Part shown: piece after piece, positions 1 to 64,000 of the stretch | Numbering within the stretch: position 1 is the first letter of the stretch | Layout of the letters: each line of letters opens with the position of its first letter | NCBI RefSeq assembly: GCF_902764455.1 | Contig: NZ_CACWVY010000005.1 | Location: forward strand, 1-64,000 | Direction: 5' to 3' | Length of the DNA: 64,000 nt | Origin: an uncultured Methanobrevibacter sp. | GTDB taxonomy: Archaea; Methanobacteriota; Methanobacteria; Methanobacteriales; Methanobacteriaceae | The notes under the pieces: generated by a model | The model's input: the letters and a program-made list of their open reading frames with translations, nothing else | Database searches by the model: none | Told to the model about the DNA's origin: nothing | Translations under genes and position numbers: made by a program

Positions 1-481
1 GATATAAGACAAATTGAACAGTATTTTTTCCAAAAGTGCTTTTTGATGGTTTTTTATCATTTTTTCGAACAGGATCTGAATTCAAATAGTTAAATATATT
101 GGTTGTCCTCCAAAATAAGACATGGAAGACTTTTGTTTTTGCTTTTCATATATAAACATTTGTCTTCCAACCTATATAAAGATTATTATGCCCTAATTTT
201 TAAAAATACACCTTAAAAAATATTTAAAATTAGGTTTAGAAAACATATAATTATTTTATTAAGTATTAGATTGATTTAAAAAAAAAATAAAAAATACGGA
301 AATCAACAAATTAAACACCTGATGAAAAACGAACAACAACTACTATTTAAACCTTTTTAAAGAATTTCACTAATTTTATGCAAAAACAAAAGAAAATAAA
401 GAAATTTAAAAAAATTCTGTCAAAGAGCTAACATTTTGACAGTCACTTCCACTTAAGAATGTAGAGATTCAAATAATCTAT
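1..481. other. AT-rich intergenic region
   Basis: No convincing reading frame is seen. The stretch holds an 8-bp inverted repeat, TGGAAGAC at 123-130 and GTCTTCCA at 172-179, around an AT-rich spacer, and long A runs near 275-300. It lies downstream of the DUF4062 gene, so it may carry that gene's 3' end signals. Nothing else can be supported. Confidence 0.4.
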
Positions 482-1348
482 CTAATTAAATTTTTCAGGA
501 AACTCTAATTTTAATTCACTTAGAAAATCTTCTATCATCACTTCTTTTAAAGACTTATTTTCACAAATGAAATCTACAAAATTGCCCTTTGAATTATTAA
601 ATGAAAATTTTTTATAATAGTCAGGAAGATCATCTAAAGTCTGATTTTTCAATTTGGCATATTCCTGGGAATAACCTTCTATTATATCCATCAAATCCCC
701 ATTTTCATACCAGATACCCTCATATTTCCTAACATTAATATGAGAAATGCTATCTTTAACACCGTCAAGCTCTTGCTTATTTTGAAAAATCAAATCTTTA
801 GCCATTGCCAACTTCAAATCCTGAACAAATTCATCATCACATTCAGGTTTACATGTATAAATTTCCTGTTGGGATTCAGATAATTTATCAAGATAGTGTT
901 CGTCCCTAAAATAGAATAAGGAATGTTTTACAGGAGGCAATCTTTGAATTTCACCATTTTCATACTTTTCAAACGGATGAATTGCATGCATTACAGTCAA
1001 TTCCATAAATGACATATTTCCAATATAATTTACCAATTCTGGATATTTCTGCAGAGTCAATCTGTCTATGTCTTCATGAGTTGGAACACATCCTAATTTC
1101 TGACCTCTAAAGCAGACATAAAAAGTCCTGTCAGAATCAATGGATTCGAAGTATTTAATAACAGATCTGCATGAATTAAACTCTTTTTCAGTCATTGAAT
1201 AGAATAAATCCACATAATCCAATACTATATCATGGTCAAGACATATTTCTTTCAAATCCGGAAAAACATGCTTGATGAAATAATAATGTTCAGCAACCAT
1301 GTCTGGAATTGTACTGATAATCCTAATAGTAATATGGTTCTTACTCAT
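482..1348 (-). CDS. Stand-alone DUF4062 domain protein
   Basis: The N-terminal 90 residues follow the pattern of DUF4062, the domain found at the front of NACHT/STAND NTPases such as the NPHP3/TEP1-like proteins: RIISTIPDM near residue 9, VFPDLKEIC near 28, VDLFYSMTE near 46 and LGCVP near 85, then LFYFRDEHY near 145, which matches the FFYFRDP region of those proteins. The protein ends at about 288 residues, and no NACHT, WD or TPR part follows in either direction, so it is an orphan or remnant of a larger signalling NTPase. The ATG at 1348 is preferred over the GTG at 1363 because AAGG lies about 8 nt before it. Function is unknown; a sensor or effector role is only inference from the family. 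Confidence 0.6.
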   Translation of the reverse strand: MSKNHITIRIISTIPDMVAEHYYFIKHVFPDLKEICLDHDIVLDYVDLFYSMTEKEFNSCRSVIKYFESIDSDRTFYVCFRGQKLGCVPTHEDIDRLTLQKYPELVNYIGNMSFMELTVMHAIHPFEKYENGEIQRLPPVKHSLFYFRDEHYLDKLSESQQEIYTCKPECDDEFVQDLKLAMAKDLIFQNKQELDGVKDSISHINVRKYEGIWYENGDLMDIIEGYSQEYAKLKNQTLDDLPDYYKKFSFNNSKGNFVDFICENKSLKEVMIEDFLSELKLEFPEKFN

Positions 1349-1465
1349 TTTAACAACCTTCACTTAAAATTTAAACATCATCATATAAATACTTAAAGAA
1401 AATTGAAAATACTGAAATCAGTACAAGAATAAACAAAACAAAATTAAAAAAAATAAAAAAAGTAG

Positions 1466-2494
1466 CTATAAATTGTTTATAGCTTCAGTAATTAATTGAA
1501 TGGTTGATTCAATATCATCCATACTACATACACTTACAGGAGTGTGTATGTAACGAGTAGGAACAGATAAAACACCAGTAGGGATTCCTTCACGAGTTAA
1601 ATGAATAGCAGTTCCATCGGTTGTTCCACCATCACTTACTTCCAATTGGTAAGGAATGTCATTTTCATCACCGGCCTTAATGAGCATGTCTTTAACTGAC
1701 TGTTGAGTCAAAATCCCTCTTCCGCTTGCATCAGCTAAAATAATTGCCGGACCTTTTCCTGCTACAACAGGAGCTTCTTCAGGTTTGATTCCTGGGTGGT
1801 CACCTGATAATGTAACATCAAGTGCAATAGCCAAATCAGGATTTAACTTGAATGCAGAAGTTTTAGCTCCTTTAAGACCTACTTCTTCCTGAACAGTACC
1901 TACACCATAAACGGTTGCCCTTGTGTTGACTCTTTTTAAAACTTCCATCATTACATAACAACCGACACGATTGTCTAGTGCCTTACCCATGATAAAGTTA
2001 TTAGGATATTCAACAAAGAGTGAATTGAAGGTCATTTTATCTCCAATTCTAACCATTTTTTCTGCATCTTCCTTGTCCTTTGCCCCAATATCAATAAACA
2101 TGTCGTCAGCTTTAACAACTTTGTTTCTTTCTTCAGGTTTTGTTACATGTGGAGGTTTTGATCCTATTACTCCGACAATCGGTTCACCAACAGAAGAATG
2201 AACAGTTACAGTTTGGTTCATTAACATCTGATCATTAATTCCACCAATGTTTGAAAATTTAATAAAACCATTATCATCAATGTATCTTACCATTAATCCT
2301 ATTTCATCCATATGTGCTGCAAGCATTACAGTAGGAGCCTTTTTTTCACCTTTTTTAGTGGCAATCAAGTTTCCCATACTGTCAGTTTCAATTTTATCAG
2401 CAACATCTTTTAATTCACGTGTAATAATTTTAGCTATTTCTTCTTCTGAACCAGAAACACCTGGTGCCAAAGATAGCTCTCTCATTAATTCCAT
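1466..2494 (-). CDS. M42 family metallopeptidase (TET-type aminopeptidase)
   Basis: Predicted cytosolic dinuclear-metal aminopeptidase of family M42, which trims peptides released by the proteasome and forms tetrahedral dodecamers in archaea. Visible metal-site motifs are AAHMDEIG (His61, Asp63), KALDNRVGC near 170, [11 protein letters not shown] near 205 with the Glu pair, ALDVTLSGD near 225 and RYIHTP near 315 with the last His. At 342 residues it has normal family length. The ATG at 2494 has GGTGATACG directly upstream. M42 members are often misnamed endoglucanase; the motifs leave little doubt about the peptidase family, but substrate preference cannot be read from sequence. It is a single gene between AT-rich spacers. 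Confidence 0.92.
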
Positions 2495-2633
2495 CGTATC
2501 ACCAAATAATTTTTATTGATTTAATAATATTTAAATAATTTCTATTTTTAGAAAAAAATTATTTCACTAACAATATAATTCATCAAAAAGATTTAAATGA
2601 GTTCATATTAAATAATTTTAATAGGGAGATAGT

Positions 2634-3392
2634 ATGTCAAATGTAGAAAAAATATATTTTAGTCCATCATCAACTACAAAAAAAGTAGTTGAACAGATTG
2701 CTAACAATTTCAGCCAAAAAAAAGAGACCTATGATTTATTGAATTTTAACTCTGAAAAAGAATTTTCAAATGAAGATATTGCCATTGTGGGCATGCCTGT
2801 TTTTGCCGGAAGAATTCCTAAAAGTGCCAGAAAAAGACTGGAAAAAATTAAAGGAAACAATACTCCTGCAATAGCTGTTGCTAATTATGGAAATGCTCAT
2901 GTAACTGATGCACTGCTGGAACTTGTAGATTTACTGGAAGAAAATAAGTTCAATGTAGTTGCAGCCGCCACAACAGTCAGCCATCATTCAATATTTGATG
3001 GCGTTGCAGTAGGAAGGCCTGACAGTGAAGATTTGAAAAAAATAGATGATTTCAGCCAAAAATGCATTGAAAAAATCAAAACAGGTGAAAGTTTAACTTC
3101 TGAAATTCCTGGAAATAAACCCTATGTCGACTACAAACAGCTTCCATTTGTTATAAGCTGTGATGATATGACCTGCGCATTTTGTTATGACTGTGTTTCA
3201 ATCTGTCCTGAAAAAGCAATTCCTGACGATGACCCTGTCACTACTGACCTTGATTTGTGTTCCAGATGCACTGCATGCATTCATATCTGCCCTGAAGATG
3301 CAAGGACATTTTCAGGAGAAGCATTTGAAGCCAAAAAACCTGAATTTGAAAAGGCAAACAATCAAAGAAAAGAATGTGAATTTTATTTATAA
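2634..3392 (+). CDS. EFR1 family flavodoxin-ferredoxin protein
   Basis: A fusion of an N-terminal flavodoxin-like domain (residues 1-150, with the FMN-loop-like SPSSTTKK near residue 10) and a C-terminal double [4Fe-4S] ferredoxin: first cluster CAFCYDCVSICP near 182, second CSRCTACIHICP near 207. The arrangement fits the EFR1 ferrodoxin family, which should shuttle electrons between FMN and Fe-S clusters in the cytosol. The partner is unknown. The start has GGGAGATAGT before ATG. Its stop codon overlaps that of the convergent repeat protein: TTATAA at 3387-3392 serves as stop on both strands. Confidence 0.88.
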   Translation: MSNVEKIYFSPSSTTKKVVEQIANNFSQKKETYDLLNFNSEKEFSNEDIAIVGMPVFAGRIPKSARKRLEKIKGNNTPAIAVANYGNAHVTDALLELVDLLEENKFNVVAAATTVSHHSIFDGVAVGRPDSEDLKKIDDFSQKCIEKIKTGESLTSEIPGNKPYVDYKQLPFVISCDDMTCAFCYDCVSICPEKAIPDDDPVTTDLDLCSRCTACIHICPEDARTFSGEAFEAKKPEFEKANNQRKECEFYL

Positions 3393-4892
3393 TTTCATTC
3401 TTTTTTTAGCCACTGCCCTTACATATTCATTATCATCTGAAAGAGATATTTCTTTTAAAACCTTTTTACTTACTATTTTTTTACATGCAGCTTCACGAAC
3501 TCTCCATGAATCATCGTTTTTGGCAATTTTTGTTAAGGCTTTCTGATCCCTGATTAAAGAAACCGTTCTGACTGAAATATTTTCAGAAATACCCTGCTCG
3601 TAAATCTTAATCAGACATTTTTCAACCTTAATCTTGTTTAAAGCCTTTAATGAAAATTCTTCATCCTCATTTGCAAGGACAATTCTGATTAGAGTTTCCA
3701 AATCTGTGATGTTGTCCAGTGTGGATTTTCTAACTTCGTCCAATTTTGCATTCTTTAATATGTCAATGTAGTTTGACTCATCGTTAATGTGCTCCATTGC
3801 CTGAGCCGCCACATCTTCATGAGTTGTATTAATTGCAATATATGTAAAATCTTTTTCATCAACTAATGCGGGATTAGAGAGTGCATGATTTCTTACAAAC
3901 TGATCATCATCATTCAATGCTATGTCAATTAATTCCTGAGTGTTTGAAAGATTTTTAACAGCAATCTGTCTTACAAATCTGTCATCATCATTTTGAATAA
4001 TTTTTAAAAGCACTTCTTCATCTGTGATTTTTTTGGCAGCTTCACTTCTTACAATTTTATCTGAATCATTTAAGGCCAATTGAGTTAACAATTCCTCATC
4101 ATCAACCTTGTTGATAATATCCAGACGAACATCAGATTTTTCTGAGTCAAGGGCAATGTTTTTGAGTATGCCCACATTATCTATCTTTGAAAATATTAAA
4201 GTTCTGATTTTTGCATTATCCTCATTAACGGCAATCTTTGCAAGTGTCTCTTCATTATTAATCTTTTTGATTGCTGCTATCTTAACCCCTTCATCATTGT
4301 CTTCAATAGCCACCTTTTGCAGGATTTCTTCACTTACAAAAGAATCTTTATTTATCGCAGATTTTCTGATGGATGAATCATTTGCCTTAAAGACCAGATC
4401 ATATAATATTTCGGGACTTTCTATTTTTTCCAGAGACATTCTTCTGTAATTTTTATCAATTGCATTGACGGCTATGTCCTCTAAAGTTTGCTCGTCGACT
4501 ATCTTTTCAAAAATTTCATCAACGTTCTTGTTTTTCTTTGTGTTGACTACGATTTCATAGATTGACTTGTTGTTCTCGCCTAATCTTTCATAGGCAAAGC
4601 TTCTCACATCAAAAAATTTTGAATTTTCAGCCGCATCCCAAAGCAAATCCTCATCCTTGATTTTGTTTGCTGCAATAAGCCTGATAGCCCTGTCCTTTAC
4701 ATTTTTTGCAATATCCAAAGCCACATACTGATCAGTTATACTGTCTGCCGCAACAGCTCTTTGAGTCCTGTCTTTACTGTTAATGGCCATTTCCTTTAAA
4801 GCCAACTGTTCAGGATCTATTTCGATATCATCCGGCTTTACGACTTTCTCTTTTTTTGGTTGCTTGTTTTTAAATCTGTCTAAAAATCCCAT
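3387..4892 (-). CDS. HEAT/variant leucine-rich repeat protein
   Basis: A 501-residue protein made almost entirely of degenerate 22-24 residue helical repeats with the recurring pattern DDxxxVRxxAxxxI (for instance NDDDRFVRQIAVKNL and NDDDQFVRNHALSNP), preceded by a basic N-terminus (MGFLDRFKNKQPKKEK). Such alpha-solenoids are usually protein-protein scaffolds. The start ATG at 4892 lies one base after the stop of the upstream RNase H-like gene, so the two are almost certainly cotranscribed and translationally coupled. No catalytic motif, signal peptide or membrane segment is seen. The HEAT versus LRV label is uncertain; the repeat nature is plain. Confidence 0.8.
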   Translation of the reverse strand: MGFLDRFKNKQPKKEKVVKPDDIEIDPEQLALKEMAINSKDRTQRAVAADSITDQYVALDIAKNVKDRAIRLIAANKIKDEDLLWDAAENSKFFDVRSFAYERLGENNKSIYEIVVNTKKNKNVDEIFEKIVDEQTLEDIAVNAIDKNYRRMSLEKIESPEILYDLVFKANDSSIRKSAINKDSFVSEEILQKVAIEDNDEGVKIAAIKKINNEETLAKIAVNEDNAKIRTLIFSKIDNVGILKNIALDSEKSDVRLDIINKVDDEELLTQLALNDSDKIVRSEAAKKITDEEVLLKIIQNDDDRFVRQIAVKNLSNTQELIDIALNDDDQFVRNHALSNPALVDEKDFTYIAINTTHEDVAAQAMEHINDESNYIDILKNAKLDEVRKSTLDNITDLETLIRIVLANEDEEFSLKALNKIKVEKCLIKIYEQGISENISVRTVSLIRDQKALTKIAKNDDSWRVREAACKKIVSKKVLKEISLSDDNEYVRAVAKKRMKL

Positions 4893-4893
4893 T

Positions 4894-5940
4894 TTAATTT
4901 ACATCCTCATACATTCTCTCTAGAAAACTGGCTAATGAAATTATATCTTGACGATTATGTTCTATTATCGGAACAATCGGTCCAATGTTTTTTTCATTTA
5001 AATAGGCATTATAATATCCTGGAATATACTGTCCTGGAACATCCCCTTCTCTTTCAATACCGAAAAGTTCCTTTTCAATAGTCTGCAGCTGACAATTCGG
5101 AAGTTGGCTGCCCCAAAGGTTTTTTGCAAAATACATCAAGTCAAGGTGCGGCAGTCTGAAATTGATTTCAAGTCTGTTTGACAGGCACCTGTTTCTTATG
5201 TATGGCACATCAAAACTCTTTCCGTTGAATGTTACATGAACGGAATCCTCATCCAGATGTGAGAGGTAAGCTTCAATAACAGCAGGCTCTTCATAAATTT
5301 CTCTTAAAAAGTATTGGGAAGAGATTATTTTATCCTTTTTAAGTTCTGCAACACCAATCAATATTATTGGAACATTTGACAGGCCCAATGTTTCGATATC
5401 CATGAATTTGAAATTTTCCTTGTCGGTTAAGCTTATTGACCTTATAACGTTGTCCCTGCATTTTTTGCTATATCTGTTTTTATCCAACAGATTTATTATT
5501 TCACCAAATGACAAATCATCTATACGACTTGTGAATTTATTTGCACTATCACAATATTTATCATGATTTTTTAGTGATTCTATGGTAGTGTATCCCTTAT
5601 TTTTAAGATTCTCTTCTGTTTTCAATCCGATTTTTGGAAGTAATTTAAGATTACTGTTTATCTGATTTTTAAAGTCATTGTCATCAATTTTAAAGCTGAC
5701 CTTTTCTTCATGTGTAATCTTTAATGTATCCCCATAGGAAGTTGAAACAACTTCGCAATTCTCTATATCATCCAATTTTTTACCTTCCCAATCTTTTAAA
5801 AGTTTTTGCTTATAATCTTCAAAATAGGATGGAGATAACTTTCTTGCACGCTTTTTAGCATCTTCAGATGGATTTAAAGAAGAAATTGAATTAGAAAGAA
5901 CTCTTCTCAGATACATTTCATGTTCATCATAGTTTGTCAT
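4894..5940 (-). CDS. RNase H-like/YprB-type exonuclease domain protein
   Basis: The C-terminal half carries a DEDD-type ribonuclease H-like fold of the YprB class: FMDIETLGL near residue 178 (Asp-Glu pair), VTFNGKSFDVPYIRNR near 238, LPHLDLMY near 265 and HNRQDIISLASF near 330. The central part (about 100-170) resembles helix-hairpin-helix DNA-binding segments, with LPKIGLKTEENLKNKGY. The protein is probably a 3'-5' DNA or RNA exonuclease; the substrate is not known. It is coupled to the downstream repeat protein by a one-base spacer, suggesting the two products work together. Length (348) is ordinary for stand-alone members. Confidence 0.78.
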   Translation of the reverse strand: MTNYDEHEMYLRRVLSNSISSLNPSEDAKKRARKLSPSYFEDYKQKLLKDWEGKKLDDIENCEVVSTSYGDTLKITHEEKVSFKIDDNDFKNQINSNLKLLPKIGLKTEENLKNKGYTTIESLKNHDKYCDSANKFTSRIDDLSFGEIINLLDKNRYSKKCRDNVIRSISLTDKENFKFMDIETLGLSNVPIILIGVAELKKDKIISSQYFLREIYEEPAVIEAYLSHLDEDSVHVTFNGKSFDVPYIRNRCLSNRLEINFRLPHLDLMYFAKNLWGSQLPNCQLQTIEKELFGIEREGDVPGQYIPGYYNAYLNEKNIGPIVPIIEHNRQDIISLASFLERMYEDVN

Positions 5941-6018
5941 TCATTATTAACTTTATTAGTCAATTTATATATAACTTTTTTATAAAGTATAATTGAATTT
6001 TTATAAATTATAAATAAC

Positions 6019-6026
6019 TTTATATA
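6019..6026 (+). promoter_or_regulatory. TATA box of candidate ncRNA
   Basis: TTTATATA at 6019-6026 matches the archaeal TATA box. A start site about 25 bases downstream would fall at about 6046-6050, exactly where the first hairpin of the candidate RNA begins. Confidence 0.5.
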
Positions 6027-6046
6027 CTATAAAAACATAAATAAAA

Positions 6047-6180
6047 TTGGCTACAATGTAGCCTTAGAGATAGATTAAACAGCCAAATTTTAAAATTCAT
6101 TTCTCTAAAAGCTTGTAAAAACAAGTTGTTAGGTAGCAAAATTTATATAGCTACCTAACCATCCAATTGATTATTTTTTA
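6047..6180 (+). ncRNA. Candidate structured small RNA, family unknown
   Basis: An intergenic stretch packed with hairpins: GGCTACA/TGTAGCC at 6049-6063, TTAGAGA/TCTCTAA pairing 6064-6070 with 6102-6108, CTTGT/ACAAG at 6112-6125, and a perfect 10-bp stem GTTAGGTAGC/GCTACCTAAC at 6128-6159, followed by a T-rich tract from about 6170. A TATA box lies about 25 bases before the first stem. It is not recognisable as tRNA, SRP RNA or RNase P RNA. The next gene has its own TATA-like TTTATATG near 6207, so this looks like a separate transcript rather than a leader, although a leader of the coenzyme A operon cannot be excluded. The strand call rests on promoter and T-tract placement. Confidence 0.5.
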
Positions 6181-6255
6181 AATTATTTTCATATTTTAGA
6201 AAAATTTATATGATTTTCAAACTAACTTATTAATAGTAATAATTTAGGTCTAAAT

Positions 6256-6639
6256 ATGAAATTAAAATTAGCTATAATTTATGGAATATTAATATGGATA
6301 GTAACACTCATTCTATCAAATATAATAACCCCTTTTTTTATATCAAGATTACCCGATATGAATATTATTACTCCAATTATTCTAATAATAGTTACAGGGT
6401 TTTTTGGAATCCTATACATAAGAAACATCGATTCAAACGAAGTTATTGAAGGATTTTTAGTAGGAATCATATTCATCATAATTGACATAGTCTTAGATTA
6501 TATCTTTTTGGATAGCTTTCATGCCAAAAATTTAATTTTCACAGATTATTCATTCCATCTTTCATCCATGATTATACTAACATTATTAATTACTACATTT
6601 TTGGGATATTTATCCCAAATGAATATCGATTTAAAATGA
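6256..6639 (+). CDS. Small four-helix membrane protein
   Basis: A 127-residue hydrophobic protein with four predicted membrane segments (about 5-27, 38-52, 66-88 and 100-118). It has no recognisable motif. The gene ends 11 bases before the phosphopantothenate synthetase gene, which is preceded by GAGGAGATAAAAA, so the two are probably cotranscribed. A link to coenzyme A synthesis is suggested only by position. I do not recognise the family. Confidence 0.6.
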   Translation: MKLKLAIIYGILIWIVTLILSNIITPFFISRLPDMNIITPIILIIVTGFFGILYIRNIDSNEVIEGFLVGIIFIIIDIVLDYIFLDSFHAKNLIFTDYSFHLSSMIILTLLITTFLGYLSQMNIDLK

Positions 6640-6650
6640 GGAGATAAAAA

Positions 6651-7388
6651 ATGATACCAAAATCCCACCCGCGATATGAATCATTATTGCTTAGAGACAA
6701 AATAGTTAAAGCTTCCGAAAAAGGATATTTGGCAGACTCAGCAATGATTGCCCATGGAAGAGGAGAGGCTTTTGACTATTTAATTGGAGAAAAAACAATT
6801 TACCCTGCAAAAAGAGCAATGTACGTTGCTGTTGCAGCATTACTTTTATCAAATAATCCGGTTATTTCAGTCAATGGAAATGCAAGCGTATTAGCTATTG
6901 ACGAAATAATTGACCTGGCCAAAGCAGTTGATGCAAAAATTGAAATAAACCTGTTTTACAGGACTGACGAAAGAGTAAGACTTCTTACAAACCTATACAA
7001 AGATCACGGATATAAAGATATTCTTGGCTCACTTGATGATGAGATTGAATATCTAAATGATATCAAAAATAATAGAGCAACTGCAAGTAAAACCGGAATA
7101 TATACAGCAGATACAATATTAATACCTTTAGAAGACGGAGACAGAGCCGAAATTCTTAAAAAAAGCGGTAAAAATACAATTACAATTGATTTGAATCCCC
7201 TTTCAAGAACTTCAAAAATGTCTGATGTTTCAATTATGGACAATATTGTAAGAGCAATTCCATTCATGACAAAAATAGCTGAAGATTTAAAAACTCAGGA
7301 CAAGAATGTTTTGATCGGAATGGTTAATGAATTTGACAATGATGAAAATCTTAAAGAATCTATAGAACATATAAAAAGAGGGTTATAA
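6651..7388 (+). CDS. 4-phosphopantoate--beta-alanine ligase
   Basis: Archaeal phosphopantothenate synthetase joins 4-phosphopantoate and beta-alanine with ATP in coenzyme A synthesis, replacing the bacterial PanC route. The whole 245-residue length matches the family: IPKSHPRYESL at the start, LIGEKTIYPAKRAM near 45, SVNGNASVLA near 75, NLFYRTDERV near 100 and TITIDLNPLSRTS near 178. A strong GGAG lies before the ATG. The stop overlaps the start of the next P-loop gene by one base (TAATG), so both are translated from one message. The assignment is secure at family level. Confidence 0.93.
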   Translation: MIPKSHPRYESLLLRDKIVKASEKGYLADSAMIAHGRGEAFDYLIGEKTIYPAKRAMYVAVAALLLSNNPVISVNGNASVLAIDEIIDLAKAVDAKIEINLFYRTDERVRLLTNLYKDHGYKDILGSLDDEIEYLNDIKNNRATASKTGIYTADTILIPLEDGDRAEILKKSGKNTITIDLNPLSRTSKMSDVSIMDNIVRAIPFMTKIAEDLKTQDKNVLIGMVNEFDNDENLKESIEHIKRGL

Positions 7389-7927
7389 TGCAAGTAATGG
7401 GAATATCAGGAATGCCAGGTTCTGGAAAAGCTTTAGTTTCAGAAATGGCAAGTGAAAAAGGCGCAATAATAGTAAGTATGGGAGACATCATACGAGAAGA
7501 AGCTAAAAAAAGAGGAGAACCTACCAAGGAAACTGCTGTAAACTTGAGAAAAGAGTTCGGAGAATACATAGTTTCTGAATTAACAATCAAAAAAATTAAA
7601 AAGCTCGAAGAAGAGGGTGTTGAAAACCTAATCATAATTGAGGGCATAAGAAGCCATCATGAAGTGGAAATGTTTAAGGAAAACTTCAGCAATTTCTTTA
7701 TTCTTTCAATATTCGCAAATGCTTCATTACGCTTTGAAAGATTGAAATTAAGAAATAGAGAAGATGATTCACAGGATTATGAAGGATTCCAAAAAAGAGA
7801 TATGAACGAATTAGGTTTCGGAATCGGAAATGTAATTGCGCTTTCAGATAGACTAATCATCAACGAAAGTGATATTGAAAGCTATAAAGAAAAAATTAAT
7901 GAATTTTTAGATGAAATGAACCTTTAA
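7388..7927 (+). CDS. UPF0200 P-loop kinase-like protein
   Basis: A 179-residue nucleotide kinase-like protein with a Walker A motif GMPGSGKA near residue 8 and the segment VSMGDIIREEAKKRG near 33 typical of the UPF0200 family, which is distantly related to adenylate and dephospho-CoA kinases. The start overlaps the stop of phosphopantothenate synthetase, so a step in coenzyme A metabolism is a fair guess; however, archaeal dephospho-CoA kinase activity has been assigned to an unrelated GTP-dependent family, so this should not be called CoaE. The usual Lys-Ser/Thr of the P-loop is GKA here, a slightly unusual form. Confidence 0.8.
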   Translation: MQVMGISGMPGSGKALVSEMASEKGAIIVSMGDIIREEAKKRGEPTKETAVNLRKEFGEYIVSELTIKKIKKLEEEGVENLIIIEGIRSHHEVEMFKENFSNFFILSIFANASLRFERLKLRNREDDSQDYEGFQKRDMNELGFGIGNVIALSDRLIINESDIESYKEKINEFLDEMNL

Positions 7928-7929
7928 AA

Positions 7930-8610
7930 TCATTTATCTTCCAAAACGGCATCTTCAATAATATAAACACCACTATCATGATGCCATTCTTTTCTATCTT
8001 TTAAAATTTTCACTTTCTTTTTAAAAATAGGTCCGTCAATAGCTAGTGTTTCGGCTTCGCCTCCTTCAAAAGCTATATCCACATAGTACTTTTCATTAAG
8101 TTTTACTAGTTCATCAATAACATCATCATCAATGACCCTTCCAAGCCAGGATTCGTCTAATCCCCAGGCAGCTACACCACTGATAATTATTTTAAATCCT
8201 AAAGAAACAATTTCACGCATATACTCCAGTTCATCAACATGCCAATATGGAGAGATGATTTTCAAGCCAACTTCCTGACCCAATTTCTCAATTCGGGATT
8301 TTTGATACTGAGAGTAAAGTGCGCCTGTGTATATGCATTCTATTCCCAAATTTTTTAAATCTTGAAATGCATGCTTTAAATCTTCAAGTTCCTCTTCTTT
8401 AATTCCATCAGTTTCAACAGACATTATGGGAATATCAAAGGCCTCTGAGAGCAAATCAGTTATATGAATGTTTGGAACATGAAACATATATGATTCGGCA
8501 TTACGAGATTTCATAGAAAGAAGATATTTCACATCTTCTTTCTCATTTAAAGCATAATATAATGCCATTGTACTATCTTTACCGCCAGAAAACAATACAC
8601 AAGCATTCAT
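7930..8610 (-). CDS. dph6: Diphthine--ammonia ligase
   Basis: An ATP pyrophosphatase-type amidase that completes diphthamide on elongation factor 2 by amidating diphthine. The PP-loop FSGGKDST is at residues 7-14, and the family signature GVAAWGLDESWLGR near 145 and FEGGEAET near 180 are present. The 226-residue length matches archaeal members. It lies six bases after a membrane protein gene, with AAAGG before the ATG, and is probably cotranscribed with it. It converges with the coenzyme A operon, with only two bases between stop codons. Confidence 0.88.
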   Translation of the reverse strand: MNACVLFSGGKDSTMALYYALNEKEDVKYLLSMKSRNAESYMFHVPNIHITDLLSEAFDIPIMSVETDGIKEEELEDLKHAFQDLKNLGIECIYTGALYSQYQKSRIEKLGQEVGLKIISPYWHVDELEYMREIVSLGFKIIISGVAAWGLDESWLGRVIDDDVIDELVKLNEKYYVDIAFEGGEAETLAIDGPIFKKKVKILKDRKEWHHDSGVYIIEDAVLEDK

Positions 8611-8616
8611 ATAAAT

Positions 8617-9423
8617 TTACCTTTTACGCTTATTTCTCATGGACCTATTAAATCTTCTGGAAAATATTCCAAATGATTCATAATAAACTCCAAATATTGC
8701 AACAATAACTCCAACTGCTCCAGTAGCTATAACAAAATAAGCATTTGGCAACAGGGTATTGTTGGTTTGATTATAAGTGTTTTGCACAGGACCTTCCATT
8801 TTACTTGGCACAACACCATGTTCCATTAAGATATCCCTGAATTTTTCTACTGAAGATGATGAAACTACTAATTCAGCATGTACCTGAGCATATGAAATTG
8901 AACCTCCATACACTAATTTGTACCAATCTGAAAATGATTTTAAAGCTTCGTAAGAAGAATAATTATCTTCAAGCTGAATTTGAAGTCTTCCATCTTTGGT
9001 TACGTTATAATGTTTATAATGAGAATCTATATTTCCTAAAATATCATTAAAATATTTATATTCCCTGTCATTGAATTTCCATAAAGGAATCGTAACGCCG
9101 GTTTCTTTAAATGAAATAAAACCTTCAGTTTTTGACAACTCATCTTTTAACTCATTCATATTTATAGAAGATGATAAATCTAAATATAATGTTTCTTCAT
9201 TACCAGGTACGTTCTTTTCAATTAAACTTACAGCAGAAGGCAGTTCTTCATAAATTGGCTCTAAAAAGAATGCCCCTCCTATTGCACCTATTAAAAATGC
9301 AATTATAAGCACTAAAAGAAGTTCTTTTTTAGGCATATGGTGCCGTATTCTACCTATGGAAAAAACAAATACCATCATTAATATGAATAAAAAAATAAAA
9401 ACAATTGCTATTAATATATCCAT
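8617..9423 (-). CDS. Membrane-anchored protein with large external domain
   Basis: Two membrane segments near the N-terminus (about 1-25 and 35-56), a soluble central domain of about 150 residues without recognised motifs, a third membrane segment near residues 225-245 and a strongly basic tail (RRFNRSMRNKRKR). The central part has NVT and NQTNNT sequons, so it may be on the cell surface. The start at 9423 (MDILIAIVF) is preferred over 9438 because the upstream five codons would precede the membrane segment awkwardly, but this is not certain. The gene is upstream of dph6. Function unknown. Confidence 0.6.
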   Translation of the reverse strand: MDILIAIVFIFLFILMMVFVFSIGRIRHHMPKKELLLVLIIAFLIGAIGGAFFLEPIYEELPSAVSLIEKNVPGNEETLYLDLSSSINMNELKDELSKTEGFISFKETGVTIPLWKFNDREYKYFNDILGNIDSHYKHYNVTKDGRLQIQLEDNYSSYEALKSFSDWYKLVYGGSISYAQVHAELVVSSSSVEKFRDILMEHGVVPSKMEGPVQNTYNQTNNTLLPNAYFVIATGAVGVIVAIFGVYYESFGIFSRRFNRSMRNKRKR

Positions 9424-9497
9424 AAATTCACACGCCATTAAAATACTATTTTAATTATTTAAAATTAAATAGTTAAATAACTTTGTATGAAAATTGA

Positions 9498-9926
9498 CTA
9501 TAATTTATATAATATCATATTTTTTTTACCTACCGGCCACTCAACTACAAATGTATTTTTTCCTTTGTCCAGTTTGATGGAACCTGCTTTTATATTAGAC
9601 TTTACATTTAATTTTATTACCTTGCTTTGCTTGTCGTTAAGTTTTACTTTTGATGAAATTTGACTGCTTGAAACATCAATCCTTGATTCTTTTTTCGCAT
9701 CCACAGTTACGGTTTGTTTTGATCCCTCACCTCCACCATAAACCTTCATTATCGCCTGAGAAATTTTCGATAAGTCCGATTTTACATCCAGGGAATTAGT
9801 TACATCAAATGTATTGGACATTGATTCATTTAAAAGTGGCATCGTGAATGCAATTAGAATTATCAGCGATACGGCAAATATAATCAAATACTCCAAAGAG
9901 ACCTGACCCCTATTATCCCCGATCAT
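9498..9926 (-). CDS. Class III signal peptide pilin-like protein
   Basis: A short N-terminus MIGDNRG followed by QVSLEYL, the archaeal class III (DUF361) motif QxSxExxxL, then a 20-residue hydrophobic helix (about 12-32). Such pilins are cut before the Gln by an EppA-type peptidase and assembled through the hydrophobic helix. The mature domain (about 110 residues) is Lys- and Ser-rich. The ATG follows directly on the stop of the prepilin peptidase gene, so enzyme and substrate share an operon. No assembly ATPase is nearby, so the pilus motor must be encoded elsewhere, or the protein is membrane-anchored rather than polymerised. Confidence 0.82.
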   Translation of the reverse strand: MIGDNRGQVSLEYLIIFAVSLIILIAFTMPLLNESMSNTFDVTNSLDVKSDLSKISQAIMKVYGGGEGSKQTVTVDAKKESRIDVSSSQISSKVKLNDKQSKVIKLNVKSNIKAGSIKLDKGKNTFVVEWPVGKKNMILYKL

Positions 9927-10793
9927 TTACATCACCAATACAAAATTTTTTGTAATTAGCATCATCAAATCGCCATAGCTCAATGCTATAATCAGCCCGA
10001 ATAGAATTGCAGGAGTAAAGGGGAATGAAATTTTGATATATAATGAATCTGAAATATATTTTTGAAGACACATTACCTTCAGCAGATTCACATCTTCTTT
10101 AGTGAGTCCTCCTGCACTTTTAGATTTGAAATAATATTTATAATCATCATCACCGCTTTTATAAACTTTTAAATTACCGTTTAAATCATTTATAAGTTCA
10201 AAAATGTGTTCATCATTAAAGCTGTATCTATTTACAATCATCCCTTCCTTCAAGTCTTTTACTTTGACAGTCTTGTTGAGGGTTGTTTTGATTAGTGTTC
10301 TAAGAGCAGGGTAATTGAAAACATTCACCAGCAAATCAACATTATTATTCACCATCTTATTTTTAAACAGCAAGTAAGTTGTGAATATGACAAGAAATGG
10401 AAATGACACCAAAATGCTGTTAAAAATCACTGTAAATGCAAATGGATAAATTGACAATAACGGAAAAATATTAAAAATATCACCATTTAATCCAAAAGGT
10501 ATAGCTGTAGCTATTGAAGTAAATAGTTTTACATCACCCCCTCCCCACATATGCAATTTCCAAAGCAAATAAGATATGACATATGTGATAAGCATTGAAA
10601 TAAACGAAGCTAAAATGTATTTAACATTACTTGTAATTAATGTTAAAATAAAATTCGACATAAGGCCGAATGCAATCAACAGATAGTTTAACCAGTCGGG
10701 AACAAAACCACTCTTAACATCAAATATTGATGCCAAAATAGAAAATAGGATTGTAACTATAATTTGAATTAAAAATACGGTACTAAAATTCAT
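9927..10793 (-). CDS. A24 family prepilin peptidase (EppA-like)
   Basis: An integral membrane aspartyl peptidase. The first catalytic Asp is in FDVKSGFVPDWLN near residue 25 and the second in the GxGD-type motif MWGGGDVKL near 85. About six membrane segments are present, with a soluble insert at roughly 150-235. It should process class III pilins, and its neighbour is such a pilin, immediately downstream without a gap. The 288-residue length and the cytoplasmic insert suggest the EppA-type rather than the archaellin peptidase FlaK. Family confidence is high. Confidence 0.85.
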   Translation of the reverse strand: MNFSTVFLIQIIVTILFSILASIFDVKSGFVPDWLNYLLIAFGLMSNFILTLITSNVKYILASFISMLITYVISYLLWKLHMWGGGDVKLFTSIATAIPFGLNGDIFNIFPLLSIYPFAFTVIFNSILVSFPFLVIFTTYLLFKNKMVNNNVDLLVNVFNYPALRTLIKTTLNKTVKVKDLKEGMIVNRYSFNDEHIFELINDLNGNLKVYKSGDDDYKYYFKSKSAGGLTKEDVNLLKVMCLQKYISDSLYIKISFPFTPAILFGLIIALSYGDLMMLITKNFVLVM

Positions 10794-10889
10794 AATTATA
10801 GATTAAACAAACTAGAATATTAATTAGATAGAAAACGAACGTGTTAAATTGTTTTTAATTTGTAATATTGTGCAAAAATAGAAAAAAAA

Positions 10890-12506
10890 TTAATTTTTAG
10901 AAAACTCATAAATAGCTTCTAAAAATGATTTAAATAAAGGATGAGGCCTATTCGGTCTGGACTTAAATTCCGGATGGAACTGACAACCGATAGCCCAAGG
11001 ATGATCAGGAAATTCAACAATTTCCACAAGGAAGTCATCAGGACTAACTCCTGAAATTATTAAACCTTTATCCTGCAAATCTTTTCTGAAATCATTGTTG
11101 AATTCATATCTGTGTCTGTGACGTTCTTCAATGTCAACTTCACCATATGATTCAAAAGTTTTTGTACCTTCAACAATTTTGCAGTCATATGAACCTAAAC
11201 GCATAGTTCCGCCCATATTTTTGATTTTCTTTTGTTCTTCCATCATATCAATTACAGGGAATTCCAAATCATCATCAAATTCTGAACTATTAGCATTAGG
11301 ATATCCGTTTCTTCTTGCAAACTGAGTCACCATAGACTGCATTCCAAGACAGATTCCGAATAACGGCACATTATTTTCAATTGCATAATCGACAGCATCC
11401 AATTTGCCTTCAAAACCACGTTCACCGAATCCTCCAGGAATCAAAATACCGTCGAATTCTTTTAATGCATCCTCATCAAGTTCTTCAACATCTGAACTCA
11501 AGTATTTGATATTGGCTTTAACACCAATACTTGCAGCTGCATGAAGCAAAGATTCACGGATACTGATGTATGAATCTTCAAGTTCAACATATTTTCCAAC
11601 AATACCGATGGTTACCTGAGGATCTTTAATTCTTAATGATTCAACTATTTCAGCCCAGTCATCCAATTTGGACGGATTAGCTTCAATATCCAAACCAATT
11701 CTATTAACAATCAACTCCCCAATGTTCTTTTCTTCTAAAACCAAAGGCACTTCATAGATTGTACCTGCGTCAGGAGTATTTACAACTGCATTTACATCAA
11801 CATCACAAAAGTGAGCGACTTTACCGAGCAATGCATCGTCAATGTGTACCTGTGATCTGCACACAATAACATCAGGATTTATACCGACACTTCTCAATTC
11901 TTTGGTTGAATGTTGGGTTGGTTTAGTTTTGAATTCTCCAGCTGCATTTAGGTAGGGAATAAATGTAACATGGACAAACATGACGTTTTCACGTCCTTCT
12001 TCATTTCTAAGCTGTCTTAAAGCTTCAAGGAAAGGTTGACTTTCAATATCTCCAACAGTACCTCCAAGTTCAACTAAAACCACATCATAATCAGCACTTT
12101 CAGAGTTTTCTCTAATCATTTCTTTAATACGGTTGGTAATGTGTGGAATTACTTGTACACATTCGCCTAAGTATCCGCCTTCTCTTTCTTTTGCAATGAC
12201 TGATTCATAAACTTTACCTGTGGTAATGTTAGCCATACCGTCAAGTTCGACATCTAAAAATCTTTCATAATGACCAAGGTCCAAATCAGTTTCCATACCA
12301 TCATGAGTCACAAATACTTCACCGTGTTGATATGGATTGAGTGTTCCAGAATCCCAGTTTAAATACGGGTCTATTTTTATAGCTGAAACTTTTAAACCAT
12401 AAGATCTTAAAATTCTTCCCATAGATGCGGATGTAATACCTTTACCTATGGAACTAACTACCCCACCAGTTATGATAATATATTTTGTCAGAAAAATCCT
12501 CTCCAT
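10890..12506 (-). CDS. pyrG: CTP synthase
   Basis: Makes CTP from UTP, ATP and glutamine in the cytosol. The N-terminal synthetase domain has TGGVVSSIGKGI (P-loop region) and KIDPYLNWDSGTLNPYQHGE; the C-terminal class I amidotransferase domain has the nucleophile in FGICLGMQ near residue 395 and the HPEF catalytic His-Glu near 510. The first standard start is the ATG at 12506, but it adds five residues to the usual N-terminus and has no Shine-Dalgarno. GGAGAGG at 12498-12504 lies 6 nt before a CTG at 12489-12491, which would begin the protein M-TKYIIITGG as in the family, so the real start is probably the CTG. Confidence 0.96.
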   Translation of the reverse strand: MERIFLTKYIIITGGVVSSIGKGITSASMGRILRSYGLKVSAIKIDPYLNWDSGTLNPYQHGEVFVTHDGMETDLDLGHYERFLDVELDGMANITTGKVYESVIAKEREGGYLGECVQVIPHITNRIKEMIRENSESADYDVVLVELGGTVGDIESQPFLEALRQLRNEEGRENVMFVHVTFIPYLNAAGEFKTKPTQHSTKELRSVGINPDVIVCRSQVHIDDALLGKVAHFCDVDVNAVVNTPDAGTIYEVPLVLEEKNIGELIVNRIGLDIEANPSKLDDWAEIVESLRIKDPQVTIGIVGKYVELEDSYISIRESLLHAAASIGVKANIKYLSSDVEELDEDALKEFDGILIPGGFGERGFEGKLDAVDYAIENNVPLFGICLGMQSMVTQFARRNGYPNANSSEFDDDLEFPVIDMMEEQKKIKNMGGTMRLGSYDCKIVEGTKTFESYGEVDIEERHRHRYEFNNDFRKDLQDKGLIISGVSPDDFLVEIVEFPDHPWAIGCQFHPEFKSRPNRPHPLFKSFLEAIYEFSKN

Positions 12507-12577
12507 TAATCAATTAAGTATAGTATAATTTTAGTAATTCCTAATATATAAAAATTTAATCCATATATAAAATGAAT

Positions 12578-13033
12578 CTACCTATTGTTTTTCCAGTGAT
12601 ATAATTTATTTGAAATGGCCATTCCGGTTTCATTAAATTGATATTGTCCATCATCCCCATAGCTTGCAAATTGAGATTCGGGAGTAAAAAATCCACATGA
12701 ATCGCCAGGACCGTCACTGAACTGTCCCTTTCTACAAACCATCCCATGAGATGCTCCGTAAGGACTTACACCCCAATAAGTACAGTTCAAACAAATTTCA
12801 TCCCCATTATTAACCATTGAATCATAATCAACTTCATTAAATCCGTTGTCGCCGTAATTCTGATTTAAATCAAAATCACTGTAATAATTTACGCATTCAC
12901 TGCAGTAGTTATTCTCATCCAGCTGAGTGCCGCATTGAGGGCAAAATTTAATGTCACTTAAATCAATGTATTCACAGCAGCTATAACAATAATTATTTTC
13001 ATCCAATTCTCTTCCACAGTTAGGACAGTTCAT
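12578..13033 (-). CDS. Zinc-ribbon protein
   Basis: Two tandem zinc ribbons at the N-terminus (CPNCG...CYSCC and CPQCG...CSECV), each with two Cys pairs, followed by an acidic linker and a third Cys set (CLNCTYWG, C-RKGQ, CGFF) resembling a small metal-binding domain. The start at 13033 is favoured over 13045 because GGGTGAAAAA precedes it; it then overlaps the esterase stop as ATGA, implying coupling. Function unknown; such proteins often act as adaptors or in nucleic-acid binding. It is the last gene of the long minus-strand run. Confidence 0.7.
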   Translation of the reverse strand: MNCPNCGRELDENNYCYSCCEYIDLSDIKFCPQCGTQLDENNYCSECVNYYSDFDLNQNYGDNGFNEVDYDSMVNNGDEICLNCTYWGVSPYGASHGMVCRKGQFSDGPGDSCGFFTPESQFASYGDDGQYQFNETGMAISNKLYHWKNNR

Positions 13034-13809
13034 TTTTTCACCCATCTAATAAATTCTTTAATATATCTATCGCAAAACTCCCATGTGTGTTCGCCGGGAG
13101 CTTCAATAAACTCGGCATCAACATTTCTGGAGTTTAAAAATTCATAAAAATCAACGTTTTTATCATGTAAAAAGTCATCCACCCCGCATGCCATGAAAAT
13201 ATCAGGGATATCCTCAGTGGTTTCAATCAAATGTTTTGGGTCTTTATCAGAGCCTTTCAGTTTATTTAAATCACCAAAAACTGATTCATAGAAATTTCTG
13301 GAGCGAAGCACATTATCATCACTGACATAATTAACGATATCATCAGTTATTAATGCGGCCGAAATCATTCCAATTTTAGAAAAATTTTGAGAGTATTTTA
13401 AACCGTTCCTGATTGCTCCATAGCCTCCCATTGAAAATCCTGCAATAAATGTGTCTTCACGTTTGTGTGAAAGTGGAAAAATATTTCTGGTGATATCCAG
13501 AAGTTCCTGACCGACATATTCCCCGTAATATGCATGAGCATTTGGGTTATCCACATAAAAGCTGTTTTCTCCACAGGGTATGACAACAGCTATGCCGTTA
13601 TCCTCTGCAAATTTCTGAATGGAAGTGTTTGCAAGAAATATGTCATCGCTTCCATACAATCCGTGAAGCAAATACAGTGTCCTATAAGGTTTGGGCACTA
13701 TTTCTTCTGCATCCTGCAGGAAATGAATATTGTCTGACGGTAAAATAACGCTGATTGAAGTTCGTCTCTGTAAGCTTTTACATTTAACATCTCCTCTGAA
13801 TAAAACCAT
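13030..13809 (-). CDS. Alpha/beta-hydrolase esterase (esterase D-like)
   Basis: A serine hydrolase of the esterase D/tributyrin esterase group: oxyanion region YLLHGLYGSDD near residue 45, nucleophile elbow GFSMGGYGA near 125, and C-terminal His in PGEHTWEFC near 240. No signal peptide, so it is cytosolic. The start at 13809 (MVLFRGDVKC) follows GGTGGTAAT closely; the longer form from 13827 would overlap the GNAT gene. Substrate cannot be predicted; relatives cleave short-chain acyl esters or S-formylglutathione, the latter unlikely in a methanogen. Confidence 0.82.
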   Translation of the reverse strand: MVLFRGDVKCKSLQRRTSISVILPSDNIHFLQDAEEIVPKPYRTLYLLHGLYGSDDIFLANTSIQKFAEDNGIAVVIPCGENSFYVDNPNAHAYYGEYVGQELLDITRNIFPLSHKREDTFIAGFSMGGYGAIRNGLKYSQNFSKIGMISAALITDDIVNYVSDDNVLRSRNFYESVFGDLNKLKGSDKDPKHLIETTEDIPDIFMACGVDDFLHDKNVDFYEFLNSRNVDAEFIEAPGEHTWEFCDRYIKEFIRWVKK

Positions 13810-13817
13810 ATTACCAC

Positions 13818-14225
13818 CTATGTCCACAAATCAGTGATGAAAAGAGGACTTGCATCTTCCGCCTTTTTAAATCCGCAGGATTCATAAAATCCAATCTCAT
13901 CATCATATCCCACTACAACAATCCTGAGATAGTCATCATATATTTCTTTAACTTTTGAAACTAATACCTTTCCAATTCCCATGTCCTGATATTCCGGCCT
14001 TACCAGAAGATAGTGAACGTATGCAGTCATGATTCCGTCATCCATTGCACAAATCATGCCTACAAGTTTGTCTTTATCCCATGCTGATATTACGGTTTCA
14101 AAGTTTCTCATTGCAATCTGCAGTTTTTCTGGAAAATGGCCTGAAGACCACCCTACAGACAAAAACAAATCCTTTAAATCATCTGTTGTAAATTCATGAA
14201 TTTCCATGTATTCTATTTCACCCAT
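13818..14225 (-). CDS. GNAT family N-acetyltransferase
   Basis: An acetyl-CoA-dependent acetyltransferase of about 135 residues. Motif A is VRPEYQDMGIGKVLVSKV near residue 78, with the Q-x-x-G-x-G acetyl-CoA loop, and motif B-like GFYESCGFKKA lies near 115. The start at 14225 overlaps the MATE stop by one base (TGATG) and has GGTGGTTTG before it; the longer open frame upstream is antisense-like shadow within the MATE gene. Substrate unknown. Confidence 0.82.
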   Translation of the reverse strand: MGEIEYMEIHEFTTDDLKDLFLSVGWSSGHFPEKLQIAMRNFETVISAWDKDKLVGMICAMDDGIMTAYVHYLLVRPEYQDMGIGKVLVSKVKEIYDDYLRIVVVGYDDEIGFYESCGFKKAEDASPLFITDLWT

Positions 14226-15583
14226 CAAACCACCCTGTATTCGGTCCATTTGTTTGAGAAATATCTGTAAATATAAATTCCTGCCCTCACATACCAGTCG
14301 ATAAACATTGCTATCCATGTTCCAAACACTCCAATTCCCATCCACTCTGCAATAACATATGACAAGCCTATTCTGCATGCAAACATTACAATTAAACTTA
14401 TATACATTACTGATTTTGAATCTCCGGCTCCTCTGAATGTTGCAGGTATTGTAAATGAAAAGGGCCAGATTATAATTGCAAAAATACCATGCCATATAAT
14501 CATTTCAGTTGCCATCGCTGCAGTTTGGGCAGATAAATTATAAATGCCTAAAATCAAAGGCAAGCCTGCAAAAATAATCAGATTGATGACAATATGGGAA
14601 ATGATTACAATAATCAGGCATTTCTTATTGTAATATCTTGCCTGTTCATAATCATTTGCTCCAACACAATTTGAAATTATGGCAGTCAAACCCAGATTAA
14701 TTGCAAAACCCGGCAGAACAGAAAATATTCCAATTGCATAACCTACGGAATTTGCAGCAATTGCCATTGTTCCGAATGTTGAAACAATACTTAAAACCAG
14801 TACTCTTCCCAATTGAAAAAGCCCGTTTTCAACCCCATAGGGGATTCCAACATTTAGAACTTTCCTGAGTATGTAAAAGTCAAACTTATGTTTAAATGTC
14901 TTTTTAATATGCAATTTATAATTTTCATCAACTGCAAAATGCATTATCAAAATTGCGGCAAGAAATCTTGATATTACAGTTGGAATAGCAACGCCTTTAA
15001 CATCCCAACCCAAATAGTAGATGCAGATTGCATTCCCAATAACATTTAAAACATCACAAATCAGCAGTATCCTCATCGGAAGCCTTGTGTTGTTGGTTGT
15101 TCTAAAAATAGCTGCTCCAACATTATAAATAGCTAAAAATGGAATTGACAAAGCTACTATATAAAGGTATACATCAGCATTATGCCATACTTCAGCATCA
15201 ATCTGGCCAAATAATATTCCAATTAGAAATTGCCTTAAAATGATTACCAATATCATTAAAACTGTAGACAATATTGTGGAAAACCAAACAAGCTGTGTTG
15301 CAGAATTCTGTGCATTTTCAATCTGTTTATCACCCAGATATTGTCCGGCCACTACAGCTCCTCCGGTTGCAAGAGCTGAAAAAGAAAAAATAAGTAGTTG
15401 AACTAAAAAGTCAACTAGAGAAACTCCTGAAATTGCAGCTTCACCAAGTGATGCCACCATTATAGAATCAGCCAGACCTACAAAGAATTCCAAAGCATAT
15501 TCAATTAAAAGCGGAATGAACAATGCAAGCAGTGCTCTGTTTGAATATATGTAACCTTCAGGAGTTTTAAAAATATTCATCAT
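14225..15583 (-). CDS. MATE family efflux transporter
   Basis: A 452-residue protein with 12 predicted membrane helices and the repeated MatE features (VGLADSIMVASLGEAAISGVS near 37, and the second-half counterpart around 255-300 with FGTMAIAANSVGYA). It should export cationic compounds or drugs in exchange for Na+ or H+. It begins directly after the flavoprotein stop and is coupled to the GNAT gene downstream, giving an export-plus-acetylation pair that would suit detoxification. Actual substrate not known. Confidence 0.92.
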   Translation of the reverse strand: MMNIFKTPEGYIYSNRALLALFIPLLIEYALEFFVGLADSIMVASLGEAAISGVSLVDFLVQLLIFSFSALATGGAVVAGQYLGDKQIENAQNSATQLVWFSTILSTVLMILVIILRQFLIGILFGQIDAEVWHNADVYLYIVALSIPFLAIYNVGAAIFRTTNNTRLPMRILLICDVLNVIGNAICIYYLGWDVKGVAIPTVISRFLAAILIMHFAVDENYKLHIKKTFKHKFDFYILRKVLNVGIPYGVENGLFQLGRVLVLSIVSTFGTMAIAANSVGYAIGIFSVLPGFAINLGLTAIISNCVGANDYEQARYYNKKCLIIVIISHIVINLIIFAGLPLILGIYNLSAQTAAMATEMIIWHGIFAIIIWPFSFTIPATFRGAGDSKSVMYISLIVMFACRIGLSYVIAEWMGIGVFGTWIAMFIDWYVRAGIYIYRYFSNKWTEYRVV

Positions 15584-16204
15584 CTATCTTATAAAGTTTG
15601 TACTTATTTTAGGCTCTACTTCATGTTCAAGCCCTTTTTCACGACCTGCCTCAATACATTTCAGGAAAAATGCCATATTATGTCCTAGCTGTCTCATGGT
15701 GCATAATCCTTCTTCATCCTGAAGCACTTCATCAGGAGTGTTTCCATGAACCATATTCCAGTAATAAGAGGTTACTATAGGCATTTGTGATATTCCCATA
15801 AACTTGTTGAGCTGATCGAATGTTGCAGTAGTTCCTCCTCTTCTTGCAGAACATACCATTGCGCCAGGTTTAAATGTGAAAGGTTCTGAGTTTGAATAAA
15901 ATGCTCTTCCTAAAAAGGATGTTATTGCACCGGTTGCTGCAGCATAGTGAACAGGTGAACCAAATATAAATCCGTCAGCTTCATATGCCTTTTTGACAAA
16001 TTCATTAACTCCGTCCTTTCCAAAGACACATTCGCCTTTTTCACTGCATTTTGAACATGCAGTACAGCTCATCAATGGTTTTGTTCCAATCCAAAATATT
16101 TCAGTTTCAATTCCTGCTTCATTTAATGTTTTTTCGACTTCACAAAGTGCTGTATAAGTGCATCCTTTCTTGTGAGGACTTCCATTTAACAATAATACTT
16201 TCAT
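15584..16204 (-). CDS. Iron-sulfur flavoprotein-like NADPH-dependent FMN reductase
   Basis: A flavodoxin-fold protein: FMN phosphate loop NGSPHKKGCTY near residue 7, Cys motif SCTACSKCSEKGEC near 45 (C-x2-C-x2-C-x5-C), which in the Isf family binds a [4Fe-4S] cluster, and GSPVHYAAATG near 78. Isf-type proteins of methanogens are thought to act in oxidative-stress electron transfer. The gene sits between apgM and the MATE exporter in a tight minus-strand run. Function beyond the fold is inference. Confidence 0.85.
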   Translation of the reverse strand: MKVLLLNGSPHKKGCTYTALCEVEKTLNEAGIETEIFWIGTKPLMSCTACSKCSEKGECVFGKDGVNEFVKKAYEADGFIFGSPVHYAAATGAITSFLGRAFYSNSEPFTFKPGAMVCSARRGGTTATFDQLNKFMGISQMPIVTSYYWNMVHGNTPDEVLQDEEGLCTMRQLGHNMAFFLKCIEAGREKGLEHEVEPKISTNFIR

Positions 16205-16205
16205 T

Positions 16206-17417
16206 TTAAAACTCTCCAGATAATAATCTTTGAACTAAAAAGTGTCCAGGTTTGGTTTCTAGTGAACCTTTTTTAACCCCTTCCTCATCAAATGATTTGC
16301 ATTCATCTCCTTCTTTAGCTGAATCATATATTACTAAAGGCACATCGTCACGGGTATGTGTTCCAACACTTATTGGAGTTGGATGGTCTGGTAGTATTGC
16401 TGCCCTAAAGTCTTCACCTTCCAAACTGTCAATTATAGGACCTACAATAAATTCATCAATTCTTTCAATAGCTTTGACTTTTTCTTCGGTGTTTTGAGCA
16501 TGGCCTGCCTCATCAGGAGCTTCAATATGAATCAGTAATAAATCAGTTTCCTTTAATGCTTCAATACCATATTCACCTTTCTGTTTGTAGTCAGTATCAA
16601 AGTATCCTGTTGCACCAGGCACGTTAACGATGTTCATTCCTGCGAAGTTTCCGATTCCCTTAAGCAAATCCACACCTGTAATTACAGATGCAGTTATTCC
16701 ATAAGTCTCTTCAAAGTTAGGCAATTTAGGTGTTACTCCTTGTCCCCACAGCCATACCATATTTGCAGGAATTTCTCTTTTTTGATTAACATCTGCATCT
16801 TTAAGATATTCTCTTGACTCAAACATTATCTTTTGAATCATCTCTGCCAGTTCACATTCGCCAAATAAGTTATCAACAAGTTTTTCGCCTGCTATGTCAT
16901 GAGGAGGCATTGTTTTAATTGAGGATAATATTTCAGCATCTTCAATGCTGTCACATGAATATATGAACAGATGTCTGTAGCTTACACCTGTATAAAATTT
17001 GCCTTTAAAATCAGGATATTTCTCATTGAAATATTCATTTAATCCTTTCATTAACTCATCTGCTTCTTCAGTGGAAATGTGACCTGCATTAAAGTCATCC
17101 ATTTCACCGTTTTCGCTGAATATTGTATTGCATCTGAATATTACATCTTTTGGAGTTGTCGGAATGCCTTCACTGCCCGCTTCAAGAGGTCCACGGCCAG
17201 TATAGTAATCTGCAGGATTGTATCCGAAAATACTCATATTGGCAACATCTGAACCCGGAGTATATGCATCAGGAACATTATTTGTAAATCCTCCAAATCC
17301 TCCTTTTGCCAATTTATCAATATTTGGTGTATTGGCAACCATTAAAGGAGTTTTTCCATCTAATTCATCAACAGGATAATCACTTGACCCATCAGGGATA
17401 AAAATTACATATTTCAT
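16206..17417 (-). CDS. apgM: Cofactor-independent phosphoglycerate mutase, archaeal type
   Basis: Interconverts 3- and 2-phosphoglycerate in the glycolytic/gluconeogenic path. It belongs to the alkaline phosphatase superfamily: FIPDGSSDYP at the start carries the first metal Asp, PGSDVANMSIFGYNP near 55 carries the catalytic Ser, and HIEAPDEAGHA near 300, ILPDHPTP near 345 and THTRDDVPLVIY near 355 carry metal ligands. The 403-residue length matches ApgM; older annotations call it phosphonopyruvate decarboxylase. It follows hom by 27 bases. Confidence 0.94.
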   Translation of the reverse strand: MKYVIFIPDGSSDYPVDELDGKTPLMVANTPNIDKLAKGGFGGFTNNVPDAYTPGSDVANMSIFGYNPADYYTGRGPLEAGSEGIPTTPKDVIFRCNTIFSENGEMDDFNAGHISTEEADELMKGLNEYFNEKYPDFKGKFYTGVSYRHLFIYSCDSIEDAEILSSIKTMPPHDIAGEKLVDNLFGECELAEMIQKIMFESREYLKDADVNQKREIPANMVWLWGQGVTPKLPNFEETYGITASVITGVDLLKGIGNFAGMNIVNVPGATGYFDTDYKQKGEYGIEALKETDLLLIHIEAPDEAGHAQNTEEKVKAIERIDEFIVGPIIDSLEGEDFRAAILPDHPTPISVGTHTRDDVPLVIYDSAKEGDECKSFDEEGVKKGSLETKPGHFLVQRLLSGEF

Positions 17418-17444
17418 ACTATCAAATAAAAATAAAAAAATTAA

Positions 17445-18464
17445 TTAATTTTTATTTATTAAAATACTAATTAAATCAGTCAACATCGCAGAAGCAGTTT
17501 CGATTGATCCTGCTCCGAGTCCCATTACAGTAACATCTCCGGCTATATCTGTTTCGATTGTAGCCATGTTTAAAGTTCCGCCTACGTCATAGGAGCTTCC
17601 TCTTTTAACCAGACGTGGAGACACCCTTAAATTTTCAGGAGATACTTCAGCAATCAATTTTATTAGATAATCATCTTTTTTAGCCAAATCAATAGCCTGT
17701 GAGTTAATATCTGAAATACCTTTGACTTCAACATCACTATAAGTTGCATTAATGCCCAATAGGGAATTTGCAAGAATTACGGTTTTACAAGCAGCATCAA
17801 TACCTTCAACATCCTGTGTAGGGTCTGTTTCGGCTATTCCCAATTCCTGTGACTCTCTGAGGGTTGTTTCATAAGAAGTACCTTCTGTGGTCATTCTTGA
17901 TAAAATATAATTTGTAGTACCGTTCAGAATACCCTTGATTGATTTGATGTCACATGAGGACAATGTTTGCTTTGTGAAATTGATAATAGGCATTGCTCCT
18001 CCGACACTGGCTTCATATTTAAATTCTACACCTGCTTTTTCAGCCGCACCAACAACTTCTTTGAATTTTAGTGCTAAATGTCCTTTGTTTGAGGTAACTA
18101 CATCCTTTCCTTGTTCAAATGCTTTGAGTGTTAGTGAAAATGCAGGTTCTGCATCAACAATATTGGTAGGAGTTGCTTCAATAAGACAATCATATTCAAC
18201 AGCATCAAGAACATCTTCACCATTCATCTCAGATCCGAATTCCGGATATGCAGATAATTTTCCTCCATTGTTTTTTGTTTCTACAAGTAATTTTTCATCC
18301 AAACCATCAGCAGATATTGCAGATGAAGATGAATCAGCAGCAGCTACAACCTTAACTTCCACTCCTGTTTTATCTTTAATTAAATCTTTTTTCATGGAAA
18401 TTGCATTAGCCACACCTTGACCTACTGATCCAAATCCCATGATAATGACTTTACATTCATCCAT
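17445..18464 (-). CDS. hom: Homoserine dehydrogenase
   Basis: NAD(P)H reduction of aspartate semialdehyde to homoserine for threonine and methionine synthesis. It shows the Rossmann motif GFGSVGQG near residue 9, the SNKGHLA region near 115 and the family signature GGAMPIINF...[11 protein letters not shown] near 150-185. The 339-residue form has no ACT domain; the upstream neighbour encodes a separate ACT protein, so regulation may be in trans. The ATG at 18464 follows AGTGATTATT; the GTG at 18473 lies inside this ribosome site and was rejected. Confidence 0.93.
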
Positions 18465-18473
18465 AATAATCAC

Positions 18474-18959
18474 TTAAACTTCATTAATCATCAATAGCTG
18501 TTTTTCATCAGCAATTTCTTTAATCTTATCAAATACATATTGTTTTAATCCATAATCAGTTTCAATGTTAATCAATGCAGTGGATTCTTTTTCACCATCC
18601 AATTTAATATCAAATCCAACAATAACAACACCTTTCAGTGCATTGATTTTATCCATAGTGTCCCTTAAATCCTTGTCTACAATATGGCCGTATAATATTG
18701 TACTGATTAATTCTTTTTTAACAACACCATCCATTTCTATAATGGAAAAACCTAAATCTTCAAATCTTTGAATAACATTGAAGAGATTTTCACGTTCACC
18801 TTCTATTGTAATATGAACCGGAACCATTCCCTGTTCGTTTTTTAATTCCCTTTTATGGATAACAGTGACTAAATTTGCACCAAGAGCACCAACCGGTTCC
18901 AATACTGAAACTAATTGGCCAGGAATATCCAAAACTTCTAAAACTAAGTCCATTCTCAT
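18474..18959 (-). CDS. ACT domain regulatory protein
   Basis: A 161-residue protein starting with an ACT-type amino acid-binding domain (VLEVLDIPGQLVSVLEPVGALGANLVTVIHKR, written here as a description of residues 5-36: beta strand, PGQL loop, helix and second strand). A second ACT-like half follows from about 85. It directly precedes hom and is cotranscribed, so feedback control of homoserine dehydrogenase by threonine or another amino acid is a reasonable inference. The order gatC-ACT-hom-apgM resembles that remembered from Methanothermobacter. Confidence 0.82.
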   Translation of the reverse strand: MRMDLVLEVLDIPGQLVSVLEPVGALGANLVTVIHKRELKNEQGMVPVHITIEGERENLFNVIQRFEDLGFSIIEMDGVVKKELISTILYGHIVDKDLRDTMDKINALKGVVIVGFDIKLDGEKESTALINIETDYGLKQYVFDKIKEIADEKQLLMINEV

Positions 18960-18971
18960 TTAAATCACTCT

Positions 18972-19187
18972 TTAATGTGTCCAACCTGCTTTTTTAACTA
19001 CTAAGTTTCCTTCCTTATCGATACGGGCATTTCTTAATATTTTTTCAGGATTTTTCTCATGAGATTCATCATCACGGGTTAAATTCAAATTGTCTGTGAT
19101 GTACCAGGTTTCATCTGAATCAGGAATGTCTTCCAAAATTTTTGAAAATTTTTCTATAATATCTTCAGCATCTTTTTCGATTGTCAT
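18972..19187 (-). CDS. gatC: Aspartyl/glutamyl-tRNA amidotransferase subunit C (archaeal form)
   Basis: A 71-residue protein with an acidic helical N-terminus and the core WYITDNLNLTRDDE near residues 28-42, a weak match to the short archaeal GatC, which stabilises GatA in the GatCAB amidotransferase converting Asp-tRNA(Asn) and Glu-tRNA(Gln). The call rests partly on remembered gene order in Methanobacteriales, where gatC lies beside ACT, hom and asparagine synthase genes. GatA and GatB are not in the window. AGGAG lies about 11 nt before the ATG. Confidence 0.62.
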   Translation of the reverse strand: MTIEKDAEDIIEKFSKILEDIPDSDETWYITDNLNLTRDDESHEKNPEKILRNARIDKEGNLVVKKAGWTH

Positions 19188-19261
19188 AAATATTAAACTC
19201 CTAATAATTAATAATATATTTATTTTGTTTTTTAATATTAATAAAGTTAAAGTTTTAAAAT

Positions 19262-19301
19262 TAAAAAAATAAAAAAAGGAACAATTTTTTAAAATTATTC
19301 C
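19262..19301 (-). terminator. Hairpin and T-tract at 3' end of asnB
   Basis: GGAACAATTTT at 19278-19288 pairs with AAAATTATTCC at 19291-19301 (one mismatch). On the minus strand the hairpin is followed by a run of T's at 19262-19277. It overlaps the asnB stop codon. Likely transcription end for asnB. Confidence 0.6.
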
Positions 19302-20746
19302 AAAAATCCGGCAAGGTTTGTATCCTTTATGATTTTCTTTCTCAAAATCTTGTCAATGCCTGTTCCGTACTGGGCTGCCTTTTTAGGCCTGTATGCTATT
19401 TCATAATCCAAGCCCTCTTCAAAGGCCAATTTTCTTAAAATACTTTTTCTCATATCATCATGCATGGAAACTATCTTTTTATTGTCAGGGATATTCAAAA
19501 CCAGTTCCACCAATGCCTTATCCAGAAACGGTAATCTCAAATCAATTGAATTAAGCATTGAACATGCATCATCCCTTTCAAGATTAACGTGATACATATT
19601 TGATATATCTTCCCTTATATCATAGTTTAATGTTCCGTCAATGAAACTTTGCACATATCTTTTATAGCCTCCAAAGAGTTCATCTGCACCCTGACCTGAA
19701 ATAGCTACCTTTATGCCGTCTTCTGCTACCATTTTAGTTGCAAAGTAAGTTGTAAGACCAACACCGACCTTCATCAGATTATCATCTCCGATTGCTTTTA
19801 CAACACTAGGCAGCGCTTTTCGAATCATCTCTTCTGTTAATGTGCAAATCTCCAAATCAAGATTCAGGAATTTTGAAGCGTAAATTGCAGATTCAACATC
19901 CTTTGAGCCTTCAACTCCCACGGCATACAATTTAATTTTCAAGGGAATATTTTCAGCCATTTCCTTTAAAAGCAGTGCAAGATATGAACTGTCAAGACCT
20001 CCTGAAAATATAACACCGATCTCAGACAAATCACTGACTCTTTTAATAACACTTAACCTTAACATCTTATCTATTTTAATTACATCTCCTTCAAAGACCT
20101 TTTCATAAATCGGCTGGATGGGAGATATATCTTCCCAGTTATATAGAATATGTTCCGGCTTTAATGTGTTAATGTCAGCAAATCCCACCTCTTTTAGGGA
20201 AAGTTTTGATGATGCAAATCCTTTTAAATCATCATTTTGTGCATAAAATAGTGGTTTAACTCCAAGAGGATCACGTGCAATAGCAAGGTTTTGTGAATCC
20301 CAAACGGCAAATGCATAATCACCGTCAAGCAGTCTTATTGCTGATTGAACAGCCTTTAGAAGGTCCAATTTTTGTAAATAAAAATCGATTAAGTATAATA
20401 CAGCTTCTGTATCAGAGGTGATTTCTGCTTCAACACCAACCTTACTGAGGAAATTTCTGATGGTCTGGAAATTATATATGGTCCCATTGAAAACCAAAAC
20501 AAGATTATCATTAGCTACAGGCTGTGGTTTTGATATCCTATCATTTTTATCATAAATGGAAAGCAGATTATGACCAAAAGCTATTGAGTATGAGTTTTCA
20601 TCTTCAAATTCATCCAAATCTATGTTTTCATAAATTTTATCCAAATAAATTCCTGATGAATCCGGACCTCTGTTTTTAGAGGTTTTTAACATTTTTATTA
20701 TTTCATTTGCTTTAACATTACCTTGTAAACCAACTATTGAACACAT
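19295..20746 (-). CDS. asnB: Asparagine synthase (glutamine-hydrolysing)
   Basis: A two-domain enzyme making asparagine from aspartate, ATP and glutamine. The class II amidotransferase domain begins MCSIVGLQG, and after Met removal Cys2 would be the nucleophile; this fixes the start at 20746, six codons inside the longest frame. KNRGPDSSGIY near 26 is the glutamine-site motif, and the synthetase domain has the PP-loop FSGGLDSSYLALL near 248 and SGQGADELFGGYKRY near 348. The gene ends in a hairpin and T run. A following ribosome site before 20746 is weak. Confidence 0.93.
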   Translation of the reverse strand: MCSIVGLQGNVKANEIIKMLKTSKNRGPDSSGIYLDKIYENIDLDEFEDENSYSIAFGHNLLSIYDKNDRISKPQPVANDNLVLVFNGTIYNFQTIRNFLSKVGVEAEITSDTEAVLYLIDFYLQKLDLLKAVQSAIRLLDGDYAFAVWDSQNLAIARDPLGVKPLFYAQNDDLKGFASSKLSLKEVGFADINTLKPEHILYNWEDISPIQPIYEKVFEGDVIKIDKMLRLSVIKRVSDLSEIGVIFSGGLDSSYLALLLKEMAENIPLKIKLYAVGVEGSKDVESAIYASKFLNLDLEICTLTEEMIRKALPSVVKAIGDDNLMKVGVGLTTYFATKMVAEDGIKVAISGQGADELFGGYKRYVQSFIDGTLNYDIREDISNMYHVNLERDDACSMLNSIDLRLPFLDKALVELVLNIPDNKKIVSMHDDMRKSILRKLAFEEGLDYEIAYRPKKAAQYGTGIDKILRKKIIKDTNLAGFLE

Positions 20747-21055
20747 AATATCAAAAAATCCCATTTTACTTTTTAGCTGCTTAAATTCATCTTAATTTTT
20801 TTATTTCACAATTCTAATTTATCCATCATTGACTGGAAATTTCATCTGTAAACTAATGAAAATAACATTTCATGATAGAAATCATCTTTTATATGAATTT
20901 AATCTTAAAAATACTGTTAACTATTATTATATTGGAGAATACATTAAAATATTTTTTTAAAATATGGTGTGAGAACATAATTAAAAATAAGATTTAATAA
21001 TCATTATTAAATGATTCAATAGTTAAAACTGTCAATTACACCTAATACATTAAAA

Positions 21056-21466
21056 TTAATCCATAGTTTTAAATAATAGTGTCCATTGAGGATTGCCATG
21101 AATTAAATCAAAACGGGAATACATGTAATTTAAAACATGGACCCCCTCATCAGTTATCTTAAAATATTTTATTTTCTTATTCTTTTTAACTTTCAGCTCA
21201 CTGGCAATGAGATTTGAATCTTCAAGCCTATTCAAAATAGGATAAATATTGCTGGGGCTTGATTTTTTCAGGGATCCTTCATCAATCAGTATTTTAAAAA
21301 ATCCATCCAATTCCTTTAGAATCGCATAACCATGAATCGGACCTTTATATTTTATAATCCATAGAATCAAAAAACGGGACATCCCATTTACATAATGTTT
21401 TATTATGGAATTGTTTGTTAGGACTTCCACATAATTCTTTTGAATAGCTGAATTTGAATCTCCCAT
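21056..21466 (-). CDS. PadR family transcriptional regulator
   Basis: A winged-helix regulator: YAILKELDGFF near residue 52 leads to the recognition region SPSNIYPILNRLEDSNLIAS, followed by the wing KKNKKIKYFKITDEG. This is the PadR pattern. The start at 21466 (MGDSNSAIQ) gives about 136 residues; 21505 is also open but adds a hydrophobic leader unusual in regulators. It stands alone between AT-rich spacers, so its target is unknown; the mtrH gene transcribed away from it is the closest candidate. Confidence 0.78.
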   Translation of the reverse strand: MGDSNSAIQKNYVEVLTNNSIIKHYVNGMSRFLILWIIKYKGPIHGYAILKELDGFFKILIDEGSLKKSSPSNIYPILNRLEDSNLIASELKVKKNKKIKYFKITDEGVHVLNYMYSRFDLIHGNPQWTLLFKTMD

Positions 21467-22129
21467 ATTAAACAGTTCCAGAACACCAATTAGAAAAAAT
21501 AACAATTAATGTTAAACAAAAATTACACAAATTAAATTGATATATTATAAATTATAATTAAAATTATATATAAACTTATATTATAAAATTAAGAATAATT
21601 AATTAAATGAGCCAATTTTTAATTAAACAATTCAAATAGACCGATAATAACATTAAAATTATAGAGATTTAAAAAAAAGAAAAAATCAATAATTAAATAG
21701 TTAATTTTCAATTATAATCATGTTTGAATATTTAAAACAAAACCATGTTAAATCCAATTAATATTGATTTAAAAAAAGACTCATAATTGATATTTGATTA
21801 ATATCTTAACAACTTTTCAATTTTTTTTCACAATCATGATTAATCATTAACAATTAATTATTTTAAGTTTTTTAAGAGAATTTTACTAAATTATACAAAT
21901 TATTTGCCTTTTTCACCAAACAACGAAAGAAACCACATATTTCATAATTTTAATGTGTATATTATAATTTAATAATTTTAAACAGTAATTTAAATATTTT
22001 TGAATATATTATAAAATTAATAATATTAACTTATATAGAGCTAAATAAAATATATTGTTAGACCTGACTTTAATTTTTTTAAAGTTTAATTGAATATAGT
22101 TAGGTCACAAAAAATAGAGGTTAAAATAA
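21467..22129. other. Long AT-rich divergent promoter region
   Basis: About 660 bases separate the PadR gene from mtrH. No reading frame is supported. Features seen are a TATA-like TTATATAG near 22031, and a leader with nested pairing (ACTTTAA 22067-22073 with TTAAAGT 22079-22085; GACCT 22061-22065 with AGGTC 22102-22106) immediately before the mtrH ribosome site. Confidence 0.5.
22029..22106 (+). promoter_or_regulatory. mtrH promoter and structured 5' leader
   Basis: A TATA box (TTATATAG) near 22031 would place transcription start near 22058. The leader from there to the ATG at 22130 folds as a hairpin with an inner 7-bp and an outer 5-bp stem at 22061-22106, ending just before the GAGG ribosome site. 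Confidence 0.45.
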
Positions 22130-23068
22130 ATGTTTAAATTTGATAAAGAACAAACAGTTTTTGACTTCGCCGGAGTCAAAATGGGTGGACAACCTGGAGA
22201 ATACCCTACAGTTTTAGCTGGAACTATTTTCTACGGCGGTCACAATATTCTTAATGATGAATTAACTGGTGATTTCGATGCCGCAAGAGCCGAACAACTA
22301 GTTAATGATATGGCATCAATTTCAGACGTAACAGGTAATCCATATATTGTACAAGTTTTTGGACAAACCGTTGAAGCACTCCCGAAATATATTGAATACA
22401 TTGGAGAAATCTGTGATGCACCATTCCTTATAGATTCAACATCAGGAGATGCAAGAGTTGCCGGTGCGCAATATGCTGATGAAGTTGGATTAACCGATAG
22501 AGCAATTTATAACTCAATTAACATGGCAGCAGATAAATCCGAATTAGAAGCCCTTGCCGAAACAGATCTTACTGCATCCATTATCTTAGGATTCAACCCA
22601 ATGAATGCTACCATTGAAGGTAAAATGGCAATGTGGGAAGACGGAGATGATGGAGCATATGAAAAAGGTTTACTCGAAGTGGCTGAAGAATGTGGAATTG
22701 ACCGATTTATGATGGATACTGCAGTAACTCCTTTAGGTCAAGGAGCAGGTATTGCAGCAAGAACTTCATTCGCTGAAAAAGCTAAATGGGGATATCCTGT
22801 CGGATCTGGAATACACAATGTACCATCTGCATGGGACTGGTTAAGAGAATACAAAAAAGAAGGAAATAAAACTGCATTTACAGTTTGTGATATTGGTGCG
22901 AATATTGTACAGGTAATGTGCGGCGGAGATTTCGTTCTTTTTGGACCTATTGAAAATGCTAAAATTGCATTTCCGGCAGTAGCACAAACAGATATGTTTA
23001 TATGTGAAGCTGTAAAACCTATGGGGACCGAACCTGTTGATTTCCACCCAATGAATAGATTGTTATAA
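22130..23068 (+). CDS. mtrH: Tetrahydromethanopterin S-methyltransferase subunit H
   Basis: MtrH transfers the methyl group from methyl-H4MPT to the corrinoid of MtrA in the Na+-pumping Mtr complex. The 312-residue sequence is full length and highly conserved: KMGGQPGEYPTVLAGTIFYG near 17, PFLIDSTSGDARVAGA near 103, SIILGFNPMNATIEG near 150 and GYPVGSGIHNVPSAWDWL near 222. In related genomes mtrH is the last gene of mtrEDCBAFGH; here no other mtr gene is adjacent, so it is an orphan copy or the operon has been split. Its own strong promoter, leader and two 3' hairpins make it a monocistronic unit. Confidence 0.93.
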   Translation: MFKFDKEQTVFDFAGVKMGGQPGEYPTVLAGTIFYGGHNILNDELTGDFDAARAEQLVNDMASISDVTGNPYIVQVFGQTVEALPKYIEYIGEICDAPFLIDSTSGDARVAGAQYADEVGLTDRAIYNSINMAADKSELEALAETDLTASIILGFNPMNATIEGKMAMWEDGDDGAYEKGLLEVAEECGIDRFMMDTAVTPLGQGAGIAARTSFAEKAKWGYPVGSGIHNVPSAWDWLREYKKEGNKTAFTVCDIGANIVQVMCGGDFVLFGPIENAKIAFPAVAQTDMFICEAVKPMGTEPVDFHPMNRLL

Positions 23069-23104
23069 ATTATCAAGGATAACCATTTTCAACCTCAACA
23101 TCAA

Positions 23105-23132
23105 CTCAAATATTACCCTAATAATATTTGAG
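23105..23132 (+). terminator. First hairpin after mtrH
   Basis: CTCAAATATT at 23105-23114 and AATATTTGAG at 23123-23132 form a perfect 10-bp inverted repeat with an 8-nt loop, 36 bases after the mtrH stop. Probably part of a double 3' end structure. Confidence 0.5.
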
Positions 23133-23157
23133 AATCTTAACATAAATAAATCAAATC

Positions 23158-23196
23158 AGCACTGGATATTTTATCCAGTGCTTTAAATTTAATTTT
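23158..23196 (+). terminator. Second, GC-richer hairpin with T tract after mtrH
   Basis: AGCACTGGATA (23158-23168) and TATCCAGTGCT (23172-23182) form an 11-bp stem with a TTT loop, followed by a T-rich stretch. This is the strongest terminator-like structure in the region. Confidence 0.65.
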
Positions 23197-23232
23197 TAAA
23201 AAAATAGAAAATATTAAAAAAAAAATTAAAAT

Positions 23233-23505
23233 TTAGTCATCCGCCCATCTTTTTAGTTTTGGAAATACTTCATTCATCATTGCAGAAGCTTCGTTTTTAT
23301 CGATTTCCGGATGAACTTCAACCATCTTTTCAATGCAGAAATTCATCATTTCATCCATTGTCATATCTGATGTGAATTCTCCATCTTTAAAGCAGTACAT
23401 ACAGTAGTCTTCGTTTTTTGAGCCGTCTGCATTTGTTCCAAAAAGTTCTTCAGTCATAGGCATAGCACATGATTGACAGAATTTCTGATTTTCAAAATCA
23501 TTCAT
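23233..23505 (-). CDS. Putative zinc-ribbon domain protein
   Basis: A 90-residue protein with FCQSCAMPM near residue 9 and YCMYCFKDGEF near 34, the pattern of the Zn_ribbon_2 family, which binds one zinc through two CxxC pairs; the rest is helical with an MTMDEMMNFCIEKM segment. GGTGATACA lies directly before the ATG. Role unknown. It is convergent with mtrH. Confidence 0.75.
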   Translation of the reverse strand: MNDFENQKFCQSCAMPMTEELFGTNADGSKNEDYCMYCFKDGEFTSDMTMDEMMNFCIEKMVEVHPEIDKNEASAMMNEVFPKLKRWADD

Positions 23506-23575
23506 TGTATCACCGTTAGATATATTTTTATACTCAAATATTTAAATCAATGCAAAGAGCATTTGACAAGTAATA

Positions 23576-24301
23576 TTAAAGTGAAACATCGGTTTTTGTA
23601 AAGTAAATATAAGATATTACAATTCCGATTAAGAAAGTAGCTAATATAATGCCATATGAAACTGAAATACTTGATGTGTATTCTGCTATTTTACCTGATG
23701 CAAGTAAATAAGGACATATCCAAGGAACAAAAGGTGCCCAGTTTTGGCCATACACCATTAAATTCACCAGGGACAAACCAGCTCCTCCAACCATTGCAGG
23801 AACCATGTTTGTAATGAATAATGATATAAACACGAATGGTGAGAATGTTAAAAACAACAACACATTGGCATAAAGAAGCTGTGCAAAGCTATTTAAATAC
23901 AGATTAATGCTAAATCCTTCAAGACCTGCAGCAAAACCAAATATAAGTGTTGATAAGCTTGTTACACCAGTTAAAATTACAATCCATACTAAAAACATGA
24001 CATATTTACTTGCTAAAAATTTTGCCCTTGATACGGGGATTGTCAACATTGTCTTTAGAGTATGTTCATTATATTCCCTTCCGAACAGATAAGAAATGAT
24101 TATGGCAAAGATTAAAACCGCAAACATTGCTGACATATACATATTAACATTAGTGAATAATGCTTCAAAAGTCCGTCCCTCATCAAAGGCAGTGACTGCT
24201 ATAAACATCAAAAGAGGAGGAAGGACAGCCCCCAATAAACTCAACAAGAATATTCTTGATCTTTTAAGTTTTAAAAATTCCATTTCAATAAAAGTAAACA
24301 T
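23576..24301 (-). CDS. ABC-2 type transporter permease
   Basis: Six predicted membrane helices in 241 residues, with the family look FTFIEMEFLKLKRSR at the cytoplasmic N-terminus and GREYNEHTLKTMLTIPVSRAKFLASKY near 70-95, typical of BcrB/NosY-like permeases. The ATPase gene lies just upstream; the ATG at 24301 follows GGTGGTACTA, and the GTG at 24310 lies inside this site. The pair probably exports an antimicrobial peptide, lipid or other envelope compound. Confidence 0.85.
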   Translation of the reverse strand: MFTFIEMEFLKLKRSRIFLLSLLGAVLPPLLMFIAVTAFDEGRTFEALFTNVNMYMSAMFAVLIFAIIISYLFGREYNEHTLKTMLTIPVSRAKFLASKYVMFLVWIVILTGVTSLSTLIFGFAAGLEGFSINLYLNSFAQLLYANVLLFLTFSPFVFISLFITNMVPAMVGGAGLSLVNLMVYGQNWAPFVPWICPYLLASGKIAEYTSSISVSYGIILATFLIGIVISYIYFTKTDVSL

Positions 24302-24310
24302 TAGTACCAC

Positions 24311-25225
24311 CTAATTATTTGAAACAAATCTTGTGAAAAATTCTTCAAGATTCTCTTCACATAGATTTACCTTTTTAACATCAATACCTGCTTTAACAAA
24401 TAGTGCATTGAACTTGTCTCTCATTTCCAAATGAGTATACAAACGAATTGTATCCCCCTTGACTATAAAATCTTCATTTTGCTTAAGTTCCAATTCTTTA
24501 AATATACATAGAGCCAAGTGAATATCTGATACTTCAAATTCTACAAATTTGTTCAATCGATTGTATAATTCCTCCTTTGAAATTTCATCAATTAAAACGC
24601 CTCCATCCATAAAACCAATTACATCAGCAATATTTTCTATTTCACTTAAAATATGGCTTGAAATTAAGATGGTTATTCCGAATTCATGGGATAATCTCTT
24701 AAACAATGTTCTTATTTCCTTAATTCCAAATGGATCAAGACCATTTATTGGTTCATCCAAAATCAGCAGTTCAGGACTGTGCATAATAGCTGCAGCTATT
24801 CCCAGACGCTGTTTCATGCCTAGTGAAAAATCCTTGAATTTTTTAGATTTGTCTTTATCCAAATTAACCATGTGAAGAACTGAATTTATGTTATATGGGT
24901 CAAAATCCCCTCTTATTTTGGCGATTATCTTCAGGTTTTCATATGCAGTCAGGTTTTCATAAAAACCTGGAGTTTCAATAATAGAACCGATGCTTGAATA
25001 AACATTTGAATGTTTTTTAGGGTTCTTTCCAAAGAGAAATATCTCTCCACTGCTTGGATATGTGAGATTTAAAAGCATGCACATGGTTGTGGTTTTTCCA
25101 GCTCCATTTTTTCCTAAAAGCCCGTAAATCTTTCCTTTCTCAACATGCATATTAACTGAATTTACAACCTTATTTTTAGAATATATTTTTGACAATTGAT
25201 TTGTTTCGATAACATAGTCTACCAT
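24311..25225 (-). CDS. ABC transporter ATP-binding protein (BcrA-like)
   Basis: Walker A GKNGAGKTT near residue 38, signature FSLGMKQRLG near 135, Walker B LLILDEPINGLD near 155 and a switch His in ISSHILSEIE near 190. The sequence is of the bacitracin-resistance/antibiotic export class, with a C-terminal 85-residue accessory domain. GGGAG precedes the ATG. It forms a two-gene transporter with the permease directly downstream. Confidence 0.92.
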   Translation of the reverse strand: MVDYVIETNQLSKIYSKNKVVNSVNMHVEKGKIYGLLGKNGAGKTTTMCMLLNLTYPSSGEIFLFGKNPKKHSNVYSSIGSIIETPGFYENLTAYENLKIIAKIRGDFDPYNINSVLHMVNLDKDKSKKFKDFSLGMKQRLGIAAAIMHSPELLILDEPINGLDPFGIKEIRTLFKRLSHEFGITILISSHILSEIENIADVIGFMDGGVLIDEISKEELYNRLNKFVEFEVSDIHLALCIFKELELKQNEDFIVKGDTIRLYTHLEMRDKFNALFVKAGIDVKKVNLCEENLEEFFTRFVSNN

Positions 25226-25286
25226 AAAAAAAACTCCCTAAATTTACTAAAAAAAAGAAAAAATAGAATGTGTTAAAACATTCCGA

Positions 25287-26120
25287 CTATTTAATTGATT
25301 CTCTATATATCGATCCGCAGACCCTATTGAAAAATAAGCTCATATATGAATCTATAAATAATCCTTGAATTATTGCAATGACAAATGATATGACTACTGC
25401 CTGATTGTTGATAACAGCAGCAAATCCTACAGTTATAAAGCTCATTACAAAGCTTACGGCAACTGAAATAATCATCATTACAATGATTGTAAATAGCATT
25501 ATTCCAATATATTTTCCCCATCCTAGATTAGAAATATTGCCAGTAATTTCGCTAAAGTCAAATGCCTTTTTAAGACTATCATGAGCAATCATGTTGTTTA
25601 ATGCCATAATCATAATAAAATAGGCGGCTATAAACAGTAACATTGAAATTAATGATACAGCTATGAATGCGGATGGATCACCTAATGTCATTCCCACAAC
25701 AAATACAAGAACTGGAATTATACTGTATGCCAGAGTCACAATGAAATATTTGACTCCTCTAATTAACATTCCCAATATGTCAGCGAATCCTGGAAGATCT
25801 GATTTTTTGTCTATTGAGAACTTCACTACATCATATTGATATCCCCATATGAACAGGAAAACGATTAAACTGAGGAGGGATAATCCCGCAACAATATAAA
25901 TGTCGCCTGCCGGCAATTGTGAAAATGGTATATGTGAAGCAGTAGTGTTAGTTTTTTCGGCAATATGGACAGATGTTCTGAAAATATCAAATGACTTAAT
26001 GCCAATATATGTTGACAATGCACTCAATAGCGCAAATAAAACACCAAAACCTAAAAATTTTTTAATGTCATTGAAAGGATATTTCAACCCTTCAACGACA
26101 CAATCTGTTATGCTTGCCAC
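25287..26120 (-). CDS. DUF4013 membrane protein
   Basis: A polytopic protein (about six helices) starting VASITDCVVEGLKYPFNDIK; the YPFxD segment before the first helix is the DUF4013 hallmark. The GTG at 26120 is chosen because AGGTGA lies about 5 nt before it; the GTG at 26129 falls within that site. The upstream gene is a second DUF4013 paralogue. Function unknown; DUF4013 genes are common in Methanobacteriales and often cluster with transporters. Confidence 0.75.
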   Translation of the reverse strand: MASITDCVVEGLKYPFNDIKKFLGFGVLFALLSALSTYIGIKSFDIFRTSVHIAEKTNTTASHIPFSQLPAGDIYIVAGLSLLSLIVFLFIWGYQYDVVKFSIDKKSDLPGFADILGMLIRGVKYFIVTLAYSIIPVLVFVVGMTLGDPSAFIAVSLISMLLFIAAYFIMIMALNNMIAHDSLKKAFDFSEITGNISNLGWGKYIGIMLFTIIVMMIISVAVSFVMSFITVGFAAVINNQAVVISFVIAIIQGLFIDSYMSLFFNRVCGSIYRESIK

Positions 26121-26129
26121 TTCAGTCAC

Positions 26130-26861
26130 CTAGATTTGCATTGTGTATAACAATCCAATTGATCTTGAATTGAATAGGCTTAAATATGGTCCTACAATAA
26201 ACATTGATACTAATGCATTAATAACAAAACCTATTGCAAATATACCGCCCGGATTTGCACCTAAAATCGCTCCGGAAAATCCGAATGCTGCAAAGAATAT
26301 TCCAATAATTGAAGTTACAACAAATGAAATGACCAAGGTAATGATTATCAATCCAACATAGGTTATAATGCATTCAAACCATCCAATTTCATCAATCACT
26401 TCTTTTAGTTCACCTAATGCAAATGCTTTTGAAAATGCTCCTTCATTAAATGCCATGTGACATATTCCCATTTGCATCATTAGCTCTGCAATCACAAAAA
26501 CTATAAATGTAATCAAACATCCAACAATCATTAATACTGCTGATGCAATATCTCCTATTGCACTTGCAATAATTGCGAATATTACAAATATTATAAACGG
26601 AACAAGTAAATAAGCTATTTGAACTGCTACTACCTTTACACCATCGATGAACATAGCTATTATATCATCAAATTCTGGCAAAGGATCCCTTCCATTGATA
26701 ACACCATGAACGGCTGTGTTAATCACCCTATAATTATATCCTGTAATTAAGAAAAGTGGAATAAACAGAAAACTGAATATACATATTACTCCCAATATCA
26801 CTAGTTTTGTCCAGTCTTTAGCTGAATATTCTAGTGCATCTTTATAAATATCTAATATCAT
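26130..26861 (-). CDS. DUF4013 membrane protein (paralogue)
   Basis: A 243-residue polytopic protein beginning MILDIYKDALEYSAKDWTKL, with the same layout as its downstream paralogue: an amphipathic start, then paired helices and a small-residue-rich C-terminal half (AAFGFSGAILGANPGG near 190). AGGAG lies before the ATG. It follows the XRE regulator gene by 11 bases, so regulator, two DUF4013 proteins and perhaps the ABC transporter form one unit. Confidence 0.75.
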   Translation of the reverse strand: MILDIYKDALEYSAKDWTKLVILGVICIFSFLFIPLFLITGYNYRVINTAVHGVINGRDPLPEFDDIIAMFIDGVKVVAVQIAYLLVPFIIFVIFAIIASAIGDIASAVLMIVGCLITFIVFVIAELMMQMGICHMAFNEGAFSKAFALGELKEVIDEIGWFECIITYVGLIIITLVISFVVTSIIGIFFAAFGFSGAILGANPGGIFAIGFVINALVSMFIVGPYLSLFNSRSIGLLYTMQI

Positions 26862-26872
26862 TTTTTCAACTC

Positions 26873-27109
26873 CTAAAAGTAATCATCATCGAAAATGAAA
26901 ATATCTTCCATGACGAAATATTGTTCTCGATCTCCTTTGAATAACATTTTATTAAAAACCTGGGTTATTTCGTATGCCAAAAATAAAGATGGATTGTACC
27001 TACCATTTTCCAGCGCATTAATGGTTTGTCGGGTTACGCCAACTTTATCCCCAAGCTCTTTTTGGCTCATTTTGAGCTCCTGTCTTAAATATTTAATCAT
27101 GGTTCTCAT
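26873..27109 (-). CDS. XRE family helix-turn-helix regulator
   Basis: A 78-residue DNA-binding protein: LRQELKMSQKELGDKVGVTRQTINALENGRYNPS is its helix-turn-helix core described by residues 8-41, with the classic Gln-Lys-Glu-Leu and Arg-Gln-Thr elements. A short acidic tail follows. The type (Cro/CI, YvaO-like small repressor) often controls adjacent membrane protein genes, and this is the first gene of the DUF4013 cluster. The promoter faces the long spacer at 27110-27782. Confidence 0.85.
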   Translation of the reverse strand: MRTMIKYLRQELKMSQKELGDKVGVTRQTINALENGRYNPSLFLAYEITQVFNKMLFKGDREQYFVMEDIFIFDDDYF

Positions 27110-27430
27110 AGTATTCCCACAATATTAATCCATTTTGCAAAAAGTATTTAAGTACTCCAAGTAATTATGTTAAAATCTAATTACTTATGTTAATGTTATA
27201 TGACATAGTATATATACTTTACTATTTTAAATTAATCTAAAATAATTTATTTAAAATCAATTTAACTAATAACTATAAATTTAATTACTTATAACAAAAT
27301 GAAAAATATATATTTTTTAAAATAGGTAATCATAAATTCTTTTTTTATAATTTAAATTAAATATATTCACTTTTTTATAATAAAATTAAAAACGAAACAT
27401 TTATATATTAGGTAAATCATCTTTAACATA

Positions 27431-27462
27431 TGTAACATTTGATTAACACATTTGATGTTACA
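27431..27462. repeat. Inverted repeat TGTAACAT/ATGTTACA
   Basis: TGTAACAT at 27431-27438 and ATGTTACA at 27455-27462 are perfect complements with a 16-nt spacer. Could be an operator for the divergent genes or a small hairpin. Confidence 0.5.
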
Positions 27463-27468
27463 GAGTGT

Positions 27469-27543
27469 GTTCCAGACAGAAAAAAATCATGCTAAACAAA
27501 CTCAAATATGCAACCCTTTTTTCCTCTATAATCTGTCTGGAAC
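27469..27543. repeat. 12-bp inverted repeat bounding a 75-bp unit
   Basis: GTTCCAGACAGA (27469-27480) and TCTGTCTGGAAC (27532-27543) are perfect complements with a 51-nt spacer. The arms are richer in G+C than the surroundings. This could be a small RNA hairpin or a miniature element; the loop includes TGCTAAACAA, also found in the similar unit at 40583-40682. Confidence 0.55.
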
Positions 27544-27663
27544 TGAAAAATATTTTCAAGACTATTTTTAAAAAAAAAAACAATGCCCTCTAAATCAAAA
27601 AATAAGTTTTTTAATAGGACATGTCCAAATTCCACATTACCCATAACATCAAAAGTCAGTTTT

Positions 27664-27685
27664 GTTTTATACGAACAGTTTGTTT
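27664..27685 (+). repeat. Interspersed element copy A (degenerate)
   Basis: GTTTTATACGAACAGTTTGT matches the left half of the interspersed element; the right palindrome arm is altered (CAGTTTG instead of TTGTTCG). Confidence 0.5.
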
Positions 27686-27782
27686 AGGTTTTAATATAAT
27701 AATGGCTGATGTAAAATAATCATTACAATTAAATAGCATGATAAAGATAAACTAATTATTATTTGGTAGTGGAGAGAGTATT

Positions 27783-28784
27783 TTGAGTGTAGAAACATTT
27801 GTGAGAAAAAACATATATTGCTTTAAGATTATTTTGGCAATTACAATGTTTCTATCATTGGTATATTTTTCACTATATCTGCAGGAATTTCTTGTTTACT
27901 CACCATTTACTCCATTTGGGATATTGATATGCCAAATTATAAGTTCTTCAATTGTTGCGCTTGTCATTGCATATTATATCGGCAAATCTAAAAATTTTCA
28001 TATTGCACTTTCATGCATTCTGTTTGTTATTTTATTAGTGGGGGTTTTTTTAGCTGAAAACGTTATGGCAAGTACATTTACTTATAATCTTGATGGTGTG
28101 GAATACTGTTTGATATTTTTTTCAGTATTTATTAGCCTGTTTTTTAGCTATAATCTGTATCAGGTCATGGCTAATAAATGTGATTCCAGATTGAAGGTAA
28201 ATTTCTGGAGTTTTTTGGTCTTTTGTGAATTGTCTTTTTTGTCAATGTTTGTATGTGAAGTGATATTTTACGTACTTACTCCCCTATCATCATTAATCGA
28301 TGCATTTATAATCTTCAATGCGTTTTATCTGGCATTTAAGTTCAGTGTAGATATAACCTCTAGGGATTTAAAGATAATTGAATCAAAAAGGGTTGCTGAA
28401 TTGAATAAAAAAGAAGAAGACATTGATATGCAAAAAGTAAAATTATGTTTCATGTTATCCTTTTTTGCATTGTTTATAATATCTGCTATTTTTGATAAAT
28501 ATTATAATGTTTTGCAACTGGATTCAATGAGTTTTGCTGGAATAATTTTATTTGGATCTATAATAATCACTGCTTATTATTATAAAAAATCATTATTTTT
28601 GTCAATTCTTGGAATTGGAATCGATGCGGGATTATGGGCATTATTTGCAGGATTATTTTCACTGGTTGGATACTTTAATATGGATCCCAAATTTTTATTC
28701 CCAATTTGGTTTTTTGAAGGTTTGACTTTAATTCTAATGCGTTTCGTCTTGAGATACAGGAGATTATCTGGAATAGGCTTTTAA
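27783..28784 (+). CDS. Polytopic membrane protein, unknown family
   Basis: A 333-residue protein with about nine predicted membrane helices and one cytoplasmic loop near residue 205 (KRVAELNKKEEDID). It starts at TTG with GGAGAG 7 nt upstream. The C-terminus RYRRLSGIGF recurs as LRYRRLSGMVFY in a gene fragment at 38441-38500, so a second copy once existed in the island. I do not recognise the family and can assign no function. Confidence 0.65.
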   Translation: MSVETFVRKNIYCFKIILAITMFLSLVYFSLYLQEFLVYSPFTPFGILICQIISSSIVALVIAYYIGKSKNFHIALSCILFVILLVGVFLAENVMASTFTYNLDGVEYCLIFFSVFISLFFSYNLYQVMANKCDSRLKVNFWSFLVFCELSFLSMFVCEVIFYVLTPLSSLIDAFIIFNAFYLAFKFSVDITSRDLKIIESKRVAELNKKEEDIDMQKVKLCFMLSFFALFIISAIFDKYYNVLQLDSMSFAGIILFGSIIITAYYYKKSLFLSILGIGIDAGLWALFAGLFSLVGYFNMDPKFLFPIWFFEGLTLILMRFVLRYRRLSGIGF

Positions 28785-28964
28785 TAGTTCTTATTTTAAC
28801 AGTATTATTGATAAGTTAGAAATGTTAAATTATTGATTTTATTTAGTAAAATTGTTTTTAATTCGTTAAATTGTTTTTATTTCAAACAAAAACTATATTT
28901 AAGTTTCAAATTAACATATAATCCATAGTATGGAAACCTATATCTAATAGTATTTAAAATGTTT

Positions 28965-29051
28965 TATCAAAAAATAGTTAAATATATTATCAAAAAATAG
29001 TTAAATATATTATCAAAAAATAGTTAAATATATTATCAAAAAATAGTTAAA
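28965..29051 (+). repeat. 23-bp tandem repeat, 3.8 copies, in a promoter
   Basis: Units start at 28965, 28988, 29011 and 29034, each beginning TATCAAAAAATAGTTAAATA (first 20 of 23 bases); the last is cut after 18 bases. Each full unit contains TTAAATATAT, a TATA-box-like sequence, and the array ends 12 bases before the ATPase start. The copies are identical, so the array is recent or maintained. Confidence 0.85.
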
Positions 29052-29063
29052 CGGTATGATTCT

Positions 29064-30338
29064 ATGGAGTATATGGTCCGATATTTGGATGATGAATTGG
29101 AGCAGTGGATGAATGTTATTGGTGCAGTGCTTATTGTTGGTCCCAAATGGTGTGGTAAGACAACTACTGCTGAACAATATGCAAAAAGTGTTTTAAAACT
29201 TCAGGATATTGACAGGCAAGAGGAATATCAGATGTGGTTAGATATTAAACCATCCAAATTATTGGAAGGTGAAAAACCTAGACTTATTGATGAATGGCAG
29301 ATGGCACCAATATTGTGGGATGGTGTTAGAAATAGTGTTGATGAACTTCAAGGGGAAGGATTATATATATTGACAGGTTCTACAGTAGTTGATGAGTCTA
29401 AAATTATGCATTCTGGGACTGGCAGAATTCATAGGCTATTAATGAGGCCTATGAGTCTATATGAAAGTGGAGAATCAAACGGTAAGATTTCTATTGAGGA
29501 ATTGTTTGATAATCCGAATATGGATATTGATGGAATTGAATCCAATTTAACAATGGATGATTTAATTTTTGCAGCATGCCGTGGAGGATGGCCAGATTCC
29601 ATAAATAAAAAAAGCGATAAAGATAAATTATTAATAGCTTATAATTATCTGGATAATATAGCTGAAAGTGATATTTCTAATGTAGATGGTGTTAAACGTG
29701 ACCCTGATAGGGTAAAAGTAATTTTAAAAGCTATTGCAAGAAATAATTCTACTTTAGCTAAGGACACTACAATAATGGCAGATATTTCAGCTAACTTTGG
29801 TGACATTAGCAAGCCCACTTATTATTCATATGTTGACTCATTGAAACGATTATTTGTCATTGAAGATTTAAGGGGCTGGGCTCCAAACATTAGATCAAAA
29901 TCATCAATGAGGTCAGGCAATAAAAAAGTATTCATTGATCCATCCATTTCTGTAGCCTCTTTAGATATGAGTCCTGAAGCATTCAATACAATTGATGGTT
30001 TAAAAACATTTGGATTTATTTTTGAAAACTTATGTATTCGTGATTTGAGTGTATACACTTCTAAATTGGGTGGTTCAATATCTTATTATCATGACAATTC
30101 CGACACGGAAGTTGACTGTGTTGTGCATCTAAACGATGGAAGATATGCATTAATCGAATGTAAGTTGGGAAAAACTAAAATAGAGGAAGGGGCCCGAAAT
30201 TTACTGAAAGTGAATAAATTGATTGAAGTTAATGATCAGGTTAGAAATCCTAGTTTTTTAGCAGTTTTAACTGGGGGAGAAATAGCTTATACAAGAAAAG
30301 ATGGAGTTAAAGTTATTCCAATAGGTTGTTTAAGATAG
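29064..30338 (+). CDS. AAA ATPase with DUF4143 domain
   Basis: An ATP-binding protein of the AAA plus DUF4143 class: Walker A VGPKWCGKTTTAEQ near residue 26, a Walker B-like RLIDEWQ near 75 and the LTGSTVVDES sensor-like segment near 105. The C-terminal DUF4143 part (about 200-424) contains DTEVDCVVH followed by ALIECKLG near 360, a PD-(D/E)XK-like core. Such proteins are abundant in archaeal accessory regions; roles in mobile-element or toxin-like systems have been suggested, none proven. The promoter carries tandem 23-bp repeats. A copy of the interspersed element follows the gene. Confidence 0.85.
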   Translation: MEYMVRYLDDELEQWMNVIGAVLIVGPKWCGKTTTAEQYAKSVLKLQDIDRQEEYQMWLDIKPSKLLEGEKPRLIDEWQMAPILWDGVRNSVDELQGEGLYILTGSTVVDESKIMHSGTGRIHRLLMRPMSLYESGESNGKISIEELFDNPNMDIDGIESNLTMDDLIFAACRGGWPDSINKKSDKDKLLIAYNYLDNIAESDISNVDGVKRDPDRVKVILKAIARNNSTLAKDTTIMADISANFGDISKPTYYSYVDSLKRLFVIEDLRGWAPNIRSKSSMRSGNKKVFIDPSISVASLDMSPEAFNTIDGLKTFGFIFENLCIRDLSVYTSKLGGSISYYHDNSDTEVDCVVHLNDGRYALIECKLGKTKIEEGARNLLKVNKLIEVNDQVRNPSFLAVLTGGEIAYTRKDGVKVIPIGCLR

Positions 30339-30360
30339 TTTCAATGCTTGAAATCTATAA

Positions 30361-30410
30361 GCATGACAACAATATCACATGTTTTATACGAATTGTTCGT
30401 ATTTTTTTCT
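30361..30410 (+). repeat. Interspersed element copy B
   Basis: Contains the palindrome TACGAA-TTG-TTCGTA at 30387-30401 followed by T7, so it could also work as a terminator for the ATPase gene. Its first 26 bases match copies D and E. Confidence 0.75.
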
Positions 30411-30459
30411 AATTTTAACTTAATTCTATTTGCGCAATGATGTAAGTTAAACACACTCT

Positions 30460-31149
30460 TTAAAATTCAATGCTTTCCATGACATTTGGAATTAATGTTT
30501 TAGAGTTTGGAACCAATTTTTCAAATTCCTCAGGGTTCTGTGCAATTGAAGGAAATGTATTGTAGTGCATTGGAATAACAAATTTGGGTTTAATCCAGCT
30601 AGCTGCAATTGATGCTTCTTTGATGTCCATTGTAAAAATGTTTCCAATAGGTAATATTGCAATATCCGGTTTGTAAATTTCTCCAATTACAAATTTCATA
30701 TCAGAGAAAAGTCCAGTATCTCCAGCATGAAAAACTTTCAAATTGTTGTCGAAAGTCAATAAAAAGCTTCCAGGATTCCCTGCATATTTTGTATCAATTT
30801 CAAAGTCAAATGTTGAGCTGTGTCTGGCTTCAAGCATTCTGATTTCAACATCCTCAAATTTAACGGATGCACCATAGTTAATTCCAATGGCATTTACTCC
30901 TTTTCTTTGAAGATATATGGAAATTTCATAATTTGTTATAACAATCAAATTTGTATTGTTTCTTGATATTTCAATGACATCTCCGAAGTGGTCTGCATGG
31001 CCGTGGGTGATGCAGATAATGTCAGGATGCAAATCGCTAATTTTTAGAGGGCATACAGGATTTGCCTGAATGAATGGGTCGATTAAAATATTTAATCCTC
31101 TATTTGAGGTTAATTCAAATGCCGAATGACCTAACCATTTAAGTTTCAT
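30460..31149 (-). CDS. UPF0173 metal-dependent hydrolase
   Basis: A metallo-beta-lactamase-fold protein of 229 residues: KWLGHSAFEL at the start, ITHGHADHFGD near 48 (HxHxDH zinc motif), FHAGDTGLFSD near 138 and PMHYNTFP near 193. This is the UPF0173/UlaG-like family; substrate unknown. The start overlaps the DsbA-like stop as ATGA, so the two are translated together. Operon position downstream of a likely HxlR-controlled promoter hints at a redox or electrophile stress role. Confidence 0.88.
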   Translation of the reverse strand: MKLKWLGHSAFELTSNRGLNILIDPFIQANPVCPLKISDLHPDIICITHGHADHFGDVIEISRNNTNLIVITNYEISIYLQRKGVNAIGINYGASVKFEDVEIRMLEARHSSTFDFEIDTKYAGNPGSFLLTFDNNLKVFHAGDTGLFSDMKFVIGEIYKPDIAILPIGNIFTMDIKEASIAASWIKPKFVIPMHYNTFPSIAQNPEEFEKLVPNSKTLIPNVMESIEF

Positions 31150-31835
31150 ATTTTACAGACCCCATCAGCACAACTGTCTGCGTCCTTATCATCATCAACT
31201 TCATTTTCTGCAACAATTTGTGACAGGACACTTTTAAAGTCATCATATGATAATGCGCCTGGAATTGAGTATTTATTGTCAAATAAATAAAATGGAACAC
31301 CGTGTATTCCTCCGGATAATGCAATATCCTCGTCTTCTTCAACCTGACTGTTGTATAAATTACTGTTCAGCACGTCATTTATTTGATTTTCATCCAAACC
31401 TGCATCTAAAGCGATTTTAAGTAGCACTTCCTTATCTGCCAGCTTAAGGTTTTCAACAAAATAAGCATCAAATAGTAATCTGGCCAGTTTTTCCACATTT
31501 TCAGGATATTTGTCCTGTGCCAGTTTCATCAGTCTGTGGGCATCACGGGTGTTAGTGTAAAGTGTTGATTCATATTTAAAATCAATGCCCTCATCACGGC
31601 CAAGCCCTGAAATTTGTGCAACCTGCTTTCTAGCATCTTCAATTGATAGGTCATATTTGATGGCAAACCTTTCAACAGTAGTGGATTTGACATCCTTTGG
31701 TGCGTTTTGATCAAGCTCAAAAGCACGGATATCAAATTCAACATCCAAATTTAAATCATTGATTGCTCTTTTTAATCTGCTATTGCCAATGTAACAGTAT
31801 GGACAGGCAAAGTCGCTCCAGTATGTAATTTTCAT
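31146..31835 (-). CDS. DsbA family oxidoreductase (FrnE-like)
   Basis: A thioredoxin-fold protein with the active-site CPYC motif in WSDFACPYCYIGN near residue 8, the helical insertion of the FrnE/2-hydroxychromene-2-carboxylate isomerase group, and the cis-Pro region GIHGVPFYLFDN near 180. There is no signal peptide, so it acts in the cytosol. The ATG at 31835 has GAGG 6 nt upstream and was preferred over 31847. A C-terminal DADSCADGVCKI tail offers two extra Cys. It is divergent from hxlR across a 76-base spacer holding a candidate operator. Confidence 0.85.
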   Translation of the reverse strand: MKITYWSDFACPYCYIGNSRLKRAINDLNLDVEFDIRAFELDQNAPKDVKSTTVERFAIKYDLSIEDARKQVAQISGLGRDEGIDFKYESTLYTNTRDAHRLMKLAQDKYPENVEKLARLLFDAYFVENLKLADKEVLLKIALDAGLDENQINDVLNSNLYNSQVEEDEDIALSGGIHGVPFYLFDNKYSIPGALSYDDFKSVLSQIVAENEVDDDKDADSCADGVCKI

Positions 31836-31883
31836 AATATTCCTCAAAGAAATATTTAAAAGATTTAATTAATAAATAAGTAA

Positions 31884-31901
31884 GTAACTGTATAATTACT
31901 T
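31884..31901 (+). promoter_or_regulatory. Candidate HxlR operator 1
   Basis: GTAACTGTATAATTACTT, an imperfect inverted repeat between dsbA and hxlR, shares the form GTAAnTkkdkAATTACTT with two other sites before the oye genes. Confidence 0.6.
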
Positions 31902-31911
31902 GGTAGATAAT

Positions 31912-32289
31912 ATGATTAGCAATGATATTTGCCCGATTGGAAATACTTTAGATTTGTTTAACAGGAAATGGATTTTTTGTATCATGTCAAATATATTCAG
32001 GGGAATGACACATTTCAACGAGTTTAAGGATGCAAATCCCACAATCAGTAATCATGTGTTGGCACAGACTCTGAAGTATATGGAAGAACAGGAACTAATC
32101 ACCAAGACAGTTGTTGATGAGCACCATAATAAGACAGAATATGCTTTAACTCCTAAAGGCCTTAGGGCTAATAGGATACTATATGAAATCACTGAGTATT
32201 ATTTTGATGAATTGAATTATTCCAATTCTGATGATGTGGAAATTGAAGAACTTTTGGGTGAATACCGCAAAATTTACAATATCCGGTAA
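31912..32289 (+). CDS. HxlR family transcriptional regulator
   Basis: A 125-residue winged-helix regulator with the family's N-terminal Cys in ICPIGNTLDLFNRKW near residue 6, the recognition region ISNHVLAQTLKYMEEQELI near 45 and the wing HHNKTEYALTPKG. HxlR/YodB proteins sense electrophiles or disulfide stress through that Cys. The ATG at 31912 is preferred; a TTG at 31900 is also open. Flanked by DsbA-like and two old-yellow-enzyme genes that share an 18-bp motif, it is the likely local regulator. Confidence 0.87.
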   Translation: MISNDICPIGNTLDLFNRKWIFCIMSNIFRGMTHFNEFKDANPTISNHVLAQTLKYMEEQELITKTVVDEHHNKTEYALTPKGLRANRILYEITEYYFDELNYSNSDDVEIEELLGEYRKIYNIR

Positions 32290-32303
32290 GTTTATAATTA
32301 CTT
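32286..32303 (+). promoter_or_regulatory. Candidate HxlR operator 2
   Basis: GTAAGTTTATAATTACTT overlaps the hxlR stop codon and precedes a TTTTTATA box. The motif ends 36 bases before the first oye start. Confidence 0.6.
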
Positions 32304-32339
32304 ATTTCTTTTTATACTATTTTTTACTAATTACTTTTT

Positions 32340-33332
32340 ATGAAATCCATATTTGATAAATGTAAATTCGGTGACTTAATACTTAACAGCAGAATCATCA
32401 GAACAGGTTTATGGGAATCCCAACAAGATGATTTAAACGCAATTTATGATAGATATGAAAAAATAGCCTCAAGCGGGGTTGGTCTAATTACTTCTGAGCT
32501 GTATTCAATATATCCTAATGATAAGTTTAGTGAACATTCCTTTAAAATGAGCAATCGGAATTTCATGACTGTGGCAAGAAAATTGGCTGAAATTTGCCAT
32601 AGTTATGGGGTTGCAATTTTAGGGCAAGTTGAATTCATCAAATTCAACCGTGGAATTGACTTGGATATTTCAGTCAATGATTTAACTGTTGAAGATATTC
32701 GTAAAATACAGGCGGATATTATTTCTGCAGCTCAACAGTTGCAATTTGCAGGATTTGACGGGATTCAATTGTCAATAGGTAATAATTTTTACCTATCTAA
32801 ATTCATCAATCCATATTATAATCAAAGGGAAGATAATTATGGTGGAAATTTATTTAATAGGTCACGTTTGGTTTTGGAATTGGTTAAAGTAATGAAAGAT
32901 AACTTGGATTTACATATTTCCTGCAAAATCAACACGTTTGATGAGAGGAAAAATGGATTTAATTCAACTGAAAGTTTTAAAGCTTGTAAATTACTTGAAA
33001 AAGTTGGAGTTGACAGTCTTCAGTTAACACGACCTCTTTCACCTTTGTATTTCACCAACAAAGTATCTGGAGAAGATGAACTAATAGATTATACTTCTAA
33101 ACTAATAGATTCTGTTGACATTCCTGTCATTGTTGGTGGGGGATTTAATGATATGATTCATATGAATGAATTGCTGAACAGTACTAATATTGAATTCATG
33201 TCAATGTACAGGCCTTTTGTTGCGAAGGAAGATTTTTTAAATAATTGGAAAATCAATGGTGAAGGTAAATCCAAATGTTTGAAATGCAATAATTGTTATA
33301 GGACAAAGACCAGCACATGTTACCATTATTAG
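32340..33332 (+). CDS. Old yellow enzyme family NADH:flavin oxidoreductase, short form
   Basis: A TIM-barrel FMN enzyme of 330 residues: RTGLWESQ near residue 21, GFDGIQLSIGNNFYLSKFINP near 137 (active-site HxxH region replaced by GNNF), NREDNYGG-type loop QREDNYGGN near 160 and IPVIVGGGF near 260. It ends in CLKCNNCYRTKTSTC, resembling the CxxCNxC cluster site of trimethylamine dehydrogenase/enoate reductases with a shorter spacing, then stops, so the C-terminal NAD(P)H/FAD domains are absent. Paralogous to the next gene. Likely reduces electrophilic alkenes or similar compounds under HxlR control; substrate unknown. Confidence 0.85.
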   Translation: MKSIFDKCKFGDLILNSRIIRTGLWESQQDDLNAIYDRYEKIASSGVGLITSELYSIYPNDKFSEHSFKMSNRNFMTVARKLAEICHSYGVAILGQVEFIKFNRGIDLDISVNDLTVEDIRKIQADIISAAQQLQFAGFDGIQLSIGNNFYLSKFINPYYNQREDNYGGNLFNRSRLVLELVKVMKDNLDLHISCKINTFDERKNGFNSTESFKACKLLEKVGVDSLQLTRPLSPLYFTNKVSGEDELIDYTSKLIDSVDIPVIVGGGFNDMIHMNELLNSTNIEFMSMYRPFVAKEDFLNNWKINGEGKSKCLKCNNCYRTKTSTCYHY

Positions 33333-33385
33333 GGTAATTTAAGGAAGCAAAAGTTGAGATTAATTATTGAATCAGTTAATTTTAG

Positions 33386-33403
33386 GTAATTTGTGAATTA
33401 CTT
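33386..33403 (+). promoter_or_regulatory. Candidate HxlR operator 3
   Basis: GTAATTTGTGAATTACTT contains the perfect pair GTAATT/AATTAC and ends 36 bases before the second oye start, the same distance as operator 2. A TTTTTATA box lies between. Confidence 0.65.
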
Positions 33404-33439
33404 TCTCCTTTTTATATTCCTTTTATCTAATATGTAACT

Positions 33440-34435
33440 ATGAAAAGTATATTTGACAACACTAAATTCGGCAGTCTTGAGGTTTCCAGTCGTATAATAA
33501 GAAATGGGTTGTGGGAATCCCAAAACGATTCCAGTAAAAATCTGTCTCAGGATGTATTTGACAGATATGAAAAATTATCAAAAAATAATGTTGGCGTAAT
33601 AGTCTCCGAGTTGATTTCATTATATAGTCATGACAGATTCAGTGATTTTACTGATTATATTAATGCTCCTTCATTCATACGGGACTTTAAAGAGGTTACC
33701 AGCATAGCCCATGAAAATAATACTCCAATTCTTGCCCAAATAGGCTTTATCAACTGTAATGTAAATGGGAAACAGATGATGGAAGTCAATGATTTGACTT
33801 TGGAGGATATAAGGACAATTCAGGCGGATTATATTGTTGCAGCAAAAAAGATAATGTTTGCAGGATTTGATGGAATAGAATTATGCATAGGCAATAATTT
33901 TTATTTATCACGTGTCATGAATCCTTTTGAAAATACACGCAGTGACAATTATGGTGGAAATACTTACAATCGTGTGAGAATGGTTTTGGAGATAATTAAA
34001 TTGATTAAAAAAACAACAGGATTGCATGTTCACTGTAAGGTTAATTTGTATCAGGATGAAGAGGATTCTCTGGAAATTTGCAAAATTCTTGCTGAAAACG
34101 GTGCAGATAGCTTACAGATTACTAAATTCTTATCTCCACAATACTTTAGAAAAGGTCAATCAAATCAAGACATGTTAGTGAGCTTTGCGGATAAAGTTGC
34201 AAAGAATGTTTCCATCCCCGTTGTTTTAGGTGGGGGAAGGTCAGATATGGATAAAATCATCGAATTGTTAAATAATACTGATATTGACTTTATTTCAATG
34301 CAAAGACCCTTTGTAAAAGATCCTACTTTTTTAACTCAATGGAAAATTGATGGATATGGCAAATCTGAATGTAAAACTTGTAACAACTGCTATTGGAAAA
34401 AACAGAGTGTTTGTTTGATAGAATATAGTGATTAA
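33440..34435 (+). CDS. Old yellow enzyme family NADH:flavin oxidoreductase, short form (paralogue)
   Basis: 331 residues, clearly a duplicate of the preceding gene: IRNGLWESQND near residue 20, GFDGIELCIGNNFYLSRVMNP near 138, RSDNYGGNTYNR near 163, IPVVLGGGRSD near 260 and the same truncated C-terminal cluster CKTCNNCYWKKQSVC. As in the first copy, the catalytic His pair of classical OYE is replaced by GNN. Each copy has its own operator-like site and promoter, so they could be differently expressed. An element copy follows. Confidence 0.85.
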   Translation: MKSIFDNTKFGSLEVSSRIIRNGLWESQNDSSKNLSQDVFDRYEKLSKNNVGVIVSELISLYSHDRFSDFTDYINAPSFIRDFKEVTSIAHENNTPILAQIGFINCNVNGKQMMEVNDLTLEDIRTIQADYIVAAKKIMFAGFDGIELCIGNNFYLSRVMNPFENTRSDNYGGNTYNRVRMVLEIIKLIKKTTGLHVHCKVNLYQDEEDSLEICKILAENGADSLQITKFLSPQYFRKGQSNQDMLVSFADKVAKNVSIPVVLGGGRSDMDKIIELLNNTDIDFISMQRPFVKDPTFLTQWKIDGYGKSECKTCNNCYWKKQSVCLIEYSD

Positions 34436-34539
34436 TCATCATTTTTTTTAAAGATATCTGCAATTAAAATAGTTTCATGAAATTTGGTCTAATGAGAGTA
34501 TTATCGCATCTAAAAATTATTATGTTGCAAAATGAGAGT

Positions 34540-34587
34540 GTCGAAACTTTTTTATAAGTTTCATACGAATTGTTCGTAGTTTTTTCA
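34540..34587 (+). repeat. Interspersed element copy C
   Basis: Contains CATACGAATTGTTCGTAG (palindrome TACGAA-TTG-TTCGTA) followed by T6. The left part (TCGAAACTTTTTTATAAG) resembles copy F more than B, D and E. The surrounding 34436-34747 spacer holds nothing else supported. Confidence 0.7.
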
Positions 34588-34747
34588 AAATAATTTGTCT
34601 AATTAATTAAATTTTGTTGGTAATGTACGGTGTATGCTATGTTTCCAATTATAATTGATTTATGGATTACTTTTGTTTTATTAATCTTTTATAATTTCGT
34701 TTCCTTTTTTTTAGTAATGATTATATGTGCTGAAATAAATATATTTT

Positions 34748-35570
34748 ATGGAAATTCAATTAATAAATGTGATGTGCTTGCTTGAAGAATTAATTAAAAA
34801 TATTAGTAAGGATTGGTCTACTTTAGATAAAAATGAATTGAAATCTTATATGATTTCAGGATCTATTTTTTTTAGAACTAATTGGACTTGTTATATCCTT
34901 AGTGTTATTCTTAATCGTAGATTTACCCACCTCATTTGTAATTAATATTATCATCGGTTTTACAATACTTACATTATTATCAGCAATTATCGTTTATAAT
35001 CGTGATTATCTTGATGGAAAATATGGATTATTTTATGAAGAATATAAAGGCCTATCTTATCAGGGAGTAGTTTTATTTTTCATTCCTGCAAGTATTGCAT
35101 TTGCTTTTATTATTTATCCAATTGCTTCACATCAAGGAGGAATCTATTCTGCCATTGGATTTTGTTTAGCAGCATTATACCCTGCATTTTTCATGTTTTT
35201 AAGAATTAACGTTTATAAAAATGAGAACAGTCACAAATTAGTAACTGAAGATAAAAATGGAAATAGAATCATAGAATATGTTATCGGATATCATCCTGCT
35301 ATTTATTATATTTTTGGAAGTCTTATAAGTTGCCATCTCATTGGATTTTCATTAATGAAAGTTATATCAGGTATTGCAGAAAGTAACTTAGACATATGTT
35401 ACTTAATCTACTTTATTTCCTCATTACTAATTGTTTCATTTATATTATCTCCAGACATAGCAAATAAAATTCTACCATTCGAATTAAAAGAAAAGAATGG
35501 TTTAACAAAATTTTTAATAATTGGAATAATACTTATGGCAATAATGGGTTCATTATTTGTAAATTGGTAA
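34748..35570 (+). pseudogene. Membrane protein gene with frameshift at a T8 tract
   Basis: Two overlapping frames make up one gene: the first (from ATG at 34748) ends its meaningful part at ...SYMISGSIFF, and the second continues LELIGLVISLVLFLIVDLP and runs to 35570. They join if one T is added to the eight T's at 34866-34873. The combined product would be about 274 residues with eight or so helices and is homologous to the intact 282-residue protein at 37475-38323 (shared GYxPAxY and DxxNKxLxFExxxxxG). A one-base slip in a homopolymer may be an assembly error, a recent mutation or phase variation. Translation from the GTG at 34902 alone would lack the first helix. Function unknown. Confidence 0.65.
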
Positions 35571-35797
35571 ACTAAAATTTCAGATTAATTATTGATTGTG
35601 TATATGATATTCCCATAATATTGTTTCCAATAGTATTCTCTTATTTTTAAAAATTTCTTTTATCAAATTGCTCTACTTTTGTAAAATTGCTTTAACTTTA
35701 TAATTTTGTATTTATTTAAAACAAAAAGCTTATAAAATTTGTAATTAAATATAATATTGAATTATATTTTTTAAAATAAAAAAATAAATATTTTAAA

Positions 35798-35938
35798 ATG
35801 ATTGATTATTCAATTGAAATAATTAATTCCTGTGGTGAATTCTTTGTGCCTGATACTAAACATTTTGGTGTTAAGAATATTCAAAGAATTGGAGATTTTG
35901 ACTTAATCTTTGAAACATTCTTACACAATCCACAATGA
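35798..35938 (+). CDS. Small ORF, possibly a gene remnant
   Basis: A 46-codon frame starting MIDYSIEIINSCGEFF and ending in FLHNPQ. It has no clear ribosome site and no recognised family. Composition looks protein-like, with hydrophobic-polar alternation. It lies in a 516-base spacer between the frameshifted membrane gene and the ATPase. It may be the end of a decayed gene. Confidence 0.25.
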   Translation: MIDYSIEIINSCGEFFVPDTKHFGVKNIQRIGDFDLIFETFLHNPQ

Positions 35939-35988
35939 GTATTATCAAACAAGATTTCAATAACATAAAGATTAAATGTAATGAAAAA

Positions 35989-36060
35989 TACATTATATTA
36001 CAATATATAATGAAAAATTAATTATATAATTAAAACTACATTATATTACAATACATAATG
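35989..36060 (+). repeat. Duplicated 24-bp palindromic site before ATPase gene
   Basis: Two 24-bp copies at 35989-36012 and 36037-36060 differ at one base and are spaced 48 bp start to start. Each contains CATTATAT...ATATAATG (first copy a perfect 8-bp inverted repeat with a 6-nt spacer). Likely operator pair for the downstream winged-helix ATPase. Confidence 0.65.
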
Positions 36061-36086
36061 CAAATTACATTACATGAGGGTTAAAC

Positions 36087-37274
36087 ATGGATGAAATTGC
36101 AAGCATTACAGATACAAATTTAACTGAAACACAATTCTACAACAGGGCAGATGAAATTAATATACTGTCAAGTCTATTAGGAACCACGGAATTCAATTCA
36201 TCCCCCACAATACTATTGACTGGAATTAGGGGAGTAGGAAAGACAGCACTCATCAAAAAAATTAAACATAAATTTGATAAGGAATATCTGGTAGTAGATA
36301 TTGATCTGTCAAGAAGTAATGCATACCAACAAAAAAAGCTAAGTCGAGGCAGCATAATCAAAATAATCTATGATGCAATAATAAAAGCTTCGAAAGAATT
36401 CGGCTTAAGAACACTTGACAAGAAAATAGAAAAATACTTTAAAACAAATAAATTCAAGATAGATAAGATTTTATCTTATGAACACATTCCAGTACCAGTA
36501 TTTGAAAGTGAGGAGAATTATGCAAGATTAGCTGATTTTGTAATGGAATTGCCCCAAAAAATTTACGAAGACAATAGTGACAAATTAAAAGGAGTATTCA
36601 TTTTCATTGATGAAATCCAATTGATTAAAGATTTAGACAATGTAGACAAATTTTTATGGTATATGCGTAGTTTCATTCAAAACCAAAAAAATGTTGCATA
36701 CCTATTTTGTGGAAGTATGAGTTTGAAAGACAGTTTAATCAATGATTTAAATGGAAAGGAAGGTGCATTTGGAGGAAGAATGCTAACAATTGAAATCCAT
36801 CCATTTTCAAAACAAACAACAAGGGAATACATCGAATCAATTCCAAGAAACATATTGCTGGATGATGGGGGATTTGAAAGATTTTACAAATGCACTCGAG
36901 GAATACCTTATTACATCAACATATTTGCAAAAATTCTTCCAGAAAACATAACCTTAACAGAAAATAACATTATTGAGTTATTTAAGGATTCGATTGATTA
37001 TCTTGCAGTACATTTTATATTCATGTGGTCTAAATTAACATTTCAAGAACAAAAAATAATCATTTCTTTACTTGGAAACCCTAAAAGGAGAATTGAAATA
37101 GCAAACACTTTAGAGGTTACTAGCGGATCACTTAATAGGCCATTGAATCGCCTGCTTGATTTTGACTTAATTGAATATGTAAATGACAAATACCAAATTA
37201 CTGACCCAATACTCACCTACTGGCTTCAAAATAGTCATGAAAAGAATGGAATATATCCATTTAGAAGTATTTAA
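36087..37274 (+). CDS. Archaeal AAA ATPase with C-terminal winged helix
   Basis: A 395-residue ATPase of the archaeal ATPase type (PF01637-like): Walker A LTGIRGVGKTALI near residue 44, Walker B GVFIFIDEIQ near 172, FCGSMSLKDS sensor near 208. The C-terminal 70 residues hold a winged helix (RRIEIANTLEVTSGSLNRPLNRLLDFDLIEY). Such proteins are STAND-like NTPases of unknown role, spread widely in archaeal accessory DNA. The paired palindromes directly upstream could be bound by its own winged helix. An element copy follows. Confidence 0.85.
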   Translation: MDEIASITDTNLTETQFYNRADEINILSSLLGTTEFNSSPTILLTGIRGVGKTALIKKIKHKFDKEYLVVDIDLSRSNAYQQKKLSRGSIIKIIYDAIIKASKEFGLRTLDKKIEKYFKTNKFKIDKILSYEHIPVPVFESEENYARLADFVMELPQKIYEDNSDKLKGVFIFIDEIQLIKDLDNVDKFLWYMRSFIQNQKNVAYLFCGSMSLKDSLINDLNGKEGAFGGRMLTIEIHPFSKQTTREYIESIPRNILLDDGGFERFYKCTRGIPYYINIFAKILPENITLTENNIIELFKDSIDYLAVHFIFMWSKLTFQEQKIIISLLGNPKRRIEIANTLEVTSGSLNRPLNRLLDFDLIEYVNDKYQITDPILTYWLQNSHEKNGIYPFRSI

Positions 37275-37360
37275 TTAGCATTAGTTTTGGATTTGCTTTC
37301 AAAAGTTTTTTAATTATTACAAAATAAAGTATCCTAGAGTTCAGAGGTGTTAAAAGATAA

Positions 37361-37410
37361 GCATGCGAACTATATCATACGTTTTATACGAAATGTTCGT
37401 ATTTCTCTCA
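37361..37410 (+). repeat. Interspersed element copy D
   Basis: GCATGCGAACTATATCATAC leads into GTTTTATACGAAATGTTCGT; 44 of the first 46 bases agree with copy E. Similarity to E continues for another 40 bases. It follows the ATPase gene. Confidence 0.8.
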
Positions 37411-37474
37411 AATAATCTAATTTAAATATTGTTAAATTTTGATAAAGTTTAGCAATAGGGTGTTTAAAAAATCA

Positions 37475-38323
37475 TTATTTATTCATGCTTTTAATTTTCC
37501 GTATGAATAGTATTGCGATAATAATTCCAGTACCCCAAGTAAGAGCTTTTCTTACAATACTTTCAAATGATAAATCAATATTATTTAAGTTAATAACGGA
37601 ATGTCCTGTTATCATGAAACATATTAATAAAAATATTGCACCTACTGAAAAAAGAAGTAGTAAACATCCACTTATTCTCCTAACTTCAAAAAATAAGACT
37701 TTATTAAGTTTGTCCGGTGCAACAGCAAGTATTTGGAAAATCAAAGTTACTAAAATCAAACAAATTGATAGTTTTGGATTATTCAATTTAAATGCATTGA
37801 TATAACCAAAAAGCCCTATAGCCACACTCAACAATCCATACCATGCAGGAGTATAACCTAAAATAATATCTTGGCCTTCAATGCAACTTTCATCATTAAA
37901 AACATCATCTCTGAAATATAATGCAAATGATGGAATAATGAAAGCAAAGGAAATGACAACCCCTAGAAAGACTTCATTCATTATATATGAAATTGTTATT
38001 GCTGTAAGTATTATTCCTGGAGCGAATGAAGCCAAGAACTTAGAAAAAAATTCATATGTATTTCCAAATCTGATGTCTGAGTCAAGTTTATATTTTTTCT
38101 CTAGATTTTCATAAGTTAACATGCAGTACCACCAAGGAGCAAACAAAACAACATATAATGCCCATAATGCTATTGTAAACCAACCACTGGGTGTAGTAGC
38201 CATTACTATAGCGAACAATAGAAGTGGAACAGTAAAAATCAGTATGTGGTATATTCTTTCCATGATTGTTAAACTTTTAATATCAATTGGGAATAGTATT
38301 TTTAATAATCTTGAATTAACCAT
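37475..38323 (-). CDS. Polytopic membrane protein, paralogue of frameshifted gene
   Basis: 282 residues with about eight predicted membrane helices and a family-specific middle (ILGYTPAWYGLL near 157) and DKLNKVLFFEVRRISG near 210. It is homologous to the frameshifted gene at 34748-35570. The N-terminus MVNSRLLKILFPIDIKSLTIMER is cytoplasmic. It is transcribed toward the ATPase gene. Function unknown; it is useful mainly as the intact reference for its neighbour. Confidence 0.65.
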   Translation of the reverse strand: MVNSRLLKILFPIDIKSLTIMERIYHILIFTVPLLLFAIVMATTPSGWFTIALWALYVVLFAPWWYCMLTYENLEKKYKLDSDIRFGNTYEFFSKFLASFAPGIILTAITISYIMNEVFLGVVISFAFIIPSFALYFRDDVFNDESCIEGQDIILGYTPAWYGLLSVAIGLFGYINAFKLNNPKLSICLILVTLIFQILAVAPDKLNKVLFFEVRRISGCLLLLFSVGAIFLLICFMITGHSVINLNNIDLSFESIVRKALTWGTGIIIAILFIRKIKSMNK

Positions 38324-38571
38324 GAACTCACAAGTAAAATATTTTTGATATAAATTTATTAGATTTTTATATTATTTAAATCAAAAGTAAATTTTTGCAC
38401 GCCATATTATTGTGAAAAATCATTGTTTTCATGTTTAACCATGATTATTTCACATTTCGCCTTAAGGTATAGAAGATTATCGGGGATGGTTTTTTACTAG
38501 TAATCAATGTAAAAATAATTTAATTACTATATGTATTATCAACTATTCATTAAAAAAATAATAAAAGAAAA
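38324..38571. other. Spacer with gene remnant
   Basis: Apart from the 20-codon remnant at 38441-38500, no gene or strong structure is seen in this 248-base spacer. Confidence 0.4.
38441..38500 (+). pseudogene. 3' remnant of a paralogue of the 27783-28784 membrane protein gene
   Basis: The frame MIISHFALRYRRLSGMVFY followed by TAG aligns with the end of the 333-residue membrane protein, ILMRFVLRYRRLSGIGF. The DNA also matches closely (AGAAGATTATCGGGGAT versus AGGAGATTATCTGGAAT). Nothing of the rest of the gene remains, so this is a deletion scar of a second copy. Confidence 0.55.
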
Positions 38572-39396
38572 TTATTTTTTCATTTTTCTTTCAATAGCTT
38601 TAACTCTGGATAATGGTACTTCAGCAGATTTAGCAACTACTTCAGCTCTCATTCCATGTCTTAAAAGATTTCTAATAATTCTAATTTGTTCTTGATTTAC
38701 TTTATTTTCTGCATATTCATGTATTAAACTCATTCTATCACCCAACAAATCGCGTAATATGTTTTTTGTTTTTTCATCATCAACGAATTTGTCTACAATC
38801 AGCCATTCAATTCCATAAACTAATGCTTTAATTGATGGAGTTAATCCTTTTAAGTCGATTAATGTATTTACCACATATTCGACATAATCTTCAACACCAT
38901 CATTTTTTTCAATGATGGGAACTAAAGCAAATAAGATTAGTTCTTTTCCAGATATTTCGGTATTGTCTTTAAGTTTGTCATTAATAGTATTAATAATTTC
39001 TTCACTGTCATAATCAGTTAAACTAATCACGTCATAAATGAAGTCATTGTCTTTGTTCACGGTATATATGATTTTTTTAGATTCTTCTGCAGTGGTAAAA
39101 ACACATAGGTTAACTTCTTTTGGGATTGAATCGAATTTGTAGTCGGATATTGCCACATATATGTGGAATCTTTGGTGATGTTTTTTTCCGACTTTTGTTG
39201 ATTGAAGTTCGATTATCAATATTTCATCATCCAATTCCAGTATTATATCTGGCACAAATGTCGTTGGATCTAGTTGGCGCAATTCTGTTGTCATTATCTT
39301 GACTTTTTTGGATTTTTTACCTAAGATATCTAAGAATATTCGTGCATCTTCCTCACTAACCTCTTTAAATATCATGTCTTCCTGAAATTCTGACAT
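38572..39396 (-). CDS. Rpn/PD-(D/E)XK nuclease-like protein
   Basis: A 274-residue protein with the core FVPDIILELDDEILIIELQS near residue 47-66, the D...ExQ arrangement of the Rpn/PDDEXK transposase-associated nuclease family, followed by HHQRFHIYVAISDY. The C-terminal tail NLLRHGMRAEVVAKSAEVPLSRVKAIER looks like a small helix-turn-helix. In bacteria, Rpn proteins promote recA-independent recombination or act as phage-defence components. Here it is a single gene within the accessory island; function inferred only from the fold. Confidence 0.7.
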   Translation of the reverse strand: MSEFQEDMIFKEVSEEDARIFLDILGKKSKKVKIMTTELRQLDPTTFVPDIILELDDEILIIELQSTKVGKKHHQRFHIYVAISDYKFDSIPKEVNLCVFTTAEESKKIIYTVNKDNDFIYDVISLTDYDSEEIINTINDKLKDNTEISGKELILFALVPIIEKNDGVEDYVEYVVNTLIDLKGLTPSIKALVYGIEWLIVDKFVDDEKTKNILRDLLGDRMSLIHEYAENKVNQEQIRIIRNLLRHGMRAEVVAKSAEVPLSRVKAIERKMKK

Positions 39397-39862
39397 CTAA
39401 AAACCTCTTAAATTAGTTTAATATAGTAATATATTTCTAATATTATTTAAATTTATCATTAAAATAATTTATATTATTTAATTTAAAAAATATTATGTAA
39501 TAACATCAATTTTGTAAATCTAAATCAATTTTATGAAGTGAAGTAAATATTACGTGATGAGAACAATTTTTTAAAAAAAGAAACATTAGAATCATAAGAT
39601 TTTTCTATTGTTATAATGAAATTTATTAAGAGGCATTAGTGTAGTAAATCAATAAGGTTGCGAACTATATCATACGTTTTATACGAATTGTTCGTATTTA
39701 TTCAAGTAATTCTGCTTAAATTATTGTTAAATTTTCAATGTTAATGTTAAAAAAATAATCTATGATTCCAATTAGTTAATATTGATAAAATCAGGCGCTT
39801 TTTTAGATTTGATTCAATTAGGCCACATTAACATTATGTAACATTTTAGATTTTGGTTTTTA
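39397..39862. other. Divergent spacer with element copy
   Basis: A 466-base AT-rich spacer between the nuclease-like gene and the TPR gene. It holds interspersed element copy E at 39657-39707; no other gene or structure is supported. Confidence 0.4.
39657..39707 (+). repeat. Interspersed element copy E
   Basis: GGTTGCGAACTATATCATAC then GTTTTATACGAATTGTTCGT, with a perfect TACGAA-TTG-TTCGTA palindrome. Homology with copy D extends downstream to the shared ATTGTTAAATTTT. Confidence 0.8.
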
Positions 39863-40416
39863 ATGTTATCTTCAATTTATGAAGGACTGGTAAATTCCAA
39901 TCTATTTTTATTGGCATGTTCTTTTGCTGTTATTCTGTTATTAATATTTCCTTTTGAATGGACGTTGACTAGATTGACTAGTTTTTGTTTGGAAAATAAT
40001 TACTTGAAAGCATCTTTAAAACTTGTTGATTATCGCATATTCCTTGGTAAAAACCCAGAAATCTTATCTGCTAAGGTGCTATTTTATGTTTATTAAATCA
40101 ATTTGAAGAATCATTGATTTATCTGAATGAATCTGAGGAATTAGGAAATACTAATCCATTTCTTTATAATTCTTTAGGTTGTTCATGGATTAACCTGGAA
40201 GAGTACGAAAAAGCATATCATTACTTTAAATTGGCTGTTGATGGCAACCCCAATCATATCGAATATTTAATAAACATTTCGTACACATTAATTGATTTAA
40301 ATAATTATGATGGGGCGTTATACTACTTTATAAAAGCATCTGAGATAAATGAACATGACTGGAGATTAAAAAAATTAAAATCCCTAATAGAAAAGAACAA
40401 AGCAAATAAAAATTAG
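39863..40416 (+). pseudogene. Membrane-anchored TPR protein gene with frameshift
   Basis: The first frame encodes one membrane helix (about residues 13-33) and the start of a TPR solenoid ending ...NPEILSAKVL; the second frame takes over at about 40084 with LCLLNQFEESLIYLNESEEL and continues through two more TPR units to 40416. Joining needs one extra base near 40082-40085, in a short T run. The combined protein would be about 184 residues. It may be a pseudogene or a sequencing slip. No partner gene is evident. Confidence 0.6.
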
Positions 40417-40422
40417 TCAAAT

Positions 40423-40467
40423 CAATGTCTACAACATGTTTTCACATGTTGGAACAAGTAGACATTG
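40423..40467. repeat. Strong 45-nt hairpin after TPR gene
   Basis: CAATGTCTAC (40423-40432) pairs with GTAGACATTG (40458-40467) and inside it AACATG (40433-40438) with CATGTT (40445-40450), leaving a 6-nt loop and a 7-nt bulge. It starts seven bases after the stop. It could end transcription or be a small RNA; there is no long T run. Confidence 0.6.
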
Positions 40468-40582
40468 AATTAAAGTCTATCTATTCAAATAGTTTAGAAT
40501 TTAATTGTATCCAATGTGGATTTTAAACTCTACTGAATATTATGAAATATATTTTATATAAAGTTTACTGTTTTTAATTTAT

Positions 40583-40682
40583 AAACTGCAGAAAGTGTCG
40601 ATTATAATCCAACAAACCCAAACATAACCCGTTAAGGCTATTGCTAAACAATAATTATAATATTTGATGTTTTCTGCAGTTT
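40583..40682. repeat. 100-bp unit bounded by 12-bp inverted repeats
   Basis: AAACTGCAGAAA (40583-40594) and TTTCTGCAGTTT (40671-40682) are perfect complements. Nested inside is ATTATAAT at both ends. No coding frame is present, so it resembles a MITE or a long-hairpin RNA. No target duplication is evident. Confidence 0.55.
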
Positions 40683-40709
40683 AAAGGAGAAATCAATTAA
40701 GTCATCGGA

Positions 40710-40805
40710 TTAGTTATATGTAACCCATATGATGTAGAATGCCAAACACCACATGATTATGGTGTATATGAGCACTCCAATCCAAAATTTCCTTTGGATA
40801 CTCAT
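40710..40805 (-). CDS. Small single-helix membrane protein (31 residues)
   Basis: MSIQRKFWIGVLIYTIIMWC and 11 more residues form one membrane helix with a basic N-terminus. GGAGG lies 7 nt before the ATG, an ideal ribosome site. The same frame is open upstream to 40991, and a second, even better ribosome site (AAAAGGAGGTGAT at 40908-40920) lies upstream near an ATT codon, so a longer form of about 65 residues is possible. Function unknown. Confidence 0.45.
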   Translation of the reverse strand: MSIQRKFWIGVLIYTIIMWCLAFYIIWVTYN

Positions 40806-41043
40806 AAGGATTCCTCCATTCAAATAGATAGATTTGCCAAGAGGAGAGTTCAATAGAACAGTTGTTCTAAATTCTCTCATCGGAAATATTATTTTGTTCC
40901 TAATAATATCACCTCCTTTTGGATTAAGAGTTTGATTACTTATAATATTAGATAAAATAGTATAAATAATTTCTATTTGGCTTATACTCAAGTAAAAATT
41001 GCTTTTGAAGTGTAAAAATGTTTTATATTTGATATATAGGTGA

Positions 41044-41181
41044 AAAAACTACAGCAATAAAATTTCATTTGTAAATTATGGATTGTCTGAAAATATCGGA
41101 CAGTTGAAAATGCCTTTAATAGATGGTAAAATAAAAAATGGTTTTGCAACAAATAAAAAATACCCTAATGAATCATTTTAA
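41044..41181 (+). pseudogene. Gene fragment without start codon
   Basis: A 45-codon open stretch directly after a stop codon, reading KNYSNKISFVNYGLSENIGQ and ending NKKYPNESF. The composition is protein-like but no start or family is recognisable. Probably the tail of a decayed gene, in a 407-base spacer also holding element copy F. Confidence 0.25.
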
Positions 41182-41237
41182 AAATTTTTTATGTTTTTTA
41201 TGTTTTCTGTTGTACTAGAATTTGAGTTGTGAAAATC

Positions 41238-41281
41238 GATAAGTATCGCAACTTTTTATAAGTTTTATACGAACAGTTTCA
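41238..41281 (+). repeat. Interspersed element copy F (degenerate)
   Basis: ATAAGTATCGCAACTTTTTA then AAGTTTTATACGAACAGTTT. The left half matches the other copies; the right palindrome arm is lost as in copy A. Confidence 0.6.
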
Positions 41282-41413
41282 ATTGGAGAATTGTTTTTGG
41301 AACGGTCAACAACCAAATCAACATTGTCTAGATGAATCTTAGCATTTAGATTTTAAAATATATTATACATCATTAACAAAAGTTAATAATAGCTAATCAT
41401 GAGGGATGATAAA

Positions 41414-42352
41414 ATGAAGTTGGATAATTATCGGTATGAGACAGATGACGGCGATATCATTAATTATTATGAAGCGAATAATGACAATCCATTGCTGCTA
41501 ATAATACATGCCCAATCCGCAAATGCAGAGAACTATTCGAATGTAGTGAAAAAGTTGTCTAAGAAGTTTCATTTGATTTTAGTGGATTGTTATGGACATG
41601 GAAAAAGCTCCCATAACAAGGAAAAATACAATATAGTCAGTTTAGGCGATGATTTGATTGATTTTATCAAATCCAAGACTGATGATAAAATATCCATATT
41701 GGGTCATTCTTCCGGAGGCCTTATATCCTGCTATATAGCTTCAGTTTCCGATGTTTGCGATAATCTGATATTGGAAGACCCACCACTGTTTTCAAGCTGC
41801 GGTGAGAAGAGATTCAATTATTATAACTTTAATGATTTGTCAACGGTCTGCCATAACTTCATCAATCAGGATGAAGAGACTGATTTTGTATATTACTACT
41901 TCATGAACCAATATGCCTGGAACTTTTTCCCTGAAAACAAAAGGGAAAAGATCAGGGCAAAATCCGGAGAATCTGCATTAAAATATCGAAAAAAACATCC
42001 GGAAAAACCCCTGAAAGTTCCGTTCTGGCCTAAAAAATTTATGGAAGCTTTTCAAGGATTGAATGAATATGATCCTTACTTCGGAGAAAATTTCTACAAT
42101 GACTCCTTTAACTGCAACATCGATTACAGGAATCTGCTTTCGAATATAAAATGCAAAACATTGTTCATGAAAGCCAATACTGTAATAGGTGATGAAAACA
42201 TTATTATGGGCGCCCTAACAGATGAGGACCTGGAACTGGTAGTCAGTTTAATTGAAAATATTGATGTTGAATATTTCAACTGCGGACACGGCATTCATTT
42301 GGAAAAGAAAAGGGACTTTGTAAAAAGTGTTGTTAAAACTTTGGAGGAATAG
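41414..42352 (+). CDS. Alpha/beta hydrolase
   Basis: A 312-residue alpha/beta-hydrolase: oxyanion region LLIIHAQSANAENY near residue 28, nucleophile elbow SILGHSSGGLISC near 95 and a C-terminal catalytic His in FNCGHGIHLEKK near 290. The ATG at 41414 follows GAGGGATGATAAA and is preferred over 41399. It has no signal peptide. Substrate unknown. A hairpin with a T tract directly after the stop ends the unit. Confidence 0.85.
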   Translation: MKLDNYRYETDDGDIINYYEANNDNPLLLIIHAQSANAENYSNVVKKLSKKFHLILVDCYGHGKSSHNKEKYNIVSLGDDLIDFIKSKTDDKISILGHSSGGLISCYIASVSDVCDNLILEDPPLFSSCGEKRFNYYNFNDLSTVCHNFINQDEETDFVYYYFMNQYAWNFFPENKREKIRAKSGESALKYRKKHPEKPLKVPFWPKKFMEAFQGLNEYDPYFGENFYNDSFNCNIDYRNLLSNIKCKTLFMKANTVIGDENIIMGALTDEDLELVVSLIENIDVEYFNCGHGIHLEKKRDFVKSVVKTLEE

Positions 42353-42353
42353 G

Positions 42354-42485
42354 CTAAAGAGTATCGCTACTCTTTTTTAAGATTTCATCGCCATAATATT
42401 CAATAGCCTCATCGAGTGACCTTACAACCTTTCCCTTGATAGAACGCAGATTGTTTTCGGCAATCTGTTCTGTATGAAAAACTTT
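42354..42485 (-). pseudogene. C-terminal gene fragment
   Basis: A minus-strand open stretch of 43 codons ending KSSDTL-stop, containing HTEQIAENNLRSIKGKVVRS and LDEAIEYYGDEI. It reads like the last helices of a real protein, but an in-frame stop at 42486-42488 and the lack of a start mark it as a remnant. Family not recognised. Confidence 0.4.
42356..42378 (+). terminator. Hairpin terminator after hydrolase gene
   Basis: AAAGAGTA (42356-42363), loop TCGC, TACTCTTT (42368-42375), then T's. It begins three bases after the hydrolase stop and also overlaps the end of the minus-strand fragment. Confidence 0.65.
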
Positions 42486-42588
42486 TTAAAAAAAAAATGT
42501 TCTGAATTTCAAATCGGCTGCGTTAATGTTAAATCCCAAACTATCTAAAATCAGTAAAACAGACCCCCAACCGATAATTCTTCACTAA

Positions 42589-42903
42589 TTAAAAGAAAGG
42601 AACAATTGAATAAACAGTAATCAGCACAACCACAGTCAATATTACAATAGCTCCAAGAGGAACCTTCTTCCATGCAAGACCTGCAGCCACAACAGCACCA
42701 ATCAAACCGATATACCATAGCTGATTGTCAACAGTCAAAACCCCCGGACAGATTAATGCCGCAAGAGCAGTATATGGGATTAAATTCAGAAATTTTTCTG
42801 CTTTAGGCGGAAACTCAAGTCTGTCAATGAATAATGCAGGTATCAAACGTGGAATGAATGTTACAATTGCACATCCCAAAATCACCAAGCTGATATAATC
42901 CAT
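42589..42903 (-). CDS. azlD: AzlD family branched-chain amino acid transport subunit
   Basis: A 104-residue protein with four membrane helices and the AzlD pattern: FIPRLIPALF near residue 17, KAEKFLNLIPYTALAALI near 35-52. AzlD and AzlC together export branched-chain amino acids or analogues. The ATG overlaps the azlC stop (TAATG), so the two are translationally coupled. Confidence 0.88.
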   Translation of the reverse strand: MDYISLVILGCAIVTFIPRLIPALFIDRLEFPPKAEKFLNLIPYTALAALICPGVLTVDNQLWYIGLIGAVVAAGLAWKKVPLGAIVILTVVVLITVYSIVPFF

Positions 42904-43595
42904 TAGGCATCACCTGAAAGAAAATATTCATCATCAACAATATACATTCCAATTCCTGCCCCAATTAAAGTTGAAACAATCAGAGACCAGTTTCCTAAAA
43001 ATTGACTTAATACAATGTTTAAAACAGCTGTAATCAAAACCAAAAGTGCAATCTGTTTTGATTTTTTAACGGCAGGAACCAAAATAGCTACAAAGAGCGC
43101 ATATAGAGAAATGTTAAAGCTGTTTGTAACAATTACCGGAAGCAAATCCAGCAGAACAACACCTATTGCCGCCCCCAAACACCAGCTTAGCCATGCAGTA
43201 ATCGCAATTCCAAGATATATCCAAATCGATGAGTCTTCAGAAAGTGAAAACATTGCAAATGACTCATCTACAGTAACGTGTGCTGCAAGAATATTCAAAC
43301 CCAGATTGGACTCTTCAACCTGATTTAAAACACATGTAGACATTACAAAATATCTTAAGTTTACAACAAAGTTTGTCAATATGATTGCTATTGCCGTTGC
43401 ACCAGTCAGCGCCATTGATGCTGCGATAATCTGACCTGCTCCTGCATAAACCAGAAATGACATAGATATTGTCTGAAGAGGAGTAAATCCCGCCTTCATA
43501 GCTATTGCAGCATAGCCAATACCCATCGGAACATATCCGAATGTGATTGGAATACCCTTTTTAGCACCATCAATAAACTTGGATTTTCTAGAAAT
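42903..43595 (-). CDS. azlC: AzlC family branched-chain amino acid exporter
   Basis: The larger subunit of the AzlCD exporter. The first in-frame ATG at 43526 cuts into the conserved first helix (MGIGYAAIAMKAGF); the family N-terminus KFIDGAKKGIPITFGYVP is present and in frame upstream, yet no ATG, GTG or TTG precedes it. AAGGAG at 43604-43609 lies 8 nt before an ATT at 43593-43595, so translation probably starts at this ATT. Later segments include FLVYAGAGQIIAASMALTG. Six or seven helices are expected in about 230 residues. Confidence 0.88.
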   Translation of the reverse strand: MSRKSKFIDGAKKGIPITFGYVPMGIGYAAIAMKAGFTPLQTISMSFLVYAGAGQIIAASMALTGATAIAIILTNFVVNLRYFVMSTCVLNQVEESNLGLNILAAHVTVDESFAMFSLSEDSSIWIYLGIAITAWLSWCLGAAIGVVLLDLLPVIVTNSFNISLYALFVAILVPAVKKSKQIALLVLITAVLNIVLSQFLGNWSLIVSTLIGAGIGMYIVDDEYFLSGDA

Positions 43596-43640
43596 AGTAA
43601 TGTCTCCTTAAATTAACATAAAAAAAGAAAAATTAGTTAT

Positions 43641-45107
43641 TTAACTTAATAAATGACTAATTTGATCTGTTGTAATAATTCCTAAAACTTTCATATCCTC
43701 ATTGACAACAGGAAGAGATGAAATATCATATTCACCCATCATACGGGCCACGCTTTCAATGGAATCATCTGCAAAACAGTATTTTACCGTTGTTGTCATG
43801 ATATCCTTCAGATGATTTGTATCCATTGCAATTGATTTTGACAAATCCCAGCTGGTTACAATACCGATAAGCTTATAGTCATCGGTAACAACAGGAATAT
43901 GAGTTACCTGTTTGTCAAGCATTATTTCTGCAGCTTCATGGACGTCTGCGTTATCTTTTATTGTAACGACAACACCTTTCATCAAATCACTGACAACATT
44001 GTTTGCCAGGAATTTGGAGAGGATAAAGTTTAGCTGACCTCCTTCAAGTAAAAATGCATCATGGCCATAGTTGGATTTTATTTCTGAAAATGTCGCATCA
44101 ACATTGTTTGCATGAAGTGCTGTGAGTATTTCTGTACTTTGTTCTGTCGGATATAGCCAGTCTGAATCAACTGATATTATTTCCACTTTAGCTTTAATAT
44201 CTTTAAATCCGTCAATCAATGAATTATTTTGAGATAAATCAAATAAATCCACCGCTTTTGTAATGAATAAGTAACTGTTAGCGTCAAAACGTTTCACGAA
44301 GGTTTCTCCCTGATGTTTCAGATAGCTTTCAACCTGAAAATCAATTGAAAAGTCATAGCTTATCTCATCCTTATCCTGCAGGTCACGTCCGAATTTAATA
44401 TCCATTGACTCGTCACTAAGATAAGTAATGTGAGCAATCATACGTGCCAGAGACAGACCGTTTTCAGGTTTCAATCCTGTTTCATAATAATTTCCACTGT
44501 TCCAGTCAGGATCTGAAAATATTGCCTGGCGACCTACCTCATTAAATGCAATCTGTTGAGGTGAAGACATTGCGGCTGTAGCCATTGGCACTGCCTTTTT
44601 TACAAAATCAGGATAGGATATAAGCCATTGAAGAACTTGCATTCCACCCATAGATCCTCCTATAACTGCATATAATTCATCAATTTTAAGTGAATCTATT
44701 AACTTTTTCTGGACTTCAACCATATCTTTGATTGTTATTACCGGGAAATCAAGACCGTATTGCTTGCCTGTTTTGGGATTGATTGAACTTGGACCTGTTG
44801 TTCCTTTACATCCTCCTAAAACATTAGAACATATGACAAAGTATCTATCAGTATCAATTGCCTTTCCAGGACCTATTACTATTTCCCACCATCCAGGTTT
44901 TCTGTCTCCTTCATGCCAGCCTGCAGCATGGGCATCTCCAGTCAGTGCATGACAAATCAAGATGGCATTGGACTTTTCCTTGTTGAGTTCACCATAAGTT
45001 TCATAAGCAACAGTAACATTATTGAGAATTTTTCCACTATCCAATTGAATTGGCTCTTTAATATCCAAATATTTTGTCTCAACAATGCCTACAGATTCTT
45101 CACTCAT
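43641..45107 (-). CDS. metX: Homoserine O-acetyltransferase with C-terminal CBS pair
   Basis: Acylates homoserine in methionine synthesis. The alpha/beta-hydrolase domain (1-365) shows [17 protein letters not shown] near 50, nucleophile elbow [13 protein letters not shown] near 148, the catalytic Asp in [10 protein letters not shown] near 312 and His in [13 protein letters not shown] near 345. Residues about 370-488 are two CBS domains ([35 protein letters not shown]), which probably bind an adenosyl ligand such as SAM or ATP for control. The fusion is known from other methanogens. The ATG at 45107 overlaps the RNase III stop (TAATG) and has AGGTG before it. Confidence 0.93.
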
Positions 45108-45778
45108 TAAAAACACCTGATATTTAATTTTTCAATAGCTATTTTTGCAGCTGCCTGTTCAGCTTCCTTTTTATTTTTTCCTTTACCTATACCCATCTCT
45201 TCACCGTCAATCAAAATGGATATGAAGAATGTCTTATCATGAGGAACGCCGTATTCGTTAATCATCTGATAGGTGATTTCAAGTTCTTCTGCATCACCAT
45301 ACTCCTTTACTGCAGATTTATAATCTCTAAAGAATACTTTTTCTTCATCAATATGAGGAAATACATATTTGGAGATATAGTCTTTTGCAAATTCCATACC
45401 CTGATCCAGAAATATGGCGCCTAAAAATGATTCAAATATATCCGCAGTAATGGATAACACTTCATTATGGGTTAAATTTGATTCATCAGCAGCTACTTTC
45501 AAATAATCCTGCAAACCTAACTCATGTGAATAGTAAATCAAAGCATTCTGGCATACATAATTTGCCCTTAATTTAGTTAACATGCCTTCTTCATATTGAG
45601 GATATTTATTGTAGAGGTATTCTGAAACGATTATATTTAAAACGGAATCCCCTAAAAATTCCAATCTCTCATAAGTATAATCCAAATCATGCAATGTAGC
45701 ATATGAACCGTGTGTGAATGCTATATCATATAACAGTTGATTATTACTATCTATATCAAATTTTTCAAATAAATTCAT
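45107..45778 (-). CDS. rnc: Ribonuclease III
   Basis: A double-strand RNA endonuclease: the signature [20 protein letters not shown] lies near residue 38, the second acidic site in [14 protein letters not shown] near 110, and a dsRNA-binding domain occupies about 155-220 ([19 protein letters not shown]). RNase III is uncommon in archaea, so its presence is notable. It overlaps metX downstream, an odd functional pairing that may be chance operon structure. Confidence 0.9.
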
Positions 45779-45938
45779 TTTTAAAGCCCATACTTGATTA
45801 ATATATTAATAAATATGAAATTTGACTTATATAATTATTATTATATAACAATAGTTATAAATATTACTTATCAAATGCTCTATCTCTTCTTTTATATATC
45901 AACTAAATTGAAAGTAATACTAAAAAGGATTTGGTAAT

Positions 45939-46274
45939 ATGATAATAAATTGGCAAGAAGAAATAACAAAAGTCGACCCAGACATAAAATTCAGAGCACA
46001 GGGAGGATGGTTAAAAACCATAGACGAACTAGACAAAAGCGTCAGAAACGGATACTCACTCATCGGCGATTTTGTCCAATCCGGAAACTTTGAAGAAGAA
46101 TACAGTGAAGGAATATACCTTGACTGCAACAAGGAAGGCACAGCCAAAAAACCGCAGATTGACTACAGACTCTTCAGATTCAAAGACGGCAAAGTAAGAC
46201 TGCTTGATATGGTAATTGATGCAGGCCAGGGCTGGGCAGTTGACTTATGGGATGCAGTTGAAGGGGAATTATAG
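45939..46274 (+). CDS. Conserved hypothetical protein
   Basis: A 111-residue soluble protein with no recognised domain, rich in charged residues, containing VRNGYSLIGDFVQSGNF near 35 and a C-terminal DAGQGWAVDLWDAVEGEL. It starts at ATG after AAGGATTTGGTAAT. Codon use is like the core genes, so it is likely expressed. Unknown function; divergent from rnc. Confidence 0.6.
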   Translation: MIINWQEEITKVDPDIKFRAQGGWLKTIDELDKSVRNGYSLIGDFVQSGNFEEEYSEGIYLDCNKEGTAKKPQIDYRLFRFKDGKVRLLDMVIDAGQGWAVDLWDAVEGEL

Positions 46275-46321
46275 ATAATTCCTCATCAAAACTTCATCAA
46301 AATTTTTAAAATAAAACACCA

Positions 46322-46732
46322 CTATTCTATATGGCAAAACTCACAGCATGCACAGGTAGGTGCAAAATAAGAATCTTCCGGTTCCACAATAGCTTTTTGA
46401 GCAAATAAAGTTATGTTGAATTTCGGATGATACTCATTGCTGACTTCTTTTGTAATCTGGGAAAGTCCTCTGTAATATACCGGCCTGTAACCTGTTTGAG
46501 AAATATCAAAATAGAACTTCTCACCGGTTGCAAATTTACTGAAGTATTTTTCCACAGCCAATGCCTGTTTTGGAGTTATTGAAAAAGTGAATCCCATAGT
46601 ATCATCACTTCTTTGTCTGATTCCGGCATTGGAAATGTCAACAGCCAATATATCGTCTTTACCTCTTATAAAAATAACACAGTTTTCCAAATCTACATCA
46701 TGTTCTCTAGCTACATCATTTATGTCGACCAT
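46322..46732 (-). CDS. Hypothetical protein with Cys-rich tail
   Basis: A 136-residue protein beginning MVDINDVAREHDVDLENC, with a central beta-rich part and the C-terminal tail YFAPTCACCEFCHIE that could bind a metal (C-x-C-C-x2-C). GGAGG lies before the ATG. No family recognised. Convergent with the preceding hypothetical gene. Confidence 0.6.
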   Translation of the reverse strand: MVDINDVAREHDVDLENCVIFIRGKDDILAVDISNAGIRQRSDDTMGFTFSITPKQALAVEKYFSKFATGEKFYFDISQTGYRPVYYRGLSQITKEVSNEYHPKFNITLFAQKAIVEPEDSYFAPTCACCEFCHIE

Positions 46733-46888
46733 AATTAAGCCTCCTAAAAAATTATTTAATTATAACTAAATTATAAGTCATGTTATATAAGATTATCTAA
46801 AAAAAAGCAGTTTGAAAATTATTATTGAATTCATTGAAAAAATAGATTTTAAGGAAGATTATGAAATAATCTTCGTAGTTTAACCAAC

Positions 46889-47077
46889 TTATACTAATCT
46901 TTGTCTAGTAGTTGGTTTTTTATTTTGCCAGCTGTATCTCCTGAGTTTTTTGGATTTACCAAATCCACAAGAAGCACAGACTTTTTTACGTATATGGTAA
47001 GTGTTTCTACCACATCTTCTGCATCTGATATGGGTCTTTTTATTCTTTTTACCCATTGATGGAGTTCCCTTTGACAT
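46889..47077 (-). CDS. rpl37e: 50S ribosomal protein L37e
   Basis: A 62-residue basic protein of the large subunit: zinc finger [20 protein letters not shown] (C-x2-C-x14-C-x2-C) and basic tail. The N-terminus [16 protein letters not shown] matches archaeal and eukaryotic L37e. GGAGGTG precedes the ATG. It follows the Lsm gene, an order conserved in many archaea. Confidence 0.97.
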
Positions 47078-47134
47078 TGATACACCTCCTTAGTTTATCG
47101 TTAAAATATGATCGAAAAAAGTATTGAATAATAT

Positions 47135-47669
<535 letters not shown>

Positions 47670-48143
47670 ATGAAAATCAATGAAGAAAAATATATCAATC
47701 TGATTATGTACATTCTCTTTAAATGCTCAAACAAACCTAATCTGGGCAAGACAGTATTGTGTACAGTAATGTACTTTATTGATTTTAACTATTACGAGCT
47801 TTACGGTAAGTTTCTCACAAAGGAAACATACATCAAATCCAAAAGAGGAATCAAACCTAAACATTTCAGAAAAATTACCGAAAGCCTGATATCCAAAAAA
47901 CAGCTGTTTTTAAGAAAGGAACCCTACTACAACAGGACAATCCACAGATATTATCCAACAAGAATACCTACACCTCAATTTACACAGGAGGAACTTGACA
48001 TAATTGATTTGTGCATCGAAAAGCTGTCAAACAACAATGCAACGACAATAACACAATATGCAGGCCATGACAAGCCCATAATCAACACCAGACTGGGAGA
48101 TGAAATAAACTACACAGATGTCTTTTTAAGAAATAATGAATAG
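47670..48143 (+). CDS. Panacea domain (SocA/DUF4065-like) protein
   Basis: A 157-residue protein with the core VLCTVMYFIDFNYYELYGKF near residues 29-48 and KSKRGIKPKHFRKI near 55, the pattern of the Panacea domain, used as a hyperpromiscuous antitoxin in bacterial and phage toxin-antitoxin pairs. The C-terminal QEELDIIDLCIEKLSNNNAT is also typical. No toxin gene is adjacent: the next gene is a PUA protein of core type. It may be an orphan antitoxin or a regulator. The match is by pattern only. Confidence 0.65.
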   Translation: MKINEEKYINLIMYILFKCSNKPNLGKTVLCTVMYFIDFNYYELYGKFLTKETYIKSKRGIKPKHFRKITESLISKKQLFLRKEPYYNRTIHRYYPTRIPTPQFTQEELDIIDLCIEKLSNNNATTITQYAGHDKPIINTRLGDEINYTDVFLRNNE

Positions 48144-48197
48144 CTTTATTTATCCCAAATATAATAATATTATTTATTAATAAACTATGGGATAAAC

Positions 48198-48680
48198 ATG
48201 GCAATAAAAGTTAAAAAAAGAAATTTCCTCAAAAAAAAGAAAATTAAAGAAATAAAAGCGGAATTGGGCGAATACGGTAACTTGCTTCAGGGCAAGAAAA
48301 ATGTAGAGATTCTTGAAGCGGAACCTAATTCATTCATACTTGTAGACGGCGAACCATACATTATAATAATTGACGACAAACCGTTTCCAACTCTGAAAGC
48401 TGCACTTGCAAATGAAATTGACGGCAAAACCGTAACTGTAGATATGGGAGCAATCAGATTTGTAAGCAACGGCGCAGACATAATGAGCCCTGGAATTGTA
48501 GATGCCTCTGAAGGCGTCGAAGCAGGAGACATTGTGTTAATCATAGATGAAACCCATGGAAAACCACTGGCCATTGGAGTAAGTCTGATAAGCGGTGAAG
48601 AAATGGTTGCAAACGATTCCGGAAAAGCTGTTGAAACCAAACATTACGTCGGCGACGATATCTGGAACTTCGAAATATAA
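48198..48680 (+). CDS. PUA domain RNA-binding protein
   Basis: A 160-residue archaeal protein with a pre-PUA N-terminal half (KKRNFLKKKKIKEIKAELGE) and a C-terminal PUA domain (VTVDMGAIRFVSNGADIMSPGI near 90, GDIVLIIDETHGKPLAIG near 117). It probably binds structured RNA, perhaps in tRNA modification or translation (MCT-1-like). It is followed after ten bases by arfB and may share its message. Confidence 0.88.
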   Translation: MAIKVKKRNFLKKKKIKEIKAELGEYGNLLQGKKNVEILEAEPNSFILVDGEPYIIIIDDKPFPTLKAALANEIDGKTVTVDMGAIRFVSNGADIMSPGIVDASEGVEAGDIVLIIDETHGKPLAIGVSLISGEEMVANDSGKAVETKHYVGDDIWNFEI

Positions 48681-48690
48681 TGGTGATTAT

Positions 48691-49383
48691 ATGGCCGAAC
48701 TAAGATACAGAGCAGGAAACATAAAAGATCCACAAGTACACAAAATCGGAATAATCGCACTTGGGTCCCACCTTGAAAACCATGGACCTGCACTTCCAAT
48801 CGACACAGATGCAAAAATCGGTGCTCATATCGCATTTCAGGCATCACTTCTAAGCGGAGCCAAATTTTTAGGAATAATCTTTCCAGCCTATGAACTGGAT
48901 ACAATCGACCACGGAGTTCATGTTTCCCTTGACGTGTTAAAAGAAAATGTCATAAACACCTTAAATTCAGCAAAAGAATTTTTGGATATTGAAAAGGTAG
49001 TTATTGTTAATTCCCATGGAGGAAATATACCGTTAATGGCTGAATTATGGGACATTGAAGACAAAACAGACTTATCAATAATATTCAACAATAAAGTAAT
49101 CTCATCTGAAGGCCCTCACGGAGGAAGCGGTGAACTGTCAATGGCTAAAGTTTTAGGCATTGTCAATGAAGATGAACTTGTAAATCAGACAAATGTCGAT
49201 GAATATGAAGAAATTGGCCTGCATGGATTTACACAGGCACGCAAAGATGATCCAAACATCGAAGAAGGCGCAAGAGACATTGAAGAAAACGGCGTTTATA
49301 TAGATGAGGAATACGGAGAAAGACTGTTTAATCTGTCAATTAACTCTGTAATCTTTGATATTGAAAAATTGTTAGATTTTTAA
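48691..49383 (+). CDS. arfB: Formamidopyrimidine deformylase (creatininase fold)
   Basis: ArfB removes formate from the Fe-dependent GTP cyclohydrolase product (FAPy) in archaeal riboflavin and F420 synthesis. Sequence signs of the creatininase fold are LGSHLENHGPALPIDTDAKI near residue 22 with metal ligands Glu, His and Asp, and VNSHGGNIPLM near 105. About 230 residues, the ArfB length. The ATG at 48691 has GGTGAT just before it; a longer frame starting at 48595 overlaps the PUA gene and is rejected. ArfB rather than another creatininase member is based on the close similarity of these motifs and on the host lineage. Confidence 0.8.
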   Translation: MAELRYRAGNIKDPQVHKIGIIALGSHLENHGPALPIDTDAKIGAHIAFQASLLSGAKFLGIIFPAYELDTIDHGVHVSLDVLKENVINTLNSAKEFLDIEKVVIVNSHGGNIPLMAELWDIEDKTDLSIIFNNKVISSEGPHGGSGELSMAKVLGIVNEDELVNQTNVDEYEEIGLHGFTQARKDDPNIEEGARDIEENGVYIDEEYGERLFNLSINSVIFDIEKLLDF

Positions 49384-49395
49384 AAAAAAAAAGAA

Positions 49396-49413
49396 AGGAT
49401 AAAAAATTATCCT
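49396..49413. terminator. Bidirectional hairpin between convergent genes
   Basis: AGGATAA/TTATCCT with a 4-nt A loop at 49396-49413 lies between arfB and the next minus-strand gene, overlapping the latter's stop codon. The plus side is followed by T-poor sequence, the minus side by T10. Confidence 0.5.
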
Positions 49414-49799
49414 AATTTATTATCATTAGATTTATCTGGATTAATATTAGTTTTTGATTGACTAGAGGAATCATCAGTAGGAGTTTTTTCATTGGAATTA
49501 TCCACAGTAGTTTCCACATGTGAATTATCCGTAGTAGTTTCTACTTGTGAATCATCAGAGCTGGATTGGCTGTAATCATAACTATGTGAATAATCTTTTG
49601 AAGTATCCTGAGATCTATATGTCTGATAATTATCATCAGAATCTGTAATCGCTGAGAGATTATCCAGAACACTTGAATTATTACTTGCATTAGGCAAAAT
49701 TGATATTGGTCCGGTCATAGATGCAAATACAGTAGCTAAACAGAAAGCTACAATCGCTATGACTAATATTACTATAACAGTAGCTGAACGACTTGACAA
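49407..49799 (-). CDS. Membrane-anchored Ser/Thr/Asp-rich surface protein
   Basis: One N-terminal membrane helix (SSRSATVIVILVIAIVAF) followed by about 100 residues of low-complexity Ser, Thr, Asp and Asn with repeats of the type VETTTDNSH/VETTVDNSN. It should be an extracellular stalk or spacer. The TTG at 49797-49799 is taken as start because AAGGTG lies 6 nt upstream; a longer TTG start at 49829 lacks such a site. Function unknown. Confidence 0.6.
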   Translation of the reverse strand: MSSRSATVIVILVIAIVAFCLATVFASMTGPISILPNASNNSSVLDNLSAITDSDDNYQTYRSQDTSKDYSHSYDYSQSSSDDSQVETTTDNSHVETTVDNSNEKTPTDDSSSQSKTNINPDKSNDNKLG

Positions 49800-49866
49800 T
49801 TTTAACACCTTCCAAAAATTTACTAACAATAATATATTTGATTAAATATATAAAGATATTGATAAA

Positions 49867-50466
49867 ATGAAAACTATTAAAGAACCGGTGCAAAGCGAAA
49901 TAAATGTTAAAAAATCCCAATTTATCTGTTCTTTGTTTCCGACCAGAACAAAAAAAGAATCAAAGGAGATAATCCAAAAATTAAACCAGCAGTATGCAGA
50001 TGCCACCCATAACTGTACTGCACATATTGTAAGTGACGGAGAAGGCTTTGACGATGACGGGGAGCCTGGAGGAACTGCAGGAAAACCTATGATAAATGTT
50101 TTAAGGAAAAACGAACTCCACAACGTCACAGCAATAGTAACAAGATACTTCGGCGGAATCAAACTTGGAGCAGGAGGACTTGTAAGAGCATATTCAAAAT
50201 CAGTTATGGAAGCTATCGGAGATGCTGAAATTCTTGAAATAGAAGAATATGAAGTCTATACAATAACATTTGAATACTCAGATATCAAACTGGCCGACAG
50301 TGAAGTCAGAAACAACAATCTGGAAGTTATTGAAAAGGAATATTCAGACAAGGTCAGCTATGATATAGTGTCAAAAGATGCCAGAGACATTTTGAAAATA
50401 TTTGAAAAATACTCCGGAAAAATAAAAACTAGTTTTAAAAATAAGCAATTTCTGGAAAAAAATTAA
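49867..50466 (+). CDS. YigZ/IMPACT family protein
   Basis: A 199-residue member of UPF0029: signature DDDGEPGGTAGKPM near residue 62 and VTRYFGGIKLGAGGLVRAYS near 92. The C-terminal part has the ferredoxin-like fold of the family. Relatives include IMPACT, a regulator of translation, and bacterial YigZ; biochemical role unproven. Ribosome site is weak. Confidence 0.92.
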   Translation: MKTIKEPVQSEINVKKSQFICSLFPTRTKKESKEIIQKLNQQYADATHNCTAHIVSDGEGFDDDGEPGGTAGKPMINVLRKNELHNVTAIVTRYFGGIKLGAGGLVRAYSKSVMEAIGDAEILEIEEYEVYTITFEYSDIKLADSEVRNNNLEVIEKEYSDKVSYDIVSKDARDILKIFEKYSGKIKTSFKNKQFLEKN

Positions 50467-50476
50467 AATGAAGAAC

Positions 50477-50587
50477 TTATTGTTCTTCAAAATTTGCTGC
50501 AGGTACGCCGCAAACAGGGCATACGTAGTCTTCTGGTAATTCGTCTTCTTCTAAAACGAATCCACATACTTTGCAAACGAAAGCCAT
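50477..50587 (-). CDS. Rubredoxin, short-loop form
   Basis: A 36-residue protein: CKVCGF and CPVCGV separated by 22 residues, the two CxxC knuckles that bind one iron. It lacks the usual loop between the knuckles, resembling the rubredoxin domain of rubrerythrin. First of three consecutive rubredoxin genes. A small electron carrier, likely in oxidative stress defence. Confidence 0.88.
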   Translation of the reverse strand: MAFVCKVCGFVLEEDELPEDYVCPVCGVPAANFEEQ

Positions 50588-50596
50588 TGAAGACAC

Positions 50597-50716
50597 CTAT
50601 TCGACTTTTTCAAACATGTCAGCAGTTGCACCGCACATAGGACATTTGTAGTCTTCAGGTAATTCATCAAATTCTTCGGTTACATATCCGCAAAGTTTAC
50701 ATTTAAATTTTGCCAT
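50597..50716 (-). CDS. Rubredoxin, short-loop form
   Basis: A 39-residue rubredoxin with CKLCGY and CPMCGA knuckles, a near duplicate of the preceding one (shared ELPEDYxCPxCG). GGAG lies before the ATG. Its stop is ten bases from the start of the next gene in the run, so the three are probably one transcript. Confidence 0.88.
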   Translation of the reverse strand: MAKFKCKLCGYVTEEFDELPEDYKCPMCGATADMFEKVE

Positions 50717-50786
50717 TTTTAACAATCTCCTTATACATTTGTATAATTAAATATTATTTTTAAACAATAGTAATATATAAAAGTAT

Positions 50787-50945
50787 TTAAATTTTTTCAA
50801 ACATTGATTTTGGCATCCTGCATTTCGGACATTTGAAAGAAGCAGGCAAGTCTTCAAATTTTGTTCCGGCAGGAATATTTAATCCTTCTTCAATATTATC
50901 TTCATCAAAAATATATCCGCAAATTTTACACTTATATTGAGCCAT
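50787..50945 (-). CDS. Rubredoxin, standard length
   Basis: A 52-residue rubredoxin: CKICGYIFDED, the NIPAGTKFEDLP loop and CPKCRMPKSMF. The second knuckle has Arg in place of the usual Gly (CPKCR). GGAG precedes the ATG. First transcribed of the three rubredoxins, 19 bases after the acyltransferase gene, so an operon is possible. Confidence 0.92.
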   Translation of the reverse strand: MAQYKCKICGYIFDEDNIEEGLNIPAGTKFEDLPASFKCPKCRMPKSMFEKI

Positions 50946-50964
50946 AAAATAATCTCCATTATAA

Positions 50965-51822
50965 TTAAAACCTGTTTGGAACTTTCAAGTGGTCCGGAAG
51001 CGGTTTTATACGTGCAGGTGTTCCGATAGCCAGATAGAATGGAGGAACAGAATGTATAACAATAGCTCCGGCAGCGACAATGGATCCTTCTCCAATCTCA
51101 ACATTTGATAAAAATGTTGTGTTACCACCAATGGAAGCTCCACGCCTTACTTTAGGTCCTTGCAGTTCATAGTTAATACGAACCGGATATTTGTCATTTG
51201 TAAAACAAGCACAAGGTCCGATAAATACATTATCTTCAATTACAGAATTGGTTGGAATATACACATTGGACTGGATACTGACATCATTTCCAATGATTAC
51301 ATCACCTTCAATAACAGTATTGGTTCCAATCAATACATCATCTCCTATATTGGTGTTTTCACGAATGACAACATTGTGCCCTGTTCTGAAATTGTCTCCA
51401 ATGACCACATCATTATAGATAATGGAATTTGACCTTATGGTAGGGTTTTTACCAATTACAGGAGGTCTTGAATTTGGAGAATATTTAACACCAAACTGGA
51501 TATTCTGATCGGCAGGGAATTTCAATTCCGGTTTTGAGATATCAGGTTTTACTGATTGCCTTTCGATAACCGGCCTTTCATAGATAATTTCATCAACTTC
51601 CTCCCTTCGGGCGGGACGATGAAGGTTATCTTGTCTTTGATAGGCAGGTTCCTGATAGATAGGTTTATGAGGTTGAGCATATAGTCTATCATCACTTACA
51701 TGAGTTACATGAGGCTGTCTTTCTTCATGGGAATAATAATGATGACTGTCCTTGATTTGTTCATAAGGTTTTTCTCTACTTTTTGGTTGCCTATCCTCAA
51801 GACTTTGTGAAAATCTTACCAT
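50965..51822 (-). CDS. Hexapeptide-repeat acyltransferase with disordered N-terminus
   Basis: Residues 1-110 are His-, Gln-, Tyr- and charge-rich with no hydrophobic core ([20 protein letters not shown]), probably disordered. From about 120 the protein is a left-handed beta-helix: repeated hexapeptides such as [20 protein letters not shown] and [32 protein letters not shown] near 205 and the closing [21 protein letters not shown] match sugar N-/O-acyltransferases of the WbbJ group, suggesting cell-wall or surface glycan synthesis. The N-terminal extension is unusual. Confidence 0.82.
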
Positions 51823-52167
51823 ATTATCAAACCTATCTTTAATTTAATTTAATGTATTAATGATTTAATTTATGTTTCTAATTACTATATATATTGAGTG
51901 GTTTATTTTTACAGTTTTGATAAAAAATTGAGTCGTTAATGAAAAAACTTCATGAAAATAATGAAAACAGTATTGGATTAAAACTTACAAAATTAAAAAA
52001 AATGAATTACAAATCCCTCCAACCATTTTTATCATTAAAACACCTTTCAAAAATTAATAGCAACATCCTACCTAAATTAAAAAAACATCATCATAACTTT
52101 TTTATAATCAAAAAACAATAAATTAACACACTAATTATAACAATTATATAACAAAGGAGGGAAAAAT
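51823..52167. other. Spacer with a doubtful small ORF
   Basis: A 345-base spacer. A 60-codon frame at 51939-52121 (MKKLHENNENSIGLKLTKLK...) is rich in Lys, Asn and Leu with no ribosome site, as chance frames in AT-rich DNA are, so it is not called a gene. AAAGGAGGG at 52154-52162 is the ribosome site of the next gene. Confidence 0.4.
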
Positions 52168-53067
52168 ATGGTTCAATATTGCAGAAAATGTGGTAAAGAA
52201 CTTGATGATGATGCGGAATTTTGTGATTCCTGCGGATTTGACTTGAATACAAATCCAACAAATGAAGAAAATAAATCGGAAATTTCTCAAAGTAATGAAA
52301 ATAAATCTGTTGAAACTAAAAATGATAAAAATGAATTTAAAAATAAGTTACCATTAATATTAGCAATAATAGCTATTGTAGTTGGTGTTGGAGAAGGTCT
52401 TGGAACACCAATGTTAATGGGATGGACATCAATCATGTCCTCAATGGCAATTGCCATAATAGGCGGTTTAATAGGAATCTATTTAATGGAAAAAATGAAT
52501 GAACCGGTTATAGCTGCCGCCGAATTTATTATAACTGGAGTTTTAGTCTATATGTTTATTGGGCGTTTTGGTGAAATTTCAGCAGTATTGTTCATAGTAG
52601 CTGCAATTTTAGCATTGTACTTTAAAGGAATGAATATTAACAGCAAAAAATTATGGGCAATACCTATACTGACCTTTGTATTGATTTTTGTCCTTTTAAT
52701 AGCTGGTGGAGCATTATATCAGGTAAATTCTGAAAATTCAATTGCAGTTGGAAATGTTACTCAAAATATAACTGACGGAGGATTCGGATATTACAGCGGT
52801 GATGTTTCCGGAGACATACGTGTAGACTCCTCATTTGATTATTTAGAAGTGACAGTGAATTATTATGATGATGACGGAAAAGTTATTGCATCAACAATAG
52901 GCTGGAACGAACTTCATCCCGACAGCGGAAAAACATATAAATTCAAAGGAACCTATTTCAATGAACAAGCTCCGAAAACAGCCGAAATTAAAGTAGTTGA
53001 TTCCGCAAAATCAAAAACACCATTCTACACAGAAAACATAACCATTGTAACTTCAAGTGGAGTATAA
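52168..53067 (+). CDS. Zinc-ribbon multi-pass membrane protein
   Basis: Residues 1-30 form a zinc ribbon (CRKCGKEL...CDSCGFDL), then a Lys/Glu/Asn-rich linker, then four or five membrane helices (about 65-190) and an external C-terminal domain of about 110 residues (NSIAVGNVTQNITDGGFGYY onward). Such zinc-ribbon membrane proteins are common in Methanobrevibacter; the external domain resembles FxLYD-type beta-sandwich domains. The ribosome site is excellent. A hairpin overlaps the stop codon. Confidence 0.7.
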   Translation: MVQYCRKCGKELDDDAEFCDSCGFDLNTNPTNEENKSEISQSNENKSVETKNDKNEFKNKLPLILAIIAIVVGVGEGLGTPMLMGWTSIMSSMAIAIIGGLIGIYLMEKMNEPVIAAAEFIITGVLVYMFIGRFGEISAVLFIVAAILALYFKGMNINSKKLWAIPILTFVLIFVLLIAGGALYQVNSENSIAVGNVTQNITDGGFGYYSGDVSGDIRVDSSFDYLEVTVNYYDDDGKVIASTIGWNELHPDSGKTYKFKGTYFNEQAPKTAEIKVVDSAKSKTPFYTENITIVTSSGV

Positions 53068-53078
53068 ACTCCACTTTT
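53055..53078 (+). terminator. Hairpin overlapping the stop codon
   Basis: AAGTGGAGT (53055-53063), loop ATAA, ACTCCACTT (53068-53076) then TT. The stop codon (53065-53067) is in the loop. Confidence 0.6.
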
Positions 53079-53117
53079 AGTTAACCATCATTTATTTTAA
53101 AAAAAAAAAGTTAGGAA

Positions 53118-53978
53118 TTAACTCCAGCTAAAAAAGGAGTTAATCCATGCAAATAATCCGTCAAGTGAAAATCCGCCTGTTGAATTTCCACTCATGAAGT
53201 TATTTACTTGAGTTTTATAGTGGTTTACGTCTCCTTGAACGTTTTGTACTTGCCCAATAGTGTTTGCCAAGTTTTCAATATCAGAATTAGTGATATTAAT
53301 GTTGTTGTTTTGAACATAATTGTTAATGATGTTTACAATTGTGTTGTGGTCAGTTACGTTGTCTTTTGAGACATCCTGTTTTACATCATCCACCAATTTT
53401 GATAATTTGTCAGCATCAACACCTGAGTTATCAACGATTTCTGCCTGAGTAACGATTTCATCAGTTGCAGCTTCTTTTACTGTTTCAGGAATTTCAACAT
53501 TTGTTGCTTCTTCATATGAGTTCATTATACCTGCAAGAGCGGATTCTCCGGTTGCAGATACAGGGCTTGTTACATAAACATGGCCGGCGGTTATTCCAGC
53601 GGATTTTAATGCTGAAATGTACATATCACCAGTTATTGTTGTGATTTTTGATTTGTCAACACTTACCTGAAGATTTTTATTATCATTCAAGTCCACCAAT
53701 GCAGAGGACAATATCTGACTGGAAGAGTATGTTTTTCCGGATATTGATCCTGAAATTTTGTTTACATCACTTGCATAGATGATTTTTGATTCTGCATTGT
53801 TTAGATTTACATTTGACTGACTTTTGAAAAAATCATCGACAGTTGATTTATATGCTGAATTTGAGTGAGTTGTCTCACCGTAAGTTATTACAACGGAATT
53901 TGCTTCGCCTGAAAATCCAGCAGGGATTAACATGGCGACTACAATTAAAGCTAATATTGCTATAGTAATTTTACGCAT
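53118..53978 (-). CDS. Secreted DUF1002 protein
   Basis: An N-terminal signal peptide (MRKITIAILALIVVAMLIPA, cut near GFSGEA) is followed by a domain of about 170 residues that matches DUF1002: ITGDMYISALKSAGITAGHV near 115 and VTSPVSATGESALAGIMNSY near 137. The C-terminus adds an Asn-rich coiled part (IVNIINNYVQNNNINI) and a hydrophobic tail. Extracellular or cell-wall associated; role unknown, though bacterial relatives are found in gut organisms. The ATG at 53978 follows GGTGATAAAA; GTG at 53987 lies in that site. Confidence 0.82.
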   Translation of the reverse strand: MRKITIAILALIVVAMLIPAGFSGEANSVVITYGETTHSNSAYKSTVDDFFKSQSNVNLNNAESKIIYASDVNKISGSISGKTYSSSQILSSALVDLNDNKNLQVSVDKSKITTITGDMYISALKSAGITAGHVYVTSPVSATGESALAGIMNSYEEATNVEIPETVKEAATDEIVTQAEIVDNSGVDADKLSKLVDDVKQDVSKDNVTDHNTIVNIINNYVQNNNINITNSDIENLANTIGQVQNVQGDVNHYKTQVNNFMSGNSTGGFSLDGLFAWINSFFSWS

Positions 53979-54215
53979 TTTTATCACCTCAGTAAATTCC
54001 TATTTTAGATTATTCGAAGTAGTATATAAATGTTTCAGTTTTTTGAAAATTTTTTAATGATTTTTAGATATAAAAAAAGATGTAAAAAATAAACAATGAT
54101 ACAATAGCATATTCTAAAAATTGTTCAATCAAAAGATTAGAGAAATTGAATAATGAAAATTATAATATTAATGTAAATATATGTTATAGCAAAGAAAGAT
54201 GGGATTTTGGTTTAA

Positions 54216-55007
54216 ATGAAATTAATGATTTATGAAGACAAGTGCATCGGATGCGGCCAATGCAAATCCGTATGCATCAGAGACAATATTGAAATCGGCG
54301 AAGTTGCAGTTGAAACCGGGAACAACTGCTTTGAATGCGGACACTGTATGGCAATTTGTCCAACAGGTGCGGTTACCCTTAAAATATTTAAAGGTCATGA
54401 AGACAGAATTGTTGAATACACATCCAAGGACATGCCATTAAACTATCATGACCTTTTAAACTTCTTAAAACGAAGGCGTTCCATACGCTGGTTTAAAAAT
54501 AAAAAGATAGACAAGTTTACTTTTGATAGAATATTTGAAGGAGCGTACTATTCCCCAACAGCTCAAAACGAGCAGGACGTGGAATTTGTAGTTTTGGACA
54601 AAAAACTGAATGACTTCATGAAACATGTCTACAGCATAATCAAGGTTGAAGAAGATAAATTTTTCAGAATAAAGCAGCTGGGAGACTATCTGAAAGACCC
54701 CTCAACAAGAAAATACCATCCTCTCCTCTGGCAGGGTCAGCAGTTAATATTGACATTTTCAACAGACAAAACAAGTGCAGTAATTGCCAATACCCGTATG
54801 GAACTGCTGGCATATTCATTAGGGCTTGGAGGATTTTATTCCCTGTTTATCTTGAAAGCCGATGAGATAGACCATGATAAACTGATGGAATTTTTCCCGC
54901 AAATCGATGCGAAAAAGCACATGTACTCATCTTTTATAATAGGATATCCCAAAAAGACTTTCAAAAGGACAATACCTCACAGTGAAACTAAAGTCCAGTA
55001 CATGTGA
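54216..55007 (+). CDS. Ferredoxin-nitroreductase fusion
   Basis: Residues 1-60 hold two [4Fe-4S] clusters (CIGCGQCKSVCI and CFECGHCMAICP), followed by an FMN-binding nitroreductase domain from about 80: KRRRSIRWFKNKKI and YYSPTAQNEQDVEFVV near 117. Such fusions draw electrons from ferredoxin to reduce nitro or quinone-like substrates. Single gene with an AT-rich upstream promoter shared with the divergent DUF1002 gene. Confidence 0.92.
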   Translation: MKLMIYEDKCIGCGQCKSVCIRDNIEIGEVAVETGNNCFECGHCMAICPTGAVTLKIFKGHEDRIVEYTSKDMPLNYHDLLNFLKRRRSIRWFKNKKIDKFTFDRIFEGAYYSPTAQNEQDVEFVVLDKKLNDFMKHVYSIIKVEEDKFFRIKQLGDYLKDPSTRKYHPLLWQGQQLILTFSTDKTSAVIANTRMELLAYSLGLGGFYSLFILKADEIDHDKLMEFFPQIDAKKHMYSSFIIGYPKKTFKRTIPHSETKVQYM

Positions 55008-55111
55008 ATATTAAATAATTTAACCCTATCCCATATAGACAGATGGATGAAATATATTCCCAAAAATACTTTTAAAGCACTAAAACAGAAATTCAAATAG
55101 AGGTAGTTAAT

Positions 55112-55912
55112 ATGCAAAGCATTATATCACAAGAACTGGAGATGAAATTTCCGCCAATCGTTTTACTGAAATCCGACACAAAACCTGAAGGTGCATTCGG
55201 TCCAAAAACAGAAAATGGCGGATGCGTAATGAGTTTTGTTGCACAAACAATAGCTAAAAGAAAAACAACCTATTTCGGCCGTGAACACATCACCTGTGGA
55301 GGGATATCTGTAGGATTCGGATGGGGTTCAGGTATGGCAAATGAGGATGCAATCGATTTTCAGGCAACATTTTTATCATTGGGTGTTGAATCCGCTCCAG
55401 ACAGAGCAGAATATGAAGATAGATTAGAAAAAATGCCTAAACCGACCCGTGAAATGTTCAGGCACGGTGAAAGAATATATTGTGATTTTGATACAGCAAA
55501 AGAGAGTATTAAATCAAGACCTGTTTATGATGAAGGCCAATATGTGATTTTTAAAGGTATTGAAAATTTAACAGAAGATGAAATTCCAAAATCAGTTATA
55601 TTTACTGTTAATCCTATTGAACTGACTGCATTGCTTCAAATCAATTCATCATTTAGAGATAACAATGCATGTATCCTGACTCCTCAGGCATCAGCATGCC
55701 AGGCGATTGGAAACTTTGTGTTTAGAGAAGCTGAAAGTGATGATCCTAAACCGATTTTAGGTCCTATTGATTTTGCGGGACGTTCCAAAATGAAACATTT
55801 CATCCCAAACGATTATATGACAGTGTCAATGCCATGGGAGTTGTTTTTAAAACTTGAAGAGGTTGGACAAAACAGTGTTCTTCAAACTGATTTGTGGAAA
55901 AAATTCAAATAA
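55112..55912 (+). CDS. DUF169 domain protein
   Basis: A 266-residue cytosolic protein of the DUF169 family, which is common in methanogens: PPIVLLKSD near residue 15, GGCVMSFVAQTIAKRKTTYF near 37-56, CGGISVGFGWGSG near 64 and CQAIGNFVFR near 200. Function not established; conserved Cys residues suggest a metal or redox cofactor. GAGGTAGTTAAT precedes the ATG. A hairpin overlaps the stop. Confidence 0.88.
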   Translation: MQSIISQELEMKFPPIVLLKSDTKPEGAFGPKTENGGCVMSFVAQTIAKRKTTYFGREHITCGGISVGFGWGSGMANEDAIDFQATFLSLGVESAPDRAEYEDRLEKMPKPTREMFRHGERIYCDFDTAKESIKSRPVYDEGQYVIFKGIENLTEDEIPKSVIFTVNPIELTALLQINSSFRDNNACILTPQASACQAIGNFVFREAESDDPKPILGPIDFAGRSKMKHFIPNDYMTVSMPWELFLKLEEVGQNSVLQTDLWKKFK

Positions 55913-55940
55913 GAATTGGAATTTACAATTCTTATTTTTC
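55908..55940 (+). terminator. Hairpin terminator overlapping DUF169 stop
   Basis: AATAAGAATTG (55908-55918) and CAATTCTTATT (55926-55936), 11 bp with a 7-nt loop, then TTTCTC. The stop TAA is inside the left arm. Confidence 0.65.
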
Positions 55941-55995
55941 TCATTTTAAATATAATTATACAAGTTTAATTAATATCAAAACTAAAGTATAATCC

Positions 55996-57702
55996 ATGAA
56001 AAAATTAATCTCTCCGATGAAAAATAAAATCGGTTACATTTTTGCCATATTCCTGTTTTTACTTGTTCAGGTCTACTGTGATTTGACACTGCCGCAGTAT
56101 ACTGCAAATATTGTAAATACAGGTATTCAAAACACCGATTTTAATTATATTGCAGCCATTGGAGAGATGATGCTTTTGATGGTGGCAATATCTGCTCTTG
56201 CAACTATTGCAGTGTCCTATTTTTCAAGCAGAGTTTCATCAGGCTATGCAAAGGATCTGAGAAAAATAGTCTATTCAAAAGTTTTAAAGTTCTCAAATCA
56301 TGAACTGAATGAAATTTCAAGATCTTCTCTTATTACAAGGTCAACCAATGACATCAACCAGCTTCAAAGCATTCTTGGAATGATTTTTACAACACTCATA
56401 TTCGCTCCGATGCTGGGTGTAGGAAGTATCATTAAAGCCTTTGAACTTGGAACAGACCTTTCATGGATTATTGCAGTTACATTCATAACCGTCATTATTG
56501 TTCTTATAGTCATTATGGTAAAGGTGATTCCCTACTTTAAGATAACACAGGAAATCATTGATAAAATCAACAAGACATCAAGAGAAATTTTAATTGGAAT
56601 ACCAGTAATCAAAGCCTTTGTAAGGCAGGATTACGAAGAGGCGAAATTCCAGAAAATCAACAGGGAGTTTTACGATGTCAATATTTACGTCTTTAAAATA
56701 GTCCTCATATCAATGCCTCTGATGACACTGATAATGAATGTGATGGTTGTCGTCATATTATTCTATGGAGCATATGATGCAATAAGCGGGTCAATCCTTA
56801 CCGGAGACATCATAGCATTCATTCAATATGCAACACAAATCGTCACATCATTTTTAATGATAGGAGCATTTTTCATCATCCTTCCAAGGATACTTGTTTC
56901 CGCAAGACGTATCAATGAAGTTCTAACAACCGAACTGACAATAACCGACGGTGATTTGACTGAAATTTCACCAAATTCATCTATTGAATTTAAAAACGTA
57001 TGCTACAAATATCCTGGAAGTGAAAAGGAAACTTTAAAAGACATTAACTTCAGACTGAAACCAGGAAAAACCACTGCAATCATTGGAGGAACAGGAAGCG
57101 GAAAGTCAACCATATTAAATCTCATACCAAGACTGCAGGACCCTACTTCAGGCGAAATTCTAATTGACGGTGAAAACATCAAAAACTTCAAGCTGAAAAA
57201 TCTAAGGGAAAAAATCAGCTTTACTCCTCAAAAGGCCATTCTGTTTCAGGGAACAGTTAAATCCAACCTGCAGACCGGAAAAAACAATGCAACAGATGAT
57301 GAAATTAACCATGCATTAAGCCTTGCACAGGTCGATTTTGTAGAAAACCTTGATGAAGAGGTAACACAGGGAGGTTCCAATTTTTCAGGCGGTCAAAAAC
57401 AGCGCCTTTCAATAGCCAGAGCCATTATAGGCAAACATGAATTTTACCTCTTTGACGACTGCTTTTCAGCTCTTGACATGAATACCGAGCGTAAAATCAA
57501 AGAAAATCTGAAAAATTTAAAAGAATCATCTGTTCTAATCGTTTCACAGAGAATTTCAACAATAATGGATGCCGATGAGATACTTGTAATAGATAACGGA
57601 GAGATAGTCGACAGAGGAACCCACACTACACTGGTTGAAAACTCCGATATTTACAGAGAAATCGCCAACACACAGATTGACAGCATGGAGGCAGCATTAT
57701 GA
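55996..57702 (+). CDS. ABC exporter half with degenerate ATPase site
   Basis: A 568-residue ABC protein: six-helix membrane domain (about 10-300) and nucleotide-binding domain with Walker A GGTGSGKST, signature FSGGQKQR and Walker B FYLFDDCFSALD. The catalytic Glu after Walker B is Asp (DDC) and the switch His is Gln (IVSQRIST), so this subunit bears the degenerate site of a heterodimeric exporter, as in BmrC- or TM287-like proteins. It overlaps the next ABC gene as ATGA. Confidence 0.92.
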   Translation: MKKLISPMKNKIGYIFAIFLFLLVQVYCDLTLPQYTANIVNTGIQNTDFNYIAAIGEMMLLMVAISALATIAVSYFSSRVSSGYAKDLRKIVYSKVLKFSNHELNEISRSSLITRSTNDINQLQSILGMIFTTLIFAPMLGVGSIIKAFELGTDLSWIIAVTFITVIIVLIVIMVKVIPYFKITQEIIDKINKTSREILIGIPVIKAFVRQDYEEAKFQKINREFYDVNIYVFKIVLISMPLMTLIMNVMVVVILFYGAYDAISGSILTGDIIAFIQYATQIVTSFLMIGAFFIILPRILVSARRINEVLTTELTITDGDLTEISPNSSIEFKNVCYKYPGSEKETLKDINFRLKPGKTTAIIGGTGSGKSTILNLIPRLQDPTSGEILIDGENIKNFKLKNLREKISFTPQKAILFQGTVKSNLQTGKNNATDDEINHALSLAQVDFVENLDEEVTQGGSNFSGGQKQRLSIARAIIGKHEFYLFDDCFSALDMNTERKIKENLKNLKESSVLIVSQRISTIMDADEILVIDNGEIVDRGTHTTLVENSDIYREIANTQIDSMEAAL

Positions 57703-59504
57703 GTCCAAGACCAATTCGAAGAAAGCCTCCGGAAAAGCCTGTTGATAATAAAAAAGCGATTAAAAACATTCTGTCATTACTTGCAGACCATAAGTTCAAA
57801 CTGATAGTAAGCATAGTCTGTGCCATACTTTCAACGCTTTTCACGATTATAGCTCCGATGATGATAGGTCAGGCAACTACAATAATCTATGACGGAATCC
57901 AAAACATGATTCATCATACAGGTTCTGTTGACATTGCAGGTTTATACAACATCCTGATAATCGTAACAGCCCTTTATGTAATAAGTTCAGTGTTTTCCTA
58001 CCTGCAAAGCTATCTTTTAATAAGGATATCAACTAAAATCAGCTATGATTTAAGGGAAAGGATGATGGAAAAGATTACCCATCTTCCAATGGATAAAGTT
58101 GATGAAAACAAAAGAGGAGACATTCTCTCAAGAATAACAAATGATGTCGATTCACTTCAAAATGGAATTACACAGTCATTCATTCAGCTGACCACTGCAG
58201 TAATTACTCTAGTCGGAGTATTCATAATGATGCTGTTCATCAATATCTGGATGACACTAGCTACAATTGTCCTTATTCCGATAGCATTTATAGTAATCAG
58301 GTTCATTACAAAATATTCCCAAAGCTATTTTTTAAAGCAGCTGGTTTACAAGGGTTCAATAAATGCTCAAATCGAGGAGACATTCACAGGTCATGACATC
58401 ATACGTGCATTCAACCAGGAAGACATATCCATGGAAAAATTCGAAGAGGACAATGAAAAATGGTTTGACCAGGAATGGAAATCACAATTCTATTCCAGCC
58501 TTAACGGACCTCTGATGAACTTCATTTCCAATTTTGCATATGTGGTAATTGCTGTTCTGGGAGCGATATTTGCACTTCAAAGAGCAATTACTGTCGGTGA
58601 CATTCTGGCATTTTTCCAATATGTCCAAAGCTTTACCAGACCAATTCAACAGATTACAAGAGTAATGCATCAGATTCAAACCGCAATGGCCGCATCTGAA
58701 CGTATATTCGAATTTCTGGAATATGACAACGAGGCAAATCCATCAACTAAAGAGATTAGAGAAATCAGAGACGGAATCACCTTTGAAAACGTTACATTCG
58801 GATACACCTCAGATGAAAAAATACTGAAAGATTTATCATTTGATGTTAAAAAAGGTGAAAAGATAGCTATTGTAGGTGAAACCGGAGCGGGAAAAACCAC
58901 AATCGTCAAGCTACTAATGAGATTTTATGACATAGATTCAGGTTCCATCAAAATAGACGGCGTCGACATTACAGAATATGACAAAAACTCTCTGCGCTCA
59001 TTGATTGGAATGGTGCTGCAGGATTCCTGGCTATTTTCAGACACCATTGAAAGCAACATTCATTACGGTAACTTAAACTCTTCACATGACGATGTAGTTG
59101 AAGCATCAAAGCAGGCATATACAGATAACTTCATAAGACAGCTCCCCGAAGGCTACAACACCGTTTTAAATGAGGATACAGACAACATATCCCACGGACA
59201 AAAACAGCTTCTGACAATAGCTAGAACAATCATTTCCACAAAGGAAGTTCTGATTTTGGATGAAGCGACATCAAGCGTTGATACAAGAACTGAAAAGTTA
59301 ATTCAAAAAGCAATGGACAAGCTGATGGAAAACAAGACCAGCTTCATTATTGCACACAGACTGTCCACCATCAGAAATGCTGATAAGATTATTGTGATTG
59401 AAAACGGCAAAATAATCGAACAGGGAAATCATGAAGAGCTTTTAGCCAAAAAAGGATATTATTACAATACTTTGAATACCCAATCCAAAGAGAATTCAAT
59501 CTAA
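57699..59504 (+). CDS. ABC exporter half with active ATPase site
   Basis: 601 residues: membrane domain (about 35-330) and nucleotide-binding domain with Walker A GETGAGKTT, Walker B VLILDEATSSVD with catalytic Glu, and switch His IIAHRLST. The signature is altered (NISHGQKQ for LSGGQ), which complements the intact signature in the partner, so the pair forms one consensus and one degenerate site. Probably a multidrug or lipid exporter. The N-terminus is basic and Pro-rich (SPRPIRRKPPEKP). Confidence 0.93.
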   Translation: MSPRPIRRKPPEKPVDNKKAIKNILSLLADHKFKLIVSIVCAILSTLFTIIAPMMIGQATTIIYDGIQNMIHHTGSVDIAGLYNILIIVTALYVISSVFSYLQSYLLIRISTKISYDLRERMMEKITHLPMDKVDENKRGDILSRITNDVDSLQNGITQSFIQLTTAVITLVGVFIMMLFINIWMTLATIVLIPIAFIVIRFITKYSQSYFLKQLVYKGSINAQIEETFTGHDIIRAFNQEDISMEKFEEDNEKWFDQEWKSQFYSSLNGPLMNFISNFAYVVIAVLGAIFALQRAITVGDILAFFQYVQSFTRPIQQITRVMHQIQTAMAASERIFEFLEYDNEANPSTKEIREIRDGITFENVTFGYTSDEKILKDLSFDVKKGEKIAIVGETGAGKTTIVKLLMRFYDIDSGSIKIDGVDITEYDKNSLRSLIGMVLQDSWLFSDTIESNIHYGNLNSSHDDVVEASKQAYTDNFIRQLPEGYNTVLNEDTDNISHGQKQLLTIARTIISTKEVLILDEATSSVDTRTEKLIQKAMDKLMENKTSFIIAHRLSTIRNADKIIVIENGKIIEQGNHEELLAKKGYYYNTLNTQSKENSI

Positions 59505-59558
59505 AAAAAAGTAAAAATATAAAAAAAGTAAACATAAATAATATATAAAGGTGAAAAC

Positions 59559-60254
59559 TTGCAAAGAAAAACTAAAATTATATTGATTGCTGTTGTTTTG
59601 ATAATACTTGCAGGACTAATCTTTTTACAACCCCACCATGAAACACAGGTAACAGGCAGCGTTTTGGGAAATACCACAAACGGTACTGTTGAAAAGTTCA
59701 TTTATGGGGATGCAAATGCAGGTAAAACCATCGCATTGATTACAGGTATCCATCCAAGAGAACCTCTCTCAATCGATCCTGAAATTAAGGCAGCAAAAGA
59801 ATATGTTAAAGACCATGGCGATGTTAAGATTATTCATTACCAGACAAATGTAACTAAAAATCCGCAGGATTACAATGAGGGAAGAGCAAACGGAGAAAAA
59901 CTTATCCATGACTTTGTAAACCCTGATGTAGCCAAATCCGATGCAGATGCGGTAATTATCAGTCATTCACATATTGACAGTTACGGACAAGGATTTTATC
60001 TGGCAACACCTGAAATGGATAACGCATCCGTTGACATATCCAAAAAAATCAGTGAAAATAGTAACTTTAACTATTATCCTGTAACAGGTAATGAAACATA
60101 CAAATCAACATCTGCAGTACTTGTTTCAAAACCGATAGCTCAGTCAGGACATCCTACTTTTGTGTATGAAATTCCGGAAAATATTACAGAACAGGATTCA
60201 ACTGATAAAACAAAAGAATTATTTGATTTGATGGTAAAATACGCTTGCAGTTAA
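59559..60254 (+). CDS. Secreted M14-like deacylase/carboxypeptidase domain protein
   Basis: A signal-anchor helix (about 6-23) precedes a domain with ITGIHPREPLS near residue 61 (HxxE metal motif, His65 and Glu68), VIISHSHID near 135 (third metal His) and YEIPENIT near 200, a candidate catalytic Glu. This is the arrangement of M14 zinc carboxypeptidases and AstE-like deacylases. The TTG start has GGTGA 4 nt upstream. It may act on the pseudomurein wall or peptides outside the cell; this is inference. Confidence 0.65.
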   Translation: MQRKTKIILIAVVLIILAGLIFLQPHHETQVTGSVLGNTTNGTVEKFIYGDANAGKTIALITGIHPREPLSIDPEIKAAKEYVKDHGDVKIIHYQTNVTKNPQDYNEGRANGEKLIHDFVNPDVAKSDADAVIISHSHIDSYGQGFYLATPEMDNASVDISKKISENSNFNYYPVTGNETYKSTSAVLVSKPIAQSGHPTFVYEIPENITEQDSTDKTKELFDLMVKYACS

Positions 60255-60691
60255 ATACCATCTCCTATTTTTTTATCCAATAATGCAAGAATATTATTAA
60301 AATTGGAAAAGACAAAAGTTATGCTAAACGTTACAGTTATTCAATAAATCACCATCAGTGATGGAGCCATCTTTACTGCAGGTGCAGAGTTACAAAAGAT
60401 GTTGATGGCAATACCCTTGTTGCAGGTGTTCCGCCAAAAGTTGTGAGAAAAGTGAATGAAAAATAAGTGTCAAATAAATAAATTTATAATCAATTAAATA
60501 AGTAGTTAATATTAAATCTATTTAAATTATGATAGCATTTTTTAAGATAATAAGTATTATGATTAAACTTAAATTAATTGAAATGAGTAATCTATATGGA
60601 GAGACAAAAATTTCTTAATTTCTCCAAATTATTAGAAATTACTACACATTTTAAATAGTTAACAAAACATAATTTTATTTAATTTAAAGGG
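60255..60691. other. Spacer with acetyltransferase remnant and thyA promoter
   Basis: A 437-base spacer. A decayed hexapeptide acetyltransferase end occupies about 60348-60466; the rest up to 60691 is AT-rich and probably the promoter of thyA. Confidence 0.4.
60348..60466 (+). pseudogene. Remnant of a hexapeptide acetyltransferase
   Basis: Two frames read ITISDGAIFTAGA and VTKDVDGNTLVAGVPPKVVR...NEK-stop, together the C-terminal end of a serine or maltose O-acetyltransferase-like protein, separated by a two-base shift at about 60386. No start or upstream domain remains. Clear coding decay. Confidence 0.65.
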
Positions 60692-60700
60692 ATGTTTTTT

Positions 60701-61399
60701 ATGTTAAATATAAATCAATGTTACTTGGATTTTGTTGATAAAATCTTAAAACAAGGAAAGGAAACTTATAAAGACTCAAATCACCATTTGGTTGAAAGTT
60801 TAGGAAATTTTTATATAATTGATGACCCATTTGATTTGAAATTCAGAGCCAAATATCAGCACTACACTCCTGAAATGCTATTGAGTGACATCAAATCAGG
60901 AAAATTTGATATGGAAGGTTGTCCGATTAAAAGTGATGCATTATATGAATATGTTAAATCCGCTGAAAACCCTGATGACCAGGGATTCGTATACACATAT
61001 CCTAATCGTATTTATGCACATTTTGATGTTGACCAGTTCAACACAATGAAACAAAGGATTTTAACTGCAACCGGGTCAAACAGAGCAGTTGCCGTTACTA
61101 TTGATCCTCAATTGGATGCAGACAGGGAAGACATTCCATGTCTACAGTTCCTGCAATGTCTTGTGCGTGAAAATGAGTTAACCATCCATTGCATATTCAG
61201 AAGCAACGATATTTTCGGTGCATTCTATTCAAACATGTTTTTCATTGCATATCTAGGATTGAAAATGAAAGAAGAAGTCAACAAGGAAATTGTTGGTGAA
61301 AAATTAAACTTCGGTGGAGTTCACTACCACTCAACCTCAGGCCATATCTATAACACTGATTTAAAAGCAGCCCGTAACTTAATAAAAGCAAATAAATAA
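60701..61399 (+). CDS. thyA: Thymidylate synthase, methanogen type
   Basis: Predicted to methylate dUMP to dTMP; the class in methanogens is shorter than bacterial ThyA and may use a pterin cofactor. The catalytic Cys is in REDIPCLQFLQ near residue 147; LTIHCIFRSNDIFGAFYSNM near 163 corresponds to the RSxD phosphate and dUMP-binding region; the end HYHSTSGHIYNTD near 215 has the YxH-like motif. The ATG at 60701 is favoured: GGGATG lies at 8 nt, whereas ATG 60692 abuts GGG. A hairpin overlaps the stop. Confidence 0.85.
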   Translation: MLNINQCYLDFVDKILKQGKETYKDSNHHLVESLGNFYIIDDPFDLKFRAKYQHYTPEMLLSDIKSGKFDMEGCPIKSDALYEYVKSAENPDDQGFVYTYPNRIYAHFDVDQFNTMKQRILTATGSNRAVAVTIDPQLDADREDIPCLQFLQCLVRENELTIHCIFRSNDIFGAFYSNMFFIAYLGLKMKEEVNKEIVGEKLNFGGVHYHSTSGHIYNTDLKAARNLIKANK

Positions 61400-61418
61400 G
61401 GTTATTTCAACCTTATTT
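61394..61418. terminator. Bidirectional terminator between convergent genes
   Basis: AAATAAGGTT (61394-61403) and AACCTTATTT (61409-61418), 10 bp with a 5-nt loop. It includes the stop codons of both thyA and the adhesin-like gene. Confidence 0.65.
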
Positions 61419-64000
61419 AACTGTTATCTTTTTACTTATTTTTGCAGAACCATAACTGGCAGTTAAAGTGAATTTTCCAACTTTGGAATTGAGCTTTATT
61501 TTATATGTAGCTATTCCTTTTGAGTTGGTTTTAGCCTTGTATGTTTTTCCTTTGAATTTTACAGTAACATACTTGCTTTTTATGATTTTTCCCTTATTGT
61601 TAAGTAATTTAACAGTATAGGAGAATGTTCTTGATTTCTTAACAGTCCTGTCCTTTAAAATCAATGTAGGTTTTACTACCACCTTGTTGGATACCTTATA
61701 ACCCTTATAATTGGCTGTGATAGTATAAGTTTTTGGATTTAAAGTGATTTTAAATGAAGCATAACCATTTGAATTGGTAGTTCTTGTGTATGTCTTGCCG
61801 TTTATTGTAAATGTCACTTTAACACCTTTTGCAACATTTCCGTTGTCATCATGTACTTTTACTTTATAACTTGATCCTGCACCATAATACATTGTCAATG
61901 GCTTATTTTCAGTTATACGGGCAACTACATTGATATTTTGAGTTTTAACTTCACCAGTTACAGGGTTTGTAACAGAAATTGTGTAACTTCCAACAGACAG
62001 GCCAATGTTAAAGTTTAAAACTCCACTAGCATTGGTTGAGTTTTGATATTCCTTATCATTGACAAGGATTTTAACGTTTTTATTTTTAACTACTTTTCCT
62101 TCACCGTCAAAGAGAACCGCAAGATAATTGGAGTTAAAAGTGTATTTTGTAATTTCAGGCAGGTTAATAGAAGATTGTACTGTGATTTTTTTAGCTAAAC
62201 TGGTACGCATATATTTATCATTGCCTGCAAATGAAATATTGATATTATAATCTTCTGCATTTGCATTGAACTTGATTAATGCTACGCCTGATTTATTTGT
62301 AACTGCATTGAATGTTCTTCCATTGACTGACAGTGAAACTTTAGCATTGGCAATGATATTGTCAAACTCATCAGTTAAAGTGACCGGACAGTAGATATCC
62401 TTGTTGAAATGGAATGAATCTGTATTGAGAGTTATTATTGTTGATCTAGGATTAACCTTGAATTCCTGTTCGACATTATTTGAAGCGTATGCATAACTGT
62501 TCAGATTTGCTTTGATTAAATAATTGCCGGGAGCCACATCATTTAAAGTCAATATAGCCTGACCTTTATTTAATTTAATAATGTAATATTTGCCGTTTAC
62601 GTAAATTTCAACATGATCATCAATTGCTTTTGAAACACCTGCAGTAATTATCAGAGAGTCCTTTACCATTTGAGGGCTTAAAGACAAGGCAGCATTGATT
62701 TTTGAAACATTAAGGGCAATGCTTTTTGATGAGGCAGAATAATAATAACCGTCAACATATCTGATTGAAACATCATTTATTCCAGTATTTTTAAATACAT
62801 ATTCAATGCTTGCAGCACCGTTTATCACTTCAACTTCCTTATGCTTATCAGGCAAATCAAAATAAACGGTACCTTCCTTTACAGGATTTCCATCAATATC
62901 TTTAACGGTACAGCTGATATTGACAGGATTGTTGACATTATAATCCTTCATATTGACATCCACATATGTATTTTTCAGACTGATTCTAGCATAAATTTCA
63001 CTAGCATTTGAATTGTAAAGATATGATTCATCAGTATAGACTGCAGTTATTTTCATGTTTCCAACTTTTTTAAAGACATGAGTGATGTTTGCCAAACCGT
63101 TCTGCACGCCTGCAATGTAGTTAATTTCTTCAACTGTGAAAGTCACATTTCCCCTATTAATCCTGTTTCCAGACTCATCCACTACATTAGCGATAATTGT
63201 TACAGGATTGTATTGGCTGTCTGTAGTTATTTCAACAAAAGCATCATGAATTGAAACGGTAGTAGATTTATTGCTGGTGGACGGATTATAACAGTACAAA
63301 TCATTGTATGTAGCGAAAATATCTTTTATACCGCTGGTTTTGAATATATGAGTCATACTGGCAATTCCCTCATTAACTCCAGCAGTATAATTTACGCCTT
63401 CAATATTGAAAGTAACCTTTCCGCTTTGTGCTGGATTTCCGTATTGGTCTTTAACATTAGCATTGACAACTACAGGATTTTGGATTGTTGAATCAGATAA
63501 TGTTAACTCAACAGTTGTGTTGATTAACGGATTGCTTATTAATGTGAAATTACTTGATAAAACATAACCTGTTTCGCTGAATTTAGCAGCGAATCTGTTG
63601 ATTCCATCTTTGATTATAGCGCCGTTGTATTTAGCAATTCCGTCTTTAATGGCAACAGTATTTGAAGCGCCAGCAATAGTGAAAACTACATTACCATAAT
63701 TAACGATATTTCCATATTCATCGAAAACCCTTGCAACAACATCACATGAGGCAGTTCCAATATTTGTAAGACTTAAATCAATATGAGTATTAATAGGATT
63801 TAATATTGTAAACGCTTTAATGCAGGCTACCTGTGAAGCATAGGTGTGGTCTGGAAATGTCCATTCCAAATCATAGAAGTCAGTCCATTTTTTACCGTCA
63901 TAACTGATGAATGAAATATTTTCATGATAGGTTTCCTGATTGAATGAAACTGCTTCAGCAATAGGTACACTTGCATTGGCATCAACTTTTACCTTAAATA
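61413..64000 (-). CDS. Adhesin-like protein with Ig-like repeats (5' end outside window)
   Basis: The frame is open to the window edge, so at least 862 residues are present and the start lies beyond 64000. The first part, SFISYDGKKWTDFYDLEWTF and ASQVACIKAFT, resembles the lectin-like segment seen in methanogen surface proteins, often near a C1A peptidase. From about 63800 downward come at least seven Ig-like (Big_3-type) repeats of 75-90 residues with NPVNISCTVKDIDGNPVKEG and GKTYTRTTNSNGYASFKI patterns. It ends in Lys-rich repeats (SAKISKKITVK) with no membrane anchor. Likely a large cell-surface adhesin. Confidence 0.85.
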   Translation of the reverse strand, partial: FKVKVDANASVPIAEAVSFNQETYHENISFISYDGKKWTDFYDLEWTFPDHTYASQVACIKAFTILNPINTHIDLSLTNIGTASCDVVARVFDEYGNIVNYGNVVFTIAGASNTVAIKDGIAKYNGAIIKDGINRFAAKFSETGYVLSSNFTLISNPLINTTVELTLSDSTIQNPVVVNANVKDQYGNPAQSGKVTFNIEGVNYTAGVNEGIASMTHIFKTSGIKDIFATYNDLYCYNPSTSNKSTTVSIHDAFVEITTDSQYNPVTIIANVVDESGNRINRGNVTFTVEEINYIAGVQNGLANITHVFKKVGNMKITAVYTDESYLYNSNASEIYARISLKNTYVDVNMKDYNVNNPVNISCTVKDIDGNPVKEGTVYFDLPDKHKEVEVINGAASIEYVFKNTGINDVSIRYVDGYYYSASSKSIALNVSKINAALSLSPQMVKDSLIITAGVSKAIDDHVEIYVNGKYYIIKLNKGQAILTLNDVAPGNYLIKANLNSYAYASNNVEQEFKVNPRSTIITLNTDSFHFNKDIYCPVTLTDEFDNIIANAKVSLSVNGRTFNAVTNKSGVALIKFNANAEDYNINISFAGNDKYMRTSLAKKITVQSSINLPEITKYTFNSNYLAVLFDGEGKVVKNKNVKILVNDKEYQNSTNASGVLNFNIGLSVGSYTISVTNPVTGEVKTQNINVVARITENKPLTMYYGAGSSYKVKVHDDNGNVAKGVKVTFTINGKTYTRTTNSNGYASFKITLNPKTYTITANYKGYKVSNKVVVKPTLILKDRTVKKSRTFSYTVKLLNNKGKIIKSKYVTVKFKGKTYKAKTNSKGIATYKIKLNSKVGKFTLTASYGSAKISKKITVK

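Follow-up and report, generated by a model that had tools for sequence, protein, structure and literature searches.

The 315-bp spacer between the start of a minus-strand RNase_H_2 family gene (positions 4894–5940, read from 5940) and an operon on the plus strand (6256–7388) raises the question of whether the stem-loops packed into it belong to an RNA gene and, if so, what such an RNA would do. The spacer lies within a stretch of 64,000 nucleotides from an uncultured Methanobrevibacter species, which we refer to as the window. Of the two flanking units, the divergent RNase H gene is a constant neighbour by annotation and synteny, and the operon encodes a small membrane protein (6256–6639, with a weak match to TIGR04086/DUF3792) and a 4-phosphopantoate–beta-alanine ligase (6651–7388). 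A preliminary description of this DNA had pointed to a candidate new small RNA; that proposal is supported by conservation, covariation, constant promoter spacing and an independent downstream promoter, and on this comparative evidence the element of about 130 bases very probably represents a genuine small RNA gene, equipped with a promoter and a terminator of its own and kept in most of the genus.

The predicted transcript of about 130 nt runs on the plus strand from 6047 to 6179, an extent based on covariance-model matches, covariation, the z-score of the fold and an excess of G-U over A-C pairs. Upstream lie a TATA box (TTTATATA, 6020–6027) and, before it, a BRE-like AATAAC, identified by sequence and by their spacing to the start of the RNA in relatives; this spacing is 28–31 nt, except in a few rows where a simple regular expression took another AT run. 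Given that the TATA box stands 28–31 nt ahead of the first helix, the transcript is predicted to start at or just before that helix, as had been proposed. Helix P1 pairs GGCTAC with GTAGCC (6049–6054/6058–6063; double-sided changes in 3 of 6 pairs, 99% of cells paired), and P2 pairs AGAGAT with ATTTCT (6066–6071/6099–6104; 96% of cells paired), closing a near-invariant and mostly unpaired core (AGATTAAACAGCCAAATTTTAAAATTC, 6072–6098) that stands out by its conservation and by its complementarity to the 5′ leader of thiC. There follow P3 (GCTTGT/ACAAGT, 6111–6116/6121–6126), which the alignment of relatives marks as dispensable, and the terminal hairpin P4, a perfect 10-bp stem (GTTAGGTAGC/GCTACCTAAC, 6128–6137/6150–6159) with double-sided changes in 12 of 13 modelled pairs. 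The tail (6160–6179) carries an AUCC(C) motif and a terminator-like T tract (6174–6179); CAUCCC and the U tract are frequent in the alignment, and at the level of sequence a U tract stands 3′ of P4 in most relatives. Archaeal termination at such tracts has been described (PMC8716108). P1–P4 are all present within 6047–6179, so that the at least four packed helices described earlier, the perfect 10-bp stem among them, hold up together with the T tract beyond the last stem.

The minimum free energy of 6046–6190 is −33.6 kcal/mol, compared with −18.6 ± 3.1 kcal/mol for dinucleotide shuffles (z = −4.8, with 0 of 200 shuffles as good); the minus strand folds less extremely against its shuffle control (z = −3.9). 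Two other pairings were considered. For P2, a register AGAGA/UCUCU was dropped for AGAGAU/AUUUCU because group-2 species carry AGAAAUG/CAUUUCU, and a pairing of TTGGCT at the 5′ end with AGCCAA in the core was ruled out, as species with a GACTAC/GTAGTC form of P1 retain AGCCAA.

Using a covariance model built from 19 sequences (R1), we found the element in 56 of 67 Methanobrevibacter genomes, in one copy each. The same kind of search returned no copy in 18 other genera of the order; its one weak match outside, in G089, is a terminator hairpin at the end of a gene and was rejected as a false positive. Long DNA matches were likewise restricted to the genus in a search of 61 genomes, and the loci examined were all syntenic, with the RNA placed in relatives between the divergent RNase H-like gene and the membrane-protein/pantoate-ligase operon. 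When 84,980 species genomes were scanned for the core pattern, the 40 contigs with a match all bore the name Methanobrevibacter, and viral contigs yielded zero copies. Covariance-model and follow-up searches did not find the RNA in a deep clade (G020, G108, G029 and G032), which seems to be without it; the RNA would therefore have arisen after that split or been lost there. In G008 it has been cleanly deleted from the locus with the operon promoter retained, in G035 and G110 it was undetected and the contig ends at the locus, and in G026 it was undetected. Several side observations were made in these genomes. The RNase H-like gene beside the deleted RNA of G008 (L032) appears split in two pieces; L359, L365, L370, L373 and L377, from five genomes (G014, G017, G008, G120 and G026), carry TAAAATTTGGCTTTTT followed by an AAAAAG..AATATTG-like sequence that is, as far as seen, unrelated to the RNA; and five identical pattern matches spaced exactly 519 bases apart in G009 (C14:10215–12324) make up a tandem repeat that probably lies in a coding region.

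Conservation and compensatory changes in relatives had been set beforehand as the test of the candidate, and both were found: beyond its presence in 56 of the 67 genomes, double-sided changes occur in 21 of 31 pairs and 95.6% of cells are paired in the covariance-model alignment, counts that are biased towards the model given that the 57 rows, which include the false G089 match, were fitted to it. None of 500 shuffles reached the observed covariation values, and slid controls dropped to 32–52% paired; in a plain MAFFT alignment, double-sided changes are still seen in 9 of 25 pairs. P4 is the most variable helix yet stays paired, and shows the strongest covariation. Among relatives P1 switches from GGCTAC/GTAGCC to GACTAC/GTAGTC and reaches an extended length of about 12 bp in G033 and G011, of the M. 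smithii lineage, and P3 is lost or reduced in four relatives. Within the core, AAACAGCCAA (6077–6086) is 100% conserved across 56 genomes although unpaired, and AATTCATTTCTCT is mostly invariant. The plus strand is favoured as the transcribed one, with 42 G-U pairs against 17 A-C pairs once near-constant G-U pairs are excluded.

An invariant and mostly unpaired core (AGAUUAAACAGCCAAAUUU...AAUUCAUUUCUCU) suggests, as a reading of the alignment, that the RNA pairs with other RNAs. In this genome, the only near-complement of a 22-nt stretch of the core (at most 3 mismatches), the RNA itself aside, is the leader of thiC, where it sits 17–39 nt before the ATG. The predicted duplex has an energy of −28.1 kcal/mol, compared with −10.1 ± 2.5 for shuffled leaders and −17.1 for the best of 65 gene starts in the window, and it was equalled by 0 of 301 leaders sampled from a 400-kb sample of G028; these values should be read with care, since the thiC lead came from searching and its z-scores are selected. 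Two blocks, TGAGAA-N14-TTTGACTGTT, recur with constant spacing at thiC in 17 genomes, which share ancestry and are not independent cases, and no second gene carries them in more than a handful of genomes. In this genome and in many group-1 species both are collinearly complementary to two conserved blocks of the core. Three genomes with no RNA detected (G008, G026 and G035) have weakened thiC sites; in G110, where the RNA was undetected and the contig ends at the locus, the site is present. thiC, which encodes the HMP-P synthase of the thiamine pathway, is on these sequence comparisons the best single candidate target.

The limits of this match are equally apparent. A good thiC site is missing in group-2 species and in the M. 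smithii-like G033 and G011, though the core is kept, and sites are weak in the group-1 species G003, G104, G112, G119 and G116, which also keep the core; thiC therefore cannot explain the conservation of the core across the genus. Beyond the subclade that carries the two blocks, thiC ranks no higher than within the top 1% of leaders, and in G028 itself 2 of the 301 sampled leaders pair with the RNA as well as its thiC does. Relatives hardly ever restore pairing at the central C-A mismatch, and the most strongly conserved segments of the leader (TATCAA, AATTTGA and TTGAG) could be an element of the thiC leader's own. As a separate observation, thiC in the genome of the window (G000:C36, L110:256–1484, minus strand) is split into two overlapping frames of 238 and 171 aa, owing either to an assembly frameshift or to a real lesion, while in most relatives it is one frame of about 435 codons.

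Other targets were also considered. A search for complements of the core found no alternative conserved target in group 2; duplex energies of the neighbouring genes as antisense targets were at background, as was pairing with a thiC paralogue, and the remaining near-complements of the core were mostly antisense to coding sequence. Two leaders stood out, that of a DUF2112 gene in G011 and G033 (L326 and L361), which carries TTTGGCTGTTTTAAT, complementary to AAACAGCCAA, some 40 nt ahead of the start codon, and that of a zinc-ribbon gene in G007; both are single cases, roughly as many as chance permits.

The explanation we favour, with a probability of roughly one half, is that this is a genus-specific, single-copy and independent small RNA whose core pairs in trans, as an antisense sequence, with mRNA 5′ leaders, with thiC as the likeliest target in a large subclade. 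An independently transcribed RNA of about 130 nt would fold into three or four hairpins and display the invariant, mainly single-stranded core of 27 nt, which would pair with leaders in trans and so alter translation or stability; in the large Methanobrevibacter subclade that includes this genome, the site would be the thiC leader, about 17–60 nt upstream of the start codon. That the gene is transcribed, that its RNA acts by base pairing and that thiC is the target are inferences, and so is the sign of regulation: repression, by covering the region beside the ribosome-binding site, would be the likelier choice. By analogy with Methanosarcina mazei sRNA162, which pairs via a single-stranded linker and masks the ribosome-binding site of an mRNA (PMC3510493), antisense regulation in trans is the mode with the best support.

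One may postulate instead a structural or ribonucleoprotein-type noncoding RNA whose core serves as a binding site for a protein or as a pairing partner of rRNA or some other stable RNA, with no part in mRNA regulation. This is a possible reading that we hold only tentatively: the 10 core positions that are 100% conserved genus-wide, including in species that lack the thiC site, are what would be expected of an invariant partner, but zero Rfam families match the RNA. No family in Rfam 15 reaches its gathering threshold, and at E-values up to 10 the sole match is the plastid psbM 3′ UTR, on the minus strand and at 23.8 bits against a threshold of 52.7, in keeping with the earlier view that the element is unlike known archaeal RNAs. 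On inspection, the C (RUGAUGA) and D (CUGA) boxes of box C/D sRNAs are absent from the conserved alignment, and neither an ANA box and pseudouridylation pocket of the H/ACA type nor a kink-turn is recognisable by eye. In addition, P3 is dispensable and the RNA is gone from its locus in one species, which indicates that the RNA is not essential there. A bolder form of antisense regulation, in which the RNA controls thiamine biosynthesis across the genus by pairing between its invariant core and both thiC leader blocks, with targets rewired between subclades (perhaps to the DUF2112 leader in the M. smithii lineage), seems to us unlikely.

That the element works in cis, as a leader or riboswitch of the membrane-protein/pantoate-ligase (coenzyme A) operon is improbable. 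The RNA does lie nearly always upstream of this operon and on the same strand; however, its terminator-like U tract precedes the operon, which has a separate TATA box of its own (TTTATATG, 6206–6213, plus strand) that is conserved in relatives and kept in G008 despite the deletion of the RNA, bearing out the early suggestion that the operon has its own promoter. Moreover, the RNA is set apart from the operon by an inserted gene of 280 codons in G013 and by about 590 nt in G097, and in both genomes the RNA is intact and still beside the RNase H gene. The operon's own promoter and this intervening DNA argue for an independent RNA gene, not a leader, and the conservation, structure and independence from flanking genes of this RNA gene are documented by the genome comparisons presented here. 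On its other side, in the interval from the promoter of the RNA to the RNase H gene, the window (5985–6010) and relatives share a conserved AAGTATACTTGAATTTTTATAAA, with a palindromic AAGTATACTT at this site in many species; the site is probably the promoter of the divergent RNase H gene and may be an operator. Some group-2 species have lost about one helical turn of DNA from the stretch that separates this site from the TATA box of the RNA.

A DNA-level or chance feature, such as AT-rich inverted repeats or a terminator between divergent genes, with no functional transcript, is very improbable: the intergenic region is AT-rich and holds many weak inverted repeats, but the covariation, the near-invariant unpaired core, the asymmetry between G-U and A-C pairs and the promoter spacing all speak against it. 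A short protein-coding gene is hardly credible, since the minus-strand frame of about 26 codons seen by inspection across the core in this genome is disrupted by A/T-run indels in relatives, and a plus-strand ATG in P1 stands directly before TAG.

Our search of the open-licence literature returned no account of this RNA, nor of any regulatory small RNA in Methanobrevibacter, and together with the lack of an Rfam match this means that the RNA is best described as a new family of the lineage-specific intergenic archaeal sRNA kind. Methanobrevibacter species are main methane producers of the rumen and human gut, and a conserved, covariation-backed RNA gene with a candidate vitamin B1 target offers a defined entry to RNA regulation in the order. 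Among the closest known systems are M. mazei sRNA162 and sRNA154, which are also intergenic with several stem-loops; those RNAs belong to another methanogen order, however, and the predicted pairing region of the present RNA is enclosed by a helix and invariant in the genus. We know of no sequence relation between them and this RNA. The TPP riboswitch (RF00059) would share with it, under the antisense reading that we favour, the control of thiC, but that riboswitch is a metabolite sensor in cis, and the present RNA would be a distinct molecule pairing with the thiC leader; no riboswitch family was matched by Rfam within the window. Compared with the trans-acting structured RNA motifs of Weinberg et al. 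2010 (PMC2864571), this RNA differs in being archaeal, confined to Methanobrevibacter in our searches and without an Rfam family match, and resembles them in its conserved, covariation-supported structure, its restriction to a lineage and its lack of ties to the downstream gene.
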